Positions 1 through 64,000 of a stretch of 64,000 nt of DNA are shown in pieces (within the stretch, counting starts at the first letter, position 1; every line of letters begins with the position of its first letter). A program made the position numbers and the translations under genes. Source of the DNA: Streptococcus suis (GTDB lineage Bacteria > Bacillota > Bacilli > Lactobacillales > Streptococcaceae); NCBI GenBank assembly GCA_022354845.1, contig CP031970.1:1798001-1862000 (forward strand). Direction: 5' to 3'. The notes beneath the pieces were generated by a model. The model saw nothing but the letters and a program-made list of their open reading frames with translations, searched no databases and was not told where the DNA came from.

Positions 1-4
1 CATA

Positions 5-238
5 CTATTGTAGATGTTTCTTTCTTTCCAAATAGTCTTCCTCAGAAATATTTCCTTTCGCATATTCTTTCTGAAGAATTTCCAAAGGTGGTTCGCTATT
101 AGAACTTTGATTCGGTTGATTGAAAAATAATTTTCCAATCAGAAACACTACCACAACCAACAATAGAATCCAAAAAATTCCCATAAACATCATAGTTCCC
201 ATTCCTCCTCTATTAAAAAAATTTAGACATTCAGACAT
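5..238 (-). CDS. SHOCT-domain small membrane protein
   Basis: A 77-residue protein with a hydrophobic segment at about residues 13-40 and a charged C-terminal tail (LEILQKEYAKGNISEEDY) that matches the SHOCT short C-terminal domain. It is expected in the membrane with the tail in the cytosol; the function of such proteins is unknown. It starts 2 bp after the stop of the upstream lgt copy on the same strand, so the two are probably co-transcribed. Its place at the edge of a copper-resistance island suggests envelope stress or metal handling, but that is guilt by association only. Confidence 0.75.
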   Translation of the reverse strand: MSECLNFFNRGGMGTMMFMGIFWILLLVVVVFLIGKLFFNQPNQSSNSEPPLEILQKEYAKGNISEEDYLERKKHLQ

Positions 239-240
239 GA

Positions 241-1125
241 CTATTCCTCCTTCTCTTTATTAAATTTTTCATCTGATTCAAGGTTTTTACTAGTTCTTAG
301 ATCCGTCATTCCTTCTAGATAATAGGGTTTTGAAGGATAATCTTGCCTGCGGAGATACCATATAAGGATGGATCCTATGAATAGGACAAGAGACAAGGCC
401 TGTGAAACACGCAGAAAATCACCAATCCATAGACTATCCGTTCTCATGCCTTCAATAAAGAATCTTCCCGTTGAGTACCAAAGCACGTAACTTAACGCTA
501 CTTCCCCTTGTCGTAACAACTGTTTACGATTCCGTAGAATGATAATGATCACAAATCCTAATAGACTCCATAATGACTCGTACAAAAATGTCGGATGGTA
601 GTAGGTGCCATTAATTTGCATTTGATCAATAATAAACTTTGGCAGGTAAAGGTTCTCCAAAAAGGTGCGGGTCACTGCTTCCCCATGGGCCTCCTGGTTG
701 ATAAAGTTCCCCCATCGGCCAATGGACTGCGCCAACAGAACATAGGGCGCCAGTATATCGAGCATCAATGAAAAAGGGATCCCTTTTTTCTTCGTGAACC
801 AGTACACGGCCAGCCCCCCTGCAATCAAACCGCCATAAATGGCGATGCCGCCTTGCCAAATGGCGATGATTTCAAGCGGTTTCTTGATATAATACTCCCA
901 TTGAAAAAGAACGTAATAAATTCTTGCTCCGATAAGTCCAAGGGGGATAGCCCACATTGCCATATCTGTAATGTCCTCTTCGCCCAAGCCTCTTTTCTTT
1001 CCTTCCTTAGAGGCAAGTGTGATGGCAAGCAACATAGCGCCGACAATAATTAAGCCATACCAATACAAGGTAAAAGGGCCAAAGGAAAACGCGACGCGGT
1101 CGATTGTTCCGACAATTGATTTCAT
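241..1125 (-). CDS. lgt: Prolipoprotein diacylglyceryl transferase (island copy)
   Basis: Transfers diacylglycerol from phosphatidylglycerol to the lipobox cysteine of prelipoproteins, at the membrane. The 294 residues fit the family. Visible signatures are YGGLIAGG near residue 97, the Lgt signature GRWGNFINQEAHG near residue 137, and the late arginine motif GRFFIEGMR. About seven hydrophobic segments are present. The ATG has AGGAG just upstream. The housekeeping lgt of streptococci normally sits beside hprK, so this copy in a copper island is probably an acquired extra. The same island encodes a lipoprotein (YdhK, 9126-9716) that needs Lgt. Base composition looks richer in GC than the AT-rich cop genes nearby. 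Confidence 0.93.
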   Translation of the reverse strand: MKSIVGTIDRVAFSFGPFTLYWYGLIIVGAMLLAITLASKEGKKRGLGEEDITDMAMWAIPLGLIGARIYYVLFQWEYYIKKPLEIIAIWQGGIAIYGGLIAGGLAVYWFTKKKGIPFSLMLDILAPYVLLAQSIGRWGNFINQEAHGEAVTRTFLENLYLPKFIIDQMQINGTYYHPTFLYESLWSLLGFVIIIILRNRKQLLRQGEVALSYVLWYSTGRFFIEGMRTDSLWIGDFLRVSQALSLVLFIGSILIWYLRRQDYPSKPYYLEGMTDLRTSKNLESDEKFNKEKEE

Positions 1126-1168
1126 AACTTACTCCTTACTGATTTTCATTCTGTATCCCGTTCGATAG

Positions 1169-1561
1169 TTATAAGCCCAAATAAGGCGCTGGATTGACCT
1201 GGATTCAGTTTTCGTATACTTCAAAGTGAAGATGGACGCCCGTAGAATCTCCGGTGGTTCCCATGATGCCCCGTTTTTGCCCCTGGGTCACTCGTTGCCC
1301 TGCCATTTGTAAGGCGAGCGCATCAATTTTTTCTTGAAGTGCGATGGTCCCTGTTCGCAACTGCTCCTTCCTTGCTTCTAAACCATCCAACTTTACTTGT
1401 TGGCTGATGCTTTCTCCATCTAATTCCTGCAGTTGCTTCTCAAGCTGCTCTTTCTCTTGTGTCAGGTCTTCAATACTTCGTGCATTTACATCCATAGGAA
1501 GGATGAGCAAACTCGATAAGAGTGGGATACTTATAAATTTGACAAGCTGCTTTCTGTCCAT
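1169..1561 (-). pseudogene. Broken M23 murein hydrolase (EnvC/NlpD type)
   Basis: A signal peptide (residues 1-28) is followed by a coiled coil (about 29-88), then directly by only the last part of an M23 peptidase domain (AGQRVTQGQ, then MGTTGDSTGVHLHFEVYEN). The usual linker and the first catalytic half of M23, with its HxxxD zinc ligands, are missing, so a large internal deletion of perhaps 200 residues is inferred. The reading frame stops at TGA (1205-1207). In the same frame beyond it the sequence reads IQVNPAPYLGL then TAA at 1169, the normal M23 ending, so the TGA probably replaced a GGA glycine codon. The start has a strong AGGAGG. It lies 43 bp upstream of lgt, same strand. Confidence 0.8.
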
Positions 1562-1877
1562 GTGTCCTCCTAGTTTCAGGCCAGGTGACGAATGTTAACG
1601 AATGTTGCCTGTTATTTCAATCATTATACCGTTACAACTATATGAGACAGGAACCTCCTTTCTTACTTTTATTGACTATACCAATGAATTATGTAGATTT
1701 TATGAAGTTGCCCCATCTTCATAAGAATCACATAATTTTTTGTTATTCTTATCAAGAAGATGAGAAATAATCTTTGTTCTCACTCATTTGGTTTGAATTT
1801 TGCTTGTTTCAGGGTTTGCCATTCGCAATCTGTTTCGTTTGTAGTATTGGCATAAAAATAAAAGAGGAGTGTTGAAG
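1562..1877. other. Divergent intergenic region in copper island
   Basis: This 316-bp gap separates the leftward M23/lgt/SHOCT unit from the rightward small membrane protein genes, so both promoters should lie here. I see a direct repeat CGAATGTT twice near 1590-1605 (GACGAATGTTAACGAATGTT) but no match to the CopY box TACANNTGTA. No credible gene is present. Confidence 0.5.
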
Positions 1878-2081
1878 ATGGAATTAATTATATTTGTGGT
1901 ACTGATGGTGGTTGGACACATGCTCATGATGTTTCTCATGCCTGGTATGCATGGCGGTCATAACCATAAAGGACATGACCATACCGGCGACGCGGAGGAT
2001 AAAAAGCGTCTGGAAGATGAAATCCAGCAATTAAGGAAAGAGCTGAGTGACATGAAAGCCCGATTAAACCAAAGCGAATGA
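1878..2081 (+). CDS. Small His-rich membrane protein (DUF2933-like)
   Basis: A 67-residue protein: one hydrophobic helix rich in methionine (residues 1-25), a His/Gly stretch (MHGGHNHKGHDH, about 25-36), then a charged coiled-coil tail. The ATG at 1878 is chosen over an in-frame GTG at 1869 because AGAGGAG sits eight bases before it. The Met and His clusters could bind copper ions, which fits the island, but no reaction is known. It is followed 16 bp later by a TIGR01906-type membrane protein on the same strand, probably the same transcript. Confidence 0.65.
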   Translation: MELIIFVVLMVVGHMLMMFLMPGMHGGHNHKGHDHTGDAEDKKRLEDEIQQLRKELSDMKARLNQSE

Positions 2082-2097
2082 TAAGGGGGCTGCTGTT

Positions 2098-2736
2098 TTG
2101 AGGCAAAAAATATTCTCCATAACTGGATTCATCATGATTTCGCTTTTCATCCTTTCCCTTTCCATCGCCGTCACCATCAACTTTACGCCGCTCTATTCGT
2201 TTGACATCGATTATTTGGAAATAACGGAAACGCTTAAAATGCCAAAGGAACAGATTTCAACAAATTACCGTATCCTCCTGAATTACCTGAATATGCCTTG
2301 GATAGCAGAACTTAACATGCCGGATTTTCCCAGTTCAGCGCGTGGGCTATTCCACTTTGTTGAAGTAAAAAAACTCTTTGCCTTAAATTATCTAATCCTA
2401 TTGTTTTCCGGCGTAGGCACGTTTGGATTTGTGCGGTATCTGAGTAGGAGACAACAATCTTGGCAGCTCCTGCTCTACTTCCGCCGGGGAACCCTTATTC
2501 CCCTTGCTATCCTTTTGGCTCTCCTGGTTAGCTTCGACACGTTGTTCGTGCTTTTCCATCAAGTTTTCTTTAACAATGACGCCTGGCTCTTCAATGCTAC
2601 TACTGATCCTATTATCTTAGCTTTACCTGCCGACTTCTTTATGCACAGTTTCCTCTTGGCCTTTGGATTAATCGAAGTCTTCCTAATCCTGGGGTACTTC
2701 ACTACTAAATATCGAATCTCTGCTCCAAGCCGTTGA
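2098..2736 (+). CDS. TIGR01906-family integral membrane protein
   Basis: A 212-residue protein with an N-terminal membrane anchor (residues 7-28), an extracytoplasmic segment of about 75 residues (LYSFDIDYLEI, NYRILLNYLNMPW), and three further membrane helices near residues 95-115, 135-155 and 180-200. This layout and the Y-xx-LxxYLN motif match the TIGR01906 family of Gram-positive bacteria, which has no known function. The start is TTG at 2098 with AAGGGGG eight bases upstream. A strong terminator follows at 2761-2801. Confidence 0.75.
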   Translation: MRQKIFSITGFIMISLFILSLSIAVTINFTPLYSFDIDYLEITETLKMPKEQISTNYRILLNYLNMPWIAELNMPDFPSSARGLFHFVEVKKLFALNYLILLFSGVGTFGFVRYLSRRQQSWQLLLYFRRGTLIPLAILLALLVSFDTLFVLFHQVFFNNDAWLFNATTDPIILALPADFFMHSFLLAFGLIEVFLILGYFTTKYRISAPSR

Positions 2737-2760
2737 TTAAAACGGTTATGGGTCATAAGA

Positions 2761-2801
2761 AAAACAGGGCTCTCCATCGAAAGCATGGGAGCCCTGTTTT
2801 T
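2761..2801 (+). terminator. Rho-independent terminator
   Basis: The arms AAAACAGGGCTC and GAGCCCTGTTTT pair perfectly around a loop of about 16 bases, followed by a T-rich tail. It closes the 1878-2736 transcript. The IS element was inserted just 14 bp beyond it. Confidence 0.85.
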
Positions 2802-2938
2802 ATCGAAAATTTATGGCTCTATAATTTCTGTAGTGGGTAAATCCACCATGGAAATTATGGAGCCTTTTTGAGTATATACAAAAAGTCCCATATGACCTAT
2901 AATGAAAAGCGACGAAACTCACATTAGAAAGGGTTCAT

Positions 2939-4265
2939 ATGGAACAACTAAATCTTATCACAAATTTTCTCAGAATTAAAGACAAAAATATCACTATCAC
3001 TGATGAATATGATATGGGAACTCACTTAGAACTCCACGGTTACTTGGATTACATGGATTCTAAATGCCCAAAATGCAAGGGACTAATGGCTAAATATGAT
3101 TTCCAGAAAGCCTCTAAGATCCCCTACCTAGAAACAGCTGGCTATCCACTCTTTATCCGCCTTAAAAAGCGTCGTTTCAAGTGTAAAGATTGTGGGAAAT
3201 TGGCTGTTGCTGAAACTCCTCTTGTCAAGAAAAACCACCAAATCTCTGTCGCTGTTAACCAGAAGATCGCTCAATTACTCATCGAAAATCAAGCAATGAC
3301 ACATATCGCACATAGGCTATCTATCTCAACATCATCAGTTATGAGAAAGCTCAATGAGTTCAAGTTTGAAACCGATTGGAATACCCTACCTGAGGTGATG
3401 AGTTGGGACGAGTATGCCTTCAAGAAGGGGAAGATGAGCTTCATCGCTCAAGATTTCAATTCCCTAAATGTCATAACCATTCTGGACGGAAGAACTCAAG
3501 CAACCATCCGAAACCACTTTCTTCGCTATCCTAGAAAGGTTAGAAATCGGGTCAAAGTGATTACCACGGATATGTTTAGTCCCTATTATCAACTTGCTAA
3601 CCCCTTCGCTCTTCTATTTCTGAGCTCAGGCTGAAACAGTCTATTCCCAGACTGTTTCACTCCCCAATGCAAAAATTGTACTCGACCACTTTCATATCGT
3701 GCAACACCTTAGTCGTGCTATGAACCGTGTCCGTATTCAAATTATGAATCAATTCGACAGAAAATCGCACGAATACCGAGCATTGAAACGTTACTGGAAA
3801 TTGATACAACAAGATAGTCGTAAACTCAGCGATAAACGATTTTATCGCCCTATGTTTCGAATGCATTTGACTAACAAGGAAATACTCGAAAAACTCCTGT
3901 CTTTCTCCAAGGAACTACGACAACACTATGAACTCTATCAATTTCTCTTGTTCCATTTCCAAGAGAAAAACTCAGATCATTTCTTCAGTCTCATCGAACA
4001 GGAAATAGCCATCGTTAATCCTATTTTCCAGACGGTATTTAAGACATTTCTAAAGGATAAAGATAAGGTTTTGAATGCCCTAGAATTGCGCTATTCCAAC
4101 GCCAAACTGGAATCTACCAATAATCTCATCAAAGTCATTAAGAGAAATGCCTTTGGTTTCAGGAACTTTGAAAACTTTAAAAAACGGGTTTTGATTGCCT
4201 TGAACAGTGAAAAGGGCTGGGGAGAGCCCTTTTCAGCTTATCTCCTAAAAACAAAAAAGAAATAA
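2939..4265 (+). pseudogene. ISL3-family transposase, interrupted
   Basis: The first part (2939-3598) has the zinc-ribbon cysteines (CPKC near residue 42, CKDC near 80), a helix-turn-helix, and the first two catalytic aspartates (SWDEYAF near 158 and TTDMFSPYY near 211). The second part (3663-4265, about 200 residues) resumes at PNAKIVLDHFHIVQHL and carries the catalytic glutamate region (LESTNNLIK). Between them about 65 bp of foreign palindromic DNA shifts the frame and brings a stop at 3632-3634. Adding the parts gives about 425 residues, the usual ISL3 size. The encoded transposase should be inactive unless supplied in trans. Confidence 0.88.
3601..3665 (-). repeat. Small palindromic element inserted in transposase
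   Basis: Read on the minus strand this segment starts GGGGAGTGAAACAGTCTGGG and contains the arms TGAAACAGTCT / AGACTGTTTCA (3632-3659). The same sequence, differing at only a handful of positions, occurs twice after rnjA (24708-24772 and 24812-24881). It disrupts the ISL3 transposase frame. A few transposase codons appear lost at the junction, so the insertion was not perfectly clean or has since decayed. Confidence 0.8.
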
Positions 4266-4651
4266 AGAAAGAGAGGACGAAGTTCGTCCTCTCCAGGTGT
4301 TAGCTTTTCATCTACCCCCTAGTTGACAAAGAGCCTAAAACGGATTTTGATTGCATTGAACAGTGAAAAGGGCTGGGGAGAGCCCTTTTCAGCTTATCCC
4401 CTAAAAACAAGAAAGAGATAAAGAAAGAGAGGACGAACTTCGTCCTCTCTAGGTCTTAGCTTTTCATCTACCCCCTACAGTTGACAAAGAGCCTAAAACG
4501 GATTTTGATTGCATTGAACAGTGAAAAGGGCTGGGGAGAGCCCTTTTCAGCTTATCCCCTAAAAACAAGAAAGAGATAAAGAAAGAGAGGACGAACTTCG
4601 TCCTCTCTAGGTCTTAGCTTTTCATCTACCCCCTACAGTTGACAAAGAGCC
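4178..4651 (+). repeat. Triplicated 158-bp IS right end
   Basis: The last roughly 158 bp of the IS (the transposase C-terminal codons, a GAGAGGACGA hairpin and the terminal repeat GACAAAGAGCC) are present three times in tandem, ending at 4335, 4493 and 4651. Copies two (4336-4493) and three (4494-4651) look identical to each other; copy one differs at several positions. Each copy includes a hairpin of GAGAGGACGAA with TTCGTCCTCTC (first at 4271-4293). This suggests recombination between stacked IS copies. Confidence 0.85.
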
Positions 4652-4685
4652 AATTTATCGATCTATGATTTTCCTTATACAGCAT

Positions 4686-4739
4686 ACTGGCTGGTCTGAC
4701 CCGATTCTGGAAGGGGGTCAAACCAGCCAGTGCTTTTTT
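4686..4739 (+). terminator. Hairpin terminator between IS and copB
   Basis: The arms ACTGGCTGGTCTGACCC and GGGGTCAAACCAGCCAGT form a long stem followed by a run of six T on the plus strand. On the minus strand, which reads out of copB, the stem lacks a good T run, so it mainly protects copB from rightward transcription, with weaker use for copB itself. Confidence 0.7.
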
Positions 4740-4754
4740 CGTTCCTGCTTCGTT

Positions 4755-6962
4755 TTATTTTGGATCTAATTTCAATGTCATAGCATTGATGGCAACGATA
4801 ACAGTGGAGAGGGACATGAGGACGGCACCGACTGCTGGACTTAATGTTATGCCAATTGGTGCTAGTATTCCTGCAGCAATTGGAATCGCGATAAAATTGT
4901 AGCCTGCTCCCCATACCAAGTTTTGTTTCATTTTACGTGTCGTCTTGTTTGCTAACTCGATAAAGGATTCAATATCCCCTGGATCAGACTGAGTAAGGAT
5001 AATATCCGCAGAATCCAAAGCTACTTGCGTTCCAGCTCCGATTGCAATACCTACGTCTGCCAAGGCAAGGGAAGGTGCGTCATTGACCCCGTCTCCCACC
5101 ATGATAACCGTCTTGTTTTGGTTTTTCATGGACTCGACCAGCTTGTACTTATCTTCCGGAGATTGATTGGCTTGGTATTGAATACCTAGAACTTCTGCAA
5201 CTCCTTGTGCAGCTTCCTCGTTATCACCAGTAGCCATGAGTGGTTCAATTCCGTATTTTTTCAGCACCTCGATCAAGTTTCTGCTGGTTTCTTTCAGTTC
5301 ATCTCCCAATGCGACAGCGCCGATTGCTTCATTATTTTCTACAAGGATACTTAAAGTAGCGCCTTTCGGAATATCCATACGCAATGCTTTTCCGTATGCC
5401 TTTTGGCTGATTAATTGATAGTGGTGGCCGTTCGCCTCCCCTTCTATTCCTGCTCCCGAAACGATTTCAATGGAGTCAAAGGAAACTGACTTAATGCCTT
5501 TCGCTTCAGCGTGGTTCACAATCGATTGGGCAATCGGGTGACTGGAGCCCGCCTCTATACCCGCCAACAAGCCTGTAATTTCTTCTTCAGAATATTTATC
5601 ACTCAAAACAGTGACGTCCAAGACTTTAAATTCACCAGTTGTTAAAGTACCTGTTTTATCCAATACCATAACATCCGCTTTAGTAGTTAATTCCAAAGCT
5701 TCTCTATTTTTAACCAGTAATCCTCGACTTGCACCCAAACTAGTACTACGTGATACTACCAAGGGAATAGCAAGACCCAAAGCATGTGGGCAGGCAATAA
5801 CTAACGCAGTCACAGTAAAGATAACGGCTGTAGGTAAATCTGCAATGATCATCCAGGCTACTAGAGCGATTAAAGCTACTACAACGGCAATGTAGAACAA
5901 CCAGCCAGCTACTTTGTGAGCCACATTCTCTGCTCGAGATGGTTGGCTTTGTGCTTGGCTGATTAATGTCTGAACCTGAGAAATGAAGGACTTATCGCCC
6001 GTCTGCTTTATTTCCACATAGAGGACTCCGCCACCATTGGTTGATCCACCGATGACCTCATCTCCGGGTTTTTTTTCAATTGGTTTCGATTCCCCAGTCA
6101 CAAGCGCTTCGTTTAAACGGGATTCTCCGCGGATAATGATACCATCAGCTGGAACATTTTCTCCTGCTTGAACACGGATAACATCTCCAATCTGAAGTTC
6201 AGACACAGGGCGAGTCTCAATCGAATCGTCTTCTAAAACAACATGAGCATCTTTCGGCACCAACTCAGCCAATGCTTTTTGCGCGTCCCCTGCTTCACCC
6301 AATGCCTTCATTTCAATCCAGTGTCCTAACAACATGATTAAAATTAACGTTGTAAACTCAAAGAAGAAGTCCATGACATGTTCTCCGGTCACATATCGAG
6401 CGGCCACTGCGTAAACACTATAGGCATAAGAAACCGTTATTCCCAAAGTAATCAAGGACATCATGCCTGGAGCTTTTGAATTAAACTCATCCTTCGCACC
6501 CATGTAGAATGGTTTTCCGCCATAAATGTATAGAATTGTTGCCAATACAGCTGCTACAACGTCTGCATAAGGAAAGATAATTTGGAAAGGCAACTGAATA
6601 TCCATCAAAGGCGTAATGAGTAAGATTGCAATTCCTAATGGGAGTGACTTCAAGAAAATCTCCTTAAAGCTACCGTGATGGTGGTGGGCATGCCCCCCCA
6701 TTGCGCCATGATCCATTTCACTGTGATCCATCGCACTATGATTCATCTTGCTGTGATCCATCTGACTATGATTCATCTTGCTGTGATCCATCTGACTATG
6801 ATTCATCTTGCTGTGATCCATCTTGCTGTGATCCATCGCACTATGATTCATCTTGCTGTGATCCATCTGACTATGTTCCATTTCATTATGGTCGTGTTTT
6901 GAGTGATCCATGTCACCGTGATTATGATGACTATGTGACGAATGTTTTTTGTTATTCCTCAT
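4755..6962 (-). CDS. copB: CopB-type copper-exporting P1B ATPase
   Basis: Pumps copper out of the cytosol using ATP. The 735 residues include about fourteen N-terminal pentads of the form M(D/N/E)HS(K/Q/A) at residues 18-87, a His/Met-rich metal-binding tail, then the P-type core: the actuator loop (LVTGESKPIEKKPG), the membrane motif ACPHALG (CPH, typical of the CopB/TcrB subgroup rather than CPC CopA), the phosphorylated aspartate in DKTGTLTTG, the SSHPIA nucleotide-domain motif and the GDGVNDAPSLALADVG hinge. The Met/His tail is encoded by repeating DNA that could change copy number. It is the last gene of a tcrYAZB-like set in which the A gene is mostly deleted. No CopY box is visible between it and copZ. 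Confidence 0.95.
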   Translation of the reverse strand: MRNNKKHSSHSHHNHGDMDHSKHDHNEMEHSQMDHSKMNHSAMDHSKMDHSKMNHSQMDHSKMNHSQMDHSKMNHSAMDHSEMDHGAMGGHAHHHHGSFKEIFLKSLPLGIAILLITPLMDIQLPFQIIFPYADVVAAVLATILYIYGGKPFYMGAKDEFNSKAPGMMSLITLGITVSYAYSVYAVAARYVTGEHVMDFFFEFTTLILIMLLGHWIEMKALGEAGDAQKALAELVPKDAHVVLEDDSIETRPVSELQIGDVIRVQAGENVPADGIIIRGESRLNEALVTGESKPIEKKPGDEVIGGSTNGGGVLYVEIKQTGDKSFISQVQTLISQAQSQPSRAENVAHKVAGWLFYIAVVVALIALVAWMIIADLPTAVIFTVTALVIACPHALGLAIPLVVSRSTSLGASRGLLVKNREALELTTKADVMVLDKTGTLTTGEFKVLDVTVLSDKYSEEEITGLLAGIEAGSSHPIAQSIVNHAEAKGIKSVSFDSIEIVSGAGIEGEANGHHYQLISQKAYGKALRMDIPKGATLSILVENNEAIGAVALGDELKETSRNLIEVLKKYGIEPLMATGDNEEAAQGVAEVLGIQYQANQSPEDKYKLVESMKNQNKTVIMVGDGVNDAPSLALADVGIAIGAGTQVALDSADIILTQSDPGDIESFIELANKTTRKMKQNLVWGAGYNFIAIPIAAGILAPIGITLSPAVGAVLMSLSTVIVAINAMTLKLDPK

Positions 6963-7100
6963 TTTTAATTCCTCCTTATTATATTAGAGACTGATTTTAA
7001 AGTTTTAGAACCTTCTCATCTAACACTGCATATAATTCTCATGAAAAGGGTTCTATATTTTATCTCTATCTACTATCTATGAATAAATGGTATTCGTACT

Positions 7101-7307
7101 TTATACACTTAATACTGAATAGTTAGTTTCTGCTAAAGCAGCATTGAGCGTTTCGGTATCAATCTCTGTTTGACTTTCAAGTACTGCTTTTTTAGTCGCT
7201 AAATCAACCTCTACAGATTCAACCCCTTCAATAGCTGAAAATTTTTCTTGCACTGTATTGGCACAACCTGCACATTTTACGCCATCTAATAAGACTTCTT
7301 TTTTCAT
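7101..7307 (-). CDS. copZ: CopZ copper chaperone
   Basis: A 68-residue HMA-domain protein with the copper-binding site KCAGCANTV at residues 11-19 (CxxC). It binds Cu(I) and hands it to the exporter or to CopY. The ATG at 7307 is chosen because all 68 residues match the CopZ/TcrZ family and AGGGGAA lies upstream; the longer open frame continuing to 7532 is only a remnant of copA joined in frame. Expression should come from the CopY-controlled promoter at 7673-7723, through the dead copA remnant. Confidence 0.9.
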
Positions 7308-7634
7308 TATTCTATTCCCCTTTTTTTTATCTTCAGGTAATACTTCACTTAATACACTGTCTATACCCACTTGCTTAGCAATCGCTTTGGCTGTACGTTT
7401 GTTATCTCCAGTAATCATGATTACTTCAACACCGCGTCTTCTAAGTTCTTTAGCAGCCTTCATACTATTTTCCTTGAGTGTGTCAGCTACTGCGATAATT
7501 CCAGCTAGTTCTCCATCAACAGAGAGATACATCTAATGCTATAACAATCGGTACGAAATATCCAGTAATGATATCGGCCATTCGAGCAATGGGTGCTTTA
7601 GACCCTTGAGCATCTTCTACTAATTTTAATTTGG
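7308..7634 (-). pseudogene. copA: copA (P1B copper ATPase) remnant
   Basis: Two short pieces of a CopA/TcrA ATPase survive. The first (about 7634-7540) reads [20 protein letters not shown] then [10 protein letters not shown], the end of the actuator region and the next membrane helix. It then shifts frame into the second piece (7532-7320), with [17 protein letters not shown] and [20 protein letters not shown], part of the nucleotide-binding and hinge domain, ending at LPEDKK. The N-terminal metal domain, CPC motif, DKTG phosphorylation site and C-terminus are gone. Only promoter function and perhaps translational read-in to copZ remain. Confidence 0.85.
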
Positions 7635-7672
7635 ATATTCATCACCATTATTTCTCACTTCCCTTTTGCGTT

Positions 7673-7723
7673 TACAAAAGTAACCTACAACCGCAGTCTA
7701 CACTCGTAAACTATGGCTGTCAA
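7673..7723 (-). promoter_or_regulatory. CopY-controlled promoter of copA'/copZ
   Basis: On the minus strand: TTGACA (-35, 7718-7723), a 17-bp spacer, TAGACT (-10, 7695-7700). Two near-matches to the CopY box TACANNTGTA overlap and follow the -10: TACACTCGTA (7699-7708) and TACAAAAGTA (7673-7682), each one mismatch as read on the plus strand. Confidence 0.75.
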
Positions 7724-7826
7724 GGAATTTTTATTGCGTCTCATATAAAGCATTAAAAATACCTATCTACCTTTAGATGATACACGCACCTTCCATATAG
7801 ATACCAGGAATCAGATGAATAAGGAG

Positions 7827-8828
7827 TTAAACCAACTTCGAAAAGTGTTCTACAAGACGGATCATATTGCTTACAAAGCCATATTCGTTATCGTACCAAG
7901 CAACTGTTTTAACCAATTGTCCCCCATTTGCATCTAATACTTCTGTTAACGTTGCATCAAAAACGGATCCATGTGTAGTCCCCACGACATCGGAGGAAAC
8001 AATTTCATCCTCAGTGTACCCATATGAATCATTCGCGGCTGCCTTCATCACTTCGTTAATCTGATCAACGGTTACCTCTCTATCCAACACCGAGAACAGT
8101 TCTACAAAGCCCGCAGTAATGACAGGAACCCGTGTGGTGGTACCCGTAATGATCCCTTTAACCTCTGGAATGACTTTTCCTAATGCGTTGTCAGCGCCAG
8201 TCGTAACAGGAATAACATTTTGAGCACCTGCGCGACTTTTACGTCCCCCGGGAGCATCTTGCAAGTTTTGTGTCGCTGTATAGGCACGCGATCCTGTCAT
8301 CAGGCCTCGTTGAATCCCAAACTCGTCCACTAATACTTTTGTCATTAAGGCTAAACCGTTTGTCGTACAGGAAGCGGCGGAAATAATTTTGTCACTTGGA
8401 CTCAAAATTTCTTGGTTGACACCAAAGACAACGACTTTCGTTTCTTCATCTTTAGTTGGTGCTGAAATAATTACTTTTTTAGCTCCAGCGTCTATGTGTG
8501 CCTGTGCTTTTTCATTAGTTGTGTAGAAGCCTGTACATTCCAAAACGATATCAATGTCCAAATCGGACCATGGTAGTTTTTTGGCATCCTTTTCTTCGAA
8601 TGTTTTAACTTCTTTGCCATCAACCAGAATTGAATCGCCTCTTACCTCGATATCATAAGGGAAAATCCCATATGCAGTATCGTATTTTAAAGAGTAGGCT
8701 AAATCCTCATTATTTGTTAAATCATTTACTGCAACAACCTGTAGTTCTGAGTCCCTCAACTCTTTAATACGGCGAAATGCTAAGCGTCCAATACGACCAA
8801 ACCCATTAATAGCTATTTTTATTGTCAT
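7827..8828 (-). CDS. Variant type I GAPDH, copper-regulated
   Basis: A 333-residue glyceraldehyde-3-phosphate dehydrogenase homologue with the NAD-binding start INGFGRIGR, the catalytic cysteine in SCTTNG (Cys154), phosphate-site residues AYT (182-184), TTG (209-211) and TRVP, and WYDNE near the end. Two strongly conserved positions differ from GapA of the same genome (31598-32608): the second cysteine of CTTNC is Gly158, and the catalytic histidine of TIHAYT is Arg181 (GSRAYT). Dehydrogenase activity is therefore uncertain. The promoter carries a perfect CopY box, so it is likely induced by copper together with the efflux genes. It may replace copper-poisoned GapA, have another reaction, or bind copper; none is shown. 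Confidence 0.9.
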   Translation of the reverse strand: MTIKIAINGFGRIGRLAFRRIKELRDSELQVVAVNDLTNNEDLAYSLKYDTAYGIFPYDIEVRGDSILVDGKEVKTFEEKDAKKLPWSDLDIDIVLECTGFYTTNEKAQAHIDAGAKKVIISAPTKDEETKVVVFGVNQEILSPSDKIISAASCTTNGLALMTKVLVDEFGIQRGLMTGSRAYTATQNLQDAPGGRKSRAGAQNVIPVTTGADNALGKVIPEVKGIITGTTTRVPVITAGFVELFSVLDREVTVDQINEVMKAAANDSYGYTEDEIVSSDVVGTTHGSVFDATLTEVLDANGGQLVKTVAWYDNEYGFVSNMIRLVEHFSKLV

Positions 8829-8859
8829 TTAATCTCATTCCTTCTTTTTTCATTTTGAC

Positions 8860-8915
8860 TACAACTGTAATCTGCTTAATAATTATAGATTACAGTAATA
8901 AACTATAATTGTCAA
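8860..8915 (-). promoter_or_regulatory. CopY-controlled promoter of the variant GAPDH gene
   Basis: On the minus strand: TTGACA (8910-8915), a 17-bp spacer, TAATCT (8887-8892), then a perfect CopY box TACAACTGTA (8860-8869, plus-strand reading) between the -10 and the start codon. A second palindrome-like half site ATTACAGTAAT overlaps the -10 (8889-8899). Confidence 0.82.
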
Positions 8916-9125
8916 GCTTTTTAATCCTTAGTTAAGAACAAAAAATTCGTTGTTCTTCAAAGACATTCTTTATCATAAATTTAGAATTTGTTTCATCGAA
9001 AGCCCAATTCGATAGGTCGAATCTAAATCTTACGTTAGTTTACGATTGTATTCCTTTGTATGCTCGCAACCTATTCAGGTAAACAAATCACGTCAATAGT
9101 TCTTTTTTAGATACATCCCTGTTTC

Positions 9126-9716
9126 TTACTCAGCAGAAAGCTCCGAGTCGGTTACCCATTTATGGTTCTTGACTTCCTCTCCACCCGTGGTTGGCTGGTA
9201 GTCAATCACGTATACTGTGGTGCTTTTAGCATCGTCAATCGTAGCCGTTGCGCCTTCCATGCCTTCCGTGTGGTTGGCTTCCAAGGTTACCTCGTCTCCT
9301 GGTTCGAAAGGTTCCTCTCCTGCATCCGCAATCTCCTGGTGAATTACCCATTTGTGATTCTCTTCGCGCGGGCCGCCATTCGTAGGATCATAGGATACCT
9401 CGTAGGCTACAGTGTCAAAAGCGCCCACAATCGTGGCTTCTGCCCCCTCCATGCCTTCCATGTGCCCGTCTGTGATTGTTGCCGTCTCCCCCACATTGTA
9501 GGTAGGATTTTCAGCTTCTTCCAAACCTGCTGGGATTTCACCAGATTCATCGTGCACCATGCCGCCGTGATCACCACTTTCTGAAGATGTTTCTTCGGTT
9601 GTCGTTTGATTTGTATCTGTTCCAGTAGATTCATTTATCTCGTCACTGCCACATGCTCCAAGTAATAAGGCAGATGACAGTAAAATAGTTCCTATCCATT
9701 TTTTATTCTGTTTCAT
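9126..9716 (-). CDS. ydhK: YdhK-family (DUF1541) copper-island lipoprotein
   Basis: A 196-residue surface lipoprotein: a signal peptide ending in the lipobox LGAC (Cys near residue 23), a Ser/Thr/Glu-rich linker, then two DUF1541 repeats (about 78-137 and 143-196), each with an H-xEGMEGA-ATI core and ending NHKWV. It is anchored outside the membrane after lipidation by Lgt. The family is common in Gram-positive copper loci and its His/Met-containing repeats may bind copper, but no reaction is established. The ATG at 9716 has AGGAGG upstream; the open frame beyond it to 9872 belongs to a different, truncated gene fused by chance. I see no CopY box directly upstream. Confidence 0.88.
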   Translation of the reverse strand: MKQNKKWIGTILLSSALLLGACGSDEINESTGTDTNQTTTEETSSESGDHGGMVHDESGEIPAGLEEAENPTYNVGETATITDGHMEGMEGAEATIVGAFDTVAYEVSYDPTNGGPREENHKWVIHQEIADAGEEPFEPGDEVTLEANHTEGMEGATATIDDAKSTTVYVIDYQPTTGGEEVKNHKWVTDSELSAE

Positions 9717-9740
9717 TTTTTTCCTCCTGAATTTAAAAAA

Positions 9741-9953
9741 ATAAATCTTTAAACTATCATGCTTTTTGTGTTGATAATAGCTTCCAGACTGCTTCTCAAT
9801 TGGTTCTCCGATTGAGAATAAATAATCAACTATCGGAATATTATAGAAATTAATTTCTTTGTTATCAGACATTTCTTCCCACTCCTTGTGCTGTAAAGCA
9901 TATGTTTTATCTGCTATTGCTTATTGGTCTAGATCTTTTAGTCTTTCTTCCAT
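9741..9953 (-). pseudogene. Remnant of plasmid TOPRIM/DUF3991-like gene
   Basis: In one minus-strand frame the sequence reads MEERLKDLDQ, a TAA stop (9921-9923), then AIADKTYALQHKEWEE, then MSDNKEINFYNIPIVDYLFS and YYQHKKHDSLKI. The NIPIVDYL...KHDSLKI pattern resembles the start of the DUF3991/TOPRIM proteins of mobilisable plasmids. It is cut off at about 9744, where the ydhK 5' region begins. An AAGGAG precedes the MSDNKE start, so a short peptide could still be made. The family assignment is tentative. Confidence 0.5.
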
Positions 9954-10028
9954 TTTTTTTTTGTTTCTTCGTTTCTTCGTTTCTAAAAGATGATATTCTA
10001 TTCATTTGATAATATTCATTTTCGCTCC

Positions 10029-10484
10029 TTATTCTCCATGATGATGTAAATGGCAATCGCATTGCCCTTCTGTACACTGACAATCCACTTCTTCTACTGC
10101 GAAAGCTTTTTTCATTTCTAATATTTCTTCTAGTCGCTGGATATCATCAAAGCTTAAGACATGATTTTCAATGATACTCCCTACTGCATTCCCGACATTC
10201 TTTCGACAAATACGGTTGAAAATATCGTCTGTATACTTTCCTACGGCTTCTTTCTCTTCAATATTGGCAGTATAAATAAATTTTCTACCTTCTTTCTCTG
10301 TATTTAGTACGCCTTTTTCAACCAGTCGACCTAAGAGCGTTTTGATAGTGGCTTGTTTCCAGTCCATTTTTTCTTTCAATATGGAGATGACTTCTTTACT
10401 AGTCACTCGACCATTCGCCCAGACTACACGCATAACTTCCCATTCAGTATCTGTGATATGAGGGCTAACTACTATTGTACTCAT
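10029..10484 (-). CDS. copY: CopY copper-responsive repressor
   Basis: A 151-residue BlaI/MecI-type repressor: a winged helix at residues 8-80 (ITDTEWEVMRVVW, KQATIKTLLGRL), a dimerisation region, and the C-terminal metal site CQCTEGQCDC (CxCx4CxC, about residues 134-143) followed by HLHHH. With zinc it binds cop boxes; Cu(I) delivered by CopZ releases it. It is first in transcription order and lies behind its own operator (10506-10563). Three promoters in this island carry matching boxes, so it probably controls the copA'/copZ unit, the variant GAPDH and itself. Confidence 0.94.
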   Translation of the reverse strand: MSTIVVSPHITDTEWEVMRVVWANGRVTSKEVISILKEKMDWKQATIKTLLGRLVEKGVLNTEKEGRKFIYTANIEEKEAVGKYTDDIFNRICRKNVGNAVGSIIENHVLSFDDIQRLEEILEMKKAFAVEEVDCQCTEGQCDCHLHHHGE

Positions 10485-10505
10485 TCTCTTTTCCTCCTTA
10501 TTGTC

Positions 10506-10563
10506 TACATGTGTAAACGTAAATGCTTGAGATAAGTTTACTATTGTAAACCATTCTTGTCAA
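10506..10563 (-). promoter_or_regulatory. CopY autoregulated promoter with two cop boxes
   Basis: On the minus strand: TTGACA (10558-10563), a 17-bp spacer, TAAACT (10535-10540). A perfect cop box TACATGTGTA lies at 10506-10515 and a one-mismatch box TACTATTGTA at 10539-10548, overlapping the spacer and -10. Confidence 0.85.
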
Positions 10564-10746
10564 GTCTTTTTTAAATAAATGTAACCAGCTATTATTGTCT
10601 ATGTTTTCCTATCTTTACCCAATACTAATTATAAGGTTACCATTGATTTACTTTTATTGATTTTAGAATTCCTTATTTTTAAAATTATATTTTCTAAATA
10701 TGATGAACACTATTGAGCAATTTAATTGTTTATCGTATTTAGGAAA

Positions 10747-10866
10747 TCAAGAATTGAGAAAAAGCGGAAAAATAGAAAAAAACCTATACACACGGAAGTT
10801 ATCAAATCTTTTGTTCTGTTGTTCTAAATATTCAATTTTACCGACTATTAATTGTCTTAATTTCAT
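10747..10866 (-). CDS. Short ORF of plasmid origin (39 aa), possibly truncated
   Basis: A 39-residue frame, MKLRQLIVGKIEYLEQQ..., begins with an ATG at 10866 that has GAGGAG eight to ten bases upstream. The first half looks like a charged small plasmid protein; the second half (FFSIFPLFLNS) looks like readout from AT-rich DNA, so it may be truncated. I do not recognise it. It sits between copY and the repA remnant. Confidence 0.3.
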   Translation of the reverse strand: MKLRQLIVGKIEYLEQQNKRFDNFRVYRFFSIFPLFLNS

Positions 10867-10953
10867 GTCTTATTAATCTCCTCGAGTTCGAGTATCTAAA
10901 TATAGAAAAGGTAAACTGCTACAATACCTAGTACCCATCTATTTGATTTCCTA

Positions 10954-11881
10954 CTATTCGGAAAAAGCCATTTCAGCTTTTCTATGAGCAAGGATTTTAG
11001 CTTCAAGTCTTCTTTCTTCCTTGAGATTTTCTAAGGACTTAAGAAGGTACGCTAAAGGGGATTCACTGTCAGAGGTATTCGCTCAATAACGTTAATTATT
11101 TCTCGACTTGTTATATAGCCGTCAGAGAGGTATTGTCCTATCATCATTTTTTGTTTATGAGTTAGACTATAATTTTGAAACTCACCAGTGAATAAATCTT
11201 GTTGGCAAAATTCACCGTTATATTCATCAGCAATTACTTGTAGGAGAGAATAATATTGAGGGTCAATATATTTTTCGGATTTTTCAATAGATGAGATATT
11301 ATCAGCTCTAATAGACGAAGAAAATTCTTTAGAATTTTTTGAGCTCTTTCTAGAACTAGTATATTCACTTAAATAAGTCTCATTGTCTTCAGTATCATTA
11401 GGGGCTGATTTTGACACTAGCCTCGTGTTATTTTGACATCCCCCTGGTATAAATTTGACACCACTCTAGATTCTACATGGGAATCTTCAACTTTTTTGTT
11501 ATTTTGGGTAAGGAAGTTATCCTTCAATTGACCTAGATATATACGATTTGCCAAGCTCCCAGTCTTGGTCGTTGATTGTTGAACCTCATAAATTAAACCA
11601 AATTGTGTTAATTCTTTTTTCATTATTAACAGAGTAGACTTAGAACAATTTAAAATATCCATCAGTTTAGAATTGGAATAGACTAAAAACACATACCCAT
11701 CTTCATCAATCCAATTATTTTTAAAAGACAAACTTAATCTATCTTTTAATACTGCATAGAAGACTTTGGCATCTAATCTCATTTCTTTGTAAAGATCACT
11801 CTCAAAAAGTATTTTAGGCAATGCATAGAATCTTTCTGAAGTTTGATATTCATCGGCACTTATTAAAATAATATTTTCCAT
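10954..11881 (-). pseudogene. repA: repA_N plasmid replication initiator, two frameshifts
   Basis: The N-terminal domain (start ATG 11881, MENIILISADEY) has the RepA_N pattern: ERFYALPKILFES, DAKVFYAVLKDRLSLS, NNWIDEDGYVF and NCSKSTLLIMKKEL. The first frame closes at 11417 (VKITRG then TAG); the rest continues in another frame from KSAPNDTEDNE to IERIPLTVNP. A second shift at a CCCC run near 11046 is needed to read the normal C-terminus AYLLKSLENLKEERRLEAKI...EMAFSE, ending at 10954. Such initiators drive theta replication of Gram-positive plasmids, so the island includes an integrated, now replication-defective plasmid. Confidence 0.85.
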
Positions 11882-11882
11882 A

Positions 11883-12073
11883 TTATTCTGCCTCACCTAC
11901 TTTTAACATCATCCCACCTGATTCGGGAAATTTAATTAAATTGAATTGCTCAAGCTCTTGAGAGACTCTTCGACTTTGGAACGTGACCAACCAGTATCTT
12001 TCATCAAAGAAACAATAACCATGTTTCTTGACTGTCTTTGTTTAGCACGTGTGTTTTTATAGCTTGATGTCAT
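11883..12073 (-). pseudogene. Small plasmid ORF upstream of repA, frameshifted
   Basis: From ATG 12073 (AAAGGAA upstream) the frame reads MTSSYKNTRAKQRQSRNMVI, then DTGWSRSKVEESLK, and runs to a stop at 11936. If one base is added near 11955 the frame continues ELEQFNLIKFPESGG...KVGEAE and stops at 11883, two bases before the repA ATG. The joined product of about 63 residues looks like a small winged-helix-like partner gene of repA. Unknown family. Confidence 0.45.
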
Positions 12074-12136
12074 AAAATAATTTCCTTTCGGGTAGTAAAA
12101 AATAAACAAAAAGAGAACGATTTCTCGTTCTATTAA

Positions 12137-13745
<1,609 letters not shown>

Positions 13746-13791
13746 TGTACTATTAGAAATCACTCTTCAAGCTCAACCTAAAGGAGAAGTT

Positions 13792-14484
13792 TTGCCTATT
13801 AATTCATTTAATCAAGAAATCGGCGCACCACTACCTCACCATCAAGCTGGTAGCCTCCCTACTATTGATGTTCTCCAAGGAAAAACCGTTCGATTGGAAA
13901 AACTCAGACCAGATCACGCCGATGCAATTTATCAATTCTATGGTCCTACTGCCAAGCAAGCTGATTGGACCTATTTGTCTATTGATTCCTTTAAAGACTA
14001 TACAAGTTTTCAATCATATTTCCAACACATGTTGGACTCAGTCGATCCTTATTATCTTGCTATCATTGACCAATCTACCAATCAAGCCATCGGAACATTT
14101 GCACTGATGCGCATAGATTCTAAAAATCGTGTCATTGAAGTGGGATGGGTCCTCTTTTCTCCAAAACTCCAAAAAACACGACAAGCAACGGAGGCTCACT
14201 ACTTGCTTATGTCCTATATTTTTGAGAACCTAGGCTATCGCAGATATGAATGGAAGTGTGATCATTTAAATGGTCCATCACGCCGGGCAGCACTACGATT
14301 GGGCTTTACCTATGAAGGCACATTTCGACAAGCTTCGTTCTATAAGGAAAGGAATCGTGATACGGATTGGTTTTCTATATTAGACAAAGAATGGGACTCC
14401 CGTAAACAGCGACTAGAAAGCTGGTTAGAGGATGCCAATTTTGACAAGAATGGCCAACAAAAACAATCCCTATCAACTTTCTAA
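13792..14484 (+). CDS. GNAT-family N-acetyltransferase (RimJ/RimL-like)
   Basis: A 230-residue protein with an N-terminal extension (PINSFNQEIGAPLP) and then a GNAT_3 domain: VRLEKLRPDHADAIYQF, AIGTFALMRID, VIEVGWVLFSPKLQ, and the acetyl-CoA-binding and C-terminal strands RRAALRLGFTYEGTFRQ. It likely acetylates a small molecule or protein amine; the substrate is unknown. The TTG at 13792 is chosen because AAGGAG ends six bases upstream and homologues begin with MPIN-F-Q; the frame upstream of it runs into the repeat element. Followed by a terminator. Confidence 0.8.
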   Translation: MPINSFNQEIGAPLPHHQAGSLPTIDVLQGKTVRLEKLRPDHADAIYQFYGPTAKQADWTYLSIDSFKDYTSFQSYFQHMLDSVDPYYLAIIDQSTNQAIGTFALMRIDSKNRVIEVGWVLFSPKLQKTRQATEAHYLLMSYIFENLGYRRYEWKCDHLNGPSRRAALRLGFTYEGTFRQASFYKERNRDTDWFSILDKEWDSRKQRLESWLEDANFDKNGQQKQSLSTF

Positions 14485-14513
14485 ATTCAAGCAAAAATCT
14501 GCTTGAATTTTTT
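14483..14513 (+). terminator. Rho-independent terminator
   Basis: AAATTCAAGCA and TGCTTGAATTT pair around AAAATC, followed by TTTT, directly after the GNAT gene. Confidence 0.88.
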
Positions 14514-14564
14514 GCCTATCGTTGTATTATAGATCTACAACAATATGACAAAAGGAGATTGACT

Positions 14565-15333
14565 ATGCAACTGAAACTATCTTCTGTTTCCAAGAAATTC
14601 GATCACAAGATTATTCTGGATCAGGCTTCTTTTACCTTTGAAAAAGGGAAGATTTATGGTTTGCTGGGGCGAAATGGTGCTGGTAAGACGACCTTGTTCA
14701 ACTGTATTGCTCGCAATCTGACCTTGGACAGTGGCAATATTCAGTTTGTAGAGGGCGAGGAAGTCCTTGACTACGATAATACGGACATCGGCTTTACCCA
14801 GACCTATCCGCAGCTACCTGCATAAAGTTGAAATTTCACTTACAGGTGAAACTGACATCGGCTTTACCCAGACCTATCCGCAGCTACCTGCCTTTATGAC
14901 CGCCTATGAGTTTGTGCGTTTCTATATGGATATCCACAAGGACAAACTCAAAGATGCACGCCGTCCTGAGGATTGGTTGCTTTTGGTGGGAATTGACTTT
15001 GAAGACCAGCACCGTCTGCTCAAGGACTTTTCCCACGGTATGCAGAACAAGGTCCAGTTGCTCCTGTCTTTGATTGTCCAGCCGCCTGTCCTGCTCTTAG
15101 ATGAGCCACTGACTTCCTTTGACCCTGTGGCTGCCCACGAGTTCAAGCAACTGATTCGGGAGGCTAAGAAGGATTCTGTTATCATCTTTTCCACCCACAT
15201 TCTACAGCTGGCTCAAGACCTCTGCGACGAAATTGTCCTCCTGCATCATCAGGAATTACAGGCTGTTCCGAGTGACAAACTACACGACCCTGATTTTGAA
15301 CAGGAAGTGGTTGCCCTCTTGACAGCAGACTAG
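14565..15333 (+). pseudogene. ABC transporter ATPase, disrupted by 70-bp insertion
   Basis: The N-terminal half has Walker A (GRNGAGKTTLF) and the C-terminal half the signature (FSHGMQNKVQLLLSL, a weak LSGGQ), Walker B (VLLLDEPLTSFDP) and H-loop (IIFSTHI). The segment coding for DIGFTQTYPQLPA is present twice, 70 bp apart (14784 and 14854), with about 31 bp of unrelated sequence between. The extra 70 bp shifts the frame and gives an immediate stop at 14823. Without it the ATPase would be about 230 residues. ATG 14565 has AAGGAG eight bases upstream. Confidence 0.85.
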
Positions 15334-15342
15334 GAGGAGCTT

Positions 15343-15771
15343 ATGAAAACCATTCTACGTTATTTTTGGTATCAGGAAAAGTACAACCTCCATCGGACCG
15401 TCAATGGATTTTTCTACTACCTGCGAAAACTGCCACTTATTGGCCAGAGCATTCCAGAGAGTATTTTCAAGTCTTACAGTTTTAAGTCTGCTCTCTTTCT
15501 GTTCCTCATCAGTCTAACAGCCCTCTTTTCCTTCCACGATCTCTTTATCTACTATATTCTCCAACCCTTTACCAAGGACATGGAAGTGATCAATCCTGTC
15601 TATAAATTTCTCAGCGGTGCACTTTACTGGGTGGCCTACCTCAATATCAAGCTGGATTTAGGCAGTCACTTGTACATCCTACTCATTTCGCTGGCCATGA
15701 TTGCCTATGTCAGTATCGGTTACTGGATTTTATTGAAAAAAGCTCCGCAGACTTTCCGCTTGAAATTATAA
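15343..15771 (+). CDS. ABC transporter permease, probably internally deleted
   Basis: A 142-residue membrane protein beginning MKTILRYFWYQEKYNLHRTV, with hydrophobic segments at about 48-70, 88-100 and 108-130, ending YWILLKKAPQTFRLKL. It follows the broken ATPase by 9 bp and has GGAGGAG before its ATG. Permeases paired with this kind of ATPase are usually much longer (several hundred residues with six or more helices), so an in-frame internal deletion is likely. With its ATPase broken, the system is probably dead. Confidence 0.6.
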   Translation: MKTILRYFWYQEKYNLHRTVNGFFYYLRKLPLIGQSIPESIFKSYSFKSALFLFLISLTALFSFHDLFIYYILQPFTKDMEVINPVYKFLSGALYWVAYLNIKLDLGSHLYILLISLAMIAYVSIGYWILLKKAPQTFRLKL

Positions 15772-15802
15772 AAAAGCAGCCTCTCGCAAGAGAAGGCTGT
15801 TT
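15771..15802. terminator. Bidirectional terminator
   Basis: AAAAAAGCAGCCTCTC and GAGAAGGCTGTTTT form a stem with A and T tracts on both sides, between the convergent ABC permease remnant and the yeiH-family gene. Confidence 0.82.
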
Positions 15803-15807
15803 TGCTG

Positions 15808-16830
15808 TTACCAAATTCCCAAAATCGCCTGCCAAACCAGTGTCAACAGGGACACTCCCATCCAACAAGCAAGTCCCACCAGAAGAGCAACTCTGCCATT
15901 TTTTACCAAGGCCAACACATTAGTCCGCAAGCCAATGGCTGTCATGGCCATGCAAATGAGGAACTTGGACAGGCTTTTAAGTGGAGTAAAAACTGCTGTT
16001 CCCACTCCAAAATGACCTGCGATTGTTGTCACCAGACTGGCTAGGATAAAATACAAAATAAAAGTCGGAAAACCTGTCAGGAGGGACTTCTTGTCTGCCT
16101 TGAGACCCTTTCCTCGGCTTTGCCAAATTGCTAAAACCGTTGTAATAGGAATTATGGCTAAAGTTCGTGTTAATTTAACCGTCACTGCTATATCCAAGGT
16201 CTGACTACCCAATCCATAAAGGCTGTCCCAGGTGGCTGCTGTTGCGGTGACCGACGAGGTATCATTGACCGCCGTTCCTGCAAACATTCCAAAGGCCTGA
16301 CCCGAATCGGTCGAAAAGCCAAGCCAGGTTGCCAAAGTCGGAAACACCAAGGCCGCAAAGACATTAAAAAGAAAGATGACGGAGATTGCTTGTGCTACAT
16401 CCTCATCATTCGCCTTAATAATGGGAGCTGTCGCCGCAATGGCAGAGCCGCCACAAATAGAGGTCCCTACGCCAATCAAGGTCGCCAGATGAGATGAAAT
16501 CGGTAGCCATTTCCACATCAAGAAGGCCAAAAACAAAGCGAAACTGATAGTTGAAAGAATAATTGGAAGAGATTGACGTCCAACAGCCAATACCGTTGAT
16601 AAGTTTAATCCAAATCCCAAACAAATCACCGCATACTGTAAAATTTTCTTGGAAGTAAAGGTTAAGCCTGACTGAAATGCATTTTTACTTGAAAAATAGG
16701 GATACAGACTCATCCCGATTAGAAGGGAGAAGACTGGTCCACCCACAAGGAAAAACAATTGACCTAACCACTGACCCACCAAAGCCAAAAGGACACAAAG
16801 TCCGACACCTTTGGCATTTTCCTTTACCAT
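15808..16830 (-). CDS. YeiH/UPF0324-family putative sulfate exporter
   Basis: A 340-residue polytopic membrane protein, about ten helices, of the YeiH/UPF0324 family (Cons_hypoth698). Motifs typical of the family are visible: GFGLNLS near residue 94, GVGTSICGGSAIAA near 141-154 and AVNDTSSVTATA near 187-198. Family members are proposed sulfate or sulfite exporters, without firm proof. It lies 9 bp downstream of azlD on the same strand and is probably co-transcribed with azlCD. Confidence 0.88.
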   Translation of the reverse strand: MVKENAKGVGLCVLLALVGQWLGQLFFLVGGPVFSLLIGMSLYPYFSSKNAFQSGLTFTSKKILQYAVICLGFGLNLSTVLAVGRQSLPIILSTISFALFLAFLMWKWLPISSHLATLIGVGTSICGGSAIAATAPIIKANDEDVAQAISVIFLFNVFAALVFPTLATWLGFSTDSGQAFGMFAGTAVNDTSSVTATAATWDSLYGLGSQTLDIAVTVKLTRTLAIIPITTVLAIWQSRGKGLKADKKSLLTGFPTFILYFILASLVTTIAGHFGVGTAVFTPLKSLSKFLICMAMTAIGLRTNVLALVKNGRVALLVGLACWMGVSLLTLVWQAILGIW

Positions 16831-16839
16831 AAAACCCTC

Positions 16840-17163
16840 CTAAAATATCAAACGTAATGCCGCGGTTGTAACAACGCCAACCAAAACTGCTAAAAGTATA
16901 TTTTTTGTCTTCAAGACTACAAAAAATGTCGGAAGAATAGCTAGACTTTCTACCAGGAGAAAACTTGGCAAAGAGCCAACTTTCTCATCCATAATACTGG
17001 AAAGGGTCAATGCAAAAATGATAGTGATTGGCAAAAAGCTGAGGAATTTCACCAACTTTGGAGGAAGAGATTTATCTTGAGTCAGTACAAAAGGCAAAAC
17101 ACGTGGCAACCAAGTCACAAGGGCTGCCGCCAGAATAATCAACAATATATTAGTCTTTACCAT
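16840..17163 (-). CDS. azlD: AzlD-family small transporter subunit
   Basis: A 107-residue membrane protein with about four helices and the early AALVTWLPRVLPFVL motif characteristic of AzlD. AzlD works with AzlC in export of branched-chain amino acids or analogues. It overlaps the end of azlC by 14 bp, which suggests translational coupling. Confidence 0.88.
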   Translation of the reverse strand: MVKTNILLIILAAALVTWLPRVLPFVLTQDKSLPPKLVKFLSFLPITIIFALTLSSIMDEKVGSLPSFLLVESLAILPTFFVVLKTKNILLAVLVGVVTTAALRLIF

Positions 17164-17851
17164 CTAACCATACCCCCACAAAACAACCAATTAAGGTTGC
17201 TAATAAGACTGCTACATAGGACGATACAAGGCTGGCTAATAAGACATAGGTCAAAAAAACAGCCATAAGAATCAAACCAACTTTCCTCATAGAGATAGTC
17301 CGAGCCATCGCCACTAGTTGCCCTGAGAAAATCCCGACAAACATAGCGACCAAGGCAAAGTCCAACCCAAATTGCTCAGGATTTGGAATAAGACCACCAA
17401 TCAGATTGCCTAGAGTCGTAAATGTAACCCAAGAAGCGTAGCCAGCAAAGTTGTTACCGTACATCCAGCTTGGTGCAATCTGCTTGTCTTCAATGTGTTT
17501 CCGCAAGAGAACCGCATAGGACTCATCTGTCACAAATGATCCTATCAAAATATTGGACTCTAGACGATTCCCTTGAAAGATGGTTGTCGCATGTAAACAC
17601 ATCAGAAAATTACGCAGATTAACGAAAAATACGGTCACTGCGATTGAAAGGAGTGGTGCTCCTGCTAAGATCATGGCACAGATAACAAACTGAGCACTTC
17701 CAGCATAAACAAAAAGACTCATTAAGCCCATTTCGACAGCTGAAATTCCTGAATTGACCGATACAACCCCGCAAGCTAAACCAATACTAGCATAGCCTAA
17801 AGCAGTAGGGATAGCATCACGCAAGCCCTCACGAAAAGCATGTTCCTTCAT
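17150..17851 (-). CDS. azlC: AzlC-family branched-chain amino acid exporter
   Basis: A 233-residue polytopic membrane protein, AzlC family, with the N-terminal signature FREGLRDAIPTALGYASIGLACG (residues 6-28) and SLFVYAGSAQF. It forms the larger subunit of a branched-chain amino acid (or azaleucine) efflux system with AzlD. The ATG at 17851 is chosen over an in-frame start nine codons earlier because AAGGAG lies seven bases before it. Confidence 0.88.
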   Translation of the reverse strand: MKEHAFREGLRDAIPTALGYASIGLACGVVSVNSGISAVEMGLMSLFVYAGSAQFVICAMILAGAPLLSIAVTVFFVNLRNFLMCLHATTIFQGNRLESNILIGSFVTDESYAVLLRKHIEDKQIAPSWMYGNNFAGYASWVTFTTLGNLIGGLIPNPEQFGLDFALVAMFVGIFSGQLVAMARTISMRKVGLILMAVFLTYVLLASLVSSYVAVLLATLIGCFVGVWLDGKD

Positions 17852-18182
17852 TCCATATCTCCTTCCCTCTGATGACAAATCGAGAATTTATTCTCCCATT
17901 TTCTCACATTGCAACTTGATTTTCAAGTTTTCTTTTATATCCGAGTATAAAACCTTACTCGAAACAGGGCTAATGATCTATTTCAATAGATACCAAAAAA
18001 ACTACGAATAGAGCAATCGGAGTTTCATCATGCATTTCAAAATATAGTCGAATGAATTAGCTTTCAGACAAGGAATTGAGGTGCAGGCAGTACTAGAGTA
18101 CGGCAAGCCGAAAGTGACGATGTATCAAAGCTAATTCAAATGACTATAATTATTGCGATCACGTATTTTAGCGCTACTGCTA
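17852..18182. other. Intergenic region with short inverted repeats
   Basis: This 331-bp gap holds the azlC promoter region, a short inverted repeat (CGAGTATAAAACCTTACTCG near 17942-17961) and a 106-bp inverted-end element (18043-18148). No gene is supported. Confidence 0.5.
18043..18148. repeat. 106-bp inverted-end repeat (MITE-like)
   Basis: The ends TATAGTCGAATGAATTAGCTTT and, reversed and complemented, TATAGTCATTTGAATTAGCTTTG are inverted copies. The interior has GCAGTACTAGAGTACGGC. It has no coding capacity; the form is that of a miniature inverted-repeat element common in streptococci. Confidence 0.75.
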
Positions 18183-18971
18183 CTAAGCTCCAAGGTCCTT
18201 TCTATCTAATACAAGAACCGATAGAAGCAAAGAAAAAATGATAACCGCACAAGCTTTTACAAGAAAGAAGGTATCAAAGGTAGTATGGCTAAAAACATCT
18301 GCACCATTCGCGTAATAATAGGGCGTGATGAATTTCAAAAATTCTACTTTAGAAATAATCCGAACGATCATATCTATACTATATAAAATCAATACGAGCC
18401 CCATTGCTAAACCAATTTGCTTTTTAGAACTAATGGCTGAAAGGAGGAAAGAAATACTGGCCAGTTCCAGCTGCATTAATAAAACCAACAAATGGTAGAT
18501 GAAAAAAGAATGAAAAGAAACATCTCCCCCCAGCTGCCAAATCCCCAGACCATTCCAACAAGAAATAATACTATTGAAAATCAAAAGTTGTAAAACAACG
18601 CTGAGGTATTTCCACAATAAAATAGTTGAACGCTTATATGGTAAGGTGTATAAAAACTCACTTGTATGCCCTTCTTCCTCCTTAGAAAGGCTCGTAACTC
18701 CAAGCATAGAAGCAAACATTCCTGCTCCGAGACCAAACATCAGGCCAATTTCCGTAGCATAATAGCCCTCTAGAGTGGCTATGCTAATCTTATCCATACC
18801 CAATGCTTTTGTAACATCTCCCATATTTGCATACAAATCAGCAACTCCTGTTAATTGATTCTCAACACTTTGATAGAGCAAGATAGAACCATAACAGATG
18901 AAACCAAGTACCAGGGTCCATATAAGGAGTGTCTTTCGATTTTGTCTTAACTCATGCAACAGAATAATCAT
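18183..18971 (-). CDS. ABC-2 type transporter permease
   Basis: A 262-residue protein with about six membrane helices (near 17-37, 70-92, 115-137, 148-172, 180-202, 230-252), the layout of ABC-2 permeases. LTSLSKEEEGHTSEFLYTLP-type sequence near 95-112 is the coupling region of this subfamily. It pairs with the ATPase whose stop overlaps its ATG by 4 bp (ATGA). Substrate unknown; export of a peptide, drug or lipid is possible. Confidence 0.85.
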   Translation of the reverse strand: MIILLHELRQNRKTLLIWTLVLGFICYGSILLYQSVENQLTGVADLYANMGDVTKALGMDKISIATLEGYYATEIGLMFGLGAGMFASMLGVTSLSKEEEGHTSEFLYTLPYKRSTILLWKYLSVVLQLLIFNSIISCWNGLGIWQLGGDVSFHSFFIYHLLVLLMQLELASISFLLSAISSKKQIGLAMGLVLILYSIDMIVRIISKVEFLKFITPYYYANGADVFSHTTFDTFFLVKACAVIIFSLLLSVLVLDRKDLGA

Positions 18972-19801
18972 TTCTCCACCTCCTCATAATAATGGAGAAA
19001 CAGATCTTCAAGAGAAGGCTCTTCTACTAAAAAATCTGTCGGCGCCAGGTCTACCAAGTGATTCAATAAGTCTTCACTTGTCCCATCGTAACGGAACTGT
19101 TTTTCTTGACCATCTTTCCAAATGGTTACATTCTTCGTTTGGCTACGCGTCAGATGGTCAACTGTATCAACTACCAAAAGCTTTCCTTCTTTAATGATTG
19201 CAGCACGGTCACAATAATTTTTAACTTCCGATAAGTTATGAGACGATAGGAAACAAGTTGTCCCATTCAAGCAAGCTTCCTTGATCAGCGTAAAGAAACG
19301 CTCCTGCATCAACGGATCCAAACCAGAGGTCGGCTCGTCTAATAGCAACAATCTTGGTTTATGTTGGAGTGCACATACAATACTGACTTTTTTACGATTC
19401 CCAAGAGATAGATCTTTGATCTTTTTATCCAAGGGAACCTCTAAAAATTCACAAATACGATCCGCTTCTGTTTGGCAATCTATTTTTCTAGCTTTCGCAG
19501 CCAAACGGATAACATCTCTAACTTTCATGTCAGGATAAAAATGTGCCTCAGATGGAAGATAGCCAATATGGGCTAATGCTTCTGTTAAGCTTGAATAAGC
19601 ACCTCCCAATAATACAATATCTCCGCTTGTTTTAGAAACTAAGCCAAGAATACAACGAATAACTGTTGACTTCCCAGCCCCATTTGCTCCTAAAAAACCA
19701 AAAATCTCTCCTTGGTGAACAGAAAGATTGAGATTACTAACTGCTTGATGGCTTCCATAGTATTTATTTAGATTAGTAATCGTAATGACGTCAGATTTCA
19801 T
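18968..19801 (-). CDS. ABC transporter ATP-binding protein
   Basis: A 277-residue ATPase with Walker A GANGAGKST near residue 40, signature LSLGNRKKVSIV (a variant of LSGGQ), Walker B LLLDEPTSGLDP and the H-loop SSHNLSE. It is the energy unit for the permease 18183-18971. ATG 19801 is preferred over 19816 because GAAGAAGG precedes it. It follows tsaD by 19 bp on the same strand, so it may be partly read from the tsaB-rimI-tsaD transcript. Confidence 0.9.
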   Translation of the reverse strand: MKSDVITITNLNKYYGSHQAVSNLNLSVHQGEIFGFLGANGAGKSTVIRCILGLVSKTSGDIVLLGGAYSSLTEALAHIGYLPSEAHFYPDMKVRDVIRLAAKARKIDCQTEADRICEFLEVPLDKKIKDLSLGNRKKVSIVCALQHKPRLLLLDEPTSGLDPLMQERFFTLIKEACLNGTTCFLSSHNLSEVKNYCDRAAIIKEGKLLVVDTVDHLTRSQTKNVTIWKDGQEKQFRYDGTSEDLLNHLVDLAPTDFLVEEPSLEDLFLHYYEEVEK

Positions 19802-19820
19802 AAGAACCTTCTTCATCCAC

Positions 19821-20831
19821 TTATTTTTGCGGAAAAGCTAAGCTTGGCTTGGCATTCAAATTCCAACCAGCAATATTTTCTTTGTTATATTCACTAACGG
19901 CTGCCAAGGCAATCATACCTGCATTGTCACCGCAGAGGCGAAGCGGGGGAATGATAACCTCCACATCGGTAATTTCAGCAACCAACCGTTCTCGTAAGCC
20001 CTGATTAGCTGCCACACCGCCCGCCACGACCAAGGTCTTAACAGGGTATTTTTCCAAGGCCTTCTTGGTCTTAGCCATAAGAATATCTAAGACACAGGCT
20101 TGAAATGAGGCTGACAGGTCCACATTGGATATGGTTTCACCTTTCTGCCGGGCATTGTGGTAGAGGTTGATAAAGGCGGATTTGAGTCCAGAAAAAGAAA
20201 ACTCCAGATTATCTTCTTTTATCATAGCACGAGGGAAATCATAAATGTCTTGCCCCTCATGAGCCAATTCATCAATAATCCGACCAGCTGGATAGGGCAG
20301 ACCCATGACCCGCCCCACCTTATCATAGGCCTCTCCGACCGCATCATCTCGCGTTTCACCGACAATCTTGTAATCGCCCGCCTCTGACACATAGACCAAC
20401 TCCGTGTGCCCACCGCTGACCAAAAGTGCCAAGAGGGGAAATTCTAATTCCTTGACCGCACGTGCTGCCATCAAATGCCCTGCCATGTGATTGACAGGAA
20501 TGAGCGGCAAGCCATTAGCCCAAGCAAACGCCTTGGCTGCCGAAATCCCCACTAGCAAGGCACCGACCAAGCCAGGCCCATAGGTCACCGCCACAGCCGT
20601 CAAGTCCTCTGCCGTCACCTCCGCCTCCAACAAGGCTTCCTCGATACAGGCCGTAATCACTTCCACATGGTGACGGCTGGCCACCTCAGGCACCACCCCA
20701 CCAAACCGCTGGTGGCTGGCAATCTGGCTGGCAATGACATTGGACAAAAGCTCCGCATCATTTCGCAAAACAGCCACCGAGGTCTCGTCACAGGAGGTCT
20801 CAATCGCCAAAATCAATCTATCTTTCATCAC
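19821..20831 (-). CDS. tsaD: tRNA t6A37 threonylcarbamoyltransferase TsaD
   Basis: Catalyses the transfer of threonylcarbamoyl to A37 of ANN-decoding tRNAs, in a complex with TsaB. The 336 residues contain the ASKHA fold with [11 protein letters not shown] at the start, the metal-binding NHMAGH (about 110-115), [13 protein letters not shown] and [13 protein letters not shown]. It overlaps rimI by 14 bp, in the conserved tsaB-rimI-tsaD order. Confidence 0.96.
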
Positions 20832-21258
20832 GTTCTCTCTTCATCATCACCGCGTCCTCGACAGGATGGCGGTAGTAGTCTTTTCGTTTTCCTATTTTGG
20901 TAAAATGCTGGCGTGTATAGAGGGCCTGAGCTGCTCTGTTAGATTCCCTCACTTCGAGGAAGATGTCCCCCTCCCAGTCCATCACAGCAGCCATCAGTTG
21001 ACTGGCGATTCCCAACCTCTGAAAATCAGCCCTGACAGCAATCTGCAAGATTTCCATCTCATCCAGCACCGTCTGAACAGCCAAAAATCCGACCAACTCC
21101 TGACCCTCATAGGCTAGATAGTAGTCCTCATCCTGACTAGCCATACTGGAGCCAATCTGTTCCAGAGTCCATGGAGATTGCTCATAGACCGACTGCATAA
21201 CTGCCAAAATAGACTCTGCCAGATTTTCCTGACCATCGTAGTGTTTAATCTCTATCAT
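20818..21258 (-). CDS. rimI: Ribosomal protein S18 alanine N-acetyltransferase RimI
   Basis: A 146-residue GNAT protein: LLAIQ-type substrate region, LVGFLAVQ, and the acetyl-CoA loop [14 protein letters not shown], followed by [14 protein letters not shown], which is diagnostic for RimI. It acetylates the S18 N-terminus and perhaps other proteins. Overlaps tsaB by 4 bp and tsaD by 14 bp. Confidence 0.93.
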
Positions 21259-21938
21259 ACACGTTTGATATAACTTTCTGAGCCCGCTTTGTTGTCCTTG
21301 AGCCAGTTCTCCTCTGCCTCTACTCGCTTGAGATAGTTGGGCTCAAAGCTGGTGACATCTACTGCTGGCAAGTCTTGACCAATCACCGCCAGTTGATAGG
21401 CAGACGGCAGACTGGCTCGATACTGAGCAGTTGGCAGAGCTTGCTCGATTTGCTCGATAAAGTTTTCTACTTCTCCGACAAAGGTAATATTTTCCTTGCC
21501 AGCCAGGCTAGAAAGCAAGTCTTCAAAAGACCAGTAGCAATCTGCCTCGACTGCTCTGCCATTTTCATAGACACCTGCATAGACACAGTTACGGCGGGCA
21601 TCAATGAGAGGCACCACCAGACCCGTCAGGCTAGGAGGAACCAGAGACTGAAGACTGGATACCCCCACCAAGTCAATCTTGAGAGTGTAGGCCAAGGTCT
21701 TGGCAGTCGCCACCGCCACCCGCAGACCCGTGTAGGAGCCCGGGCCTTGAGCGACCACAATCCGATCCAAGTCTTTCGGTGTCCAGCCCACCTGTGCTAC
21801 CAAAAAATCGACCACAGGCATGAGGCTGATGCTATGATTTTTCTTGACAGCCAGCAGAGTTTCCGCCTGCAAACAACCGTCCTCCACCAAGGCAACCGAA
21901 AGAGCCTGATTGGAGCTGTCTAAAGCTAGTATTTTCAT
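21255..21938 (-). CDS. tsaB: tRNA t6A37 accessory protein TsaB
   Basis: A 227-residue ASKHA-fold protein that partners TsaD in t6A synthesis. It starts MKILALDSSNQALSVALV, with the family motif GPGSYTGLRVAVATAKTLA at about 66-84. The ATG has AAGGAAAGAG upstream. First gene of the tsaB-rimI-tsaD operon. Confidence 0.94.
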   Translation of the reverse strand: MKILALDSSNQALSVALVEDGCLQAETLLAVKKNHSISLMPVVDFLVAQVGWTPKDLDRIVVAQGPGSYTGLRVAVATAKTLAYTLKIDLVGVSSLQSLVPPSLTGLVVPLIDARRNCVYAGVYENGRAVEADCYWSFEDLLSSLAGKENITFVGEVENFIEQIEQALPTAQYRASLPSAYQLAVIGQDLPAVDVTSFEPNYLKRVEAEENWLKDNKAGSESYIKRV

Positions 21939-21965
21939 AAATTTCTCTTTCCTTACGTCAATCGG

Positions 21966-22011
21966 TTTGCTTTTATTACTGCGACGATAGTACTACTACT
22001 AAAAGCAAACT
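21966..22011. repeat. Hairpin upstream of tsaB
   Basis: The arms GTTTGCTTTTA and TAAAAGCAAAC form an 11-bp perfect inverted repeat around a 24-bp loop. There is no T run directly after either arm, so it is not an obvious terminator. It may affect the tsaB promoter or be a degenerate mobile repeat. Confidence 0.55.
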
Positions 22012-22071
22012 GAAAGACTTTTCAATGCTACTCTCTATTGTAAGCTATATTGAAGTTTTTTTCAAATAATG

Positions 22072-22100
22072 GAAAAGACTGGGGTATGATTTCCCAGTCT
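22072..22100 (-). terminator. Terminator after small pseudogene
   Basis: On the minus strand AGACTGGGA and CCCAGTCT form a stem followed by TTTTCC. It lies directly after the 22102-22353 frame. Confidence 0.75.
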
Positions 22101-22101
22101 G

Positions 22102-22353
22102 TTATGCCTTTGATTCTTTCTTTAATTCTACTACTTGGTCATATTGAATATCCTCATCGATATGGTGAGCAATTCATGAACTAATGTTGATTCCCTCAAC
22201 TGCCACAATCAACTTGTCCGCTGCTAACATGGATTGACCCAACTCAAAAAGTGATAGCTGGGCTACTGTAAAATCTCCTCTGACGACATCCTTTTTGCTT
22301 GACCAAACGAGAAGATAAAATTGACCTAACCCTACCTCTGGTCTTTTCCCCAT
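22102..22353 (-). pseudogene. Conserved small protein of unknown function with internal TGA
   Basis: From ATG 22353 (GAGAGGAG upstream) the frame reads MGKRPEVGLGQFYLLVWSS, then RGDFTVAQLSLFELGQSM, to ISS and a TGA at 22174-22176. The same frame then continues IAHHIDEDIQYDQVVELKK to TAA at 22102, followed by a terminator. The intact product would be 83 residues; the TGA may replace a TGG tryptophan codon. I do not recognise the family. A 59-residue product could still be made. Confidence 0.6.
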
Positions 22354-22675
22354 GGTCTAGCTCCTCTCAGTGAACCATCACAATATATTGTATATTGTTA
22401 GATTTGTCATAATAAACATTTATATTTTTGTCAACTTACAATGTTATATTCGTGATTCATGATAATTTCAGAATATACCACCCAGGTTCTCACCTGATTT
22501 TCATTTTTCTAACACTTCCATTTACCAAGTCCTAACTTTATGATATAATAAGGAGAATTATTTAGACTGTCGAAATCAACAACTCTAGAAAACTGAATAC
22601 CAAGCAACAAATAGAAAACTATTTGGGTCTTTTTTCGTAGGTTGCAGTCAAAGCAGAAAGGAATATGTATAACAT

Positions 22676-22906
22676 ATGATTTATAAAGTTTTTTATCAAG
22701 AGTCAAAAGTGAGTCCTCGTCGCGAACAGACACGCTCACTTTACATGGAAGTTGAAGCAGAAAGCGAATTACAAGGTCGTATTATTGCGCGTGAGCTAGT
22801 AGAAAAAACATACCCACAATACAATATCGAATTCATCGAACTTCTATCCGAAAAGCACCTCCAATATGAGAAGGAGCATGCTGATTTTAGTATTACGGAG
22901 TTCTAA
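22676..22906 (+). CDS. rpoY: RNA polymerase epsilon subunit RpoY
   Basis: A 76-residue protein ([10 protein letters not shown]...[12 protein letters not shown]) matching RpoY (formerly YkzG), a small subunit of Firmicutes RNA polymerase that lies on the downstream face of the enzyme. It is 3 bp upstream of rnjA, the conserved pair. The nearest SD-like AAAGGA is about 14 bases before the ATG, longer than usual. Confidence 0.93.
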
Positions 22907-22909
22907 TCC

Positions 22910-24589
22910 ATGTCAGCAATAAATCTAAAACCCCAAGAAGTTGGCGTCTTTGCCATCGGTGGTTTGGGAGAAATCGGAAAAAATACCTATGGTATTGAAT
23001 ACCAAGATGAAATTTTGATTGTTGACGCAGGTATTAAATTTCCTGAAGACGATCTTTTAGGTATTGACTATGTCATCCCAGACTACTCCTATATCGTTGA
23101 AAATCTAGACCGTGTCAAAGGTCTAGTCATCACACACGGTCACGAAGATCATATTGGAGGAATTCCATTCTTACTCAAACAAGCGAACGTACCTATCTAT
23201 GCTGGTCCGCTAGCACTATCTTTGATACGCGGTAAATTGGAAGAACATGGCCTGCTTCGTGATGCTACTCTCCATGAGATTAATCATAAGACAGAGCTTA
23301 CCTTTAAACACTTAAAAGTTAGCTTTTTCCGGACAACTCACTCAATTCCAGAACCACTTGGAATCGTCGTAGACACACCCCAAGGTAAAATTGTCTGCAC
23401 CGGTGACTTTAAATTTGACTTCACTCCCGTTGGAGAACCAGCTGACTTGCACCGTATGGCTGCGCTCGGTGAAGAGGGAGTCCTCTGTCTTTTATCCGAT
23501 TCAACTAACGCAGAGGTTCCAACCTTCACTAACTCCGAAAAAGTTGTTGGTCAATCCATTATGAAATTGATTAAAGGCATTCACGGTCGTATTATCTTTG
23601 CATCATTTGCCTCCAACATTTTCCGCCTTCAACAAGCAGCCGATGCAGCAGTAAAAACAGGTCGAAAAATTGCAGTTTTTGGCCGTTCAATGGAGAAAGC
23701 AATTGTAAATGGTATTGAATTAGGCTATATAAAGGTCCCCAAAGGTACCTTTATCGAACCAAATGAAATAAAAGAATATCCAGCTAATGAAGTCTTAATT
23801 CTATGTACAGGTAGTCAAGGTGAGCCTATGGCTGCACTTTCTCGAATTGCTCATGGTACCCACAGACAAGTCCAACTTCAACCAGGTGATACTGTTATCT
23901 TCTCGTCCAGTCCTATTCCGGGAAATACCACAGGGGTTAACAAATTAATCAATATTCTGATTGAAGCAGGTGTAGATGTTATCCACGGTAAGATTAACAA
24001 CATCCATACCTCTGGACACGGTGGCCAACAAGAGCAAAAACTCATGCTCCGTCTCATCAAACCAAAATACTTCATGCCTGTTCATGGCGAATACCGTATG
24101 CAAAAAATCCATGCTAGTTTAGCTGTCGATACTGGCGTTCCTAAAGAAAACATCTTCATCATGGAAAATGGTGATGTCCTTGCACTTACAAAAGATTCAG
24201 CTCGCATAGCCGGTCAATTCAACGCCCAAGACATTTACGTTGATGGCAATCGGATTGGCGAAATCGGTGCAGCTGTTCTTAAAGATAGACGCGATCTCTC
24301 TGAAGACGGTGTCGTTCTCGCTGTTGCAACGGTCGACTTCAAGTCGAAAATGATTCTTGCTGGTCCTGATATCCTTAGTCGGGGATTCATCTATATGCGT
24401 GAATCAGGAGATCTTATCCGTGAAAGCCAACGAATTCTATTTGATGCCATACGAATCGCCATGCGCAATAAGGACGCAAGCATCCAAACGGTCAATGGAG
24501 CAATTGTCAACGCTCTCCGACCATTCCTATATGAAAAAACAGAACGTGAGCCAATCATTATCCCAATGATTCTCACTCCGGATAAATAA
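22910..24589 (+). CDS. rnjA: Ribonuclease J1
   Basis: A 559-residue metallo-beta-lactamase/beta-CASP ribonuclease with 5'-3' exonuclease and endonuclease activity, central to RNA decay and maturation. Visible: the catalytic HGHEDHIGG near residue 75, GDFKFDFTP, the beta-CASP Walker-like TGSQGEP near 303, and SGHGG plus PVHGEYRM near 368-395. It follows rpoY by 3 bp. Terminator-like repeats start at its stop codon. Confidence 0.96.
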
Positions 24590-24610
24590 AAAGGTCCAGT
24601 GGACCTTTTT
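24588..24610 (+). terminator. Terminator of rpoY-rnjA
   Basis: AAAAAGGTCC and GGACCTTTTT pair around AGT, ending in a T run, overlapping the rnjA stop. An almost identical copy follows at 24641-24663. Confidence 0.88.
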
Positions 24611-24925
24611 ATCTTTGAGCCCAAAATTTGAAAAGCGAAAACAAAGGTCCAGTGGACCTTTTTATCTTTGAGCCCAAAATTTCAAAAGCGAAAACAAAGG
24701 TCCAGTTGAGTGAAACAGTCTGGGAAGAGACTGTTTCAGCCCGAGCTTAAAATGAAAGAGCGAGGTAGAAAGATTTGAGCCTAAAATTTGAAAAGCGAAA
24801 ACAAAGGTCCAGGGGAGTGAAACAGTCTGGGAAGAGACTGTTTCAGCCCGAGCTTAAAAATGAAAGAGCGCGGTAAGAAAGCTTTGAGCCCAAAATTTGA
24901 AAAGCGAAAATTAAGGTTCAATAGT
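24588..24925. repeat. Array of terminator repeats with two palindromic elements
   Basis: A unit of about 54 bp (AAAGGTCCAGTGGACC, then TTTGAGCCCAAAATTTGAAAAGCG) recurs around 24590, 24643, 24773 and 24882. Between units lie two copies of the palindromic element (24708-24772 and 24812-24881), each with arms TGAAACAGTCT / AGACTGTTTCA. It reads as a terminator unit copied several times and invaded by small elements. No gene is present. Confidence 0.75.
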
Positions 24926-24979
24926 AAAAAAATAGCTTTGAATAACGTCATTAGAAACGTTGATTCTAAGCTATTTTTT
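24926..24979. terminator. Bidirectional terminator between rnjA and glnA
   Basis: AAAAAATAGCTT and AAGCTATTTTTT pair as outer arms, with an inner AACGT..ACGTT stem. A and T tracts on both sides would stop glnA (minus) and any rnjA read-through (plus). Confidence 0.85.
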
Positions 24980-25031
24980 AATATTCAAAATTTGATCTGA
25001 ATGAGAATAATTTAGTTTTTGCAAATGCTCA

Positions 25032-26378
25032 TTAATACAAATCTAAATAGTTATCAATTTCCCATTGAGAAACGTAAGTTGCGTAACTTGCCCACTCAAT
25101 CTTCTTAGCTTCCAAAAAGTTAGTATAGATATGGTCACCCAATGCCGAACGAACAACATCATCTTCTCTCAAGGCTTTAAGAGCATTGTGAAGAGTTGAT
25201 GGAAGATCTGCAATACCTGCTTCGCGACGTTCTTCATCTGACATTGCATAAATATTTGACTCTACTGGAGCAGGAGCCTCAATCTTGTGTTCGATACCAT
25301 CTAATCCAACTTCCAAAAGAACTGCCATAGCCAAATATGGGTTAGCCGTTGGATCTACTGAACGCAATTCCAAGCGAGTTCCCAATCCACGTGATGCAGG
25401 TACACGAACCAATGGAGAACGGTTTTTACCTGCCCAAGCAATATAAACAGGAGCTTCAAAACCAGGTACCAAACGTTTGTACGAGTTTACTGTAGGATTG
25501 GTAATTGCAGTGTAGTTATAAGCATGTTTTATCAAACCACCAAGGAAGTGATAAGCTGTCTCTGACAATTGCATGCCACGAGGATCTTCTGGATCAAAGA
25601 AGGCATTATTACCGTCTTTATCAAAGAGTGACATGTTACAGTGCATACCTGAACCAGCAATTCCAAATTTAGGTTTAGCCATAAATGTAGCGTACAAGCC
25701 ATGTTTTCGTGCAATCGTCTTAACAACCAACTTAAAGATTTGGATATTATCACACGCTTTCAAAACATCCGCATATTTAAAGTCGATTTCATGCTGACCA
25801 ACCGCTACTTCGTGGTGGCTCGCTTCAACTTCAAATCCCATTTCAGTCAAAACATTTACAATTTCACGACGAGTATTGTCCGCAAGATCTGTAGGCGCCA
25901 AGTCAAAGTACCCACCCTTGTCATTCACTTCAAGAGTTGGATTCCCTTGCTCATCCATTTTGAACAAGAAGAATTCTGGTTCTGGACCAAGGTTAAAGGA
26001 TGAGAAGCCTTCTTTTTCCATCCGACGAAGAGATTTTTTCAAGTTTCCACGTGGATCTCCCGCAAACGGTTCACCTTCAGTCGTATAAATATCACAAATC
26101 AAGCCTGCCACACGGCCATTTTCATCTCCCCAAGGAAAAATAGTCCATGTGTTTAAATCTGGATAAAGGTACATATCAGATTCATTGATACGTACAAAAC
26201 CTTCAATAGACGAACCATCAAACATAACTTTATTTGATAAAACTTTTTCAACCTGCTCTTCTGTCGCAGGAATCTCTACGTTTTTCATCACTCCCATAAT
26301 ATCAGTGAACATGAGACGTAGAAATGTAACATTTTTCTCTTTAATATCACGTTTAATATCCGCTGTTGTGACAACCAT
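25032..26378 (-). CDS. glnA: Glutamine synthetase type I
   Basis: Makes glutamine from glutamate, ammonia and ATP; a cytosolic dodecamer. The 448 residues are the usual Gram-positive GSI-alpha length. Signatures: [10 protein letters not shown] near 53-62, the metal and glutamate motifs [17 protein letters not shown], and [19 protein letters not shown], with [21 protein letters not shown]. In Firmicutes the feedback-inhibited enzyme binds GlnR and activates its DNA binding. It lies 27 bp downstream of glnR in the usual operon. Confidence 0.97.
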
Positions 26379-26405
26379 ATTTTTTTCTCCTCTTAATTAA
26401 ACCTA

Positions 26406-26777
26406 TTACGACGACCGAAAGATCGAGCTTGGACTTGAAAATCGTCCTTGTCTGCTAAATTCATCATGTAGGATACGACGCACATCCTCATCGGTTAAAG
26501 TTTTCTGTTCTGCTTGAACCTTTTCCTTTGCTTTACGATTGGCGTATTCTTTTTTAATCGCTGCAATGTTTAGGCCCTCATCCAAAAAATCTTTAATTTC
26601 AAGGAGTAAGTCCATATCATTTAGAGAATACAAGCGGCGATTACCTTCGTTCCGATCTGGTTTTATCAACCCATGATCTTCATAGTAACGAATCTGACGC
26701 GCTGTTAAATCAGTCAATTTCATTACACTACCAATTGGAAAAATAGCCAAGGAACGTCGAAACTCTTTTTCTCTCAT
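26406..26777 (-). CDS. glnR: GlnR nitrogen repressor (MerR family)
   Basis: A 123-residue MerR-type repressor with the winged helix SVMKLTDLTARQIRYYEDHGL (residues 14-34) and EGNRRLYS, and a C-terminal tail that senses glutamine synthetase. Represses glnRA and other nitrogen genes when glutamine is plentiful. ATG 26777 is chosen because AAGGAG precedes it and homologues begin MREKEFRR; the open frame upstream is spurious. A perfect GlnR box lies upstream at 26835-26853. Confidence 0.95.
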   Translation of the reverse strand: MREKEFRRSLAIFPIGSVMKLTDLTARQIRYYEDHGLIKPDRNEGNRRLYSLNDMDLLLEIKDFLDEGLNIAAIKKEYANRKAKEKVQAEQKTLTDEDVRRILHDEFSRQGRFSSPSSIFRSS

Positions 26778-26799
26778 AATGAACTCCTTTCTGCACACT

Positions 26800-26828
26800 A
26801 TTATAGGGCAGAATTCATAAACAGTCAA
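26800..26828 (-). promoter_or_regulatory. glnRA promoter
   Basis: On the minus strand: TTGACT (26823-26828), a 17-bp spacer, TATAAT (26800-26805), 22 bp before the glnR ATG. Confidence 0.82.
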
Positions 26829-26834
26829 GACCCG

Positions 26835-26853
26835 ATGTCAGGTTTTATGACAT
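26835..26853 (-). promoter_or_regulatory. GlnR operator
   Basis: ATGTCAGGTTTTATGACAT is a perfect fit to the GlnR/TnrA consensus ATGTNAN7TNACAT. It sits just upstream of the -35 and its last base touches the stop codon of the neighbouring membrane protein gene. Confidence 0.88.
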
Positions 26854-27368
26854 CATTCTTTATAAAATCGATTTTTTATCAAATTTACATCATAATTTAC
26901 AATGACAGATATAAATACCCCGACGAAAGTTTCAAAAACTCTTTGGAGGGCGTAGAAAATCGAATCTCCTGCAGGAACTGAGAGAGCAATGATCAACATC
27001 GTAGCAACCCCGCTAATGACACCTGGAGCATTATTAAACGAAACATTCGTCATAATGGTTAGCATCGTAAAAATAGGGATAAAAATTAAGGTAACCCAAA
27101 AATTATTAGAAAATAGATCACTTAGAATAAAATAAAGCAAGGCATAAAAGCCACCTATGGAATTACTAAGTACACGGGAAGAGCCAAAATGCACACTTTT
27201 CCCAAAATCTTCACGAAGACTGAAAACTGCTGAGAGAGCCGCAATCTGAATACCATCCCATTTTAAAAGATGAAACAATAAAATGACTAAAAATACAGCT
27301 AGACCTGATTTTAAAGTTCTCATACCCAATTTAAACTTCTGGGTATCAAATTTATATCTCTTTAACAT
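26853..27368 (-). CDS. Aromatic acid exporter family (FUSC-like) protein
   Basis: A 171-residue membrane protein with about five helices, starting RYKFDTQKFKLGMRTLKSGLAVFLVI, typical of the ArAE_1/FUSC-like half proteins of Gram-positives. It contains AALSAVFSLREDFGKSV and LSNSIGGF. Possible exporter of aromatic or other weak acids; no substrate is known. Only the membrane half is present, as normal for this short family. It ends within the glnRA regulatory region. Confidence 0.8.
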   Translation of the reverse strand: MLKRYKFDTQKFKLGMRTLKSGLAVFLVILLFHLLKWDGIQIAALSAVFSLREDFGKSVHFGSSRVLSNSIGGFYALLYFILSDLFSNNFWVTLIFIPIFTMLTIMTNVSFNNAPGVISGVATMLIIALSVPAGDSIFYALQRVFETFVGVFISVIVNYDVNLIKNRFYKE

Positions 27369-27585
27369 ACTTCTATTCTAACATGATTTGTTAAAAAATG
27401 ATTCTAAATGCACATAATGTTATGAATCATTCGGACATTTTAGTGTAAAAATAATACCAGATACTTCAACGCCACCAAAGAAAAAGAATTCCCAACTTTA
27501 CAAAAAAGTATCCTATAATTGATTTTAATACGAGACAAGAAGCCACAAGCATAAGTAGAGCTTGAAAAGGTTAGTTTACGAAGTA

Positions 27586-27758
27586 ATACTCAATGAAAAT
27601 CAAAACCAGACTTTCTCCAAAGGTTCGGGAAACCCCTTTGGAGGTTGAAAATAGGCGAACGTAGTTTGTTTCGCTCTGATGCAAATCGAACTCTGTTCCT
27701 TTTATATTTCAAGGGAACAGGCTGTCAAGAACGTCTGATTTTGATTTTCGAAGAGTAT
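27586..27758. repeat. 173-bp inverted-end repeat element
   Basis: The ends ATACTCAATGAAAATCAAAA and, complemented, ATACTCTTCGAAAATCAAAA are inverted repeats. The interior (CCAAAGGTTCGGGAAAC, GGAGGTTGAAAATAGGCGAAC) matches the unit that is triplicated at 13566-13730, so the two belong to one dispersed family. The streptococcal ATACTCTTCGAAAATC end is familiar from other species' repeats. Confidence 0.8.
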
Positions 27759-27873
27759 AAACAAAAAATGATTACACAACAAAACTTTTTCCTCCGAACC
27801 GACACATCAGAGCGCAAATTGCATTCAAAAAAAGACCGGAGCTCAGGCCCCTGCCTCATTTCATCGCAATTTT

Positions 27874-27909
27874 TTACTTGTCAGTAAGAGCTGCAAGTCC
27901 TGGAAGCAC
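27874..27909 (-). pseudogene. Relic of a second pgk 3' end
   Basis: On the minus strand this reads [11 protein letters not shown] then stop, nearly the last residues of the intact Pgk 100 bp upstream ([11 protein letters not shown]). The match does not extend upstream of about 27910. It looks like the tail of another pgk allele left by recombination. Confidence 0.7.
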
Positions 27910-27968
27910 TTTTCACCTTGCTAGACTTTCTAACTCGCTTAGCTTCGTAGAAACTCTACGCGATGCAC

Positions 27969-27996
27969 AAAATGCAACGGAAATCCGTTGCATTTT
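27969..27996 (-). terminator. pgk terminator
   Basis: AAAATGCAACGG and CCGTTGCATTTT form a 12-bp perfect stem around AAAT, downstream of the pgk stop. Confidence 0.85.
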
Positions 27997-28016
27997 AGCC
28001 TTCAAGTTTATTGAAC

Positions 28017-29216
28017 TTATTTTTCAGTAAGAGCTGCGAGACCTGGCAATACTTTACCTTCTAACAACTCCATTGATGCGCCACCACCAGTTGAGATCCA
28101 TGAGAACTTGTCTGCACGGCCAAGGTTGATAGCTGCAGCAGCTGAGTCACCACCACCGATGATTGATTTTACACCTGGTTGTTTCACGATTGCGTCCATT
28201 ACACCGATTGTACCAGCTTGGAAGTCTGGGTTTTCAAACACACCCATAGGGCCGTTCCAAACAACTGTTTTTGCACCAGTCAACGCTTCGTCAAACTTAG
28301 CAATTGACTTAGGACCGATGTCAAGACCAAGGAAGCCTTCTGAAACTGCTTCACCTTCAGTGTCGCGAACTTCAGTGTATCCAGCAAATGCATTTGCTTC
28401 TTTTGAGTCAACTGGCAAAATCAATTTACCATTAGCTTTTTCAAGAAGCGCTTTTGCCACATCCAATTTATCTTCTTCTACAAGTGAGTTACCAATTTCA
28501 ATACCTTGAGCTTTGTAGAATGTGTAAGTCATACCACCACCGATAATAACTTTGTCTGCTTTTTCAAGAAGGTTCTCGATAACACCGATCTTATCAGATA
28601 CTTTTGAACCACCAAGGATTGCCACAAATGGACGCACTGGAGTTTCAACAGCTTCTTGGATGTATGCAATTTCGTTTTCCAAAAGGAAACCAGCTACTGC
28701 TTTTTCTACGTTTGCTGAGATACCAACGTTTGATGCGTGTGCACGGTGTGCAGTACCAAATGCATCGTTAACGAAGATACCATCACCAAGTGAAGCCCAG
28801 TATTTACCAAGCTCTTCGTCGTTTTTAGATTCTTTCTTTCCATCAACGTCTTCGAAACGAGTGTTTTCAACAAGGAGAACTTGTCCATCTTCCAAAGCAT
28901 TGATAGCCGCTTCCAATTCAGCACCACGAGTAGCACCAGCGATGAAAGCAACTTCTTGACCCAATTTAGCCGCCAAGTCAGCTGCTACAGGAGCCAATGA
29001 TTTACCTTCTTTATCTGCTTCTTCTTTCACACGACCAAGGTGAGAGAAAAGAATGGCACGTCCACCTTGCTCAAGAATATACTTGATTGTTGGAAGAGCA
29101 GCAGTAATTCGGTTGTCGTTAGTGATAACGCCATCTTTCAAAGGAACGTTAAAATCAACACGGACAAGAACTTTTTTGCCCTTCAATTCAACGTCTTTAA
29201 CTGTCAATTTAGCCAT
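28017..29216 (-). CDS. pgk: Phosphoglycerate kinase
   Basis: Glycolytic enzyme: 1,3-bisphosphoglycerate + ADP to 3-phosphoglycerate + ATP. The 399 residues include the N-terminal signature [36 protein letters not shown] and the C-terminal nucleotide motif GGGDSAAAA. Monocistronic, behind its own terminator. Confidence 0.97.
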
Positions 29217-29353
29217 TAGTTAGACTCCTTAAAAATTTTTATCTTACTAATTATAGCACATTATTCATTAAATGCCTATTAAAATCTCACTTATTGTGAT
29301 ATTTGTAACAATGATTCCGGTCGTAGCTGAGTATCTACCCGAGCGATACCCAA

Positions 29354-30196
29354 TTAAAAATTAACTTCATCCGGATTGCTCTGGCTGTTCACGCCATCTA
29401 CTCCATCGAGTCGGAGTATGTCCTCTTCCGATAATTCAAAATCAAAAATATGCAAGTTTGCTTCAATATTTGCAGGAGTTACTGATTTTGGTAATGGCAA
29501 GAAACCTTTTTGCAGAGACCAACGAAGTGCAATTTGTGCAATAGATTTACCATACTTTTCAGCTACTTCTTGTGCAACAGGGTTCCCAAATATACTTCCT
29601 GTTCCAAGTGGACTGTAAGCCTCTAACAAAATTTGGTGTTGACGACAAAAATCAACTAGCTCAGTTTGAGGGCAGCCAGGAGCTAACAGAATTTGATTGA
29701 TATGAGGTTTCGTTTCAGCGGTTTCAAACAATGCCTCTAAGTGATGAACCATAAAGTTTGATACCCCAATCGCACGCGTCTTTCCTTCTTTATAGGCCTC
29801 TTCTAAAGCCTTCCAGACACCCGCATTCCGTTTATTCCATGCATCATTTTCACGCAATTCTACAGGATTTGGCCAATGAATAAGAAGTAAATCTACATAG
29901 TCTAGACCTAACTTCGATAAGGACTCATCAATTGATGCCTTTGCAGATTCATAATCCTGCTTATCATTCCAAATCTTAGTCGTTACAAAGATTTCTTTCC
30001 GGTCCAACTTGCTGTCTGCAATAGCTCGTCCCACACCCACTTCATTGCGATAAATCTGAGCTGTGTCGACATGAACATAACCAACTTGCAGGGCATGTCT
30101 AACACTCTGATATACAACTTCCCCTTCAGGAATTTGCCATGTACCGAAACCAATCTTTGGAACTTCTACTCCATTGACTAATGTATATTTTTCCAT
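29354..30196 (-). CDS. Aldo/keto reductase
   Basis: A 280-residue NADPH-dependent reductase of the AKR5-like (2,5-diketogluconate reductase type) group. Catalytic tetrad residues are in DTAQIYRNE (Asp and Tyr), TTKIW (Lys) and LLIHWP (His); KSVTPANIEANL is the cofactor site. It lies 17 bp downstream of an iron alcohol dehydrogenase gene on the same strand, which suggests a shared aldehyde-detoxifying or fermentation unit. Confidence 0.9.
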   Translation of the reverse strand: MEKYTLVNGVEVPKIGFGTWQIPEGEVVYQSVRHALQVGYVHVDTAQIYRNEVGVGRAIADSKLDRKEIFVTTKIWNDKQDYESAKASIDESLSKLGLDYVDLLLIHWPNPVELRENDAWNKRNAGVWKALEEAYKEGKTRAIGVSNFMVHHLEALFETAETKPHINQILLAPGCPQTELVDFCRQHQILLEAYSPLGTGSIFGNPVAQEVAEKYGKSIAQIALRWSLQKGFLPLPKSVTPANIEANLHIFDFELSEEDILRLDGVDGVNSQSNPDEVNF

Positions 30197-30213
30197 CTTT
30201 CTTTCCTCACTTA

Positions 30214-31410
30214 CTAAAATTTTTCCATAGGGATAAATGAATCACGCACAATTGCCTCAACATCTTCAACAGTTAAGGGCACAAATACATTCCCTCCCAG
30301 TTTCCCATGTAGAACTGCTTGTTCACTCATCACTCTTACCAATTCTTGCGTCGGAATTCCGACATCTGATAATTTCATTGGAATTTCTAATTCATTTTCA
30401 AAAAACGAATACGTCTTAGCAATAGCCTGTCTGGCCAGTCCTTCCTCTTTTCCTTCAACTAATCCCCACACATTTCGTGCATAAGCTGCAAATTTTGCAT
30501 GAGTTGTCGGATCTGTATCCACGCAAAACTTCATCCATCTTGGGGTTAGAATTGCAAGACCAATTCCGTGTGTAATATCGTAATAAGCTGACAATTCATG
30601 TTCAATTGCATGGCAGGTCCAACCGCCTAATCGACCTCCAGCCACCAAACCATTTAGGGCCAAGGTAGAACTCCAAAGTAAATTTGCACGAGCAGTATAG
30701 TTTTCTGGGTCAGCTATTGCAACCGGACCATACTTGATAATTGTTTTCAACAAGCCTTCTGCAATGCTATCTTGAACGTCTACTCCCTCTGTTCGATTGA
30801 AATATTGTTCAAACAGATGGCTCATCATATCAGCAGCACCAGCAGCAGTTTGCCATTTTGATACGGTGTATGTCAAAGTTGGGTCTAAAAACGATGCCCT
30901 TGGAATCAACTCCCAGCCTCCTGTACCAAGTTTTTCATTTGTAACCATATTGGAAATAACAGCACCCCTGTTCATTTCTGTTCCTGTTGCTGCCAGTGTC
31001 AAAATATCAACAATAGGGATTGCCTTTCCTATCAAGCTACTATCCTTTACTAAATCCCACGCATCGCCATCATAAAACGCTCCCGCAGCCATGACTTTAC
31101 TCGCATCAACAACGGATCCCCCGCCTACAGCTAAAATTACTTCGATACCGTTTTTTCGAATAAGATCTACACCTGTTCGGACAGAATCGATTCTAGGATT
31201 TGGCTCAATACCTGCTAATTCAATAAAAGTAAAACCATGCTCATTTAGTAAAGTTAGTACACGGTTATACAATCCTGAACGTTTAATTGACCCTCCGCCA
31301 TAAACCAAAAGAACATTTTTTCCGTAGGTTCCTAATACTTCTGGTAATTCCGACAAACGGTCACGACCAAAACGAATATCTGTAGGAATCTGTAATCGAA
31401 AATTATTCAT
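30214..31410 (-). CDS. Iron-containing alcohol dehydrogenase (YqhD/Bdh-like)
   Basis: A 398-residue Fe-ADH: NAD(P) loop VYGGGSIKRSG near residue 37, AVGGGSVVDASK near 94, TLAATGTEMN near 140 and the metal-binding HAIEHELSAYYDITHG near 264-279. GGGSIKRSGLY is typical of the NADPH-preferring YqhD/butanol dehydrogenase branch. Upstream is a paired GTATAC operator-like sequence (31438-31454). Probably transcribed with the aldo/keto reductase that follows. Confidence 0.92.
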   Translation of the reverse strand: MNNFRLQIPTDIRFGRDRLSELPEVLGTYGKNVLLVYGGGSIKRSGLYNRVLTLLNEHGFTFIELAGIEPNPRIDSVRTGVDLIRKNGIEVILAVGGGSVVDASKVMAAGAFYDGDAWDLVKDSSLIGKAIPIVDILTLAATGTEMNRGAVISNMVTNEKLGTGGWELIPRASFLDPTLTYTVSKWQTAAGAADMMSHLFEQYFNRTEGVDVQDSIAEGLLKTIIKYGPVAIADPENYTARANLLWSSTLALNGLVAGGRLGGWTCHAIEHELSAYYDITHGIGLAILTPRWMKFCVDTDPTTHAKFAAYARNVWGLVEGKEEGLARQAIAKTYSFFENELEIPMKLSDVGIPTQELVRVMSEQAVLHGKLGGNVFVPLTVEDVEAIVRDSFIPMEKF

Positions 31411-31437
31411 TTCTTTTCCTTTCTACTCATCCTTATT

Positions 31438-31454
31438 GTATACATTTCGTATAC
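31438..31454. promoter_or_regulatory. Candidate operator of the alcohol dehydrogenase unit
   Basis: Two GTATAC palindromes separated by ATTTC, 28 bp before the start codon. The symmetry suggests a dimeric repressor or activator site; I cannot name the regulator. Confidence 0.4.
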
Positions 31455-31560
31455 CTCAAAAGTATATTACAGCGAATTTTTTCCAAGATTCAACAGCTAA
31501 CTATATGATAAGTATATCACGTCTCATTCGAAAATTGGATTTTCAGAAACGGAATCGCAA

Positions 31561-31583
31561 AAAAAGAGGCCGAAGCCTCTTTG
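31561..31583 (-). terminator. gapA terminator
   Basis: On the minus strand AAAGAGGC TTCG GCCTCTTT with a T run: a UUCG tetraloop hairpin just after the gapA stop. Confidence 0.92.
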
Positions 31584-31597
31584 ATTTTCACTAAGGA

Positions 31598-32608
31598 TTA
31601 TTTAGCGATTTTTGCGAAGTACTCAAGAGTACGAACAAGTTGTGAAGTGTAAGACATTTCGTTATCGTACCAAGAAACAACTTTAACCAATTGTTTACCA
31701 TCTACATCAAGAACTTTAGTTTGAGTTGCGTCAAACAATGAACCGAATGAGATACCTACGATATCTGAAGAAACGATTTGATCTTCAGTGTAACCATATG
31801 ATTCGTTAGAAGCAGCTTTCATAGCAGCATTTACTTCGTCAACAGTTACATTTTTCTCAAGAACAGTAATCAATTCAGTTACAGAACCTGTTGGAGTAGG
31901 TACGCGTTGTGCAGCACCGTCCAATTTACCGTTCAATTCTGGGATTACCAAGCCGATAGCTTTAGCAGCACCAGTTGAGTTAGGAACGATGTTAGCAGCA
32001 CCAGCACGAGCACGACGAAGGTCACCACCACGGTGTGGACCGTCAAGGATCATTTGGTCACCAGTGTAAGCGTGGATAGTTGTCATCAAACCTTCAACAA
32101 TACCGAAGTTATCTTGAAGTGCTTTAGCCATTGGAGCCAAACAGTTTGTAGTACATGAAGCACCTGAGATAACTGTTTCAGTACCATCAAGAATGTCATG
32201 GTTAGTGTTGAAAACGATTGTTTTAACATCGTTACCACCAGGAGCAGTGATAACAACTTTTTTCGCACCGTTTTCGTGGATGTGTTGTTCAGCTTTTTCT
32301 TTAGAAGCAAAGAAACCAGTAGCTTCAAGAACGATTTCTACACCATCAGCAGCCCAGTCAATGTTAGCTGGTTCGCGTTCAGCAGAAACTTTAACGAATT
32401 TGCCGTTAACTTCAAAACCACCATCTTTAACTTCAACAGTACCGTCGAAACGACCTTGAGTTGTGTCATATTTCAACAAGTGTGCAAGCATAGTTGGGTC
32501 TGTAAGGTCATTGATACGCGTAACTTCAACACCTTCAACATTTTGGATACGACGGAATGCAAGACGGCCAATACGACCAAAACCGTTAATACCAACTTTA
32601 ACTACCAT
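31598..32608 (-). CDS. gapA: Glyceraldehyde-3-phosphate dehydrogenase (housekeeping)
   Basis: Glycolytic NAD-dependent GAPDH, 336 residues. NAD-binding INGFGRIGR, catalytic Cys152 in SCTTNC with Cys156, His179 in TIHAYT, and WYDNEMSY are all present, unlike the island paralogue at 7827-8828. The gene has strong codon bias (highly expressed), its own promoter (32720-32748) and a UUCG terminator. Confidence 0.97.
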
Positions 32609-32719
32609 TTATGATTTCCTCCTTATGAAAATCGAGTTATATTTTTTAAAAGGCAAGCCTTTTAATCCTATTGTGAAAATTGTAACTTGTAGACTTACAA
32701 GAAAGTTTTCAACGTGATT

Positions 32720-32748
32720 ATTATATAACTATTTGACGAAAATTGCAA
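32720..32748 (-). promoter_or_regulatory. gapA promoter
   Basis: On the minus strand: TTGCAA (32743-32748), a 17-bp spacer, TATAAT (32720-32725), giving a leader of about 100 nt. Confidence 0.75.
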
Positions 32749-32801
32749 GTATTTGCCACCTCTGTCTTGTAAGCTATTTATGAAAATTTTAATGAAAAAA
32801 T

Positions 32802-32826
32802 GAAAAAGGCAGCCGAAGCTGCCTGG
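32802..32826 (-). terminator. fusA terminator
   Basis: On the minus strand GGCAGC TTCG GCTGCC followed by TTTTT, just after the fusA stop. Confidence 0.92.
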
Positions 32827-32834
32827 TTTAGCAA

Positions 32835-34916
32835 TTATGCATTGCCGCCGTTTTTCTTAATGATTTCATCTTGTACAGATTTTGGTACATCTTCGTAGTG
32901 GTCAAATACCATCATGAACGTACCGCGACCTTGTGTTGCTGAACGAAGAACAGTTGCGTAACCAAACATTTCAGCTAGTGGTACATAAGCACGAACGATT
33001 TGTGTGTTACCACGAGCTTCCATACCATCGACGCGACCACGACGTGCAGTAACGTGACCCATAACGTCACCTAGGTTATCTTCAGGTGCAGTGATTGTTA
33101 CAAGCATCATTGGCTCAAGAATAGTTGGTTGAGCTGATTTAGCCGCTTCTTTAAGGGCAAGAGATGCTGCCACTTTGAAGGCTGTTTCAGATGAGTCGAC
33201 ATCGTGGTATGAACCATCGTAAAGCTTAGCTTTAACGTCAACAATTGGGTAACCAGCAAGAACACCGTTAGCCATAGATTCTACGAGACCTTTTTCAACC
33301 GCTGGGATGAATTCACGTGGAACCACACCACCGACGATAGCGTTCTCGAACTCGAAACCTTTACCTTCTTCGTTTGGTGTGAATTCGATCCAAACGTCAC
33401 CGAATTGACCTTTACCACCAGACTGGCGTTTGAAGAAACCACGAGCTTGTGTAGAAGCGCGGAATGTTTCACGGTATGATACTTGAGGAGCACCTACGTT
33501 TGCTTCAACCTTGAATTCACGACGCATACGGTCAACAAGGACATCCAAGTGCAACTCACCCATACCAGAGATAACTGTTTCACCAGTTTCAACGTTTGTT
33601 TCAACGCGGAATGTTGGATCTTCTTCAGCCAATTTAGAAAGGGCAATACCCATCTTGTCTTGATCAGCTTTAGATTTAGGCTCAACCATCAATTGGATAA
33701 CTGGTTCTGGAACGTGGATTGACTCAAGGATGATTTTTGCTTTTTCATCTGTCAATGAGTCACCAGTTGTAGTATCTTTCAAACCAACCGCAGCGGCGAT
33801 GTCACCTGCATAAACAGTTTCAATCTCTTGACGGCTGTTTGCGTGCATTTGAAGGATACGTCCGATACGCTCACGTTTACCTTTAGAAGTGTTCAATACG
33901 TATGAACCGCTGTTAAGAACACCTGAGTATACACGGAAGAATGTCAAACGACCAACGAATGGGTCAGTCATGATCTTGAAGGCAAGAGCTGCAAATGGCT
34001 CTTCATCTGATGCATGACGTTCTTCTTCAGCATCTGTATCTGGGTTAACACCTTTAATAGCAGGGATGTCAAGTGGGCTTGGAAGGTAGTCGATAACCGC
34101 ATCAAGCATCAACTGAACGCCTTTGTTTTTGAAGGCTGAACCACACAATACTGGGAAGAATTCAACGTTGATAGTTGCTTTACGGATAGCAGCTTTCAAT
34201 TCTTCGTTTGTGATTTCTTCACCTTCAAGGTATTTCATCGTCAATTCTTCATCAGTTTCAGCAACTGCTTCAACCAATTTTTCACGGTATTCTTCAGCTT
34301 GCTCAAGGTATTCAGCTGGAATATCTTCTTCAAGAATATCTGTACCAAGGTCGTTAGTATAGATTTCAGCTTTCATCTTGATCAAGTCAATGATACCACG
34401 GAACTCATCTTCAGAACCGATTGGCAATTGGATTGGGTGAGCATTTGCTTGAAGACGATCATGAAGTGTGCTTACTGAGTAAAGGAAGTCCGCACCGATT
34501 TTATCCATTTTGTTCGCAAATACGATACGTGGAACACCATATTCAGTTGCTTGACGCCATACTGTTTCAGTTTGTGGCTCAACACCTGATTGTGAGTCAA
34601 GAACAGTTACCGCACCATCAAGAACGCGAAGTGAACGTTGTACTTCGATTGTAAAGTCCACGTGTCCTGGTGTGTCGATGATGTTTACACGGTGGTTGTT
34701 CCATTGAGCTGTTGTTGCAGCAGATGTGATAGTTATACCACGTTCTTGCTCTTGCGCCATCCAGTCCATTTGTGATGCACCTTCGTGAGTTTCACCGATT
34801 TTGTGGATTTTACCAGTGTAGTAAAGAATACGCTCAGTTGTCGTCGTTTTACCCGCGTCAACGTGCGCCATGATACCGATATTACGAGTTTTTTCCAATG
34901 AAAATTCGCGTGCCAT
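32835..34916 (-). CDS. fusA: Elongation factor G
   Basis: Ribosomal translocase GTPase, 693 residues. G1 [16 protein letters not shown]3 DTPGHVDF, G4 NKMDK, and domain [15 protein letters not shown]...VSYRETF are visible. It is the third gene of the rpsL-rpsG-fusA (str) set but separated from rpsG by 330 bp with a terminator and repeats, so it likely has its own promoter. Confidence 0.97.
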
Positions 34917-34972
34917 GAGGTTTGTTCTCCTATATTTTTAGATTTCTATTTTGATTATACCATATTTTAAGA

Positions 34973-35000
34973 AAAGCGGGTGGGTAAATCCCACCCGCTT
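34973..35000 (-). terminator. rpsL-rpsG terminator
   Basis: AAGCGGGTGGG and CCCACCCGCTT form an 11-bp GC-rich stem, on the minus strand followed by TTCTT. It lies between rpsG and fusA. Confidence 0.85.
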
Positions 35001-35094
35001 AATTTCTTACTAATGGTGTTAAATGGCTGAGGCAAGCCTCAATCCGATTTGTGATGATTGAACGAAAAGTTGGTACCATAATCACAATCACAAT

Positions 35095-35247
35095 TGATTT
35101 ATGTAGAACTGACTTAACGTCCTCGTATCTTAATTGAACTCGGACTACAACTCACTGACAAAAAGATGAACTTCATTGATTGCACAGCAATCTGCTTCGC
35201 TTCCCTATTTTGTCTAGGAGTTGCTTGACGCCCTCGTATCTTAATCT
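35095..35247 (-). repeat. Dispersed repeat shared with the rpoB leader
   Basis: On the minus strand the segment runs from AAGATACGAGGGCGTCAAGC through AAAATAGGGAAGCG and ATCTTTTTGTCAGTGAG to GAGTTCAATTAAGATACGAG. The same order of motifs appears twice near 61060-61250. It lies between rpsG and the str terminator, outside any gene. Confidence 0.7.
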
Positions 35248-35717
35248 TACCAGCGGAAGTGTGCGAATGCGCGGTTTGCTTCTGCCATTTTGTGAGTATC
35301 TTCACGTTTCTTAACAGATGCACCAGTGTTGTTTGCTGCATCCATGATTTCTTTCGCAAGGCGATCGATCATAGTGTGCTCACCACGGTTACGAGCGATT
35401 GTTACCAACCAACGAAGACCAAGTGTTGTACGACGCTCTGGACGAACTTCAACTGGAACTTGGTAGTTAGAACCACCGACACGACGTGCACGTACTTCAA
35501 GTACAGGCATGATGTTTTCCATTGCTGTTTCAAATACTTCAAGTGCATCATTGCCAGTTGCTTCTTTGATTTGATCAAAGGCACCGTAAACGATTGATGC
35601 AGCAGTACCACGTTTACCGTCCAACATAACACGGTTAATCAAACGAGTTACCAATTTTGAGTTATACAATGGATCTGGCAATACTTCGCGCTTAGGCGCT
35701 TGATTTTTACGACTCAT
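35247..35717 (-). CDS. rpsG: 30S ribosomal protein S7
   Basis: 156 residues, the bacterial length, starting [15 protein letters not shown], with [17 protein letters not shown] and the C-terminal [21 protein letters not shown]. Binds the 3' domain of 16S rRNA and nucleates the head of the small subunit. It follows rpsL by 16 bp. Confidence 0.97.
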
Positions 35718-35733
35718 TTATATTTCCCCCTTC

Positions 35734-36147
35734 TTAACCTTTTGGACGTTTAGTACCGTATTTAGAACGGCCTTGCTTACGATCGTTTACACCAGCAGTA
35801 TCAAGTGCACCACGAACGATATGGTAACGTACCCCTGGAAGGTCTTTTACATGTCCACCACGAAGAAGAACCACACTGTGTTCTTGCAAGTTGTGACCGA
35901 TACCTGGGATGTAAGCAGTAACCTCGATAAGGTTGCTCAAACGTACACGAGCAAATTTACGAAGGGCTGAGTTAGGTTTTCTAGGTGTCATTGTTCCGAC
36001 ACGAGTTGCAACACCGCGTTTTTGTGGTGATGAAACGTTTGTTTGAACTTTTTTACGGCTGTTGTAACCAACGTTCAAAGCTGGTGATTTAGATTTTTCT
36101 ACTTTAGACTTACGTGGTTTACGTACCAACTGGTTAATTGTAGGCAT
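35734..36147 (-). CDS. rpsL: 30S ribosomal protein S12 with K56R substitution
   Basis: 137 residues, universally conserved decoding-site protein. In the loop that is [11 protein letters not shown] in nearly all bacteria this protein reads [11 protein letters not shown]: Arg56 (codon AGA at 35980-35982) replaces the lysine equivalent to E. coli Lys42. That lysine is the classic site of streptomycin resistance, and Lys to Arg is a known resistance allele. The other hot spot (GHNLQEHS..., GVRYH) looks normal. Promoter at 36286-36314; co-transcribed with rpsG. Confidence 0.96.
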
Positions 36148-36285
36148 CTACATTCTCCTGTATATATTTTTTATTTTTGGTGATAGGGCATTGGTGACAA
36201 CCCCTATCTGTGTGTACTTTTGCAACATTTGTCAGCACGTCCCTGTACACTCTTGAGAGACCAAAAGTAAAAAGTACCGTCTAAT

Positions 36286-36314
36286 ATAGTATCACATCCC
36301 AAACCCATTGTCAA
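36286..36314 (-). promoter_or_regulatory. str operon (rpsL-rpsG) promoter
   Basis: On the minus strand: TTGACA (36309-36314), a 17-bp spacer, TACTAT (36286-36291). The leader is about 130 nt and GC-poor. Confidence 0.82.
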
Positions 36315-36340
36315 ATAGATATGTTTGAAAATTTCAAGAA

Positions 36341-36368
36341 AAACACAGCCAATCAGCTGTGTCATTTT
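36341..36368 (-). terminator. groESL terminator
   Basis: On the minus strand GACACAGC TGATTG GCTGTGTTTTTC: hairpin with T run directly after groEL. Confidence 0.88.
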
Positions 36369-36376
36369 ACTATTAC

Positions 36377-38059
<1,683 letters not shown>

Positions 38060-38097
38060 TCACAAGCGGGTTCAAATCTTTTTCTATTAGTAGTTTC

Positions 38098-38379
38098 TTA
38101 TTCAACGATTGCTAAAACATCAGCTTCACGAATGATGTGAACGGTCTGGTCACCGTCTTTGACTTCCAAGCCTGCATGAGCATCAATTAAAACAGTATCT
38201 CCAACTGCTACCGCTGGGGCAACCAAGTCACCATTCAAGGTACGAATTCCTTGTCCAATCGCTAGTACACTTGCTTCTTTTGTCTTTTCTTGGCTTGCAC
38301 CTGCTAGGACAAAGCCACCAACAGTTTGTTCTTTTTCTTCAATTTTTACAACGATACGATCGCCCAATGGTTTTAACAT
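38098..38379 (-). CDS. groES: Co-chaperonin GroES
   Basis: 93 residues, lid of the GroEL chamber. [18 protein letters not shown], the mobile loop [14 protein letters not shown], and [18 protein letters not shown] core. ATG 38379 is chosen because AGGAGG precedes it; the open frame to 38406 is spurious. Confidence 0.96.
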
Positions 38380-38399
38380 TCTACTACCTCCTAATATTT

Positions 38400-38426
38400 T
38401 TAGCATTCTATACGTGTGAGTGCTAA
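38400..38426 (-). promoter_or_regulatory. CIRCE operator (HrcA site)
   Basis: TTAGCATTC, nine bases, GAGTGCTAA: the CIRCE inverted repeat with one mismatch, 21 bp before the groES ATG. HrcA is expected to repress groESL here in the absence of heat shock. Confidence 0.93.
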
Positions 38427-38583
38427 CTCACATTTCTTATTATATCACTTGGTCAATAATAGTCAATAAAATTCTATCTCTTTTTCGTGAAAATCCGCCC
38501 TAAGTCTGATAAAAATAATTTGTATTTTAATTTTTGTAAACATATGCTATACTATTGTCTAAAAGAAGTGAAGGCAGGACTGT

Positions 38584-38829
38584 AATGAACTATTTTCGAC
38601 ATTTAAAAACAGATTACCTAGAAAGCCGATTTTCAGCCTACGAAAGTTTTGAGAATGGTTTTTAAAACGAAAATTAGGCTTTTGGGGCAAAATAATATTC
38701 GCATATCTACTCTGGCTAGTCTGGATATTTTTCTTTAGCCATCCTCACTACATCATCTTTTTCTTCTACGGAGTTATCCTACTTTCTCTAATTATCATGC
38801 TGATAGAATGGTGGAAATATAGAAAATGA
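38584..38829 (+). pseudogene. Small membrane protein, frameshifted
   Basis: ATG 38584 opens MNYFRHLKTDYLESRFSAYE and stops at 38662-38664 (TAA). In another frame from about 38672 the sequence continues KLGFWGKIIFAYLLWLVWI, then HYIIFFFYGVILLSL, and ends WWKYRK at 38829, followed by a terminator. Joined it would be about 80 residues with two membrane helices. An upstream TATACT -10 is visible at 38551. Family not recognised. Confidence 0.5.
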
Positions 38830-38832
38830 ACA

Positions 38833-38864
38833 GCAAAAAACACCAACTTTCATTGGTGTCTTTA
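38833..38864 (+). terminator. Terminator after small membrane protein remnant
   Basis: AACACCAA and TTGGTGT form a stem around CTTTCA, followed by CTTTAA. Confidence 0.7.
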
Positions 38865-38947
38865 AGGAGATATGAAAAATATTTAGGATTAACTAAAGTA
38901 TAACCTATTTTTCAATACGCTCCATCGGTCTTGGGACTGATATTGCT

Positions 38948-39343
38948 TTAAAACGGTAATTCCTCCTCTTCCAAGACCAAGTCAGCTAGGTCATCACCAG
39001 TATTATTTTCACGCATAGCACGTTGGGCGCGGCTTTCGAGTAGCTGGAAAGATTGACCTAAGATTTCGGTCACATAGTGGTTGCTGCCGTCTTTTTCGTA
39101 TTTTCGCGTTCGCAACTCACCGTCAATAGAAATCAGACTACCCTTGCTGCCATAGGAGACAAGTGTTTCCGCCAGTTTGCCCCAGAAAATAACATTGAGA
39201 AAATCTGCCTCACGTTCGCCATTTTCTGTCTTGAAACGGCGATTGACTGCGACTGTTACACGAGTCAGATTTTTGCCATTTGGCGTTTGAGTCAGTTCCG
39301 GTTGGGCCGTCAAGCGACCGATTGCAATGATTTTATTATACAT
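38948..39343 (-). CDS. ssbB: Competence-induced single-stranded DNA-binding protein SsbB
   Basis: 131 residues, the SsbB length (the housekeeping SsbA is longer). OB-fold MYNKIIAIGRL, VNRRFKTENGEREADFLNV, and the acidic tip LADLVLEEEELPF that recruits partners. SsbB stores and protects transforming DNA. A perfect SigX/ComX box TACGAATA lies 21 bp upstream, so it is a late competence gene. Confidence 0.95.
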   Translation of the reverse strand: MYNKIIAIGRLTAQPELTQTPNGKNLTRVTVAVNRRFKTENGEREADFLNVIFWGKLAETLVSYGSKGSLISIDGELRTRKYEKDGSNHYVTEILGQSFQLLESRAQRAMRENNTGDDLADLVLEEEELPF

Positions 39344-39363
39344 ATTATATCCTCCTACTTATT

Positions 39364-39371
39364 TATTCGTA
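39364..39371 (-). promoter_or_regulatory. ComX (cin) box of ssbB
   Basis: TACGAATA on the minus strand, preceded by CC, with AAATAAG after; the core -10 element recognised by SigX. The same octamer precedes comYA (52072-52079). Confidence 0.88.
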
Positions 39372-39424
39372 GGAAAGATGATAAAATGAAAAAATCAGAA
39401 AAATATATCTACAGGAGTATTCTA

Positions 39425-40357
39425 ATGAAGATCAAGGGGCTATTACACCGTCTGCTGTTAGCTGTCACGATCGTTATCACGGCTATATACTGTTATCACC
39501 AGATTCAAATTCAACTGGAACAACCACTTCGGCAACCACTAGGACAAACAGTTACTATTAAAAATAAGAATATGAATGTGTTAGTTGAGGGCAAAGGTAA
39601 CAAAACACTTGTGTTTTTAGCAGGTGGAGGAACTACCTCTCCTATACTCGACTTTCAAGCCTTGACCTCTCGACTAAAAGATGATTTTAGAATTATTGTC
39701 GTTGAAAAATTTGGTTACGGATTTAGCGACGATATTGATGAGGAACGAGAAATACAAACCATCGTAGCAGACACTCGCTCAGCCTTGAAACAGCTAGGCA
39801 TTCAAGGAGAGTTAATCCTCTGCCCTCATTCATTATCCAGTCTCGAGGCACTCTATTGGGCCAATCACTATCCTGACGAAGTGGAGGCTATTGTTGGCTT
39901 AGACATGGCATTCCCCGCCTCCTACCAGACAATGGATATAAAGCCTTCCCTATTTCACGCTCTCTCGTTTGCATCTCATTTTGGAATAACACGTTTCTTT
40001 CCCAGTTTGGCCAATCAACCAGCCCTTAACCAAACCTATCTATCCAATCAAGAAAAGGCTACCTATCAAGCCCTACTGCACTATCGCCCAATTTCAACCA
40101 ATATACTAAACGAATTAGAAGAACTTAAAGAAAATGCTGATATAGTCAACAATCTGGCAACTCCCAGTATCCCAATGCTCTTGTTCGTTTCAAATGGTGA
40201 TGGAACAGGGTTTACACGGGCAGAATGGTTGGGCTACGCTCATCAATTCTCTAAGAACGCAAATAATATCAAAATCATACAATTAGATTGCCCTCACTAT
40301 GTCCATGATTACCTCCCCCAACAATTAGCAGAACAGATAAAAGAATTTGCACGATAA
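39425..40357 (+). CDS. Membrane-anchored alpha/beta hydrolase
   Basis: A 310-residue protein with an N-terminal membrane anchor (residues 7-25), then an alpha/beta-hydrolase fold: LVFLAGGGTTSPILDF (oxyanion region), IVVEKFGYGFSDD, the nucleophile turn CPHSLSSLEA (Ser at the elbow, with Ser instead of the usual Gly two residues later), and a late PHYVHDY His. Probably acts outside the membrane on an unknown ester. ATG 39425 is chosen (AGGAG eight bases upstream); an upstream ATG at 39386 is a possible alternative. Divergent from ssbB. Confidence 0.78.
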   Translation: MKIKGLLHRLLLAVTIVITAIYCYHQIQIQLEQPLRQPLGQTVTIKNKNMNVLVEGKGNKTLVFLAGGGTTSPILDFQALTSRLKDDFRIIVVEKFGYGFSDDIDEEREIQTIVADTRSALKQLGIQGELILCPHSLSSLEALYWANHYPDEVEAIVGLDMAFPASYQTMDIKPSLFHALSFASHFGITRFFPSLANQPALNQTYLSNQEKATYQALLHYRPISTNILNELEELKENADIVNNLATPSIPMLLFVSNGDGTGFTRAEWLGYAHQFSKNANNIKIIQLDCPHYVHDYLPQQLAEQIKEFAR

Positions 40358-40387
40358 CACAATTATTTACAACAAATTATTCAAAGT

Positions 40388-40424
40388 TAAAAATCGAACG
40401 GTTGCTATTCCCGTTCGATTTCTT
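40388..40424. terminator. Bidirectional terminator
   Basis: AAATCGAACGG and CCGTTCGATTT form an 11-bp stem with A and T tracts at either side, between the convergent hydrolase and ytpR genes. Confidence 0.88.
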
Positions 40425-40425
40425 C

Positions 40426-41049
40426 TTATCCCTTCCAGTGTTTAGCTGGTTCAAATGCTGCTCCGACTTCTGCGGAGTCGTCCAATTCGATAATACCACG
40501 AACTTGTGGTGCGTTTGGCAGTGCCAATTCACGCGGACTGCACATCATACCAAAGCTATCTTCACCGCGCAACTTTCCTGGGAAAATCAGGCTACCGCTC
40601 GGCATCATTGCCCCCGGAAGAGCCACGATGGTTTTTAAACCTTGGGCAGCATTTGGGGCACCAGCTACGATTTGCACTGTTTTGTCACCGACATTGACTT
40701 GGCAGATATTGAGGTGGTCGCTGTCTGGATGAGGAACCAATTCCACAATCTGACCGACTACGAACTTTGGAACATTGTCGTTGACCAAGCTTTCAGTAAA
40801 GCCCTCTTTTGCTAATACTGCATTCAAGGTCGCAACTTGCTCGTCTGTCAGGAAAACTTGCCCATTTCCGGCAATCTCAATCAAGCTCGATACATCAAAG
40901 ATATTCCAGGCCACTGTTTTTCCTGTTTCTTCTAAGAAAACACGCGCCACTTGACCTTTGCGCTCAAACTGGACAGGCTGACCCTTGTCTTCAGCCACAA
41001 TCACCATCAGAACATCGCCGACCTGTTCTTTATTATATGTAAAAATCAT
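40426..41049 (-). CDS. ytpR: YtpR-family tRNA-binding protein
   Basis: 207 residues: an N-terminal DUF4479 domain, then a C-terminal tRNA-binding (EMAP/PheT-type) domain: FVVGQIVELVPHPDSDHLNICQVNVG and IVAGAPNAAQGLKTIVALPG, GMMCSPRELALPN. Predicted to bind tRNA or RNA; exact role unknown. It lies 18 bp after a DUF1002 gene, same strand. Confidence 0.9.
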   Translation of the reverse strand: MIFTYNKEQVGDVLMVIVAEDKGQPVQFERKGQVARVFLEETGKTVAWNIFDVSSLIEIAGNGQVFLTDEQVATLNAVLAKEGFTESLVNDNVPKFVVGQIVELVPHPDSDHLNICQVNVGDKTVQIVAGAPNAAQGLKTIVALPGAMMPSGSLIFPGKLRGEDSFGMMCSPRELALPNAPQVRGIIELDDSAEVGAAFEPAKHWKG

Positions 41050-41067
41050 TTCTTTCTCATCTCTCCT

Positions 41068-42024
41068 TTATGCAAATAAACCGGTCAAACCCTTCCAAAG
41101 ATTTTCAAAGAAGGCACCAATTTTTTCTAAAATCCCTGAATCTTGTAAATTCTTATAGGCTGCTGAAATTTGTTGCTCCGCCTGTTGCTTGAACTGGTTG
41201 AGCTGAGCGGCAACTTCAGCCGAATCAATGGCAGAGGTTTCCTGATAGGCTTTCGCAAAGGTAACCAATTTTGAAACTTCATCTGCTGTGATGACATTTT
41301 CCAAACCGTTATTGCCCAAGACATCGTTAATAATAGTATTGATATCTGATTCGGACGCTACCTGACCATTGGACTTTTTGTAGTCGGCAAGAGCTGTCTT
41401 GATTTCTGCTACCGCCTTATCCAAGGCTGAACTATCAAAATTGGAGTCACCTGTATGAGCCGTCGCCACTTCATTGACTGTCTCTAGCTCCTGTTGAGCT
41501 ACTTCGGTCCGGGCTGTATCAACTGTTTCACCATTGGCCGCGAGAGCCTTGTAAACACCTGTCAGGGCAGACTCCCCCGTTACCTGAATCGGAGAAGCTA
41601 CATCAATCAAGACATCCGACGCACCAGCTGTAATAGCCGCATTGGCATACTGTGTTTCGGTAATCAAGGTGATGTTCTGTGGCGTCTTAATATCCACCAC
41701 TACCCCTTTTCCAGCATCCTGCTTTTGCACCAAGACAGATGAATAGAGGGAAGCTGTATCCGCTCCAGATGTACCTAAATATTGGTCCATATCCGTGCCA
41801 ACAACCACCTGACGACTAACATTATTGACATCCGAAATACCAAATAGATTGTTAACCTCTGTCGCCTGCTCATCTGACAAACCGCCACCATAGACCAGTG
41901 TTGGCTTGGCCCATTTTTCATTTATTACATCTGTTTGAATCTCAGCCTGCACCAAGGGAGCAAGACTCAAACTCAATCCCAGCACCACAGGTGCTAGAAG
42001 GATTTTTCCAAGTGATTTCTTCAT
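41068..42024 (-). CDS. DUF1002-domain secreted protein
   Basis: 318 residues with a signal peptide (MKKSLGKILLAPVVLGLSLS, cleaved near residue 27) followed by a DUF1002 domain: VYGGGLSDEQATEV, GTSGADTASLYSSVLVQ, PIQVTGESALTGVYKA and a helical C-terminal half. Exported to the cell surface or medium. Function unknown. It precedes ytpR and follows the thioredoxin gene on the same strand. Confidence 0.85.
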   Translation of the reverse strand: MKKSLGKILLAPVVLGLSLSLAPLVQAEIQTDVINEKWAKPTLVYGGGLSDEQATEVNNLFGISDVNNVSRQVVVGTDMDQYLGTSGADTASLYSSVLVQKQDAGKGVVVDIKTPQNITLITETQYANAAITAGASDVLIDVASPIQVTGESALTGVYKALAANGETVDTARTEVAQQELETVNEVATAHTGDSNFDSSALDKAVAEIKTALADYKKSNGQVASESDINTIINDVLGNNGLENVITADEVSKLVTFAKAYQETSAIDSAEVAAQLNQFKQQAEQQISAAYKNLQDSGILEKIGAFFENLWKGLTGLFA

Positions 42025-42067
42025 GTTCTTTCCTTTCTTTTGGACATTGCAGAGCTTCTCTGCTATT

Positions 42068-42388
42068 CTATCTACCCAATCCAGATAAGAAGTTCATGAC
42101 TTCTTCCTTGGTTTTGCGATTCTTATCGACAAAACGACCGATTTCCTTACCATTTTCCAAAACAACCAGACTTGGAATGCCTAAAATAGCCCATTCCTGC
42201 GCCAAAGACATAAAGTCATCTCGATCCAGTTGTACAAAACGGAAATCTGGAAAAGCCTCTTCGATAGCTGGCAAATGCGGTTTGATATAGTGGCAATCTC
42301 CACACCAAATCGTCACAAATAGAAAAACAGTTGGCTTGCCATCTTCAATCAAGGCAGCTACTTCTTCAAGATTTGTTGGAAAAATCAT
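42068..42388 (-). CDS. Thioredoxin-family protein
   Basis: 106 residues, thioredoxin fold with active site WCGDCHYIKP (CGDC, near residues 29-32) and the cis-proline loop GIPSLVVLENG. A cytosolic disulfide reductase of unknown target. It overlaps the upstream DUF4651 gene by 4 bp, so the two are translationally coupled. Confidence 0.9.
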   Translation of the reverse strand: MIFPTNLEEVAALIEDGKPTVFLFVTIWCGDCHYIKPHLPAIEEAFPDFRFVQLDRDDFMSLAQEWAILGIPSLVVLENGKEIGRFVDKNRKTKEEVMNFLSGLGR

Positions 42389-42669
42389 CTTTCTTCCTCC
42401 CTGTATTGAATAGAACCTTGCGCATTTTCAAATAGAAATACCTGTCCTGCCTCCATCACAACTCCTCCAACGAGAGAGTCTTGCGTTGAGGCTGTTTCAT
42501 CCACATAGACCGTCGCAATTTCTCCTACAATAGCGAAAAAGTCACGCACCTCCTGCAAGGCCTGTGCTTTTTTACGGTCTTCCTGAACCTTACGGTAAAA
42601 TTGAGCACTAGCAGTGAGCACACCTGCCCCCAATAAGCCTGCTAGCAAGGCTGTCTTTTTCTTTTTCAT
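42385..42669 (-). CDS. DUF4651-domain small membrane-anchored protein
   Basis: 94 residues: an N-terminal anchor (KKKKTALLAGLLGAGVLTAS) and a charged domain ending VYVDETASTQDSLVGGVVMEAG...QYREEE, which matches DUF4651, a streptococcal family of unknown role. ATG 42669 fits the family; there is no SD before it and a TAAAAT -10 like sequence ends only about seven bases upstream, so the message may be leaderless. Confidence 0.75.
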   Translation of the reverse strand: MKKKKTALLAGLLGAGVLTASAQFYRKVQEDRKKAQALQEVRDFFAIVGEIATVYVDETASTQDSLVGGVVMEAGQVFLFENAQGSIQYREEER

Positions 42670-42881
42670 GTTGACTATTTTATCATATTTCCTCGGAATT
42701 TTCCCAAAAATGCCATTGGACTTGTGACAGCTGAGACAAACTCTCCACAAACATTTGAAAAAGATTCAGTTTTCAGAAAGCATGATTTCATCATGTGTTT
42801 ATTGTATATTTTTCCATATTTTCAAGACAAGTCTATCTCTTCGTGTTAAAATAGTAGTAATCATGTCATGGAGGAAGAAGA

Positions 42882-43943
42882 ATGACTCTTTTTGAAAAAA
42901 TTAAAGAAGTTACAGAATTACAAAGCTTACCAGGCTTTGAAGGACAGGTTCGCAACCATATCCGCCAGCAAATCACACCGCATGTAGACCGCATCGAAAC
43001 AGATGGACTAGGTGGAATTTTTGGCATCAAGGATACAACTGTTGAAAATGCTCCTCGCATCTTAGTGGCTGCACATATGGATGAAGTCGGGTTTATGATT
43101 AGCCAAATCAAGTCAGACGGTACTTTCCGTGTTGTCGAGCTAGGTGGCTGGAACCCTTTGGTCGTTTCAAGTCAAGCCTTTACGCTTCAACTACAGGACG
43201 GTCGGACCATTCCTGCCATTTCAGGTTCCATCCCTCCACATCTAACACGCGGGGGCAACGCTCCAGGCGTACCTGCCATAGCTGATATTATTTTCGATGC
43301 TGGTTTTGCCAATTATGACGAAGCTTGGGGGTTCGGCGTTCGTCCGGGGGATGTTCTCATTCCCAAAAATGAAACCATTCTAACAGCCAACGGAAAAAAT
43401 GTCATTTCTAAGGCTTGGGACAACCGCTTCGGTGTCCTTATGGTGACCGAACTACTAGAAAGCCTATCCGGTCAAGCTTTGCCAAATCAGTTGATTGCCG
43501 GGGCAAATGTGCAAGAAGAGGTTGGCCTACGTGGAGCTCATACTTCTACAACCAAGTTCAATCCAGATATTTTCCTTGCTGTTGATTGCTCGCCAGCTGG
43601 AGATATTTATGGCGACCAAGGAAAAATTGGTGACGGTACTCTGCTTCGTTTCTACGATCCTGGACACATCATGTTAAAAAATATGAAAGACTTCCTCCTC
43701 TCAACTGCCGAAGAAGCAGGGGTCAAATTCCAATACTACTGCGGTAAAGGTGGAACAGATGCTGGTGCAGCCCACTTGAAAAATCATGGTGTTCCATCAA
43801 CAACTATTGGTGTCTGCGCTCGTTACATCCACTCCCATCAAACTCTCTATAGCATGGATGACTTCTTAGAGGCTCAAGCCTTCTTGCAAGCTATCGTTAA
43901 AAAGCTAGATTGCTCAACGGTTGATTTGATTAAAAATTATTAA
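42882..43943 (+). CDS. pepA: Glutamyl aminopeptidase PepA (M42)
   Basis: 353 residues, M42 family dinuclear metallopeptidase. Visible metal sites: AAHMDEVGFMI near 64-74, SKAWDNRFG near 178-186, EEVGLRGA near 213 and DAGAAHLKNHGVPS with HSHQTLYS at the end. Cleaves N-terminal Glu/Asp from peptides. GGAGGAAGAAG precedes the ATG. Confidence 0.94.
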   Translation: MTLFEKIKEVTELQSLPGFEGQVRNHIRQQITPHVDRIETDGLGGIFGIKDTTVENAPRILVAAHMDEVGFMISQIKSDGTFRVVELGGWNPLVVSSQAFTLQLQDGRTIPAISGSIPPHLTRGGNAPGVPAIADIIFDAGFANYDEAWGFGVRPGDVLIPKNETILTANGKNVISKAWDNRFGVLMVTELLESLSGQALPNQLIAGANVQEEVGLRGAHTSTTKFNPDIFLAVDCSPAGDIYGDQGKIGDGTLLRFYDPGHIMLKNMKDFLLSTAEEAGVKFQYYCGKGGTDAGAAHLKNHGVPSTTIGVCARYIHSHQTLYSMDDFLEAQAFLQAIVKKLDCSTVDLIKNY

Positions 43944-43950
43944 AACAAAA

Positions 43951-43989
43951 GACTTTGCTAGGTAGAATGCCCGGCAAAGCCTTTTTTCT
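43951..43989 (+). terminator. pepA terminator
   Basis: GACTTTGCT and GGCAAAGCC form a stem with an internal loop, followed by six T. It overlaps the last codon of the convergent folC. Confidence 0.75.
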
Positions 43990-45244
43990 ATATAAGCTCT
44001 TCTAAAATATACTTCCTCACATAAGTAATAAAGTAAAGTGAGCCTGTAATCAGGTAAAGTTTTTTGGGATTGTCCAAGTCCGCCTGCTCCAACCACTCCT
44101 GATAGGTCTGAACTCGTTCATAACCTGATGGATAATCATCCAGCTGTACCGCACGGAAATCATCAAAGGTTGTGACGCTAACAGTTCCAAATTGGCGAAG
44201 TTTCGATAACATCTGATCCACAGGCTTGGTATTGATGGCTGCAAAGAGGATATCGATGTCTCTATCGGCATAGTTTTCCTCTAAGAGCTGGGTCAGGACG
44301 GCGATACTTTCATTATTGTGGGCTCCGTCAATCATAAGCGTTGGTTTCATCAATTCTAAGCGGCCCGGCCAGATGGCTTGGGACAAGCCCTGGCTGATAG
44401 TTTCATTGATAATCTTTGGAAAATGTGAGCTAAGAAGCTGAGCTGTGGTCACTGCCAAGGCTGCGTTGACCTCTTGGTGACGCCCCCGCATCTGTAGCCT
44501 CAAATCCTCAACTCGGCCGAAGGGGCTTGAAACCGCAAACCCTGCTCTTCTATTTTCCAAAACAATCTCACGCCCTACCTCATAGGTCGGACTCTGAAGC
44601 TGACTGGCGTGATCCTCAAATACCGCCTCCACTTCTGGCTGGTCGGTCGCATAGAGGAGGGGGACCCGCTCACGCAAGACAGCAACCTTGTGACGGGCTA
44701 TAGCAGCGTGAGTCTCCCCTAAAAAGGATTGATGGTCTAGACCAATAGAGGGGCACACTACCGCCAATGGACTTAAGACATTCGTGGCATCCAGTAAACC
44801 ACCCATGCCTGCCTCCACCAAAAGAATATCGGGATGCTGGTAGTGAGCAAAATAGACAAACATAGCCACTACAACAATCTCAAACTCTGAGATGGCGTCT
44901 AGTTCTGCTGTCTGGTCCAAGTTATCAATCAAGGGTTGCAAGTCTGTCACAATCCTCGCAAAGTCCTCCTCTGAAATCATCTCCTGCTCAAAGACAATCT
45001 GTTCTCGAAAATCAATGATAGACGGCGATGTAAACCGGCCAACGGTATATCCAGAAGTCTGCATGATAAACTGCAGGGCATTAAGGGTCGATCCCTTACC
45101 ATTTGTTCCCACAAAGTGAACCGTTGGTACACGATGCTGGGGATTGTCCAAGCGCTCCAAGAGCCAGTTGACACGTGCTACACCATTTTCTAAATCTGAT
45201 GCAGGACGATTCGATAGCCATCGGCGAGTTTCTAGGTAATTCAT
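43988..45244 (-). CDS. folC: Folylpolyglutamate synthase / dihydrofolate synthase
   Basis: 418 residues, Mur-ligase fold. ATP loop HFVGTNGKGSTLNAL (near 47-61), FTSPSIIDFREQI, EAGMGGLLDATNVL and LMIDGAHNNES. Adds glutamates to folates, trapping them in the cell. Lies 54 bp downstream of folT on the same strand, which fits folate salvage, though a terminator separates them. The start at 45244 is preferred to the adjacent ATG 45247 by SD spacing. Confidence 0.93.
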   Translation of the reverse strand: MNYLETRRWLSNRPASDLENGVARVNWLLERLDNPQHRVPTVHFVGTNGKGSTLNALQFIMQTSGYTVGRFTSPSIIDFREQIVFEQEMISEEDFARIVTDLQPLIDNLDQTAELDAISEFEIVVVAMFVYFAHYQHPDILLVEAGMGGLLDATNVLSPLAVVCPSIGLDHQSFLGETHAAIARHKVAVLRERVPLLYATDQPEVEAVFEDHASQLQSPTYEVGREIVLENRRAGFAVSSPFGRVEDLRLQMRGRHQEVNAALAVTTAQLLSSHFPKIINETISQGLSQAIWPGRLELMKPTLMIDGAHNNESIAVLTQLLEENYADRDIDILFAAINTKPVDQMLSKLRQFGTVSVTTFDDFRAVQLDDYPSGYERVQTYQEWLEQADLDNPKKLYLITGSLYFITYVRKYILEELI

Positions 45245-45257
45245 CATTTCACCTCTA

Positions 45258-45288
45258 CAAAAGAGCAACAGGGGGATGACCTGTTGCT
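45258..45288 (-). terminator. folT terminator
   Basis: On the minus strand AGCAACAGG and CCTGTTGCT pair around a short loop, followed by CTTTTG. Confidence 0.75.
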
Positions 45289-45298
45289 GGATACTATA

Positions 45299-45850
45299 TT
45301 ATTTAATACCCATTAGTTTTGCGAACTCAGGTATTTTTTGTAAATTCGGTAAGACAAGCATGGTTACGACGATGCGTAACGGAATTTCAAAAACTGCCTT
45401 AATCAAGCGACTACTGTATAAAGCAATCCAAGGTGTTTCAAAATGGAAATGGAGTGCAATCGGTGTCATGATAAAGGAAATCACAATCTGAATCAGAACA
45501 ACAACCCCAGCAACATAGAACCAGTCAGCCTTATTTTTAATATCTAGTGGTTTTTGATAAAAGAACCAGCCATAGATAAAAGCCGATACCGCCTCAATCA
45601 AAATCCAAGTAAAGAGAACAGTTTGTCCGCTAAACAAGACAAAGACTGGGTCTGAAATAGCTGCAAAGACAGCTGCCCAAACTGGACCCGCAATAGCTCC
45701 CAAAATAGTATTGGGAATGAAGGTAAACTGAACCTGCAAAGTGTCCGAAAGACGGATTGAGAAATAATTCTCTACAATCATGACCAGGGCAAGGGTCACT
45801 GCAATGGCAGTCAATAACTGCACAGTCAGTTTTGGAATTTTCTTTTCCAT
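45299..45850 (-). CDS. folT: Folate ECF transporter S component
   Basis: 183 residues, six predicted membrane helices, S-component (substrate-binding) of an energy-coupling factor transporter. FIPNTILGAIAGPVWAAVFA and the central SAFIYGWFFYQKP, with SRLIKAVFEIPLRI, fit the FolT family. It needs the shared EcfAA'T module encoded elsewhere. The ATG at 45850 has AAGGAG eight bases upstream, and a THF riboswitch lies in its leader. Confidence 0.93.
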   Translation of the reverse strand: MEKKIPKLTVQLLTAIAVTLALVMIVENYFSIRLSDTLQVQFTFIPNTILGAIAGPVWAAVFAAISDPVFVLFSGQTVLFTWILIEAVSAFIYGWFFYQKPLDIKNKADWFYVAGVVVLIQIVISFIMTPIALHFHFETPWIALYSSRLIKAVFEIPLRIVVTMLVLPNLQKIPEFAKLMGIK

Positions 45851-45855
45851 AAAAA

Positions 45856-45980
45856 CGCTCCTTTTAAGAAATGGAGCTGTCGTATTCATTCGACAGCGGA
45901 TGCAATGGTTTACCGCACTGACGCTTCGTTATGTGGCAACATCCCATCCACATACACTTAACGCAAACCACCTACTCTGT
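45856..45980 (-). promoter_or_regulatory. Tetrahydrofolate (THF) riboswitch with SD-sequestering platform
   Basis: The aptamer (45893-45980, minus strand) carries the conserved elements ACAGAGTAGGTGG, GCGTTAAGTG, GGATGGGATGTTGCC, ACGAAGCG, GTGCGGTAAACC and GCATCCGCTGT, in the order of folT-type THF riboswitches. Downstream, GCTGTCG/CGACAGC can form a hairpin that uses the aptamer's 3' strand, and GCTCC/GGAGC can form one that hides the folT Shine-Dalgarno. The two share bases, giving a simple switch: ligand bound, SD hidden. Confidence 0.92.
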
Positions 45981-46069
45981 GCAAATTTCTTTGCTAGTCT
46001 ATTTTATCATACCGAGGTCAGTTTGACCAATTGCCAAGATCTATTACTCCTAACAGTTACTGACTATAA

Positions 46070-46097
46070 GAAAAACTGGCAGGGTTACTGCCAATTT
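46070..46097 (-). terminator. ackA terminator
   Basis: On the minus strand TTGGCAG TAACC CTGCCAG TTTTT after the ackA stop. Confidence 0.85.
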
Positions 46098-46104
46098 CCT
46101 TCTA

Positions 46105-47292
46105 TTATTTCAAGCGTTCAACTTCACGCGCAATAACCAATTCTTCATCCGTTGGAATAACCAAGACACGAACTTTTGATTCTGGCGTTGAAATGTCACC
46201 ATAGTTGCCAAATACATTTTTTGCTGGATCCAACTCAATACCAAACCAAGACAAACCTGCAATGACATCATTTCGCATTGCAGCAGCATTCTCACCCATT
46301 CCTGCTGTAAAGATGATGGCGTCAGCACCATTTAAAACCGCAAGATACTGACCGATAAATTTCTTAATACGGTCAATGAAAATATTGTAGGCCAATACTG
46401 CATCTGGATTGTGAGATTGGATGCCTGCTTCAATATCGCGCATATCACTTGAAAGACCAGATACACCAAACAAGCCTGACTGTTTATTCAACATGTTAAC
46501 AACGTCTGCAGCATCTTTCAACTCTTCAACATTCGCAATCAGATAAGGAATGATAGCAGGATCAATATCCCCTGAACGAGTTCCCATCATCGGACCAGCC
46601 AGAGGTGTGAAGCCCATTGACGTATCCACAGATTCACCATGATAGTTAGCAGTGATGGATACACCATTTCCGATATGAGCCGTAATTAATTTTAATTCTT
46701 CAATTGGACGACCCAAAACTTTTGCTGCCTCATGCGCTACATAGAAGTGGCTTGTTCCATGAGCACCATATTTACGAACTTTATAGTCTGTATAATATTT
46801 TTGTGGAATCGGATAGAGATAAGTGTGTTTTGGCATTGTTGTATGGAAAGCAGTGTCAAAAACAGCTACATTCAATACTTCTGGCAATACTTCTTCAAAT
46901 GCGCGCATCGCCGCCACGTGTGCTGGGTTGTGAAGTGGTGCCAAGGCACTCAACTCTTCAATTTGTTCAATCTCTTTTTGACCAATAACCGCTGACTCTT
47001 TGAAGTATTCTCCACCCGCAACTACACGATGTCCAACACCTGTAATTTCTTCATAAGTTGCAATAATATTATGTCTGAGCAAATCTTCTAAAAGAATTTT
47101 AACCGCAACTGTATGATTAGGAATATCTAATACTTCGGTTTCTTTCTTCCCATCATATTTAACTGTAGAAATAGAATCATTTAAGCCGATACGCTCGATA
47201 ATACCCGCTGCTAAAACTGTTTCTTCTGGCATTTGATAAAGTTGCCATTTTAAACTAGAACTACCTGCATTAATTGCAATTGTTTTTGACAT
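46105..47292 (-). CDS. ackA: Acetate kinase
   Basis: 395 residues. Acetyl phosphate + ADP to acetate + ATP, the energy-yielding end of mixed-acid fermentation. [13 protein letters not shown] at the start, [31 protein letters not shown] and [10 protein letters not shown] are family signatures. Adjacent to the comYH methyltransferase gene, the usual streptococcal order. Confidence 0.97.
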
Positions 47293-47341
47293 ATCTTACC
47301 TCTTTTAAAGCGTTTTCCCCACTAGTATAACAGATTTTCAC

Positions 47342-48295
47342 TCAAATTGCATTCTCTTGCTTCCAATTTTTGAAATTGACCATGAACTTCTGAATCGCTT
47401 CTGGTTCTTGCAGGCTTTGCAAAGGATAAACGAAAGGAGTTAAAGGTCTGGCAGCTTTCTTTTGTAACACAAAAATGGACTTGGCCATGGCAGCCTTCCC
47501 AAAAAGATTTGGCGGCAGGGCAATCATGGCAACAATATTGGCTTGTTCTTGTAACCAACCTTTTAATAAATCGCTTTGCGGACTCGTTAATAAATCATTT
47601 GGAGCCAGTAAAATCGCAAATCCATCTTTTTCCAGATATTTGAGGGACTGTTCCATGAGCAAATGATGGGCGTAGGTATGTTCATTTGGACTAGCTACCT
47701 GATAACGGCTAGCAATCTGGTCATCTGGATAGTAGCCAATAGGCAAATCTCCCAAAATCACTTGGCTTTCTTTCAAAATCTGCGGACGTACCGCATCTCC
47801 CTGAGCAAATGAAATAGCTGCTCCCATGACATCCGCGATACTAGCCGATAAATCAATCAAGAGGTCATCTATTTCAATCCCTAAATAGTCTAATTCCTTC
47901 TGGCTGGCGTTGAGAATGGTCTGAGCTAAGTTTCCTGTACCAGAACCAATTTCCAAAACCGTCACTCTTGGAGTAGAGACCAACTGGTCCACAAGGAAAG
48001 ATAAGATAAATCCGATAGAGTCAGGTGTGAACTGATGGTTGTACTGCATCGGTTCTGTCTGGTTAGCTTTAATGAGCAAGAATTGGTAAGCACGACGCCA
48101 TTCTTCCTTTGTCAAGGCTAATTCTCTCAAGACTTGATTGTTGTTGAGAACAAGTTCGGTTTCATGTTGACCAGCTACATAGGCAGCATTTTGCTCAATC
48201 ATAGCATCATAAATATTGGTCCCAAGTTGATTTTGAATTGTCTGTACATTTTCTAAAAGCAGGTTGTAGGCCTGTTCAATTTTTTCATATTTCAT
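47342..48295 (-). CDS. comYH: Class I SAM-dependent methyltransferase (ComYH/YtxK-like)
   Basis: 317 residues. SAM-binding VLEIGSGTGNLAQTIL near 119-134 and the catalytic-type DLPIGYYP (an NPPY-like motif) near 184. It resembles adenine-specific DNA methyltransferases such as B. subtilis YtxK. It is the last gene of the comY operon and in some streptococci affects transformation, but the target is unknown. Confidence 0.85.
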   Translation of the reverse strand: MKYEKIEQAYNLLLENVQTIQNQLGTNIYDAMIEQNAAYVAGQHETELVLNNNQVLRELALTKEEWRRAYQFLLIKANQTEPMQYNHQFTPDSIGFILSFLVDQLVSTPRVTVLEIGSGTGNLAQTILNASQKELDYLGIEIDDLLIDLSASIADVMGAAISFAQGDAVRPQILKESQVILGDLPIGYYPDDQIASRYQVASPNEHTYAHHLLMEQSLKYLEKDGFAILLAPNDLLTSPQSDLLKGWLQEQANIVAMIALPPNLFGKAAMAKSIFVLQKKAARPLTPFVYPLQSLQEPEAIQKFMVNFKNWKQENAI

Positions 48296-48314
48296 ATTCT
48301 TATCTTAACAAATT

Positions 48315-48815
48315 TTAAGGAATTTGACTAGAAATTGGGAAGTGGTAAGTGAATTGCTTTCCTCCATTTAGTGTTACGACAACAGACAATTGATTATTTT
48401 TAATGCGATAGTCTGATTGACCCTGGTGAAATGAAATCTGCCCTTTCTTTACGACCGATTGTTTGGATGATTTTTGGGTCGGTGATGCCTTAGTGGCCTC
48501 CTCCGGATCAGCTTGTTTCTCAACCAAGTTTGGAGAATTGGTCTTAGAACTTCCTTCCTCGAGACGAGTTTGTTGGGCTATTTCTTGATCCTGACTAACT
48601 TTCTTTAATTGGATTTCCTGCTGGTACTCTGTCTTGACTTGCTCTGATACCATTTGAGCCATCATATATGCAGTAGCTTCTTGCTTGGTTACTTGTACTA
48701 GTTGACTTTCAGCGAATTGTCTATTGAGATAGAACTGGAGAATCAGGCTAAAGACAGCAAGCATTAAGAGAGCATAGAGCAGAACACCTGCCTTAATTCG
48801 TCTTTTCAAAAACAT
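48315..48815 (-). CDS. comYG: Competence protein ComGG/ComYG
   Basis: 166 residues: an N-terminal hydrophobic helix (KAGVLLYALLMLAVFSLILQF) and a Lys/Ser/Thr-rich variable domain, as in ComGG minor pseudopilin-like proteins. ATG 48815 is chosen (AAGGAG upstream). It overlaps comYF by 23 bp. Confidence 0.85.
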   Translation of the reverse strand: MFLKRRIKAGVLLYALLMLAVFSLILQFYLNRQFAESQLVQVTKQEATAYMMAQMVSEQVKTEYQQEIQLKKVSQDQEIAQQTRLEEGSSKTNSPNLVEKQADPEEATKASPTQKSSKQSVVKKGQISFHQGQSDYRIKNNQLSVVVTLNGGKQFTYHFPISSQIP

Positions 48816-49251
48816 ACCTAAAACTCCTTTCCTCCCCACTTTCAAATGTTACATCCAGCTGTATAACCTCGCCTTGTTGGGCGTAAGTAGCTGAATAAAC
48901 TTTGTACAACATGGGCTGATAGCCCTGACCATTTGCATTTGTCTTGCGAAAATCATCTGCCACAGACTTGCCAAATGCCAATGATTTTTCCCCTTTGGTT
49001 AGGTACAACTTTCCAGAATCAACCCGATCAAGACTTGCTCCTTCCCATTCAGCCCGCAATTGATCACAAAATAGTAACCACTGTTTTTCCACATGACGCT
49101 CTTGATAGCGAACCTCATGCGCTATCAATTTTGATAAACCTTCAATCACTAGCAAGCTGCCAGAAATAATGAGTAAGGCAATTAAACATTCCAAGAGGGT
49201 GAACGCGGCTAACTTAGTTTTTCTCAATCCGGATAACCTCCTTACCTTCAT
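48793..49251 (-). CDS. comYF: Competence pseudopilin ComGF/ComYF
   Basis: 152 residues, minor pseudopilin of the transformation pilus. Prepilin-like N-terminus KLAAFTLLECLIALLIISGS with the conserved Glu after FTLLE, then a globular domain (HEVRYQERHVEKQWLLFCDQL). It overlaps comYE and comYG, as normal. Confidence 0.9.
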   Translation of the reverse strand: MKVRRLSGLRKTKLAAFTLLECLIALLIISGSLLVIEGLSKLIAHEVRYQERHVEKQWLLFCDQLRAEWEGASLDRVDSGKLYLTKGEKSLAFGKSVADDFRKTNANGQGYQPMLYKVYSATYAQQGEVIQLDVTFESGEERSFRYVFEKTN

Positions 49252-49507
49252 GGTAAACGGTCAGTTCACGAGATGTTCGTTGTACTGAAACTTCAACCCC
49301 ATTTAGCTCTAAATGGGATTCTCCTGTCTGAACTGCCATCTTTGCAACATTATAAACTTCTTGTTGGTACAAACTGTTTACTAGTTGCATTCTTCCGGTA
49401 TCTATAGCTGTCAAAATCAAGCTACAAATCGTTACCAGGGTAGCTAGGGCAACTAAACCTTCTAACAAGACATAGGCTCTACTCTTCAATTTTCTTATAT
49501 CGACCAC
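49214..49507 (-). CDS. comYE: Competence pseudopilin ComGE/ComYE
   Basis: 97 residues with the prepilin-like start SRAYVLLEGLVALATLVTI and a short globular tail. Minor pseudopilin. Overlaps comYD by 29 bp and comYF by 38 bp. Confidence 0.88.
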   Translation of the reverse strand: MVDIRKLKSRAYVLLEGLVALATLVTICSLILTAIDTGRMQLVNSLYQQEVYNVAKMAVQTGESHLELNGVEVSVQRTSRELTVYHEGKEVIRIEKN

Positions 49508-49883
49508 TCCCTATATATAGTTGATACTTGATTGTTTCATGACTCATCTTAAAACTGATTTTTTCCAAGGAAGAATTACCCCCATCATCCTGAAACACAA
49601 TTGTTTTTTCTTCTACTATGGATACATTAGGCGGCAATGAAATGATTCGATAGCCATTTGATACTTCTTCTCCAGCTATACGAAGCGCTACCTTTTCTTG
49701 AGTTCTAGCAGCCAATTCTTGACTGTCTTTATACAAGGACTCAAATTCCAAAAGAAACACCTGCTCTTGCACTACATGAAAAGCAGTATGCACCGACCCC
49801 GATAATAACAACGCTAGAAAACAGACAACACCTAATGTTAGTAAGCTCTCTAGAAGAGTAAAGGCCTTATTCTTTAGGTGCAT
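49479..49883 (-). CDS. comYD: Competence pseudopilin ComGD/ComYD
   Basis: 134 residues with type IV prepilin start KNKAFTLLESLLTLGVVCFLALL, followed by VVQEQVFLLEFESLYKDSQ. Minor pseudopilin needed for DNA uptake. Overlaps comYC by 17 bp. Confidence 0.9.
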   Translation of the reverse strand: MHLKNKAFTLLESLLTLGVVCFLALLLSGSVHTAFHVVQEQVFLLEFESLYKDSQELAARTQEKVALRIAGEEVSNGYRIISLPPNVSIVEEKTIVFQDDGGNSSLEKISFKMSHETIKYQLYIGSGRYKKIEE

Positions 49884-50151
49884 TATTATATTTTTCTCGT
49901 TGATCTTCAGTTATCATCTCCAATTTTTCTAATTCTTCCGCTGTTGGACGAACACCATGGTCCAATTCGTAAATGTCCATTTGACTTTCAACTATTTTTA
50001 CAATTGCTGCGTCCCCTTTCTTCTGAATTGCTTCTTTTTGATTACTGAGATTTGGCACAAATAATAGTAAGAGAATACTAATAATTCCAAGCACCACTAA
50101 CATTTCGATCAAAGTGAAACCTTTGACTTTCTTTTTCAACATTTTTTTCAT
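49867..50151 (-). CDS. comYC: Major competence pilin ComGC/ComYC
   Basis: 94 residues, the main subunit of the transformation pilus. Signal KKKVKGFTLIEMLVVLGII with the Gly/Phe cleavage site and Glu5 used by the ComC peptidase, then helix NLSNQKEAIQKKGDAAIVKIVE. ATG 50151 (MKKMLKKK) is chosen because GGAG lies upstream; it is tightly coupled to comYB. Confidence 0.93.
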   Translation of the reverse strand: MKKMLKKKVKGFTLIEMLVVLGIISILLLLFVPNLSNQKEAIQKKGDAAIVKIVESQMDIYELDHGVRPTAEELEKLEMITEDQREKYNNAPKE

Positions 50152-50152
50152 T

Positions 50153-51190
50153 TTATAACTCCATATTCTGATAAATTGGCAGCAACATGGCTGCATAGAT
50201 GAGAACGACCATTAAGGCCACAAAGAGAAAAACCAATGGTTGAATCAACTGCATGGCCCTATTAACACGAGTAAAAAATTCCTCCCAACACTCTGTTGCA
50301 TACACAGATAGCTCACTTCCTAATTTTGATTTGACTTGCCCATACTCAATCATTAGACTCAGCTCCCGTTTGAAAAAGCCATACGTTTGGATATGAGCAT
50401 GGAAACTATGCCCATCAGAAAGCGAACGCTCTAAATCTTCACCAATCTCACGAAAAAGCTGTGATTTTTGTTCCTGCATCAAGCCCACAATCTGAGGCAT
50501 ATCAAGTCCCTGACCAATCAAGCTTCCCCACTCCCTCGCGTAATAGGCGGTCAAATAGGTTTGGATGAGTTTTCCGAAAAATGGCAGAGCTACTAAGCGA
50601 GAAAAAGCCTTGATTTTATTTGTTCTGCGATACCAAATAAGCCCACCTAAGACAGCAAGAAAGAAAAGGCCACAAAAGGATAAAAAGATTGTTGGCAAGT
50701 GTTGAATCAATATAGTCGCAACATTTCCTTCTTCCAACTGGGGCAACAAATAGTTTTTTAGTCCCAACATTATCAATAATAAAAAGGCAAGCAAGATGAT
50801 TGGATAGGTTGCTACTTCTATCAATTTTTTACGCACCTTGCTAACATTTTCAAGATAAGATTGAATATGATTTAAACTCAGACTGGTATTGCCATGAACC
50901 TCCGCCAAGGCCACCTGAGTGACAACCGCATCCGAAAAGCGTAAATCTCCCAAAAGACTTGAAAATGGCTTTCCTGCAAGAAGACCGTCGGACAAAACTT
51001 GCGTGTATTGGTCAGCCAAGAGTTGACTCCGTTTGAGAAAATCGACAATTTCTCCCAAGTGAAATCCACTAGCAAAAAGATTGTTAAAGAGCTCAATCAC
51101 CTTACGCTGTCGAACCAAGGACAATTTTTTCTGTTTCTGCCTGCCGAGGACTGATATGTCCCGCTGCAAGAAGGCATTCAATTTGCTCAT
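50153..51190 (-). CDS. comYB: Competence membrane platform protein ComGB/ComYB
   Basis: 345 residues, GspF/PilC-type inner-membrane protein with helices near 145-165, 195-215 and 315-340 (LFVALMVVLIYAAMLLP). Two GspF domains: RKVIELFNNLFASGFHLGEI and TYLTAYYAREWGSLIGQGLD. It works with ComYA to assemble the pilus. ATG 51190 is chosen from homologue length, placing an overlap of 89 bp with comYA. Confidence 0.88.
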   Translation of the reverse strand: MSKLNAFLQRDISVLGRQKQKKLSLVRQRKVIELFNNLFASGFHLGEIVDFLKRSQLLADQYTQVLSDGLLAGKPFSSLLGDLRFSDAVVTQVALAEVHGNTSLSLNHIQSYLENVSKVRKKLIEVATYPIILLAFLLLIMLGLKNYLLPQLEEGNVATILIQHLPTIFLSFCGLFFLAVLGGLIWYRRTNKIKAFSRLVALPFFGKLIQTYLTAYYAREWGSLIGQGLDMPQIVGLMQEQKSQLFREIGEDLERSLSDGHSFHAHIQTYGFFKRELSLMIEYGQVKSKLGSELSVYATECWEEFFTRVNRAMQLIQPLVFLFVALMVVLIYAAMLLPIYQNMEL

Positions 51191-52052
51191 TCCACTTGTC
51201 CGAGGAATGGTTTTGGTAGTTTCCTTTTGCAAAATCAACAACACCTCCTCCCCCTATTAATCGTTGATAGGCAATTCCTTGAAGAGCATTATTCAATTCT
51301 TCAGGACTTACACCCAGTTCTAACATGCGAGCATAGACACCAGCAACACTTCTAGCATGAACCGTTGAGAAGACCGTTGCCCCTGTCAAACTAGCTCGAA
51401 TTACTGCCCGAGCAGTTTCTGAATCTCGAATTTCTCCAATAATCAGTAAATCTGGTCGATGACGAAGTGATAGTTTGATGAGATTATCATAGGTAGCACC
51501 AATTGCCTCATTGAGCTGGAGTTGGAGCATATCTTCCTGCTTGATTTCCACTGGATCTTCTATAGTTAGAATTTGCTTATCTGGAAATTTCAATCTCGCC
51601 AGCTGGTACATGAGTGTAGTCTTGCCAGAACCGACCGGCCCTGAAAAAAGATAGAGCCCTCGTCCCTTGATTTCTTGAGCAATCCTCTCCAATGCTCCAA
51701 ACCAAAATTTAAGTTGTTGATCTTGATCATAGAGCAGACGAATGACCAAACTTTCTTTACCACGATAATCACCAACCGTTGATAACCGAAGGGAAATCTC
51801 CCCTGAAACATAATTGTAGTCACAAGAGCCTTGCTGGCAACGCCGTTTTTCACCGACATTCAAACCCGCTAAAAACTTGAAATGGCTAATAATGGCCATC
51901 ACCTCATCCTCGGCTAATTCTTGAATATATTCCCGTTCATCCATTATTCGATGATAGACTTGGTAGTTTTCTCCTCTTGGAATCAAATAAATATCACTGA
52001 CCCTTTCGACAACTGCCTCTTCAATCATTTTTCTTGCTTTTTCTTGAATCAT
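51102..52052 (-). CDS. comYA: Competence traffic ATPase ComGA/ComYA
   Basis: 316 residues, PilB/GspE-type ATPase that powers the transformation pilus. Walker A SGPVGSGKTTLM near 134-145, Asp box LTIEDPVEIKQE, Walker B RPDLLIIGEIRD, His box ATVFSTVHARSV. First gene of the comY operon; a ComX box TACGAATA lies 20 bp upstream. Confidence 0.95.
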   Translation of the reverse strand: MIQEKARKMIEEAVVERVSDIYLIPRGENYQVYHRIMDEREYIQELAEDEVMAIISHFKFLAGLNVGEKRRCQQGSCDYNYVSGEISLRLSTVGDYRGKESLVIRLLYDQDQQLKFWFGALERIAQEIKGRGLYLFSGPVGSGKTTLMYQLARLKFPDKQILTIEDPVEIKQEDMLQLQLNEAIGATYDNLIKLSLRHRPDLLIIGEIRDSETARAVIRASLTGATVFSTVHARSVAGVYARMLELGVSPEELNNALQGIAYQRLIGGGGVVDFAKGNYQNHSSDKWNEQIECLLAAGHISPRQAETEKIVLGSTA

Positions 52053-52071
52053 ATAACCTCCCTACTCCATC

Positions 52072-52079
52072 TATTCGTA
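52072..52079 (-). promoter_or_regulatory. ComX (cin) box of comY operon
   Basis: TACGAATA on the minus strand, 20 bp before the comYA start, identical to the ssbB box. Places the comY operon in the SigX late-competence regulon. Confidence 0.88.
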
Positions 52080-52139
52080 AAACATATTGATTTGTGGCAT
52101 ATTTATGTTAGAATAGTAAAAAAGTTGTGGAGGTTTCCC

Positions 52140-53090
52140 ATGAAAAGATTAAAAAAAGGCGACCACATACGCGTAGTCAGCCCATCTTCGTCTATTGAAA
52201 GTATTGGTGGCTTTGAGGCTAATGTAGCAGCTAAGAAAAAGTTAGAAGCACTTGGGTTCAGACTCTCTTTTTCAGAACATTATTTTGAAAATGATATCTT
52301 TGACTCAGCTCCGATTGCTAGTCGAGTTGAGGACTTGGAGGCGGCTTTTGCGAATGAAACAGTTGATGCCATTCTGACAACCATTGGTGGCTTCAACTGC
52401 AATGAATTGTTGCCCTATCTGGATTTTGATCTGATTGCCCGTAATCAGAAGATTTTCTGTGGCTATTCGGATACGACTGCCCTGCTCAATGCCATCTATG
52501 CCAAGACAGGCATGCAAACTTATATGGGCCCAGCTTATTCCAGCTTTAAAATGGAGCAGGGGCAACAGTACCAAACAACATCTTGGCTAAATGCAGTCAC
52601 TCAGGATACCTATCAATTAACTCCAAGTCTTGAATGGTCTAGCGACGCTTGGTACCTACCAGACGCCCCTCGCACCTTTTACCCAACAGAATGGAAAGTC
52701 TACAATCCAGGCAAAGCCTCTGGTATTGCCATCGGCGGAAATCTGTCTACTTTTGCTCTCCTTCACGGTACTGAATTTGCCCCCAAGCCAGACAAGTATA
52801 TCCTCTTTTTAGAAGAGGCGGAAGAAGATCATTATGTTGAATTTACAAGGCATTTTGCCGCTCTCCTTCAAGTTTATCCAAATCCACAAGCGGTTCTTAT
52901 CGGACGCTTCCCGAAAGAAACAGAAATGACTGAGGAAATTTTATTGGCAATTTTGGACAAGCACCCTATTCTCAAAAAAGTTCCTGTTCTGTACGATTTG
53001 GACTTTGCCCATACCCAACCTCTCTTTACCATTACAATCGGTGGACAGGTAGAGATTGACACCAAAACATTTTCTATCACATTCAGTTAA
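52140..53090 (+). CDS. LD-carboxypeptidase (S66, MccF-like)
   Basis: 316 residues. S66 family: DHIRVVSPSSSIES at the start, nucleophile Ser in FCGYSDTTALL near 111-121, GPAYSSF and the distal EEAEEDHYVEF region with LYDLDFAHTQP (His). Family members trim murein tetrapeptides or hydrolyse microcin C-type peptides. ATG 52140 is chosen from GGAGG six bases upstream; the longer frame to 51921 is spurious. Confidence 0.88.
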   Translation: MKRLKKGDHIRVVSPSSSIESIGGFEANVAAKKKLEALGFRLSFSEHYFENDIFDSAPIASRVEDLEAAFANETVDAILTTIGGFNCNELLPYLDFDLIARNQKIFCGYSDTTALLNAIYAKTGMQTYMGPAYSSFKMEQGQQYQTTSWLNAVTQDTYQLTPSLEWSSDAWYLPDAPRTFYPTEWKVYNPGKASGIAIGGNLSTFALLHGTEFAPKPDKYILFLEEAEEDHYVEFTRHFAALLQVYPNPQAVLIGRFPKETEMTEEILLAILDKHPILKKVPVLYDLDFAHTQPLFTITIGGQVEIDTKTFSITFS

Positions 53091-53124
53091 AAAAGGATTG
53101 CCACTTCATTAGGCAATCCTTTTT
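53089..53124. terminator. Bidirectional terminator
   Basis: AAAAAAGGATTGCC and GGCAATCCTTTTT form a strong stem between the convergent S66 peptidase and DUF1033 genes. Confidence 0.92.
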
Positions 53125-53491
53125 AGTCAACCTTAACAAATGATTCTTGTTTTAGTCTACATGGTCCAACTCTCGGTTGAAGAGATTTTTTAGTCAATCC
53201 TGCAGGTAAATTTTCCTTCGATTCTATCAACATAAGGGAATGGAAACGCTGTAAATACTCATCACACTCTTCACACCAGTACTGGTCTGATTCATCCCAA
53301 AAAGCCACCATTGTCCCATTTTTGCTTTTTTTCATTGGAAAACTTTCTGAAAGTTTTACCCATTCCTTCTGAAAAGCAGAAAGTGCATCCTCGTAACGTT
53401 CGTACGTCACTCTACTGACAACATCTTCTTCCCAACCATCTAAGAACCACCACGGTTCAAAATCTCCATACATTTTAATTACTTTATACAT
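53123..53491 (-). CDS. DUF1033 family protein
   Basis: 122 residues, soluble, starting MYKVIKMYGDFEPWWFLDGWEEDVV, the DUF1033 signature, with QYWCEECDEYLQRFHSLML (a CxxC pair). Conserved in streptococci downstream of rpoC or near competence genes; no function is known. ATG 53491 is chosen from AAAGGA upstream. Confidence 0.88.
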   Translation of the reverse strand: MYKVIKMYGDFEPWWFLDGWEEDVVSRVTYERYEDALSAFQKEWVKLSESFPMKKSKNGTMVAFWDESDQYWCEECDEYLQRFHSLMLIESKENLPAGLTKKSLQPRVGPCRLKQESFVKVD

Positions 53492-53578
53492 AATACTAAT
53501 TCCTTTACCGTACACATTATATCGAAATTATATGTATAAAAAAAACATTCTGCTTGTGAGTATTGCCACAAAATAACA

Positions 53579-53617
53579 TAAAAAGCACACCTCAAAAATG
53601 AGATGTGCTTTCTTTTT
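53579..53617 (-). terminator. rpoBC terminator
   Basis: On the minus strand AAAGCACATCTC and GAGGTGTGCTTTTT form a stem after the rpoC stop. Confidence 0.9.
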
Positions 53618-56600
53618 ATTCAGTGGCTGCAAGTTTTGCTTCTTCAGCAAGCTCTTCTGCTACTGTATCTTCAATAATTTCAACTTCATTGATGGCTTGT
53701 GGTTCAAGATTACGGTAGCGGGCCATACCTGTACCCGCTGGGATAATCTTACCAATAATAACGTTCTCTTTCAAACCAAGAAGGTTATCACGTTTACCAC
53801 GAATGGCTGCATCAGTAAGGACACGAGTTGTTTCCTGGAAGGATGCTGCTGACAAGAATGAGTTGGTTTCAAGAGATGCCTTAGTAATCCCCATAAGGAC
53901 TGGACGAGCTGTTGCTGGAACACCACCAGCGATAACCACATCAGCATTGGCATCTGTAAAGTCTGCAATATCCATAAGTGTACCCATAAGCAGATCTGTA
54001 TCGCCTGGATCCATGACACGAACTTTACGAAGCATTTGGCGAACCATTACCTCAATGTGCTTGTCACCGATTTCTACACCCTGGCTACGGTAAACTTTTT
54101 GAACTTCAGAAAGAAGGTAAGTTTCAACTGCCAAGACATCACGAACTTCAAGCAAGTGTTTTGGTTGGATAGAACCTTCAGTGAGGGCGCTACCTCTCGC
54201 AACTTGATCACCAACTTCGACTTTCATACGGGCTGTAAATGGTACAACGTATTCGCCTTCGCCAGTTTTACCTTTAACAAAGACTTTCTTGGTACGAGTA
54301 GAAGCATCTTCTTCAATAGCGATAACTTCACCTTTAACCTCAGTGATAACTGCTTCCCCTTTCGGATTGCGCGCCTCAAAGATTTCTTGGACACGAGGAA
54401 GACCCTGAGTGATATCGCTGTTTGAGGCTACACCACCCGTGTGGAAGGTACGCATTGTAAGCTGTGTACCAGGTTCACCGATAGATTGGGCTGCAATCGT
54501 ACCAACTGCTTCACCCACTTCAACCGCATCACCTGTCGCCAAGTTGATACCATAACAATGACGGCAGACACCGTGGCGAGTATTACATGTAAATACACTA
54601 CGGATGGTTACTTGTTCAACACCTGCATTGACAATTTCACGGGCAATATCTTCAGTAATCAATTGGTTTGGACCAATGATAACGGCACCCGTTTCAGGAT
54701 GTTTAACAGTTTTCTTAGTGTAACGACCTTGCAAACGCTCTTCAAGTGGCTCGATCATTTCCTTGCCATCTGTGATTGAACGGATGTCAAGACCACGGTC
54801 TGTTCCACAGTCGTCTTCACGGATAATAACATCTTGGGCAACGTCAACCAAACGACGAGTCAGATAACCTGAGTCGGCTGTCTTCAAGGCCGTATCCGTC
54901 ATACCCTTACGGGCACCATGAGTTGAGAAGAACATTTCCAAAACAGAAAGACCTTCACGGAAGTTAGACAAGATAGGCAATTCCATGATACGTCCGTTCG
55001 GAGCTGACATCAGACCACGCATACCGGCCAACTGGGAGAAGTTGGAAATGTTACCACGGGCACCAGAGTCCATCATCATAACGATTGGGTTCTTCGGATC
55101 TTGTTTTTCAACCAGAAGTTTTTCCAATTTTTCCTTAGCTGAACGCCATTCATCTGTAACAGCTGCATAACGCTCATCATCAGTAATCATACCACGACGG
55201 AATTGTTTCTTGATTTGTTCTACACGTTCGTGAGATTCTTCAATGATTTCAGCCTTGTTGTCGATGACCGGAATATCGGCAATCCCCACTGTCAAACCAG
55301 CAAGTGTTGAGTGATAGTAACCCAAGTCTTTCAAACGGTCAAGCAGGGCTGATGTTTCAGTTGTACGGAAACGCTTGAAGATTTCAGCGATGATATTACC
55401 AAAATTTTTCTTCTTGAATGGTTGGTTGATTGGCAATTCTGCAATAGCAGCCTTGATATCTGACCCTGGCTCCAAGAAGTATTTATCAGGAGTTCCTTCT
55501 GTCAAGTTAGCATTATTTGGCTCTTGCAAGTATGGAAGTCCTTCTGGCATAATCGCGTTGAACAAGATTTTTCCGACGGTTGTCATCATGACCTTGTGTT
55601 TTTGGTTATCTTTCCAAGGTTTATCAAGGCTATCTGTTGCGATACCAACACGAGTATGCAAGTGAACATAGCCATTGCGGTAAGCCATAATAGCCTCATC
55701 CGCATCCTTGAAGACCATACCTTCACCTTCACGACCAGCATCTTCCATGGTCAAGTAGTAGTTACCCAAAACCATATCCTGAGATGGTGTTACGACTGGT
55801 TTACCATCTTTAGGGTTAAGGATGTGTTCTGCCGCAAGCATAAGGATACGTGCTTCTGCTTGTGCTTCTTCTGACAATGGAACGTGAATCGCCATCTGGT
55901 CACCGTCAAAGTCGGCGTTGTAGGCTTCACAGACAAGCGGGTGCAAACGAAGGGCTTTACCGTCGATCAGAACTGGCTCAAAAGCCTGGATACCCAAACG
56001 GTGAAGGGTAGGTGCGCGGTTCAAAAGAACTGGGTGTTCTTTGATCACTTCTTCCAAGATATCCCAAATACGGTCGTCACCACGTTCAATCAAACGTTTT
56101 GCAGCCTTTACGTTACCAGCAATATCACGGGCAACGATTTCGCGCATGACAAACGGTTTGAAGAGCTCAATAGCCATTTCACGTGGTACACCACATTGGT
56201 ACATTTTAAGAGTTGGACCAACGGCGATAACGGAACGTCCTGAGAAGTCAACACGCTTACCAAGCAAGTTTTGACGGAAACGGCCTTGTTTACCTTTAAG
56301 CATGTGGCTGAGTGATTTAAGTGGACGGCTACCTGGTCCTGTAATTGGACGACCACGGCGACCGTTGTCAATCAAAGCATCTACAGCTTCTTGGAGCATC
56401 CGTTTTTCGTTTTGTACGATGATCCCTGGAGCGTTAAGTTCCAAGAGACGAGCCAAACGGTTGTTACGGTTGATAACACGGCGATATAATTCATTCAAAT
56501 CAGATGCAGCAAAACGGCCACCATCCAACTGAACCATCGGACGCAAATCTGGTGGAATAACTGGCAAGATATTGAGAATCATCCACTCAGGTTTATTTCC

Positions 56601-57260
56601 GGATTTGTAGAAAGCATCCAATACATCCAAACGACGCACAGCTTTAATCCGTTTTTGTCCAGTAGCAGTTTTTAACTCTTCTTTCAACGCAGCGATTTCT
56701 TTTGGAAGATCGACTTGTTTCAAGAGGTCTTGGATCGCTTCTGCACCCATTTTGGCAACGAATGTACCATAGCCATATTCACGCAAACGCTCACGGTATT
56801 CGCGCTCAGTCATGATTGACTTGTGCTCAAGCGGTGTATCTTTAGGATCGATCACCACGTAAGCCGCGAAGTAGATAACTTCCTCAAGCGCACGTGGGCT
56901 CATATCTAAGGTCAAGCCCATACGACTTGGAATACCTTTGAAATACCAAATGTGTGAAATTGGTGCTTTCAACTCAATGTGTCCCATACGTTCACGACGT
57001 ACTTTTGCACGAGTCACTTCCACACCACAGCGGTCACAAGTAATCCCTTTATAACGGATACGTTTGTATTTACCGCATGAACACTCCCAGTCTTTTGTTG
57101 GACCAAAGATTACTTCGTCAAATAGTCCATCACGTTCTGGTTTAAGTGTACGATAGTTGATTGTTTCAGGTTTTTTAACCTCACCGTAAGACCATGAACG
57201 AACCTTACTTGGTGAAGCTAACGTGATTTGCATACTTTTAAATCGATTTACGTCAACCAC
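53616..57260 (-). CDS. rpoC: RNA polymerase beta' subunit
   Basis: 1214 residues. Zinc site [20 protein letters not shown] near 70-90, the catalytic [12 protein letters not shown] with three Asp, the bridge-helix region [25 protein letters not shown] and rudder [15 protein letters not shown]. Starts with GTG at 57260 ([11 protein letters not shown]), where GAAAGGGA precedes; the longer open frame is not used by homologues. Follows rpoB after a 177-bp gap with a hairpin. Confidence 0.97.
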
Positions 57261-57379
57261 TAATAATCCCTTTCTTTTCTTGTGAGAGGATGGATTCCCA
57301 TACCTCAAACTCTTGAACAATAATCAGCAGAATGGATAGCTGGTAAGCTATTTTTCTATAAATCAGACGGTGGAAAACT

Positions 57380-57419
57380 GTTGGTCCTTATCTCTTTCAG
57401 TTCTGAGATTTGGACCAAC
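57380..57419 (-). promoter_or_regulatory. Hairpin in rpoB-rpoC gap
   Basis: GTTGGTCC and GGACCAAC, extended by ATCTC/GAGAT, form a long interrupted stem 18 bp after the rpoB stop. On the minus strand only a short T run (GTTTTCC) follows, so it would be a partial terminator or processing site that sets the rpoB:rpoC ratio. Confidence 0.5.
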
Positions 57420-57437
57420 TTGTTCCATCCATTCTAA

Positions 57438-60400
57438 TTATTCTTTGCCTTCTGCTTCTTCTGCTGCAAAGGCTGCGGCTGCATCAGCTGCGGCTTTTGC
57501 ACGTGCTTTTTCAAGATCGTCTACGTGGATGATGTCATCATCTTCACCTTCATCAAGGTCACGTAATTCTACTTCATTGTTGTCTTCATCAAGGACACGC
57601 ATATCCAAACCAAGTGATTGCAATTCTTTGACAAGAACGCGGAATGATTCTGGAACACCTGGTTTTGGAATTGGTTTACCTTTAGTGATGGCTTCATAGG
57701 CTTTAAGACGGCCTGTCACATCATCTGACTTGTAAGTCAAGATTTCTTGTAGGACGTTTGAAGCACCGTAGGCTTCAAGGGCCCAAACCTCCATCTCACC
57801 GAAACGCTGACCACCAAACTGAGCCTTACCTCCGAGTGGCTGTTGGGTAACGAGTGAGTATGGTCCTACTGAGCGGGCGTGAAGTTTATCATCAACCATG
57901 TGATGAAGCTTGATCATGTACATGACACCAACAGATACACGGTTGTCAAATGGCTCACCTGTACGTCCATCGTAAAGAATGGTTTTGGCATCTGAATCCA
58001 TACCTGCTTCTTTAACAGTTGACCAGAGATCTTCTGAACTTGCACCATCGAAAACTGGTGTTGCGATATGAATGCCCAAGTTGCGAGCCGCCATACCCAA
58101 GTGAAGCTCCATAACCTGACCGATGTTCATACGTGATGGCACCCCGAGTGGGTTCAACATGATGTCAACTGGTGTTCCGTCTGGAAGATATGGCATATCC
58201 TCAACAGGTACAATACGTGAAACGACACCCTTGTTACCGTGACGACCGGCCATCTTATCTCCGACCTTGATCTTACGTTTTTGAGCAATGTAAACACGAA
58301 CCAGCATGTTGACACCTGATTGCAACTCATCACCATTGGCACGGGTAAAGATTTTCACATCACGAACGACACCATCGGCACCGTGAGGTACACGAAGAGA
58401 AGTATCACGGACTTCACGTGATTTGTCACCGAAGATTGCATGCAAGAGGCGCTCTTCAGCAGAAAGATCTTTTTCACCTTTTGGTGTGACTTTACCAACA
58501 AGAATGTCGCCCTCTTTAACTTCGGCACCAATACGAATAATCCCCATTTCGTCCAAGTTGCGAAGAGCATCTTCACCAACGTTTGGAATTTCGCGAGTGA
58601 TTTCTTCAGGGCCTAACTTAGTATCACGTGTTTCTGATTCGTATTCTTCCAAGTGAACAGATGTAAACACATCGTCCTTCACAAGGCGTTCAGACATGAT
58701 AACTGCATCCTCAAAGTTGTAACCTTCCCAAGTCATGTAGGCAACGATAGGGTTTTGACCAAGAGCCATTTCCCCGTTTTCCATGGAAGGTCCATCTGCG
58801 ATGAAGTCGCCTTTTTCAACGATGTCGCCCAATTTTACAAGGGTGCGTTGGTTATAGGCTGTACCAGAGTTCGAACGACGGAATTTAGAAATGTGGTAGA
58901 CATCAAGCGAACCATCTTCACGACGCACTTCTACCTTATCCGCATCTGCAAAAACAACCTTACCATCATGTTGAGCGATAATAGCCGCACCTGAGTCATG
59001 TGCAGCCTGGTATTCCATACCAGTCCCTACAAATGGTGCTTTCGGATCAATCAATGGGACAGCCTGACGTTGCATGTTGGCACCCATGAGGGCACGGTTG
59101 GAGTCATCGTTTTCCAAGAAAGGAATACATGCTGTCGCAACGGCAACTACCTGTTTAGGTGAAACGTCCATGAAGTCTGCTGAATCTGCTGGGAACTCTT
59201 GGTTGTTACCTTGGTGACGTCCCATAACAATCTTATCAACGAAACGGTTGTTTTCATCAAGAGCTGATGTTGATTGTGCTACGATGTAGGCATCTTCTTC
59301 ATCCGCTGTCAACCAAACGATTTCGTTTGTAACTGTACCAGTTGCACGGTCAATCTTGCGGTATGGTGTTTGGATGAAGCCATACTTGTTAAGGTGACCA
59401 TAAGAAGATAAGTTGTTGATCAAACCGATGTTTGGTCCCTCAGGCGTTTCAATCGGACACATACGACCATAGTGAGTGTAGTGAACGTCTCGAACCTCAT
59501 AACCAGCACGGTCACGAGTCAAACCACCAGGTCCCAAGGCTGACAAACGGCGTTTGTGAGACAACTCAGAAAGTGGGTTGTGTTGGTCCATGAACTGTGA
59601 CAACTGAGATGAACCAAAGAATTCTTTGATTGCGGCTGTAACAGGACGGATATTGATGATTTGTTGTGGCGTCAATACTTCATTGTCTTGAACAGACATA
59701 CGCTCACGCAAGTTACGTTCCATACGAGTCAAACCGATACGTACTTGGTTAGCAAGCAATTCACCAACGGCACGAATACGACGGTTACCCAAGTGGTCAA
59801 TATCATCTACACGACCAAGACCCTCAGCCAAGTTGAGGAAGTAGCTCATTTCAGCCAAGATGTCCGCAGGTGTTACTGTACGTACTTTTTCTGCTGGATT
59901 AGCATTACCAATCACCGTCACAACACGTTCTGGATCCTTAGGAGCTACAATCTTGAATTTCTGCAAAAGAACTGGCTCAAGAAGAACAGCGTTGTCATTT
60001 GGAATATACTCTACCAAGTTGAGCTCATCGAATTGTGCTTCTACTTTTTCAAGCACATCACGACTCAATACAGTACCAGCTTCCAAGACAATTTCGCCTG
60101 TCTCACCGTTAATCACATGCTCAGCAAGTGTTTGGTTGAGCAAACGAGTACGGAGGTTGAGTTTTTTATTAATCTTGTAACGACCAACAGGTGCCAAGTC
60201 GTAACGACGTGGGTCAAAGAAACGAGCTGTCAAAAGACTACGAGAGCTTTCAGCTGTCTTTGGTTCACCTGGACGAAGGCGCTCATAGATTTCCTTAAGC
60301 GCTTCATCTGTACGAGAATCTGCTGGGTTTTTATGAATATCTTTTTCAATGGTATTGCGAACCAATTCGCTATCACCAAAGATATCAAAGATTTCATCAT

Positions 60401-61010
60401 CACCTGAGAAACCAAGCGCACGAACAAGCGTTGTGAATGGAATCTTACGCGTACGGTCAATACGAGTGTAGGCAATGTCTTTTGAGTCTGTTTCTAATTC
60501 CAACCAAGCTCCACGGTTAGGAATAACCGTTGATCCATAACCTACTTTACCATTCTTATCTACTTTATCATTGAAGTAGACACCTGGTGAACGAACCAAC
60601 TGAGAAACGATGATACGCTCTGCACCGTTGATGATGAAGGTACCCATTTCAGTCATGATTGGAAACTCACCGAAGAAGACTTCTTGTGTCTTGATCTCGC
60701 CAGTTTCTTTATTCACCAGACGGAAAGTCACATAAATTGGAGCTGAGTAGTTCGCATCATGCGCACGCGCTTCTTCCAATGTGTATTTAGGTTCTTTCAA
60801 TTCATAACCAACGAATTCCAATTCCATGGTATCCGTAAAGTTTGAAACTGGAAGTACATCTTCAAAGACTTCTTTCAAACCATAATCTAAAAAGTCTTGG
60901 AAAGAGTCCGTTTGGATTTCAATCAAATTTGGTAAATCAAGAACTTCCTTGATTCTTGAAAAACTACGACGGGTACGGTGCTTACCGTACTGAACTTCAT
61001 GTCCTGCCAA
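57438..61010 (-). CDS. rpoB: RNA polymerase beta subunit
   Basis: 1190 residues. The rifampicin pocket reads [20 protein letters not shown], then [14 protein letters not shown]: wild-type at all usual resistance positions. [18 protein letters not shown] and the C-terminal [24 protein letters not shown] are present. The start is TTG at 61010, with AAAGGAG about nine bases upstream. The acidic tail [12 protein letters not shown] precedes an Ala-rich end. Confidence 0.97.
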
Positions 61011-61059
61011 AAGTTTTCTCCTTTGTAATAAGATACGAGACCGTGAAAACCAAAGTGAA

Positions 61060-61250
61060 AATAGGAGAGTGACGCCGTGTCACCAGACACAAGGAGCTCT
61101 ATCTTTTTCACACAGGTTTTAGGTCGAGTTCAATTAAAGATACGAGGGCGTCAAACACTCCAAAAGAAAATAGGACATCGACAAAGCAATCAAAAGATTG
61201 CAAGGGGATGTATCTTTTTCTACAGGAGTATAGCCCGAGTTCAATTATAT
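61060..61250 (+). repeat. Two degenerate repeat units in the rpoB leader
   Basis: Motif order CTATCTTTTTCACACAGG, CGAGTTCAATTAAAGATACG, AGGGCGTCAAACACTCC, AAAATAGGAC, then TGTATCTTTTTCTACAGG and CGAGTTCAATTA. The second half repeats the first, and the whole resembles 35095-35247. It lies within the transcribed leader of rpoB, in antisense orientation. Confidence 0.65.
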
Positions 61251-61340
61251 TCAGCATGTGATGACCTGCACTTACTTATTCTGAATTTTTAGAATCTTTA
61301 AGAATAGGTAACAATTCTCAAAGAGCTTCTTCATAGACAC

Positions 61341-61390
61341 AAAAAGAGCAGCTAAATCTTCCTTTTAAAAAGTGTGATTTAACTGCTGCA
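61341..61390 (-). terminator. Candidate attenuator in the rpoB leader
   Basis: On the minus strand GCAGCAGTTAAATC and GATTTAGCTGCTC pair around about 17 bases and are followed by TTTTTGTG. It lies some 50-95 nt after the predicted start of transcription and about 330 bp before the rpoB start codon. It could end early transcripts or just pbp1b read-through. Confidence 0.65.
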
Positions 61391-61442
61391 AGCCTTGCTT
61401 GGACAATATTTCAAACAAGACACACGACAAATAATTTATACA

Positions 61443-61471
61443 ATTATAGCACAAGAACTAGAATAAATCAA
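61443..61471 (-). promoter_or_regulatory. rpoBC promoter
   Basis: On the minus strand: TTGATT (61466-61471), a 17-bp spacer ending TGC (extended -10), TATAAT (61443-61448). Confidence 0.8.
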
Positions 61472-61669
61472 GAAATGAATCAGTTCTGTATCTTTGATAT
61501 CATTCGAAAGTAATCAATCGAGCTGAATTGTCTTTTTGCCTGAGATCGTCATAAAACTATTATCTTGCTCTTGAGATAAATTCTACAATGTTAACCACGT
61601 AATCTACTCTAATTTTGAATCATTATCTAATTATATGGAACAAGCGCTTCGATTTGAACCCCTAAAAGA

Positions 61670-64000
61670 TTAGTCACTGCTAGATGTCTGAGTGTCTGTA
61701 TCTTGGTCATTATTTGAACTCGAAGAACTTGTTCCACTGCTTCGACTAGAGCTACTGCGTTGAGTTGAGCTACTTGATGTGGTCGTTTGCGACCCAATTA
61801 TAGTATTCCAAGCCTGACGTTTATCGCTGTCGGTCCCTCCAACCATGAAATTATAATTGGTTACAGGTGCGCCGTTTTTGGCCCAATAACTTGTTGTGGT
61901 CGCACCACCTATCGTTACTCGACGACCATTCACCTGAACTGTTCCGGCACGTTGACCAGTAGAAGATACAACATTAGAGGAGATGACACTGTTATCCAGT
62001 TCAAACTTACCTGAAAACATATCCGATTTGAAATTGTATAATGCATCCACAAGGTATGCAACGTATTGTGAATTATTATAGTATCCTGTCCAGACATACA
62101 TTTCTGAGTTGTCATCATTCCCCACCCATGTTCCTAAGGTTACTTTCGGAGTAGATAACATTAACCAAACATCATTTACCTCATTACTTGTACCCGTTTT
62201 TCCAACGAAGTCAGATGTTGCGGCTTGAGGATTCAAACTACTTAATCGACTTTTGAATGTTGAGGTGTAACCAGAATTAATCACTTGTCGTAATAACATA
62301 TTCATAATGCTTGCCGTAGCTTTTGAATACACTTGAACGGGAGCAGCTTCGTGCTGGTATACCACCGTTCCATCCGATGCAGTGATACTTTCAACAATAT
62401 AGTGCTTATTATAAACACCGCCATTGGCTAAAGTCTGATAGCCGTTGGTATTCGTCAATACAGAGATTTCAACTCCTCCGCCTAATGGCACACTTTCAAT
62501 ATCATACATTGGAATATGATAATTCATTTTTTCCATGTAATCCTTAGCATTAACCCCTGCGTTTTGAATCATTTTATAAGTCCAAAAAGCCGGGATATTT
62601 ACAGACATATCAATAGCAGTCTTTAAATTCATCATACCAGTACCTTTACTACTGCCGTACATAATTGGCTGACCACTTGAGAAGTTTGTAGGATAATTAG
62701 ATAGAATACTTGCAGACCCTAGCAATCCTTGATCAATAGCAATACCATAAGCTAACAATGGTTTAATAGTAGAAGCAGGTGACCGTTGTGTGTCGAAGGC
62801 GTGGTTATTTTGATTTGTTGCAAAGTTCCTACCACCAATAAATCCTAGAATAGCTCCTGTACTATTATCAATCAAAACACTTCCTGTTTCAACATATTCA
62901 TTTCCATTGTCTAGAACTGAACCGTAATTCGCTACGACAGATTGCATTGCAGAATAGATGCCTTTATCAACGGTACTCTTTATAATATATCCCCCTTGAC
63001 TTAATTCCTGAGTCGCCATCTCCTCATATGATGATTTTATATCATCATTTTTCAAGTCATTTTCAGAAACTGCATCCCGTTTAACGAGATAATCAAACAT
63101 GACCTGCTGTGCCTCCTCCATAACTTCATAATAGAGGTAATCTTTTGTATCTGAAGTAATGGGTGCAGGGGCGATAAAATCTTGCTTAATATCATAATCT
63201 TTATAAGCTTCGTATTCCTCTTTAGTCAAAAAAGAAGCCCGATACATATTATAAAGAACGTCCTGATAACGCTCAATTCCATAAATCATGTCATCATCCG
63301 ATTTCCGTGTTCCATCTGAAGCATACGGAGAATACACAATAGGACTTTGAGGCAATCCAGCGATATAAGCAGCCTGTGGGACGCTTAACTCCTTAGCCGT
63401 TTTTCCAAAGATCCCTCTTGCAGCTGCCTCTACACCTGCAATATTTTTACCCTGATTGTTTCGTCCAAAAGGAGAGACATTCAAATAAATTGTTAATATC
63501 TCATTTTTTTTCATATTTCGCTCTAAAGCTAAAGCAGAAACGATTTCATTAGCCTTTCGCGTAAAGGTTGGAGCATCACCCACCAATTGTTGTTTGATCA
63601 ATTGTTGGGTCAAAGTAGAGCCACCACTAGAAGATCCTAGTCCGATAGATCCTAAAGCAGCACGTAATACTGCTTTTGGTACAACACCATTATGCGTCTC
63701 AAAGGTTTCGTCTTCTGTAGCAATAACTGCCTGCTTTAGATAATCCGAAACCTCTTCAGACGTGACTGGTATACGTAATAAGTCAGAATTTACTTCTGAA
63801 ACTAAACTACCATCTGAATAAGTTATTGTTGAAATACGACTAACTTCCGATACCTTTTCAACCAACTCTTTTGTTTTTGGCACTTCAACTTTGTCGAAAA
63901 GACTAACAACAAAGCCTACTCCGACCCCACCACCAAAAATAGCAATTAAAAATCCTAAGACAACTATCGAATTAATCAATAATTTAAGGGTCCGAAGGAA
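61670..64000 (-). CDS. pbp1b: Class A penicillin-binding protein 1b (5' end outside window)
   Basis: At least 776 residues; the frame is still open at the window edge (FLRTLKL before the first listed residue). Membrane anchor (SIVVLGFLIAIFGGGVGVGF), GT51 glycosyltransferase (ATEDETFETHNG near 85, GGSTLTQQLIKQ near 118, ERNMKKNEILTIYLN), and transpeptidase with SPASTIKP (active-site Ser), MSVNIP and VGKTGTSNE. A Ser/Thr/Gln-rich tail of about 40 residues ends the protein. Builds and cross-links peptidoglycan outside the membrane. Confidence 0.94.
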   Translation of the reverse strand, partial: FLRTLKLLINSIVVLGFLIAIFGGGVGVGFVVSLFDKVEVPKTKELVEKVSEVSRISTITYSDGSLVSEVNSDLLRIPVTSEEVSDYLKQAVIATEDETFETHNGVVPKAVLRAALGSIGLGSSSGGSTLTQQLIKQQLVGDAPTFTRKANEIVSALALERNMKKNEILTIYLNVSPFGRNNQGKNIAGVEAAARGIFGKTAKELSVPQAAYIAGLPQSPIVYSPYASDGTRKSDDDMIYGIERYQDVLYNMYRASFLTKEEYEAYKDYDIKQDFIAPAPITSDTKDYLYYEVMEEAQQVMFDYLVKRDAVSENDLKNDDIKSSYEEMATQELSQGGYIIKSTVDKGIYSAMQSVVANYGSVLDNGNEYVETGSVLIDNSTGAILGFIGGRNFATNQNNHAFDTQRSPASTIKPLLAYGIAIDQGLLGSASILSNYPTNFSSGQPIMYGSSKGTGMMNLKTAIDMSVNIPAFWTYKMIQNAGVNAKDYMEKMNYHIPMYDIESVPLGGGVEISVLTNTNGYQTLANGGVYNKHYIVESITASDGTVVYQHEAAPVQVYSKATASIMNMLLRQVINSGYTSTFKSRLSSLNPQAATSDFVGKTGTSNEVNDVWLMLSTPKVTLGTWVGNDDNSEMYVWTGYYNNSQYVAYLVDALYNFKSDMFSGKFELDNSVISSNVVSSTGQRAGTVQVNGRRVTIGGATTTSYWAKNGAPVTNYNFMVGGTDSDKRQAWNTIIGSQTTTSSSSTQRSSSSRSSGTSSSSSNNDQDTDTQTSSSD

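Follow-up and report, generated by a model that had tools for sequence, protein, structure and literature searches.

Within the 64,000-nucleotide stretch of Streptococcus suis DNA analysed here (the window), a copper island carries a second GAPDH gene, gap, whose product is probably a copper-induced replacement for the canonical enzyme GapA, its activity, copper insensitivity, copper induction and fitness benefit being features that we infer from sequence. In the loci and alignments compared, a distinct clade, conserved active-site residues, linkage to copper genes, CopY-type operators, pairing with a class I aldolase and coexistence with GapA were each observed directly, giving firm support to an Arg-type subfamily with copper linkage and a remodelled active site, for which a working, copper-insensitive GAPDH is the most likely function. 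On the broader scale, the chances appear about even that mobile copper islands of the Bacillota bear a CopY-controlled, copper-proof stretch of glycolysis, composed of a competent Cys-Arg or Cys-Lys GAPDH and a class I aldolase, in which the catalytic His was traded away in two lineages under the same selection.

Gene and active site of the island GAPDH

The gap paralogue is a full-length open reading frame of 333 amino acids at 7827..8828 on the minus strand, and the range originally annotated, which ended at 8915, comprises this frame together with its promoter. The protein scores 378.3 bits against the type I GAPDH profile TIGR01534 (cut-off 367.2), contains the Pfam domains Gp_dh_N and Gp_dh_C of the Rossmann and catalytic domain fold, and has a predicted structure of mean pLDDT 86.1, falling below 50 in the segment 191-204, that matches S. 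aureus GapA (3lvf) with a TM score of 0.93 and 56% identity in the fold alignment. It is a GAPDH homologue and a candidate working GAPDH. Together with the neighbouring copY and copB genes, these results bear out the initial annotation of a full-length GAPDH in a copper island.

On the same strand, between copY and gap, lies a gene with a PF07563 (DUF1541) match (9126..9872, minus strand), presumed to encode a YdhK-like lipoprotein. The product of copY (10029..10484, minus strand) scores 190.2 bits on the profile TIGR02698 of CopY/TcrY-family copper repressors (cut-off 121.95), and two frames to the right of copY (11052-11896, minus strand; 121 and 159 amino acids) had no NCBIfam match. On the other side of gap, a single frame at 7101..7532 (minus strand), assigned by profile and reading frame, joins a copZ-like chaperone (approximately 7101-7307) to a fragment of a copA-type ATPase, of which further pieces contain stops. 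It is followed by copB (4755..6962, minus strand), which encodes a copper-translocating P-type ATPase with a His/Met-rich N-terminus (TIGR01511, 631.1 bits; cut-off 397) and is the sole exporter gene of the island found intact. An ISL3-family transposase (2939-4265, plus strand), present as two frames (2939-3634 and 3699-4265) and probably broken, adjoins copB, and next to the island lie a Lit-family gene (PF07314; 2098-2736, plus strand) and an lgt-like gene (241-1125, minus strand); an lgt-like gene was found in 8 of the 13 loci inspected at wider range. The identical gap protein occurs in S. suis strain HCJ31 (L004), and across 284 genomes of the genus, one per species, matches at E ≤ 1e-150 were confined to the window genome and one other with a 100% copy (G1153), so the paralogue looks recently acquired in the window genome.

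The same genome encodes a canonical GapA outside the island (31598..32608, minus strand), which reads CTTNC and TTIHAYT where the paralogue reads CTTNG and TGSRAYT. As the initial annotation had noted, Cys154 and the phosphate-site residues are kept, Gly158 stands in place of the second Cys, and within Gly179-Ser180-Arg181 the catalytic His of the Cys-His dyad, a feature of type I GAPDHs, is replaced by Arg. Among the 54 top-ranking homologues (identity 71-98%), residue 181 is Arg in 50 and otherwise His (P0051, P0052), Ser (P0004) or a gap (P0023); the next 66 uniformly have His. For residue comparisons, GapA, P0004 and P0023 were set aside, leaving 51 Arg-type sequences, the window protein included, and 68 His-type sequences. 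Position 158 is occupied by G (25), A (20) or S (6) in the former and by C (67) or G (1) in the latter. Fixed differences between the two types cluster at the pocket (161 P->L, 179-181 TIH->GSR and 239-240 GS->AG), with position 158 also differing and the last group spanning 239-241. The catalytic Cys154, in SCTTN, is invariant in 51/51 Arg-type sequences. When 49 GAPDHs of the Arg and His types, the window GapA among them, were aligned, Cys154, Thr155, Thr184, Arg199, Thr210, Gly211, Arg233 and Asn314 proved invariant, as did Asp36, which we take as a marker of NAD-type cofactor use and which speaks against a switch of cofactor.

Arg181 and a residue other than Cys at position 158 are kept in the other copper islands as well. 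Estimates of dN/dS for five diverged Arg-type pairs (0.05-0.14; a sixth pair gave no value) resemble those for three His-type pairs (0.08-0.13), with some dS saturated, and within the mobile subclade of 95-99% identity the values for five pairs (0.12-0.80) are noisy, the sequences being too close to judge. From the clade-wide conservation and these ratios, the active site is therefore read as remodelled and selected rather than decaying, and the decayed copy that the initial annotation had considered was rejected for the window gene because the residue changes are conserved clade-wide. Broken relatives do occur, with a stop in E. aquimarinus, truncation by an insertion sequence in E. lactis, and copies lacking their N-terminal part in Tetragenococcus and Marinilactibacillus. 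A GAPDH deprived of its catalytic His is normally crippled, and we know of no other GAPDH in which Arg or Lys partners the active-site Cys.

Copper-gene neighbourhood and operators

A survey of 395 genomes of the order (E ≤ 1e-125) gave, among the loci listed (n = 30), 11 Arg-type and 19 His-type loci. Within pieces of approximately 4 kb, copper genes were found near gap in 11/11 Arg-type and 0/19 His-type loci, the Arg-type loci sharing kinship, such that these counts are not counts of independent events. In one of the 11 (L021), the 4-kb piece shows the YdhK-like gene only, and the wider region (L059) reads tcrY-copA-copZ-tcrB. One genome (G282) holds two full-length Arg-type gap genes approximately 14 kb apart (L055:7245-8243 and L056:6162-7184), with 99% and 96% identity to that of the window. 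One of these lies by copZ/copB with a perfect-core box, and the other (L056) adjoins a class I aldolase gene, with tcrY 4.4 kb from the aldolase. In three Carnobacterium-like genomes (L061, L062 and L063), the order copY-copA-(copZ)-copB-gap was found on a single strand, with paired boxes in the copY promoter. Outside the survey, truncated copies in E. lactis (L001) and in Tetragenococcus/Marinilactibacillus (L009, L012 and L005) are accompanied by copper or heavy-metal genes, and a Ureibacillus copy (L133) has a copB-like gene 5 kb and a copA-like gene 11 kb away. A small Cys-rich protein recurs by gap or copA in copper islands (L011:11045-11314, L059:12924-13196, L061, L062 and L063); the 89-residue form in Jeotgalibaca had no Pfam match.

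Judged by eye, the surroundings of two His-type relatives (L124 and L125) resemble a glycolytic operon, and the copper-island GAPDH therefore probably descends from a housekeeping GapA. Each of the 11 Arg-type genomes in the survey additionally has a GAPDH of the His type and a match to class II aldolase, the latter in two pieces with a stop in one genome (G373), and the island enzymes are therefore spares. Tandem GAPDH pairs (GDQ-type with ATQ/STQ-type), in which both members have the catalytic His, were also observed in some genomes of the order (L041:403-2556, L042, L064 and L066).

The initial annotation had placed a CopY box in the gap promoter, and this is upheld by a 16-bp operator matrix built from 18 distinct 16-mers from the promoters of the repressor genes themselves. 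Operator 1 (8857..8872; GATTACAGTTGTAGTC on the minus strand), with its core TACAACTGTA at 8860-8869, lies at -44 from the gap ATG and scores 17.8 bits, a value reached in 0 of 300 Markov resamples of the gap upstream stretch. The weaker operator 2 (8888..8903, minus strand; GTTTATTACTGTAATC) lies 31 bp further upstream, at -75, and scores 11.4 bits. Both boxes agree with what we assume of CopY/TcrY operators, namely that they resemble RNYKACANNTGTMRNY and are often paired approximately 31 bp apart, and copY itself has paired operators (10503..10551, minus strand; 16-mers at -34 and -67), recognised by pattern and matrix. The bare 10-mer pattern TACAACTGTA is unremarkable, having two matches in the window against 0.83 expected and at least two in 22 of 100 shuffles.

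Scores above 17 bits upstream of gap were obtained for 7/11 Arg-type loci (the window, L018-L022 and L056) and for 2/6 loci of the Lys type described below (L119 and L120), and for 0/17 His-type promoters did the score exceed 9.0 bits; the scan set aside L027 (Arg-type) and L041 and L042 (His-type). Two His-type promoters have weak matches (9.0 bits, p 0.017, and 8.4 bits, p 0.003, by resampling), and the promoter of the window GapA scores -2.6 bits. A second box 31 bp from the first is present in the window and in L019, L020, L021, L022, L056, L119 and L120, and L018 has one box. No operator was detected by the matrix scan just upstream of gap in the Arg-type loci L023-L026 or the Lys-type loci L118 and L121-L123, where any copper control would need to act from the head of the operon or through a different regulator.

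The Lys-type clade and the aldolase partner

Two loci (L094 and L095) encode the same GAPDH with the motif TTVKAYT, in which Lys replaces the catalytic His. This protein is 56% identical to the window paralogue and 48% identical to GapA, and its gene occupies the same slot, before class I aldolase-tcrY-copA. Lys is found at the catalytic His position in 31/31 homologues at 64-99% identity to this query, and His in all of the next 80 newly listed homologues (≤60% identity). Among 32 Lys-type sequences, the query included, position 158 is occupied by D (21), C (8), A (2) or G (1), position 179 is Thr in 28, and Asn314, presumably a nicotinamide contact, has become Ser in this clade. As read from these alignments, the common element of the Arg and Lys types is the loss of His to a basic residue.

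Copper genes were located near the Lys-type gap in 6/6 genomes whose context was seen. In one of these (G576, L118) gap follows copY-copA, and in L121-L123, which share its genus code, an HMA-domain gene, Pfam-checked for L121, begins approximately 50 bp after gap. A class-wide survey with the Lys-type protein (398 genomes, E ≤ 1e-122) returned two genomes, the Lys-type G576 and the His-type G004 (L113); matches occurred in 4 of 250 genomes of the family of G576; and a plasmid search (E ≤ 1e-100) returned one record, the Arg-type gap of Jeotgalibaca. When a tree of 69 rows was computed with the active-site columns removed, the Arg-type (100/99) and Lys-type (100/100) sequences formed two distinct clades, the former grouping with 11 rows of the His type (100/98). 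A single Arg+Lys origin was not rejected by the AU test (p 0.122), so that two independent origins of the change from His to a basic residue are the preferred but unproven reading.

A fructose-bisphosphate aldolase of class I is encoded in the E. lactis island (33 bits on PF00274; cut-off 22); we take this class of enzyme to be metal-free and to include Fda of S. aureus. Aldolases of this island type (97% identical) occur in 5 of the 395 genomes and adjoin gap in every case, the neighbour being Arg-type in three (one seen in part) and Lys-type in two, with copper genes within the 4-kb piece for four and in the wider region for the fifth (G282). Near the less similar class I aldolases, copper genes were found in 0/15 cases among the matches listed from the 395 genomes, and the island-type aldolase had no match in the window's own genome. 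The initial annotation had proposed either a substitute enzyme or a copper-binding decoy, and both the existence of the Lys clade and the pairing with a class I aldolase speak for the substitute.

Mechanism, alternatives and related systems

Ag(I) frequently occupies Cu(I) sites. In the available excerpts of published work, Ag(I) is coordinated by Cys149 and His176 of GAPDH in PDB 6io4 (PMC12007004), and the catalytic His is described as keeping the GAPDH Cys as a thiolate (PMC9287727). GapA of S. aureus binds copper in cells and is inhibited by Cu(I), activity returning with the chelator BCS (PMC6350627, in part), and in S. pyogenes under copper the activity of GapA was lost and that of GapN was not, the catalytic Cys and His being named as the likely site (PMC7733945, in part). 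In S. aureus grown in TSB with copper, the aldolase Fda and GapA were both raised, and in another medium with 1.5 mM copper Fda was slightly lowered, to 0.9-fold (same excerpts of PMC6350627).

The most probable explanation for the island enzyme is that canonical GapA is poisoned when the thiolate of its catalytic Cys and its catalytic His trap Cu(I) between them, and that the paralogue would retain the Cys and the sites for NAD and phosphate while exchanging the His for Arg, or for Lys in the second clade, within a remodelled second shell in which the second Cys position is non-Cys in the Arg type and most of the Lys type. The basic side chain would offer no soft neutral ligand for Cu(I), such that copper binding may be too weak to outcompete the thiol buffer, and its positive charge would continue to favour both the thiolate form of the Cys and the oxyanion, so that a slower but useful GAPDH activity may be left. 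CopY/TcrY would repress gap until copper rises, and in several islands gap and the metal-free class I aldolase together would form a copper-proof stretch of glycolysis. Of the missing Cys-His pair on which the initial annotation centred, the loss of the His thus retains its place as the element common to both types. The second Cys does not appear to be the main point because the copper-inhibited GapA of S. aureus (PMC6350627, in part) has Ser at that position, reading CTTNS, and its importance is further weakened by the Cys kept in 8/32 Lys-type sequences.

The same residues could have been altered in an active enzyme for another purpose, such as a GAPDH proof against oxidants, here the peroxide that forms under copper stress, or an enzyme whose reaction has shifted, e.g. 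to hydrolysis of the acyl intermediate, with copper avoidance secondary. Gly179 of the Arg type matches the position of human Thr177 by its distance of 25 residues from the catalytic Cys, and mouse GAPDH T175A (equivalent to human T177A) is described in the excerpts available as more resistant to peroxide without detectable change in basal activity (PMC10132988), so peroxide resistance may accompany the substitution; the second Cys is also gone in 51/51 Arg-type sequences. However, Thr179 is kept in 28/32 Lys-type sequences, and loss of the relay is therefore not the shared change, which is that from His to a basic residue, leaving this account unlikely though with an appreciable chance. A non-catalytic pseudo-enzyme, co-assembling with GapA or performing a regulatory or moonlighting task under copper, would accommodate the missing catalytic His and the His-type GAPDH coexisting in 11/11 Arg-type genomes, but is rather improbable in view of the invariant Cys154 and phosphate- and NAD-site residues, the resemblance of dN/dS in diverged pairs to that of His-type GAPDHs, and the pairing with a second glycolytic enzyme. 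The decoy of the initial annotation, a sink that would bind Cu(I) and spare GapA, fits the location in a copper island and the copper held by S. aureus GapA in cells (PMC6350627, in part), but is very improbable, as the Arg type has fewer potential copper ligands than the His type (mean Cys 1.96 vs 2.96, His 3.02 vs 4.15 and Met 6.29 vs 6.85) and the known metal site is dismantled. The mobility of the island and the broken state of some copies would suit a passenger gene without a copper role, an account that is scarcely credible given that two clades share this type of substitution and this setting, and given the paired operators and the finding of no copper-free intact Arg- or Lys-type locus among the loci examined.

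Among the top-listed open-access PMC papers, judged by title and the opening of the abstract and with subscription papers mostly outside this scope, none described a copper-resistance locus with a gene for GAPDH or aldolase, and in the excerpts available of a review of transferred copper genes GapA is named solely as a copper target (PMC10233261). Copper resistance is commonly portrayed as export, oxidation or sequestration, to which the replacement of a poisoned enzyme would add a further mode. The importance of GAPDH as a physiological copper target also becomes testable, with the site apparently altered by evolution in copper islands, and the Arg and Lys clades would provide two natural tests of whether Arg or Lys can stand in for the textbook dyad residue of GAPDH, its catalytic His.

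The island enzyme resembles canonical GapA, including the copper targets of S. aureus and S. pyogenes, in fold, catalytic Cys, and NAD and phosphate sites, and differs in the absence of the catalytic His, the remodelled shell, the CopY-type promoter and the setting in a copper island; the replaced second Cys has its likeness in the Ser of S. aureus GapA. A second comparison is with the ArsJ-associated GAPDH, an enzyme that makes 1-arseno-3-phosphoglycerate for export: both are paralogues encoded among metal(loid)-resistance genes, although at 269.8 bits against a cut-off of 450 (NF033735) the island enzyme is not a member of that family. Producers of pentalenolactone or koningic acid carry inhibitor-resistant GAPDHs, and the island enzyme would share with these the principle of resistance through replacement of the target enzyme, theirs being directed against natural products and this one against copper. 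Four plasmid relatives at 49-54% identity (L013-L016) keep the catalytic His, lie in regions whose displayed annotation names no copper gene, and were set aside as candidates for the copper type. Among them are the GAPDHs of a small L. plantarum plasmid (L013:6001-7002) and an S. epidermidis plasmid (L016:6001-7002), one of these plasmid genes, with CTTNS, lying by an AraC-family regulator and one by leuCD and an aminotransferase gene, and the L013 and L016 enzymes possibly represent target replacement against other inhibitors.

With the manganese-independent phosphoglycerate mutase GpmA, as described in the abstract of PMC6684088, the proposed replacement GAPDH would share the role of a second isozyme that sustains glycolysis when metal conditions put the principal enzyme out of action, whereas GpmA answers metal starvation with a different enzyme and the island gene would answer metal excess, from a mobile island, with the same fold and an altered active site. 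Like the copper-induced lit2 and lgt2 genes of mobile elements (PMC8275575, in part), gap is non-exporter cargo of a mobile copper element, and lit- and lgt-like genes are likewise present in the window; unlike those genes, which modify lipoproteins, gap concerns metabolism.
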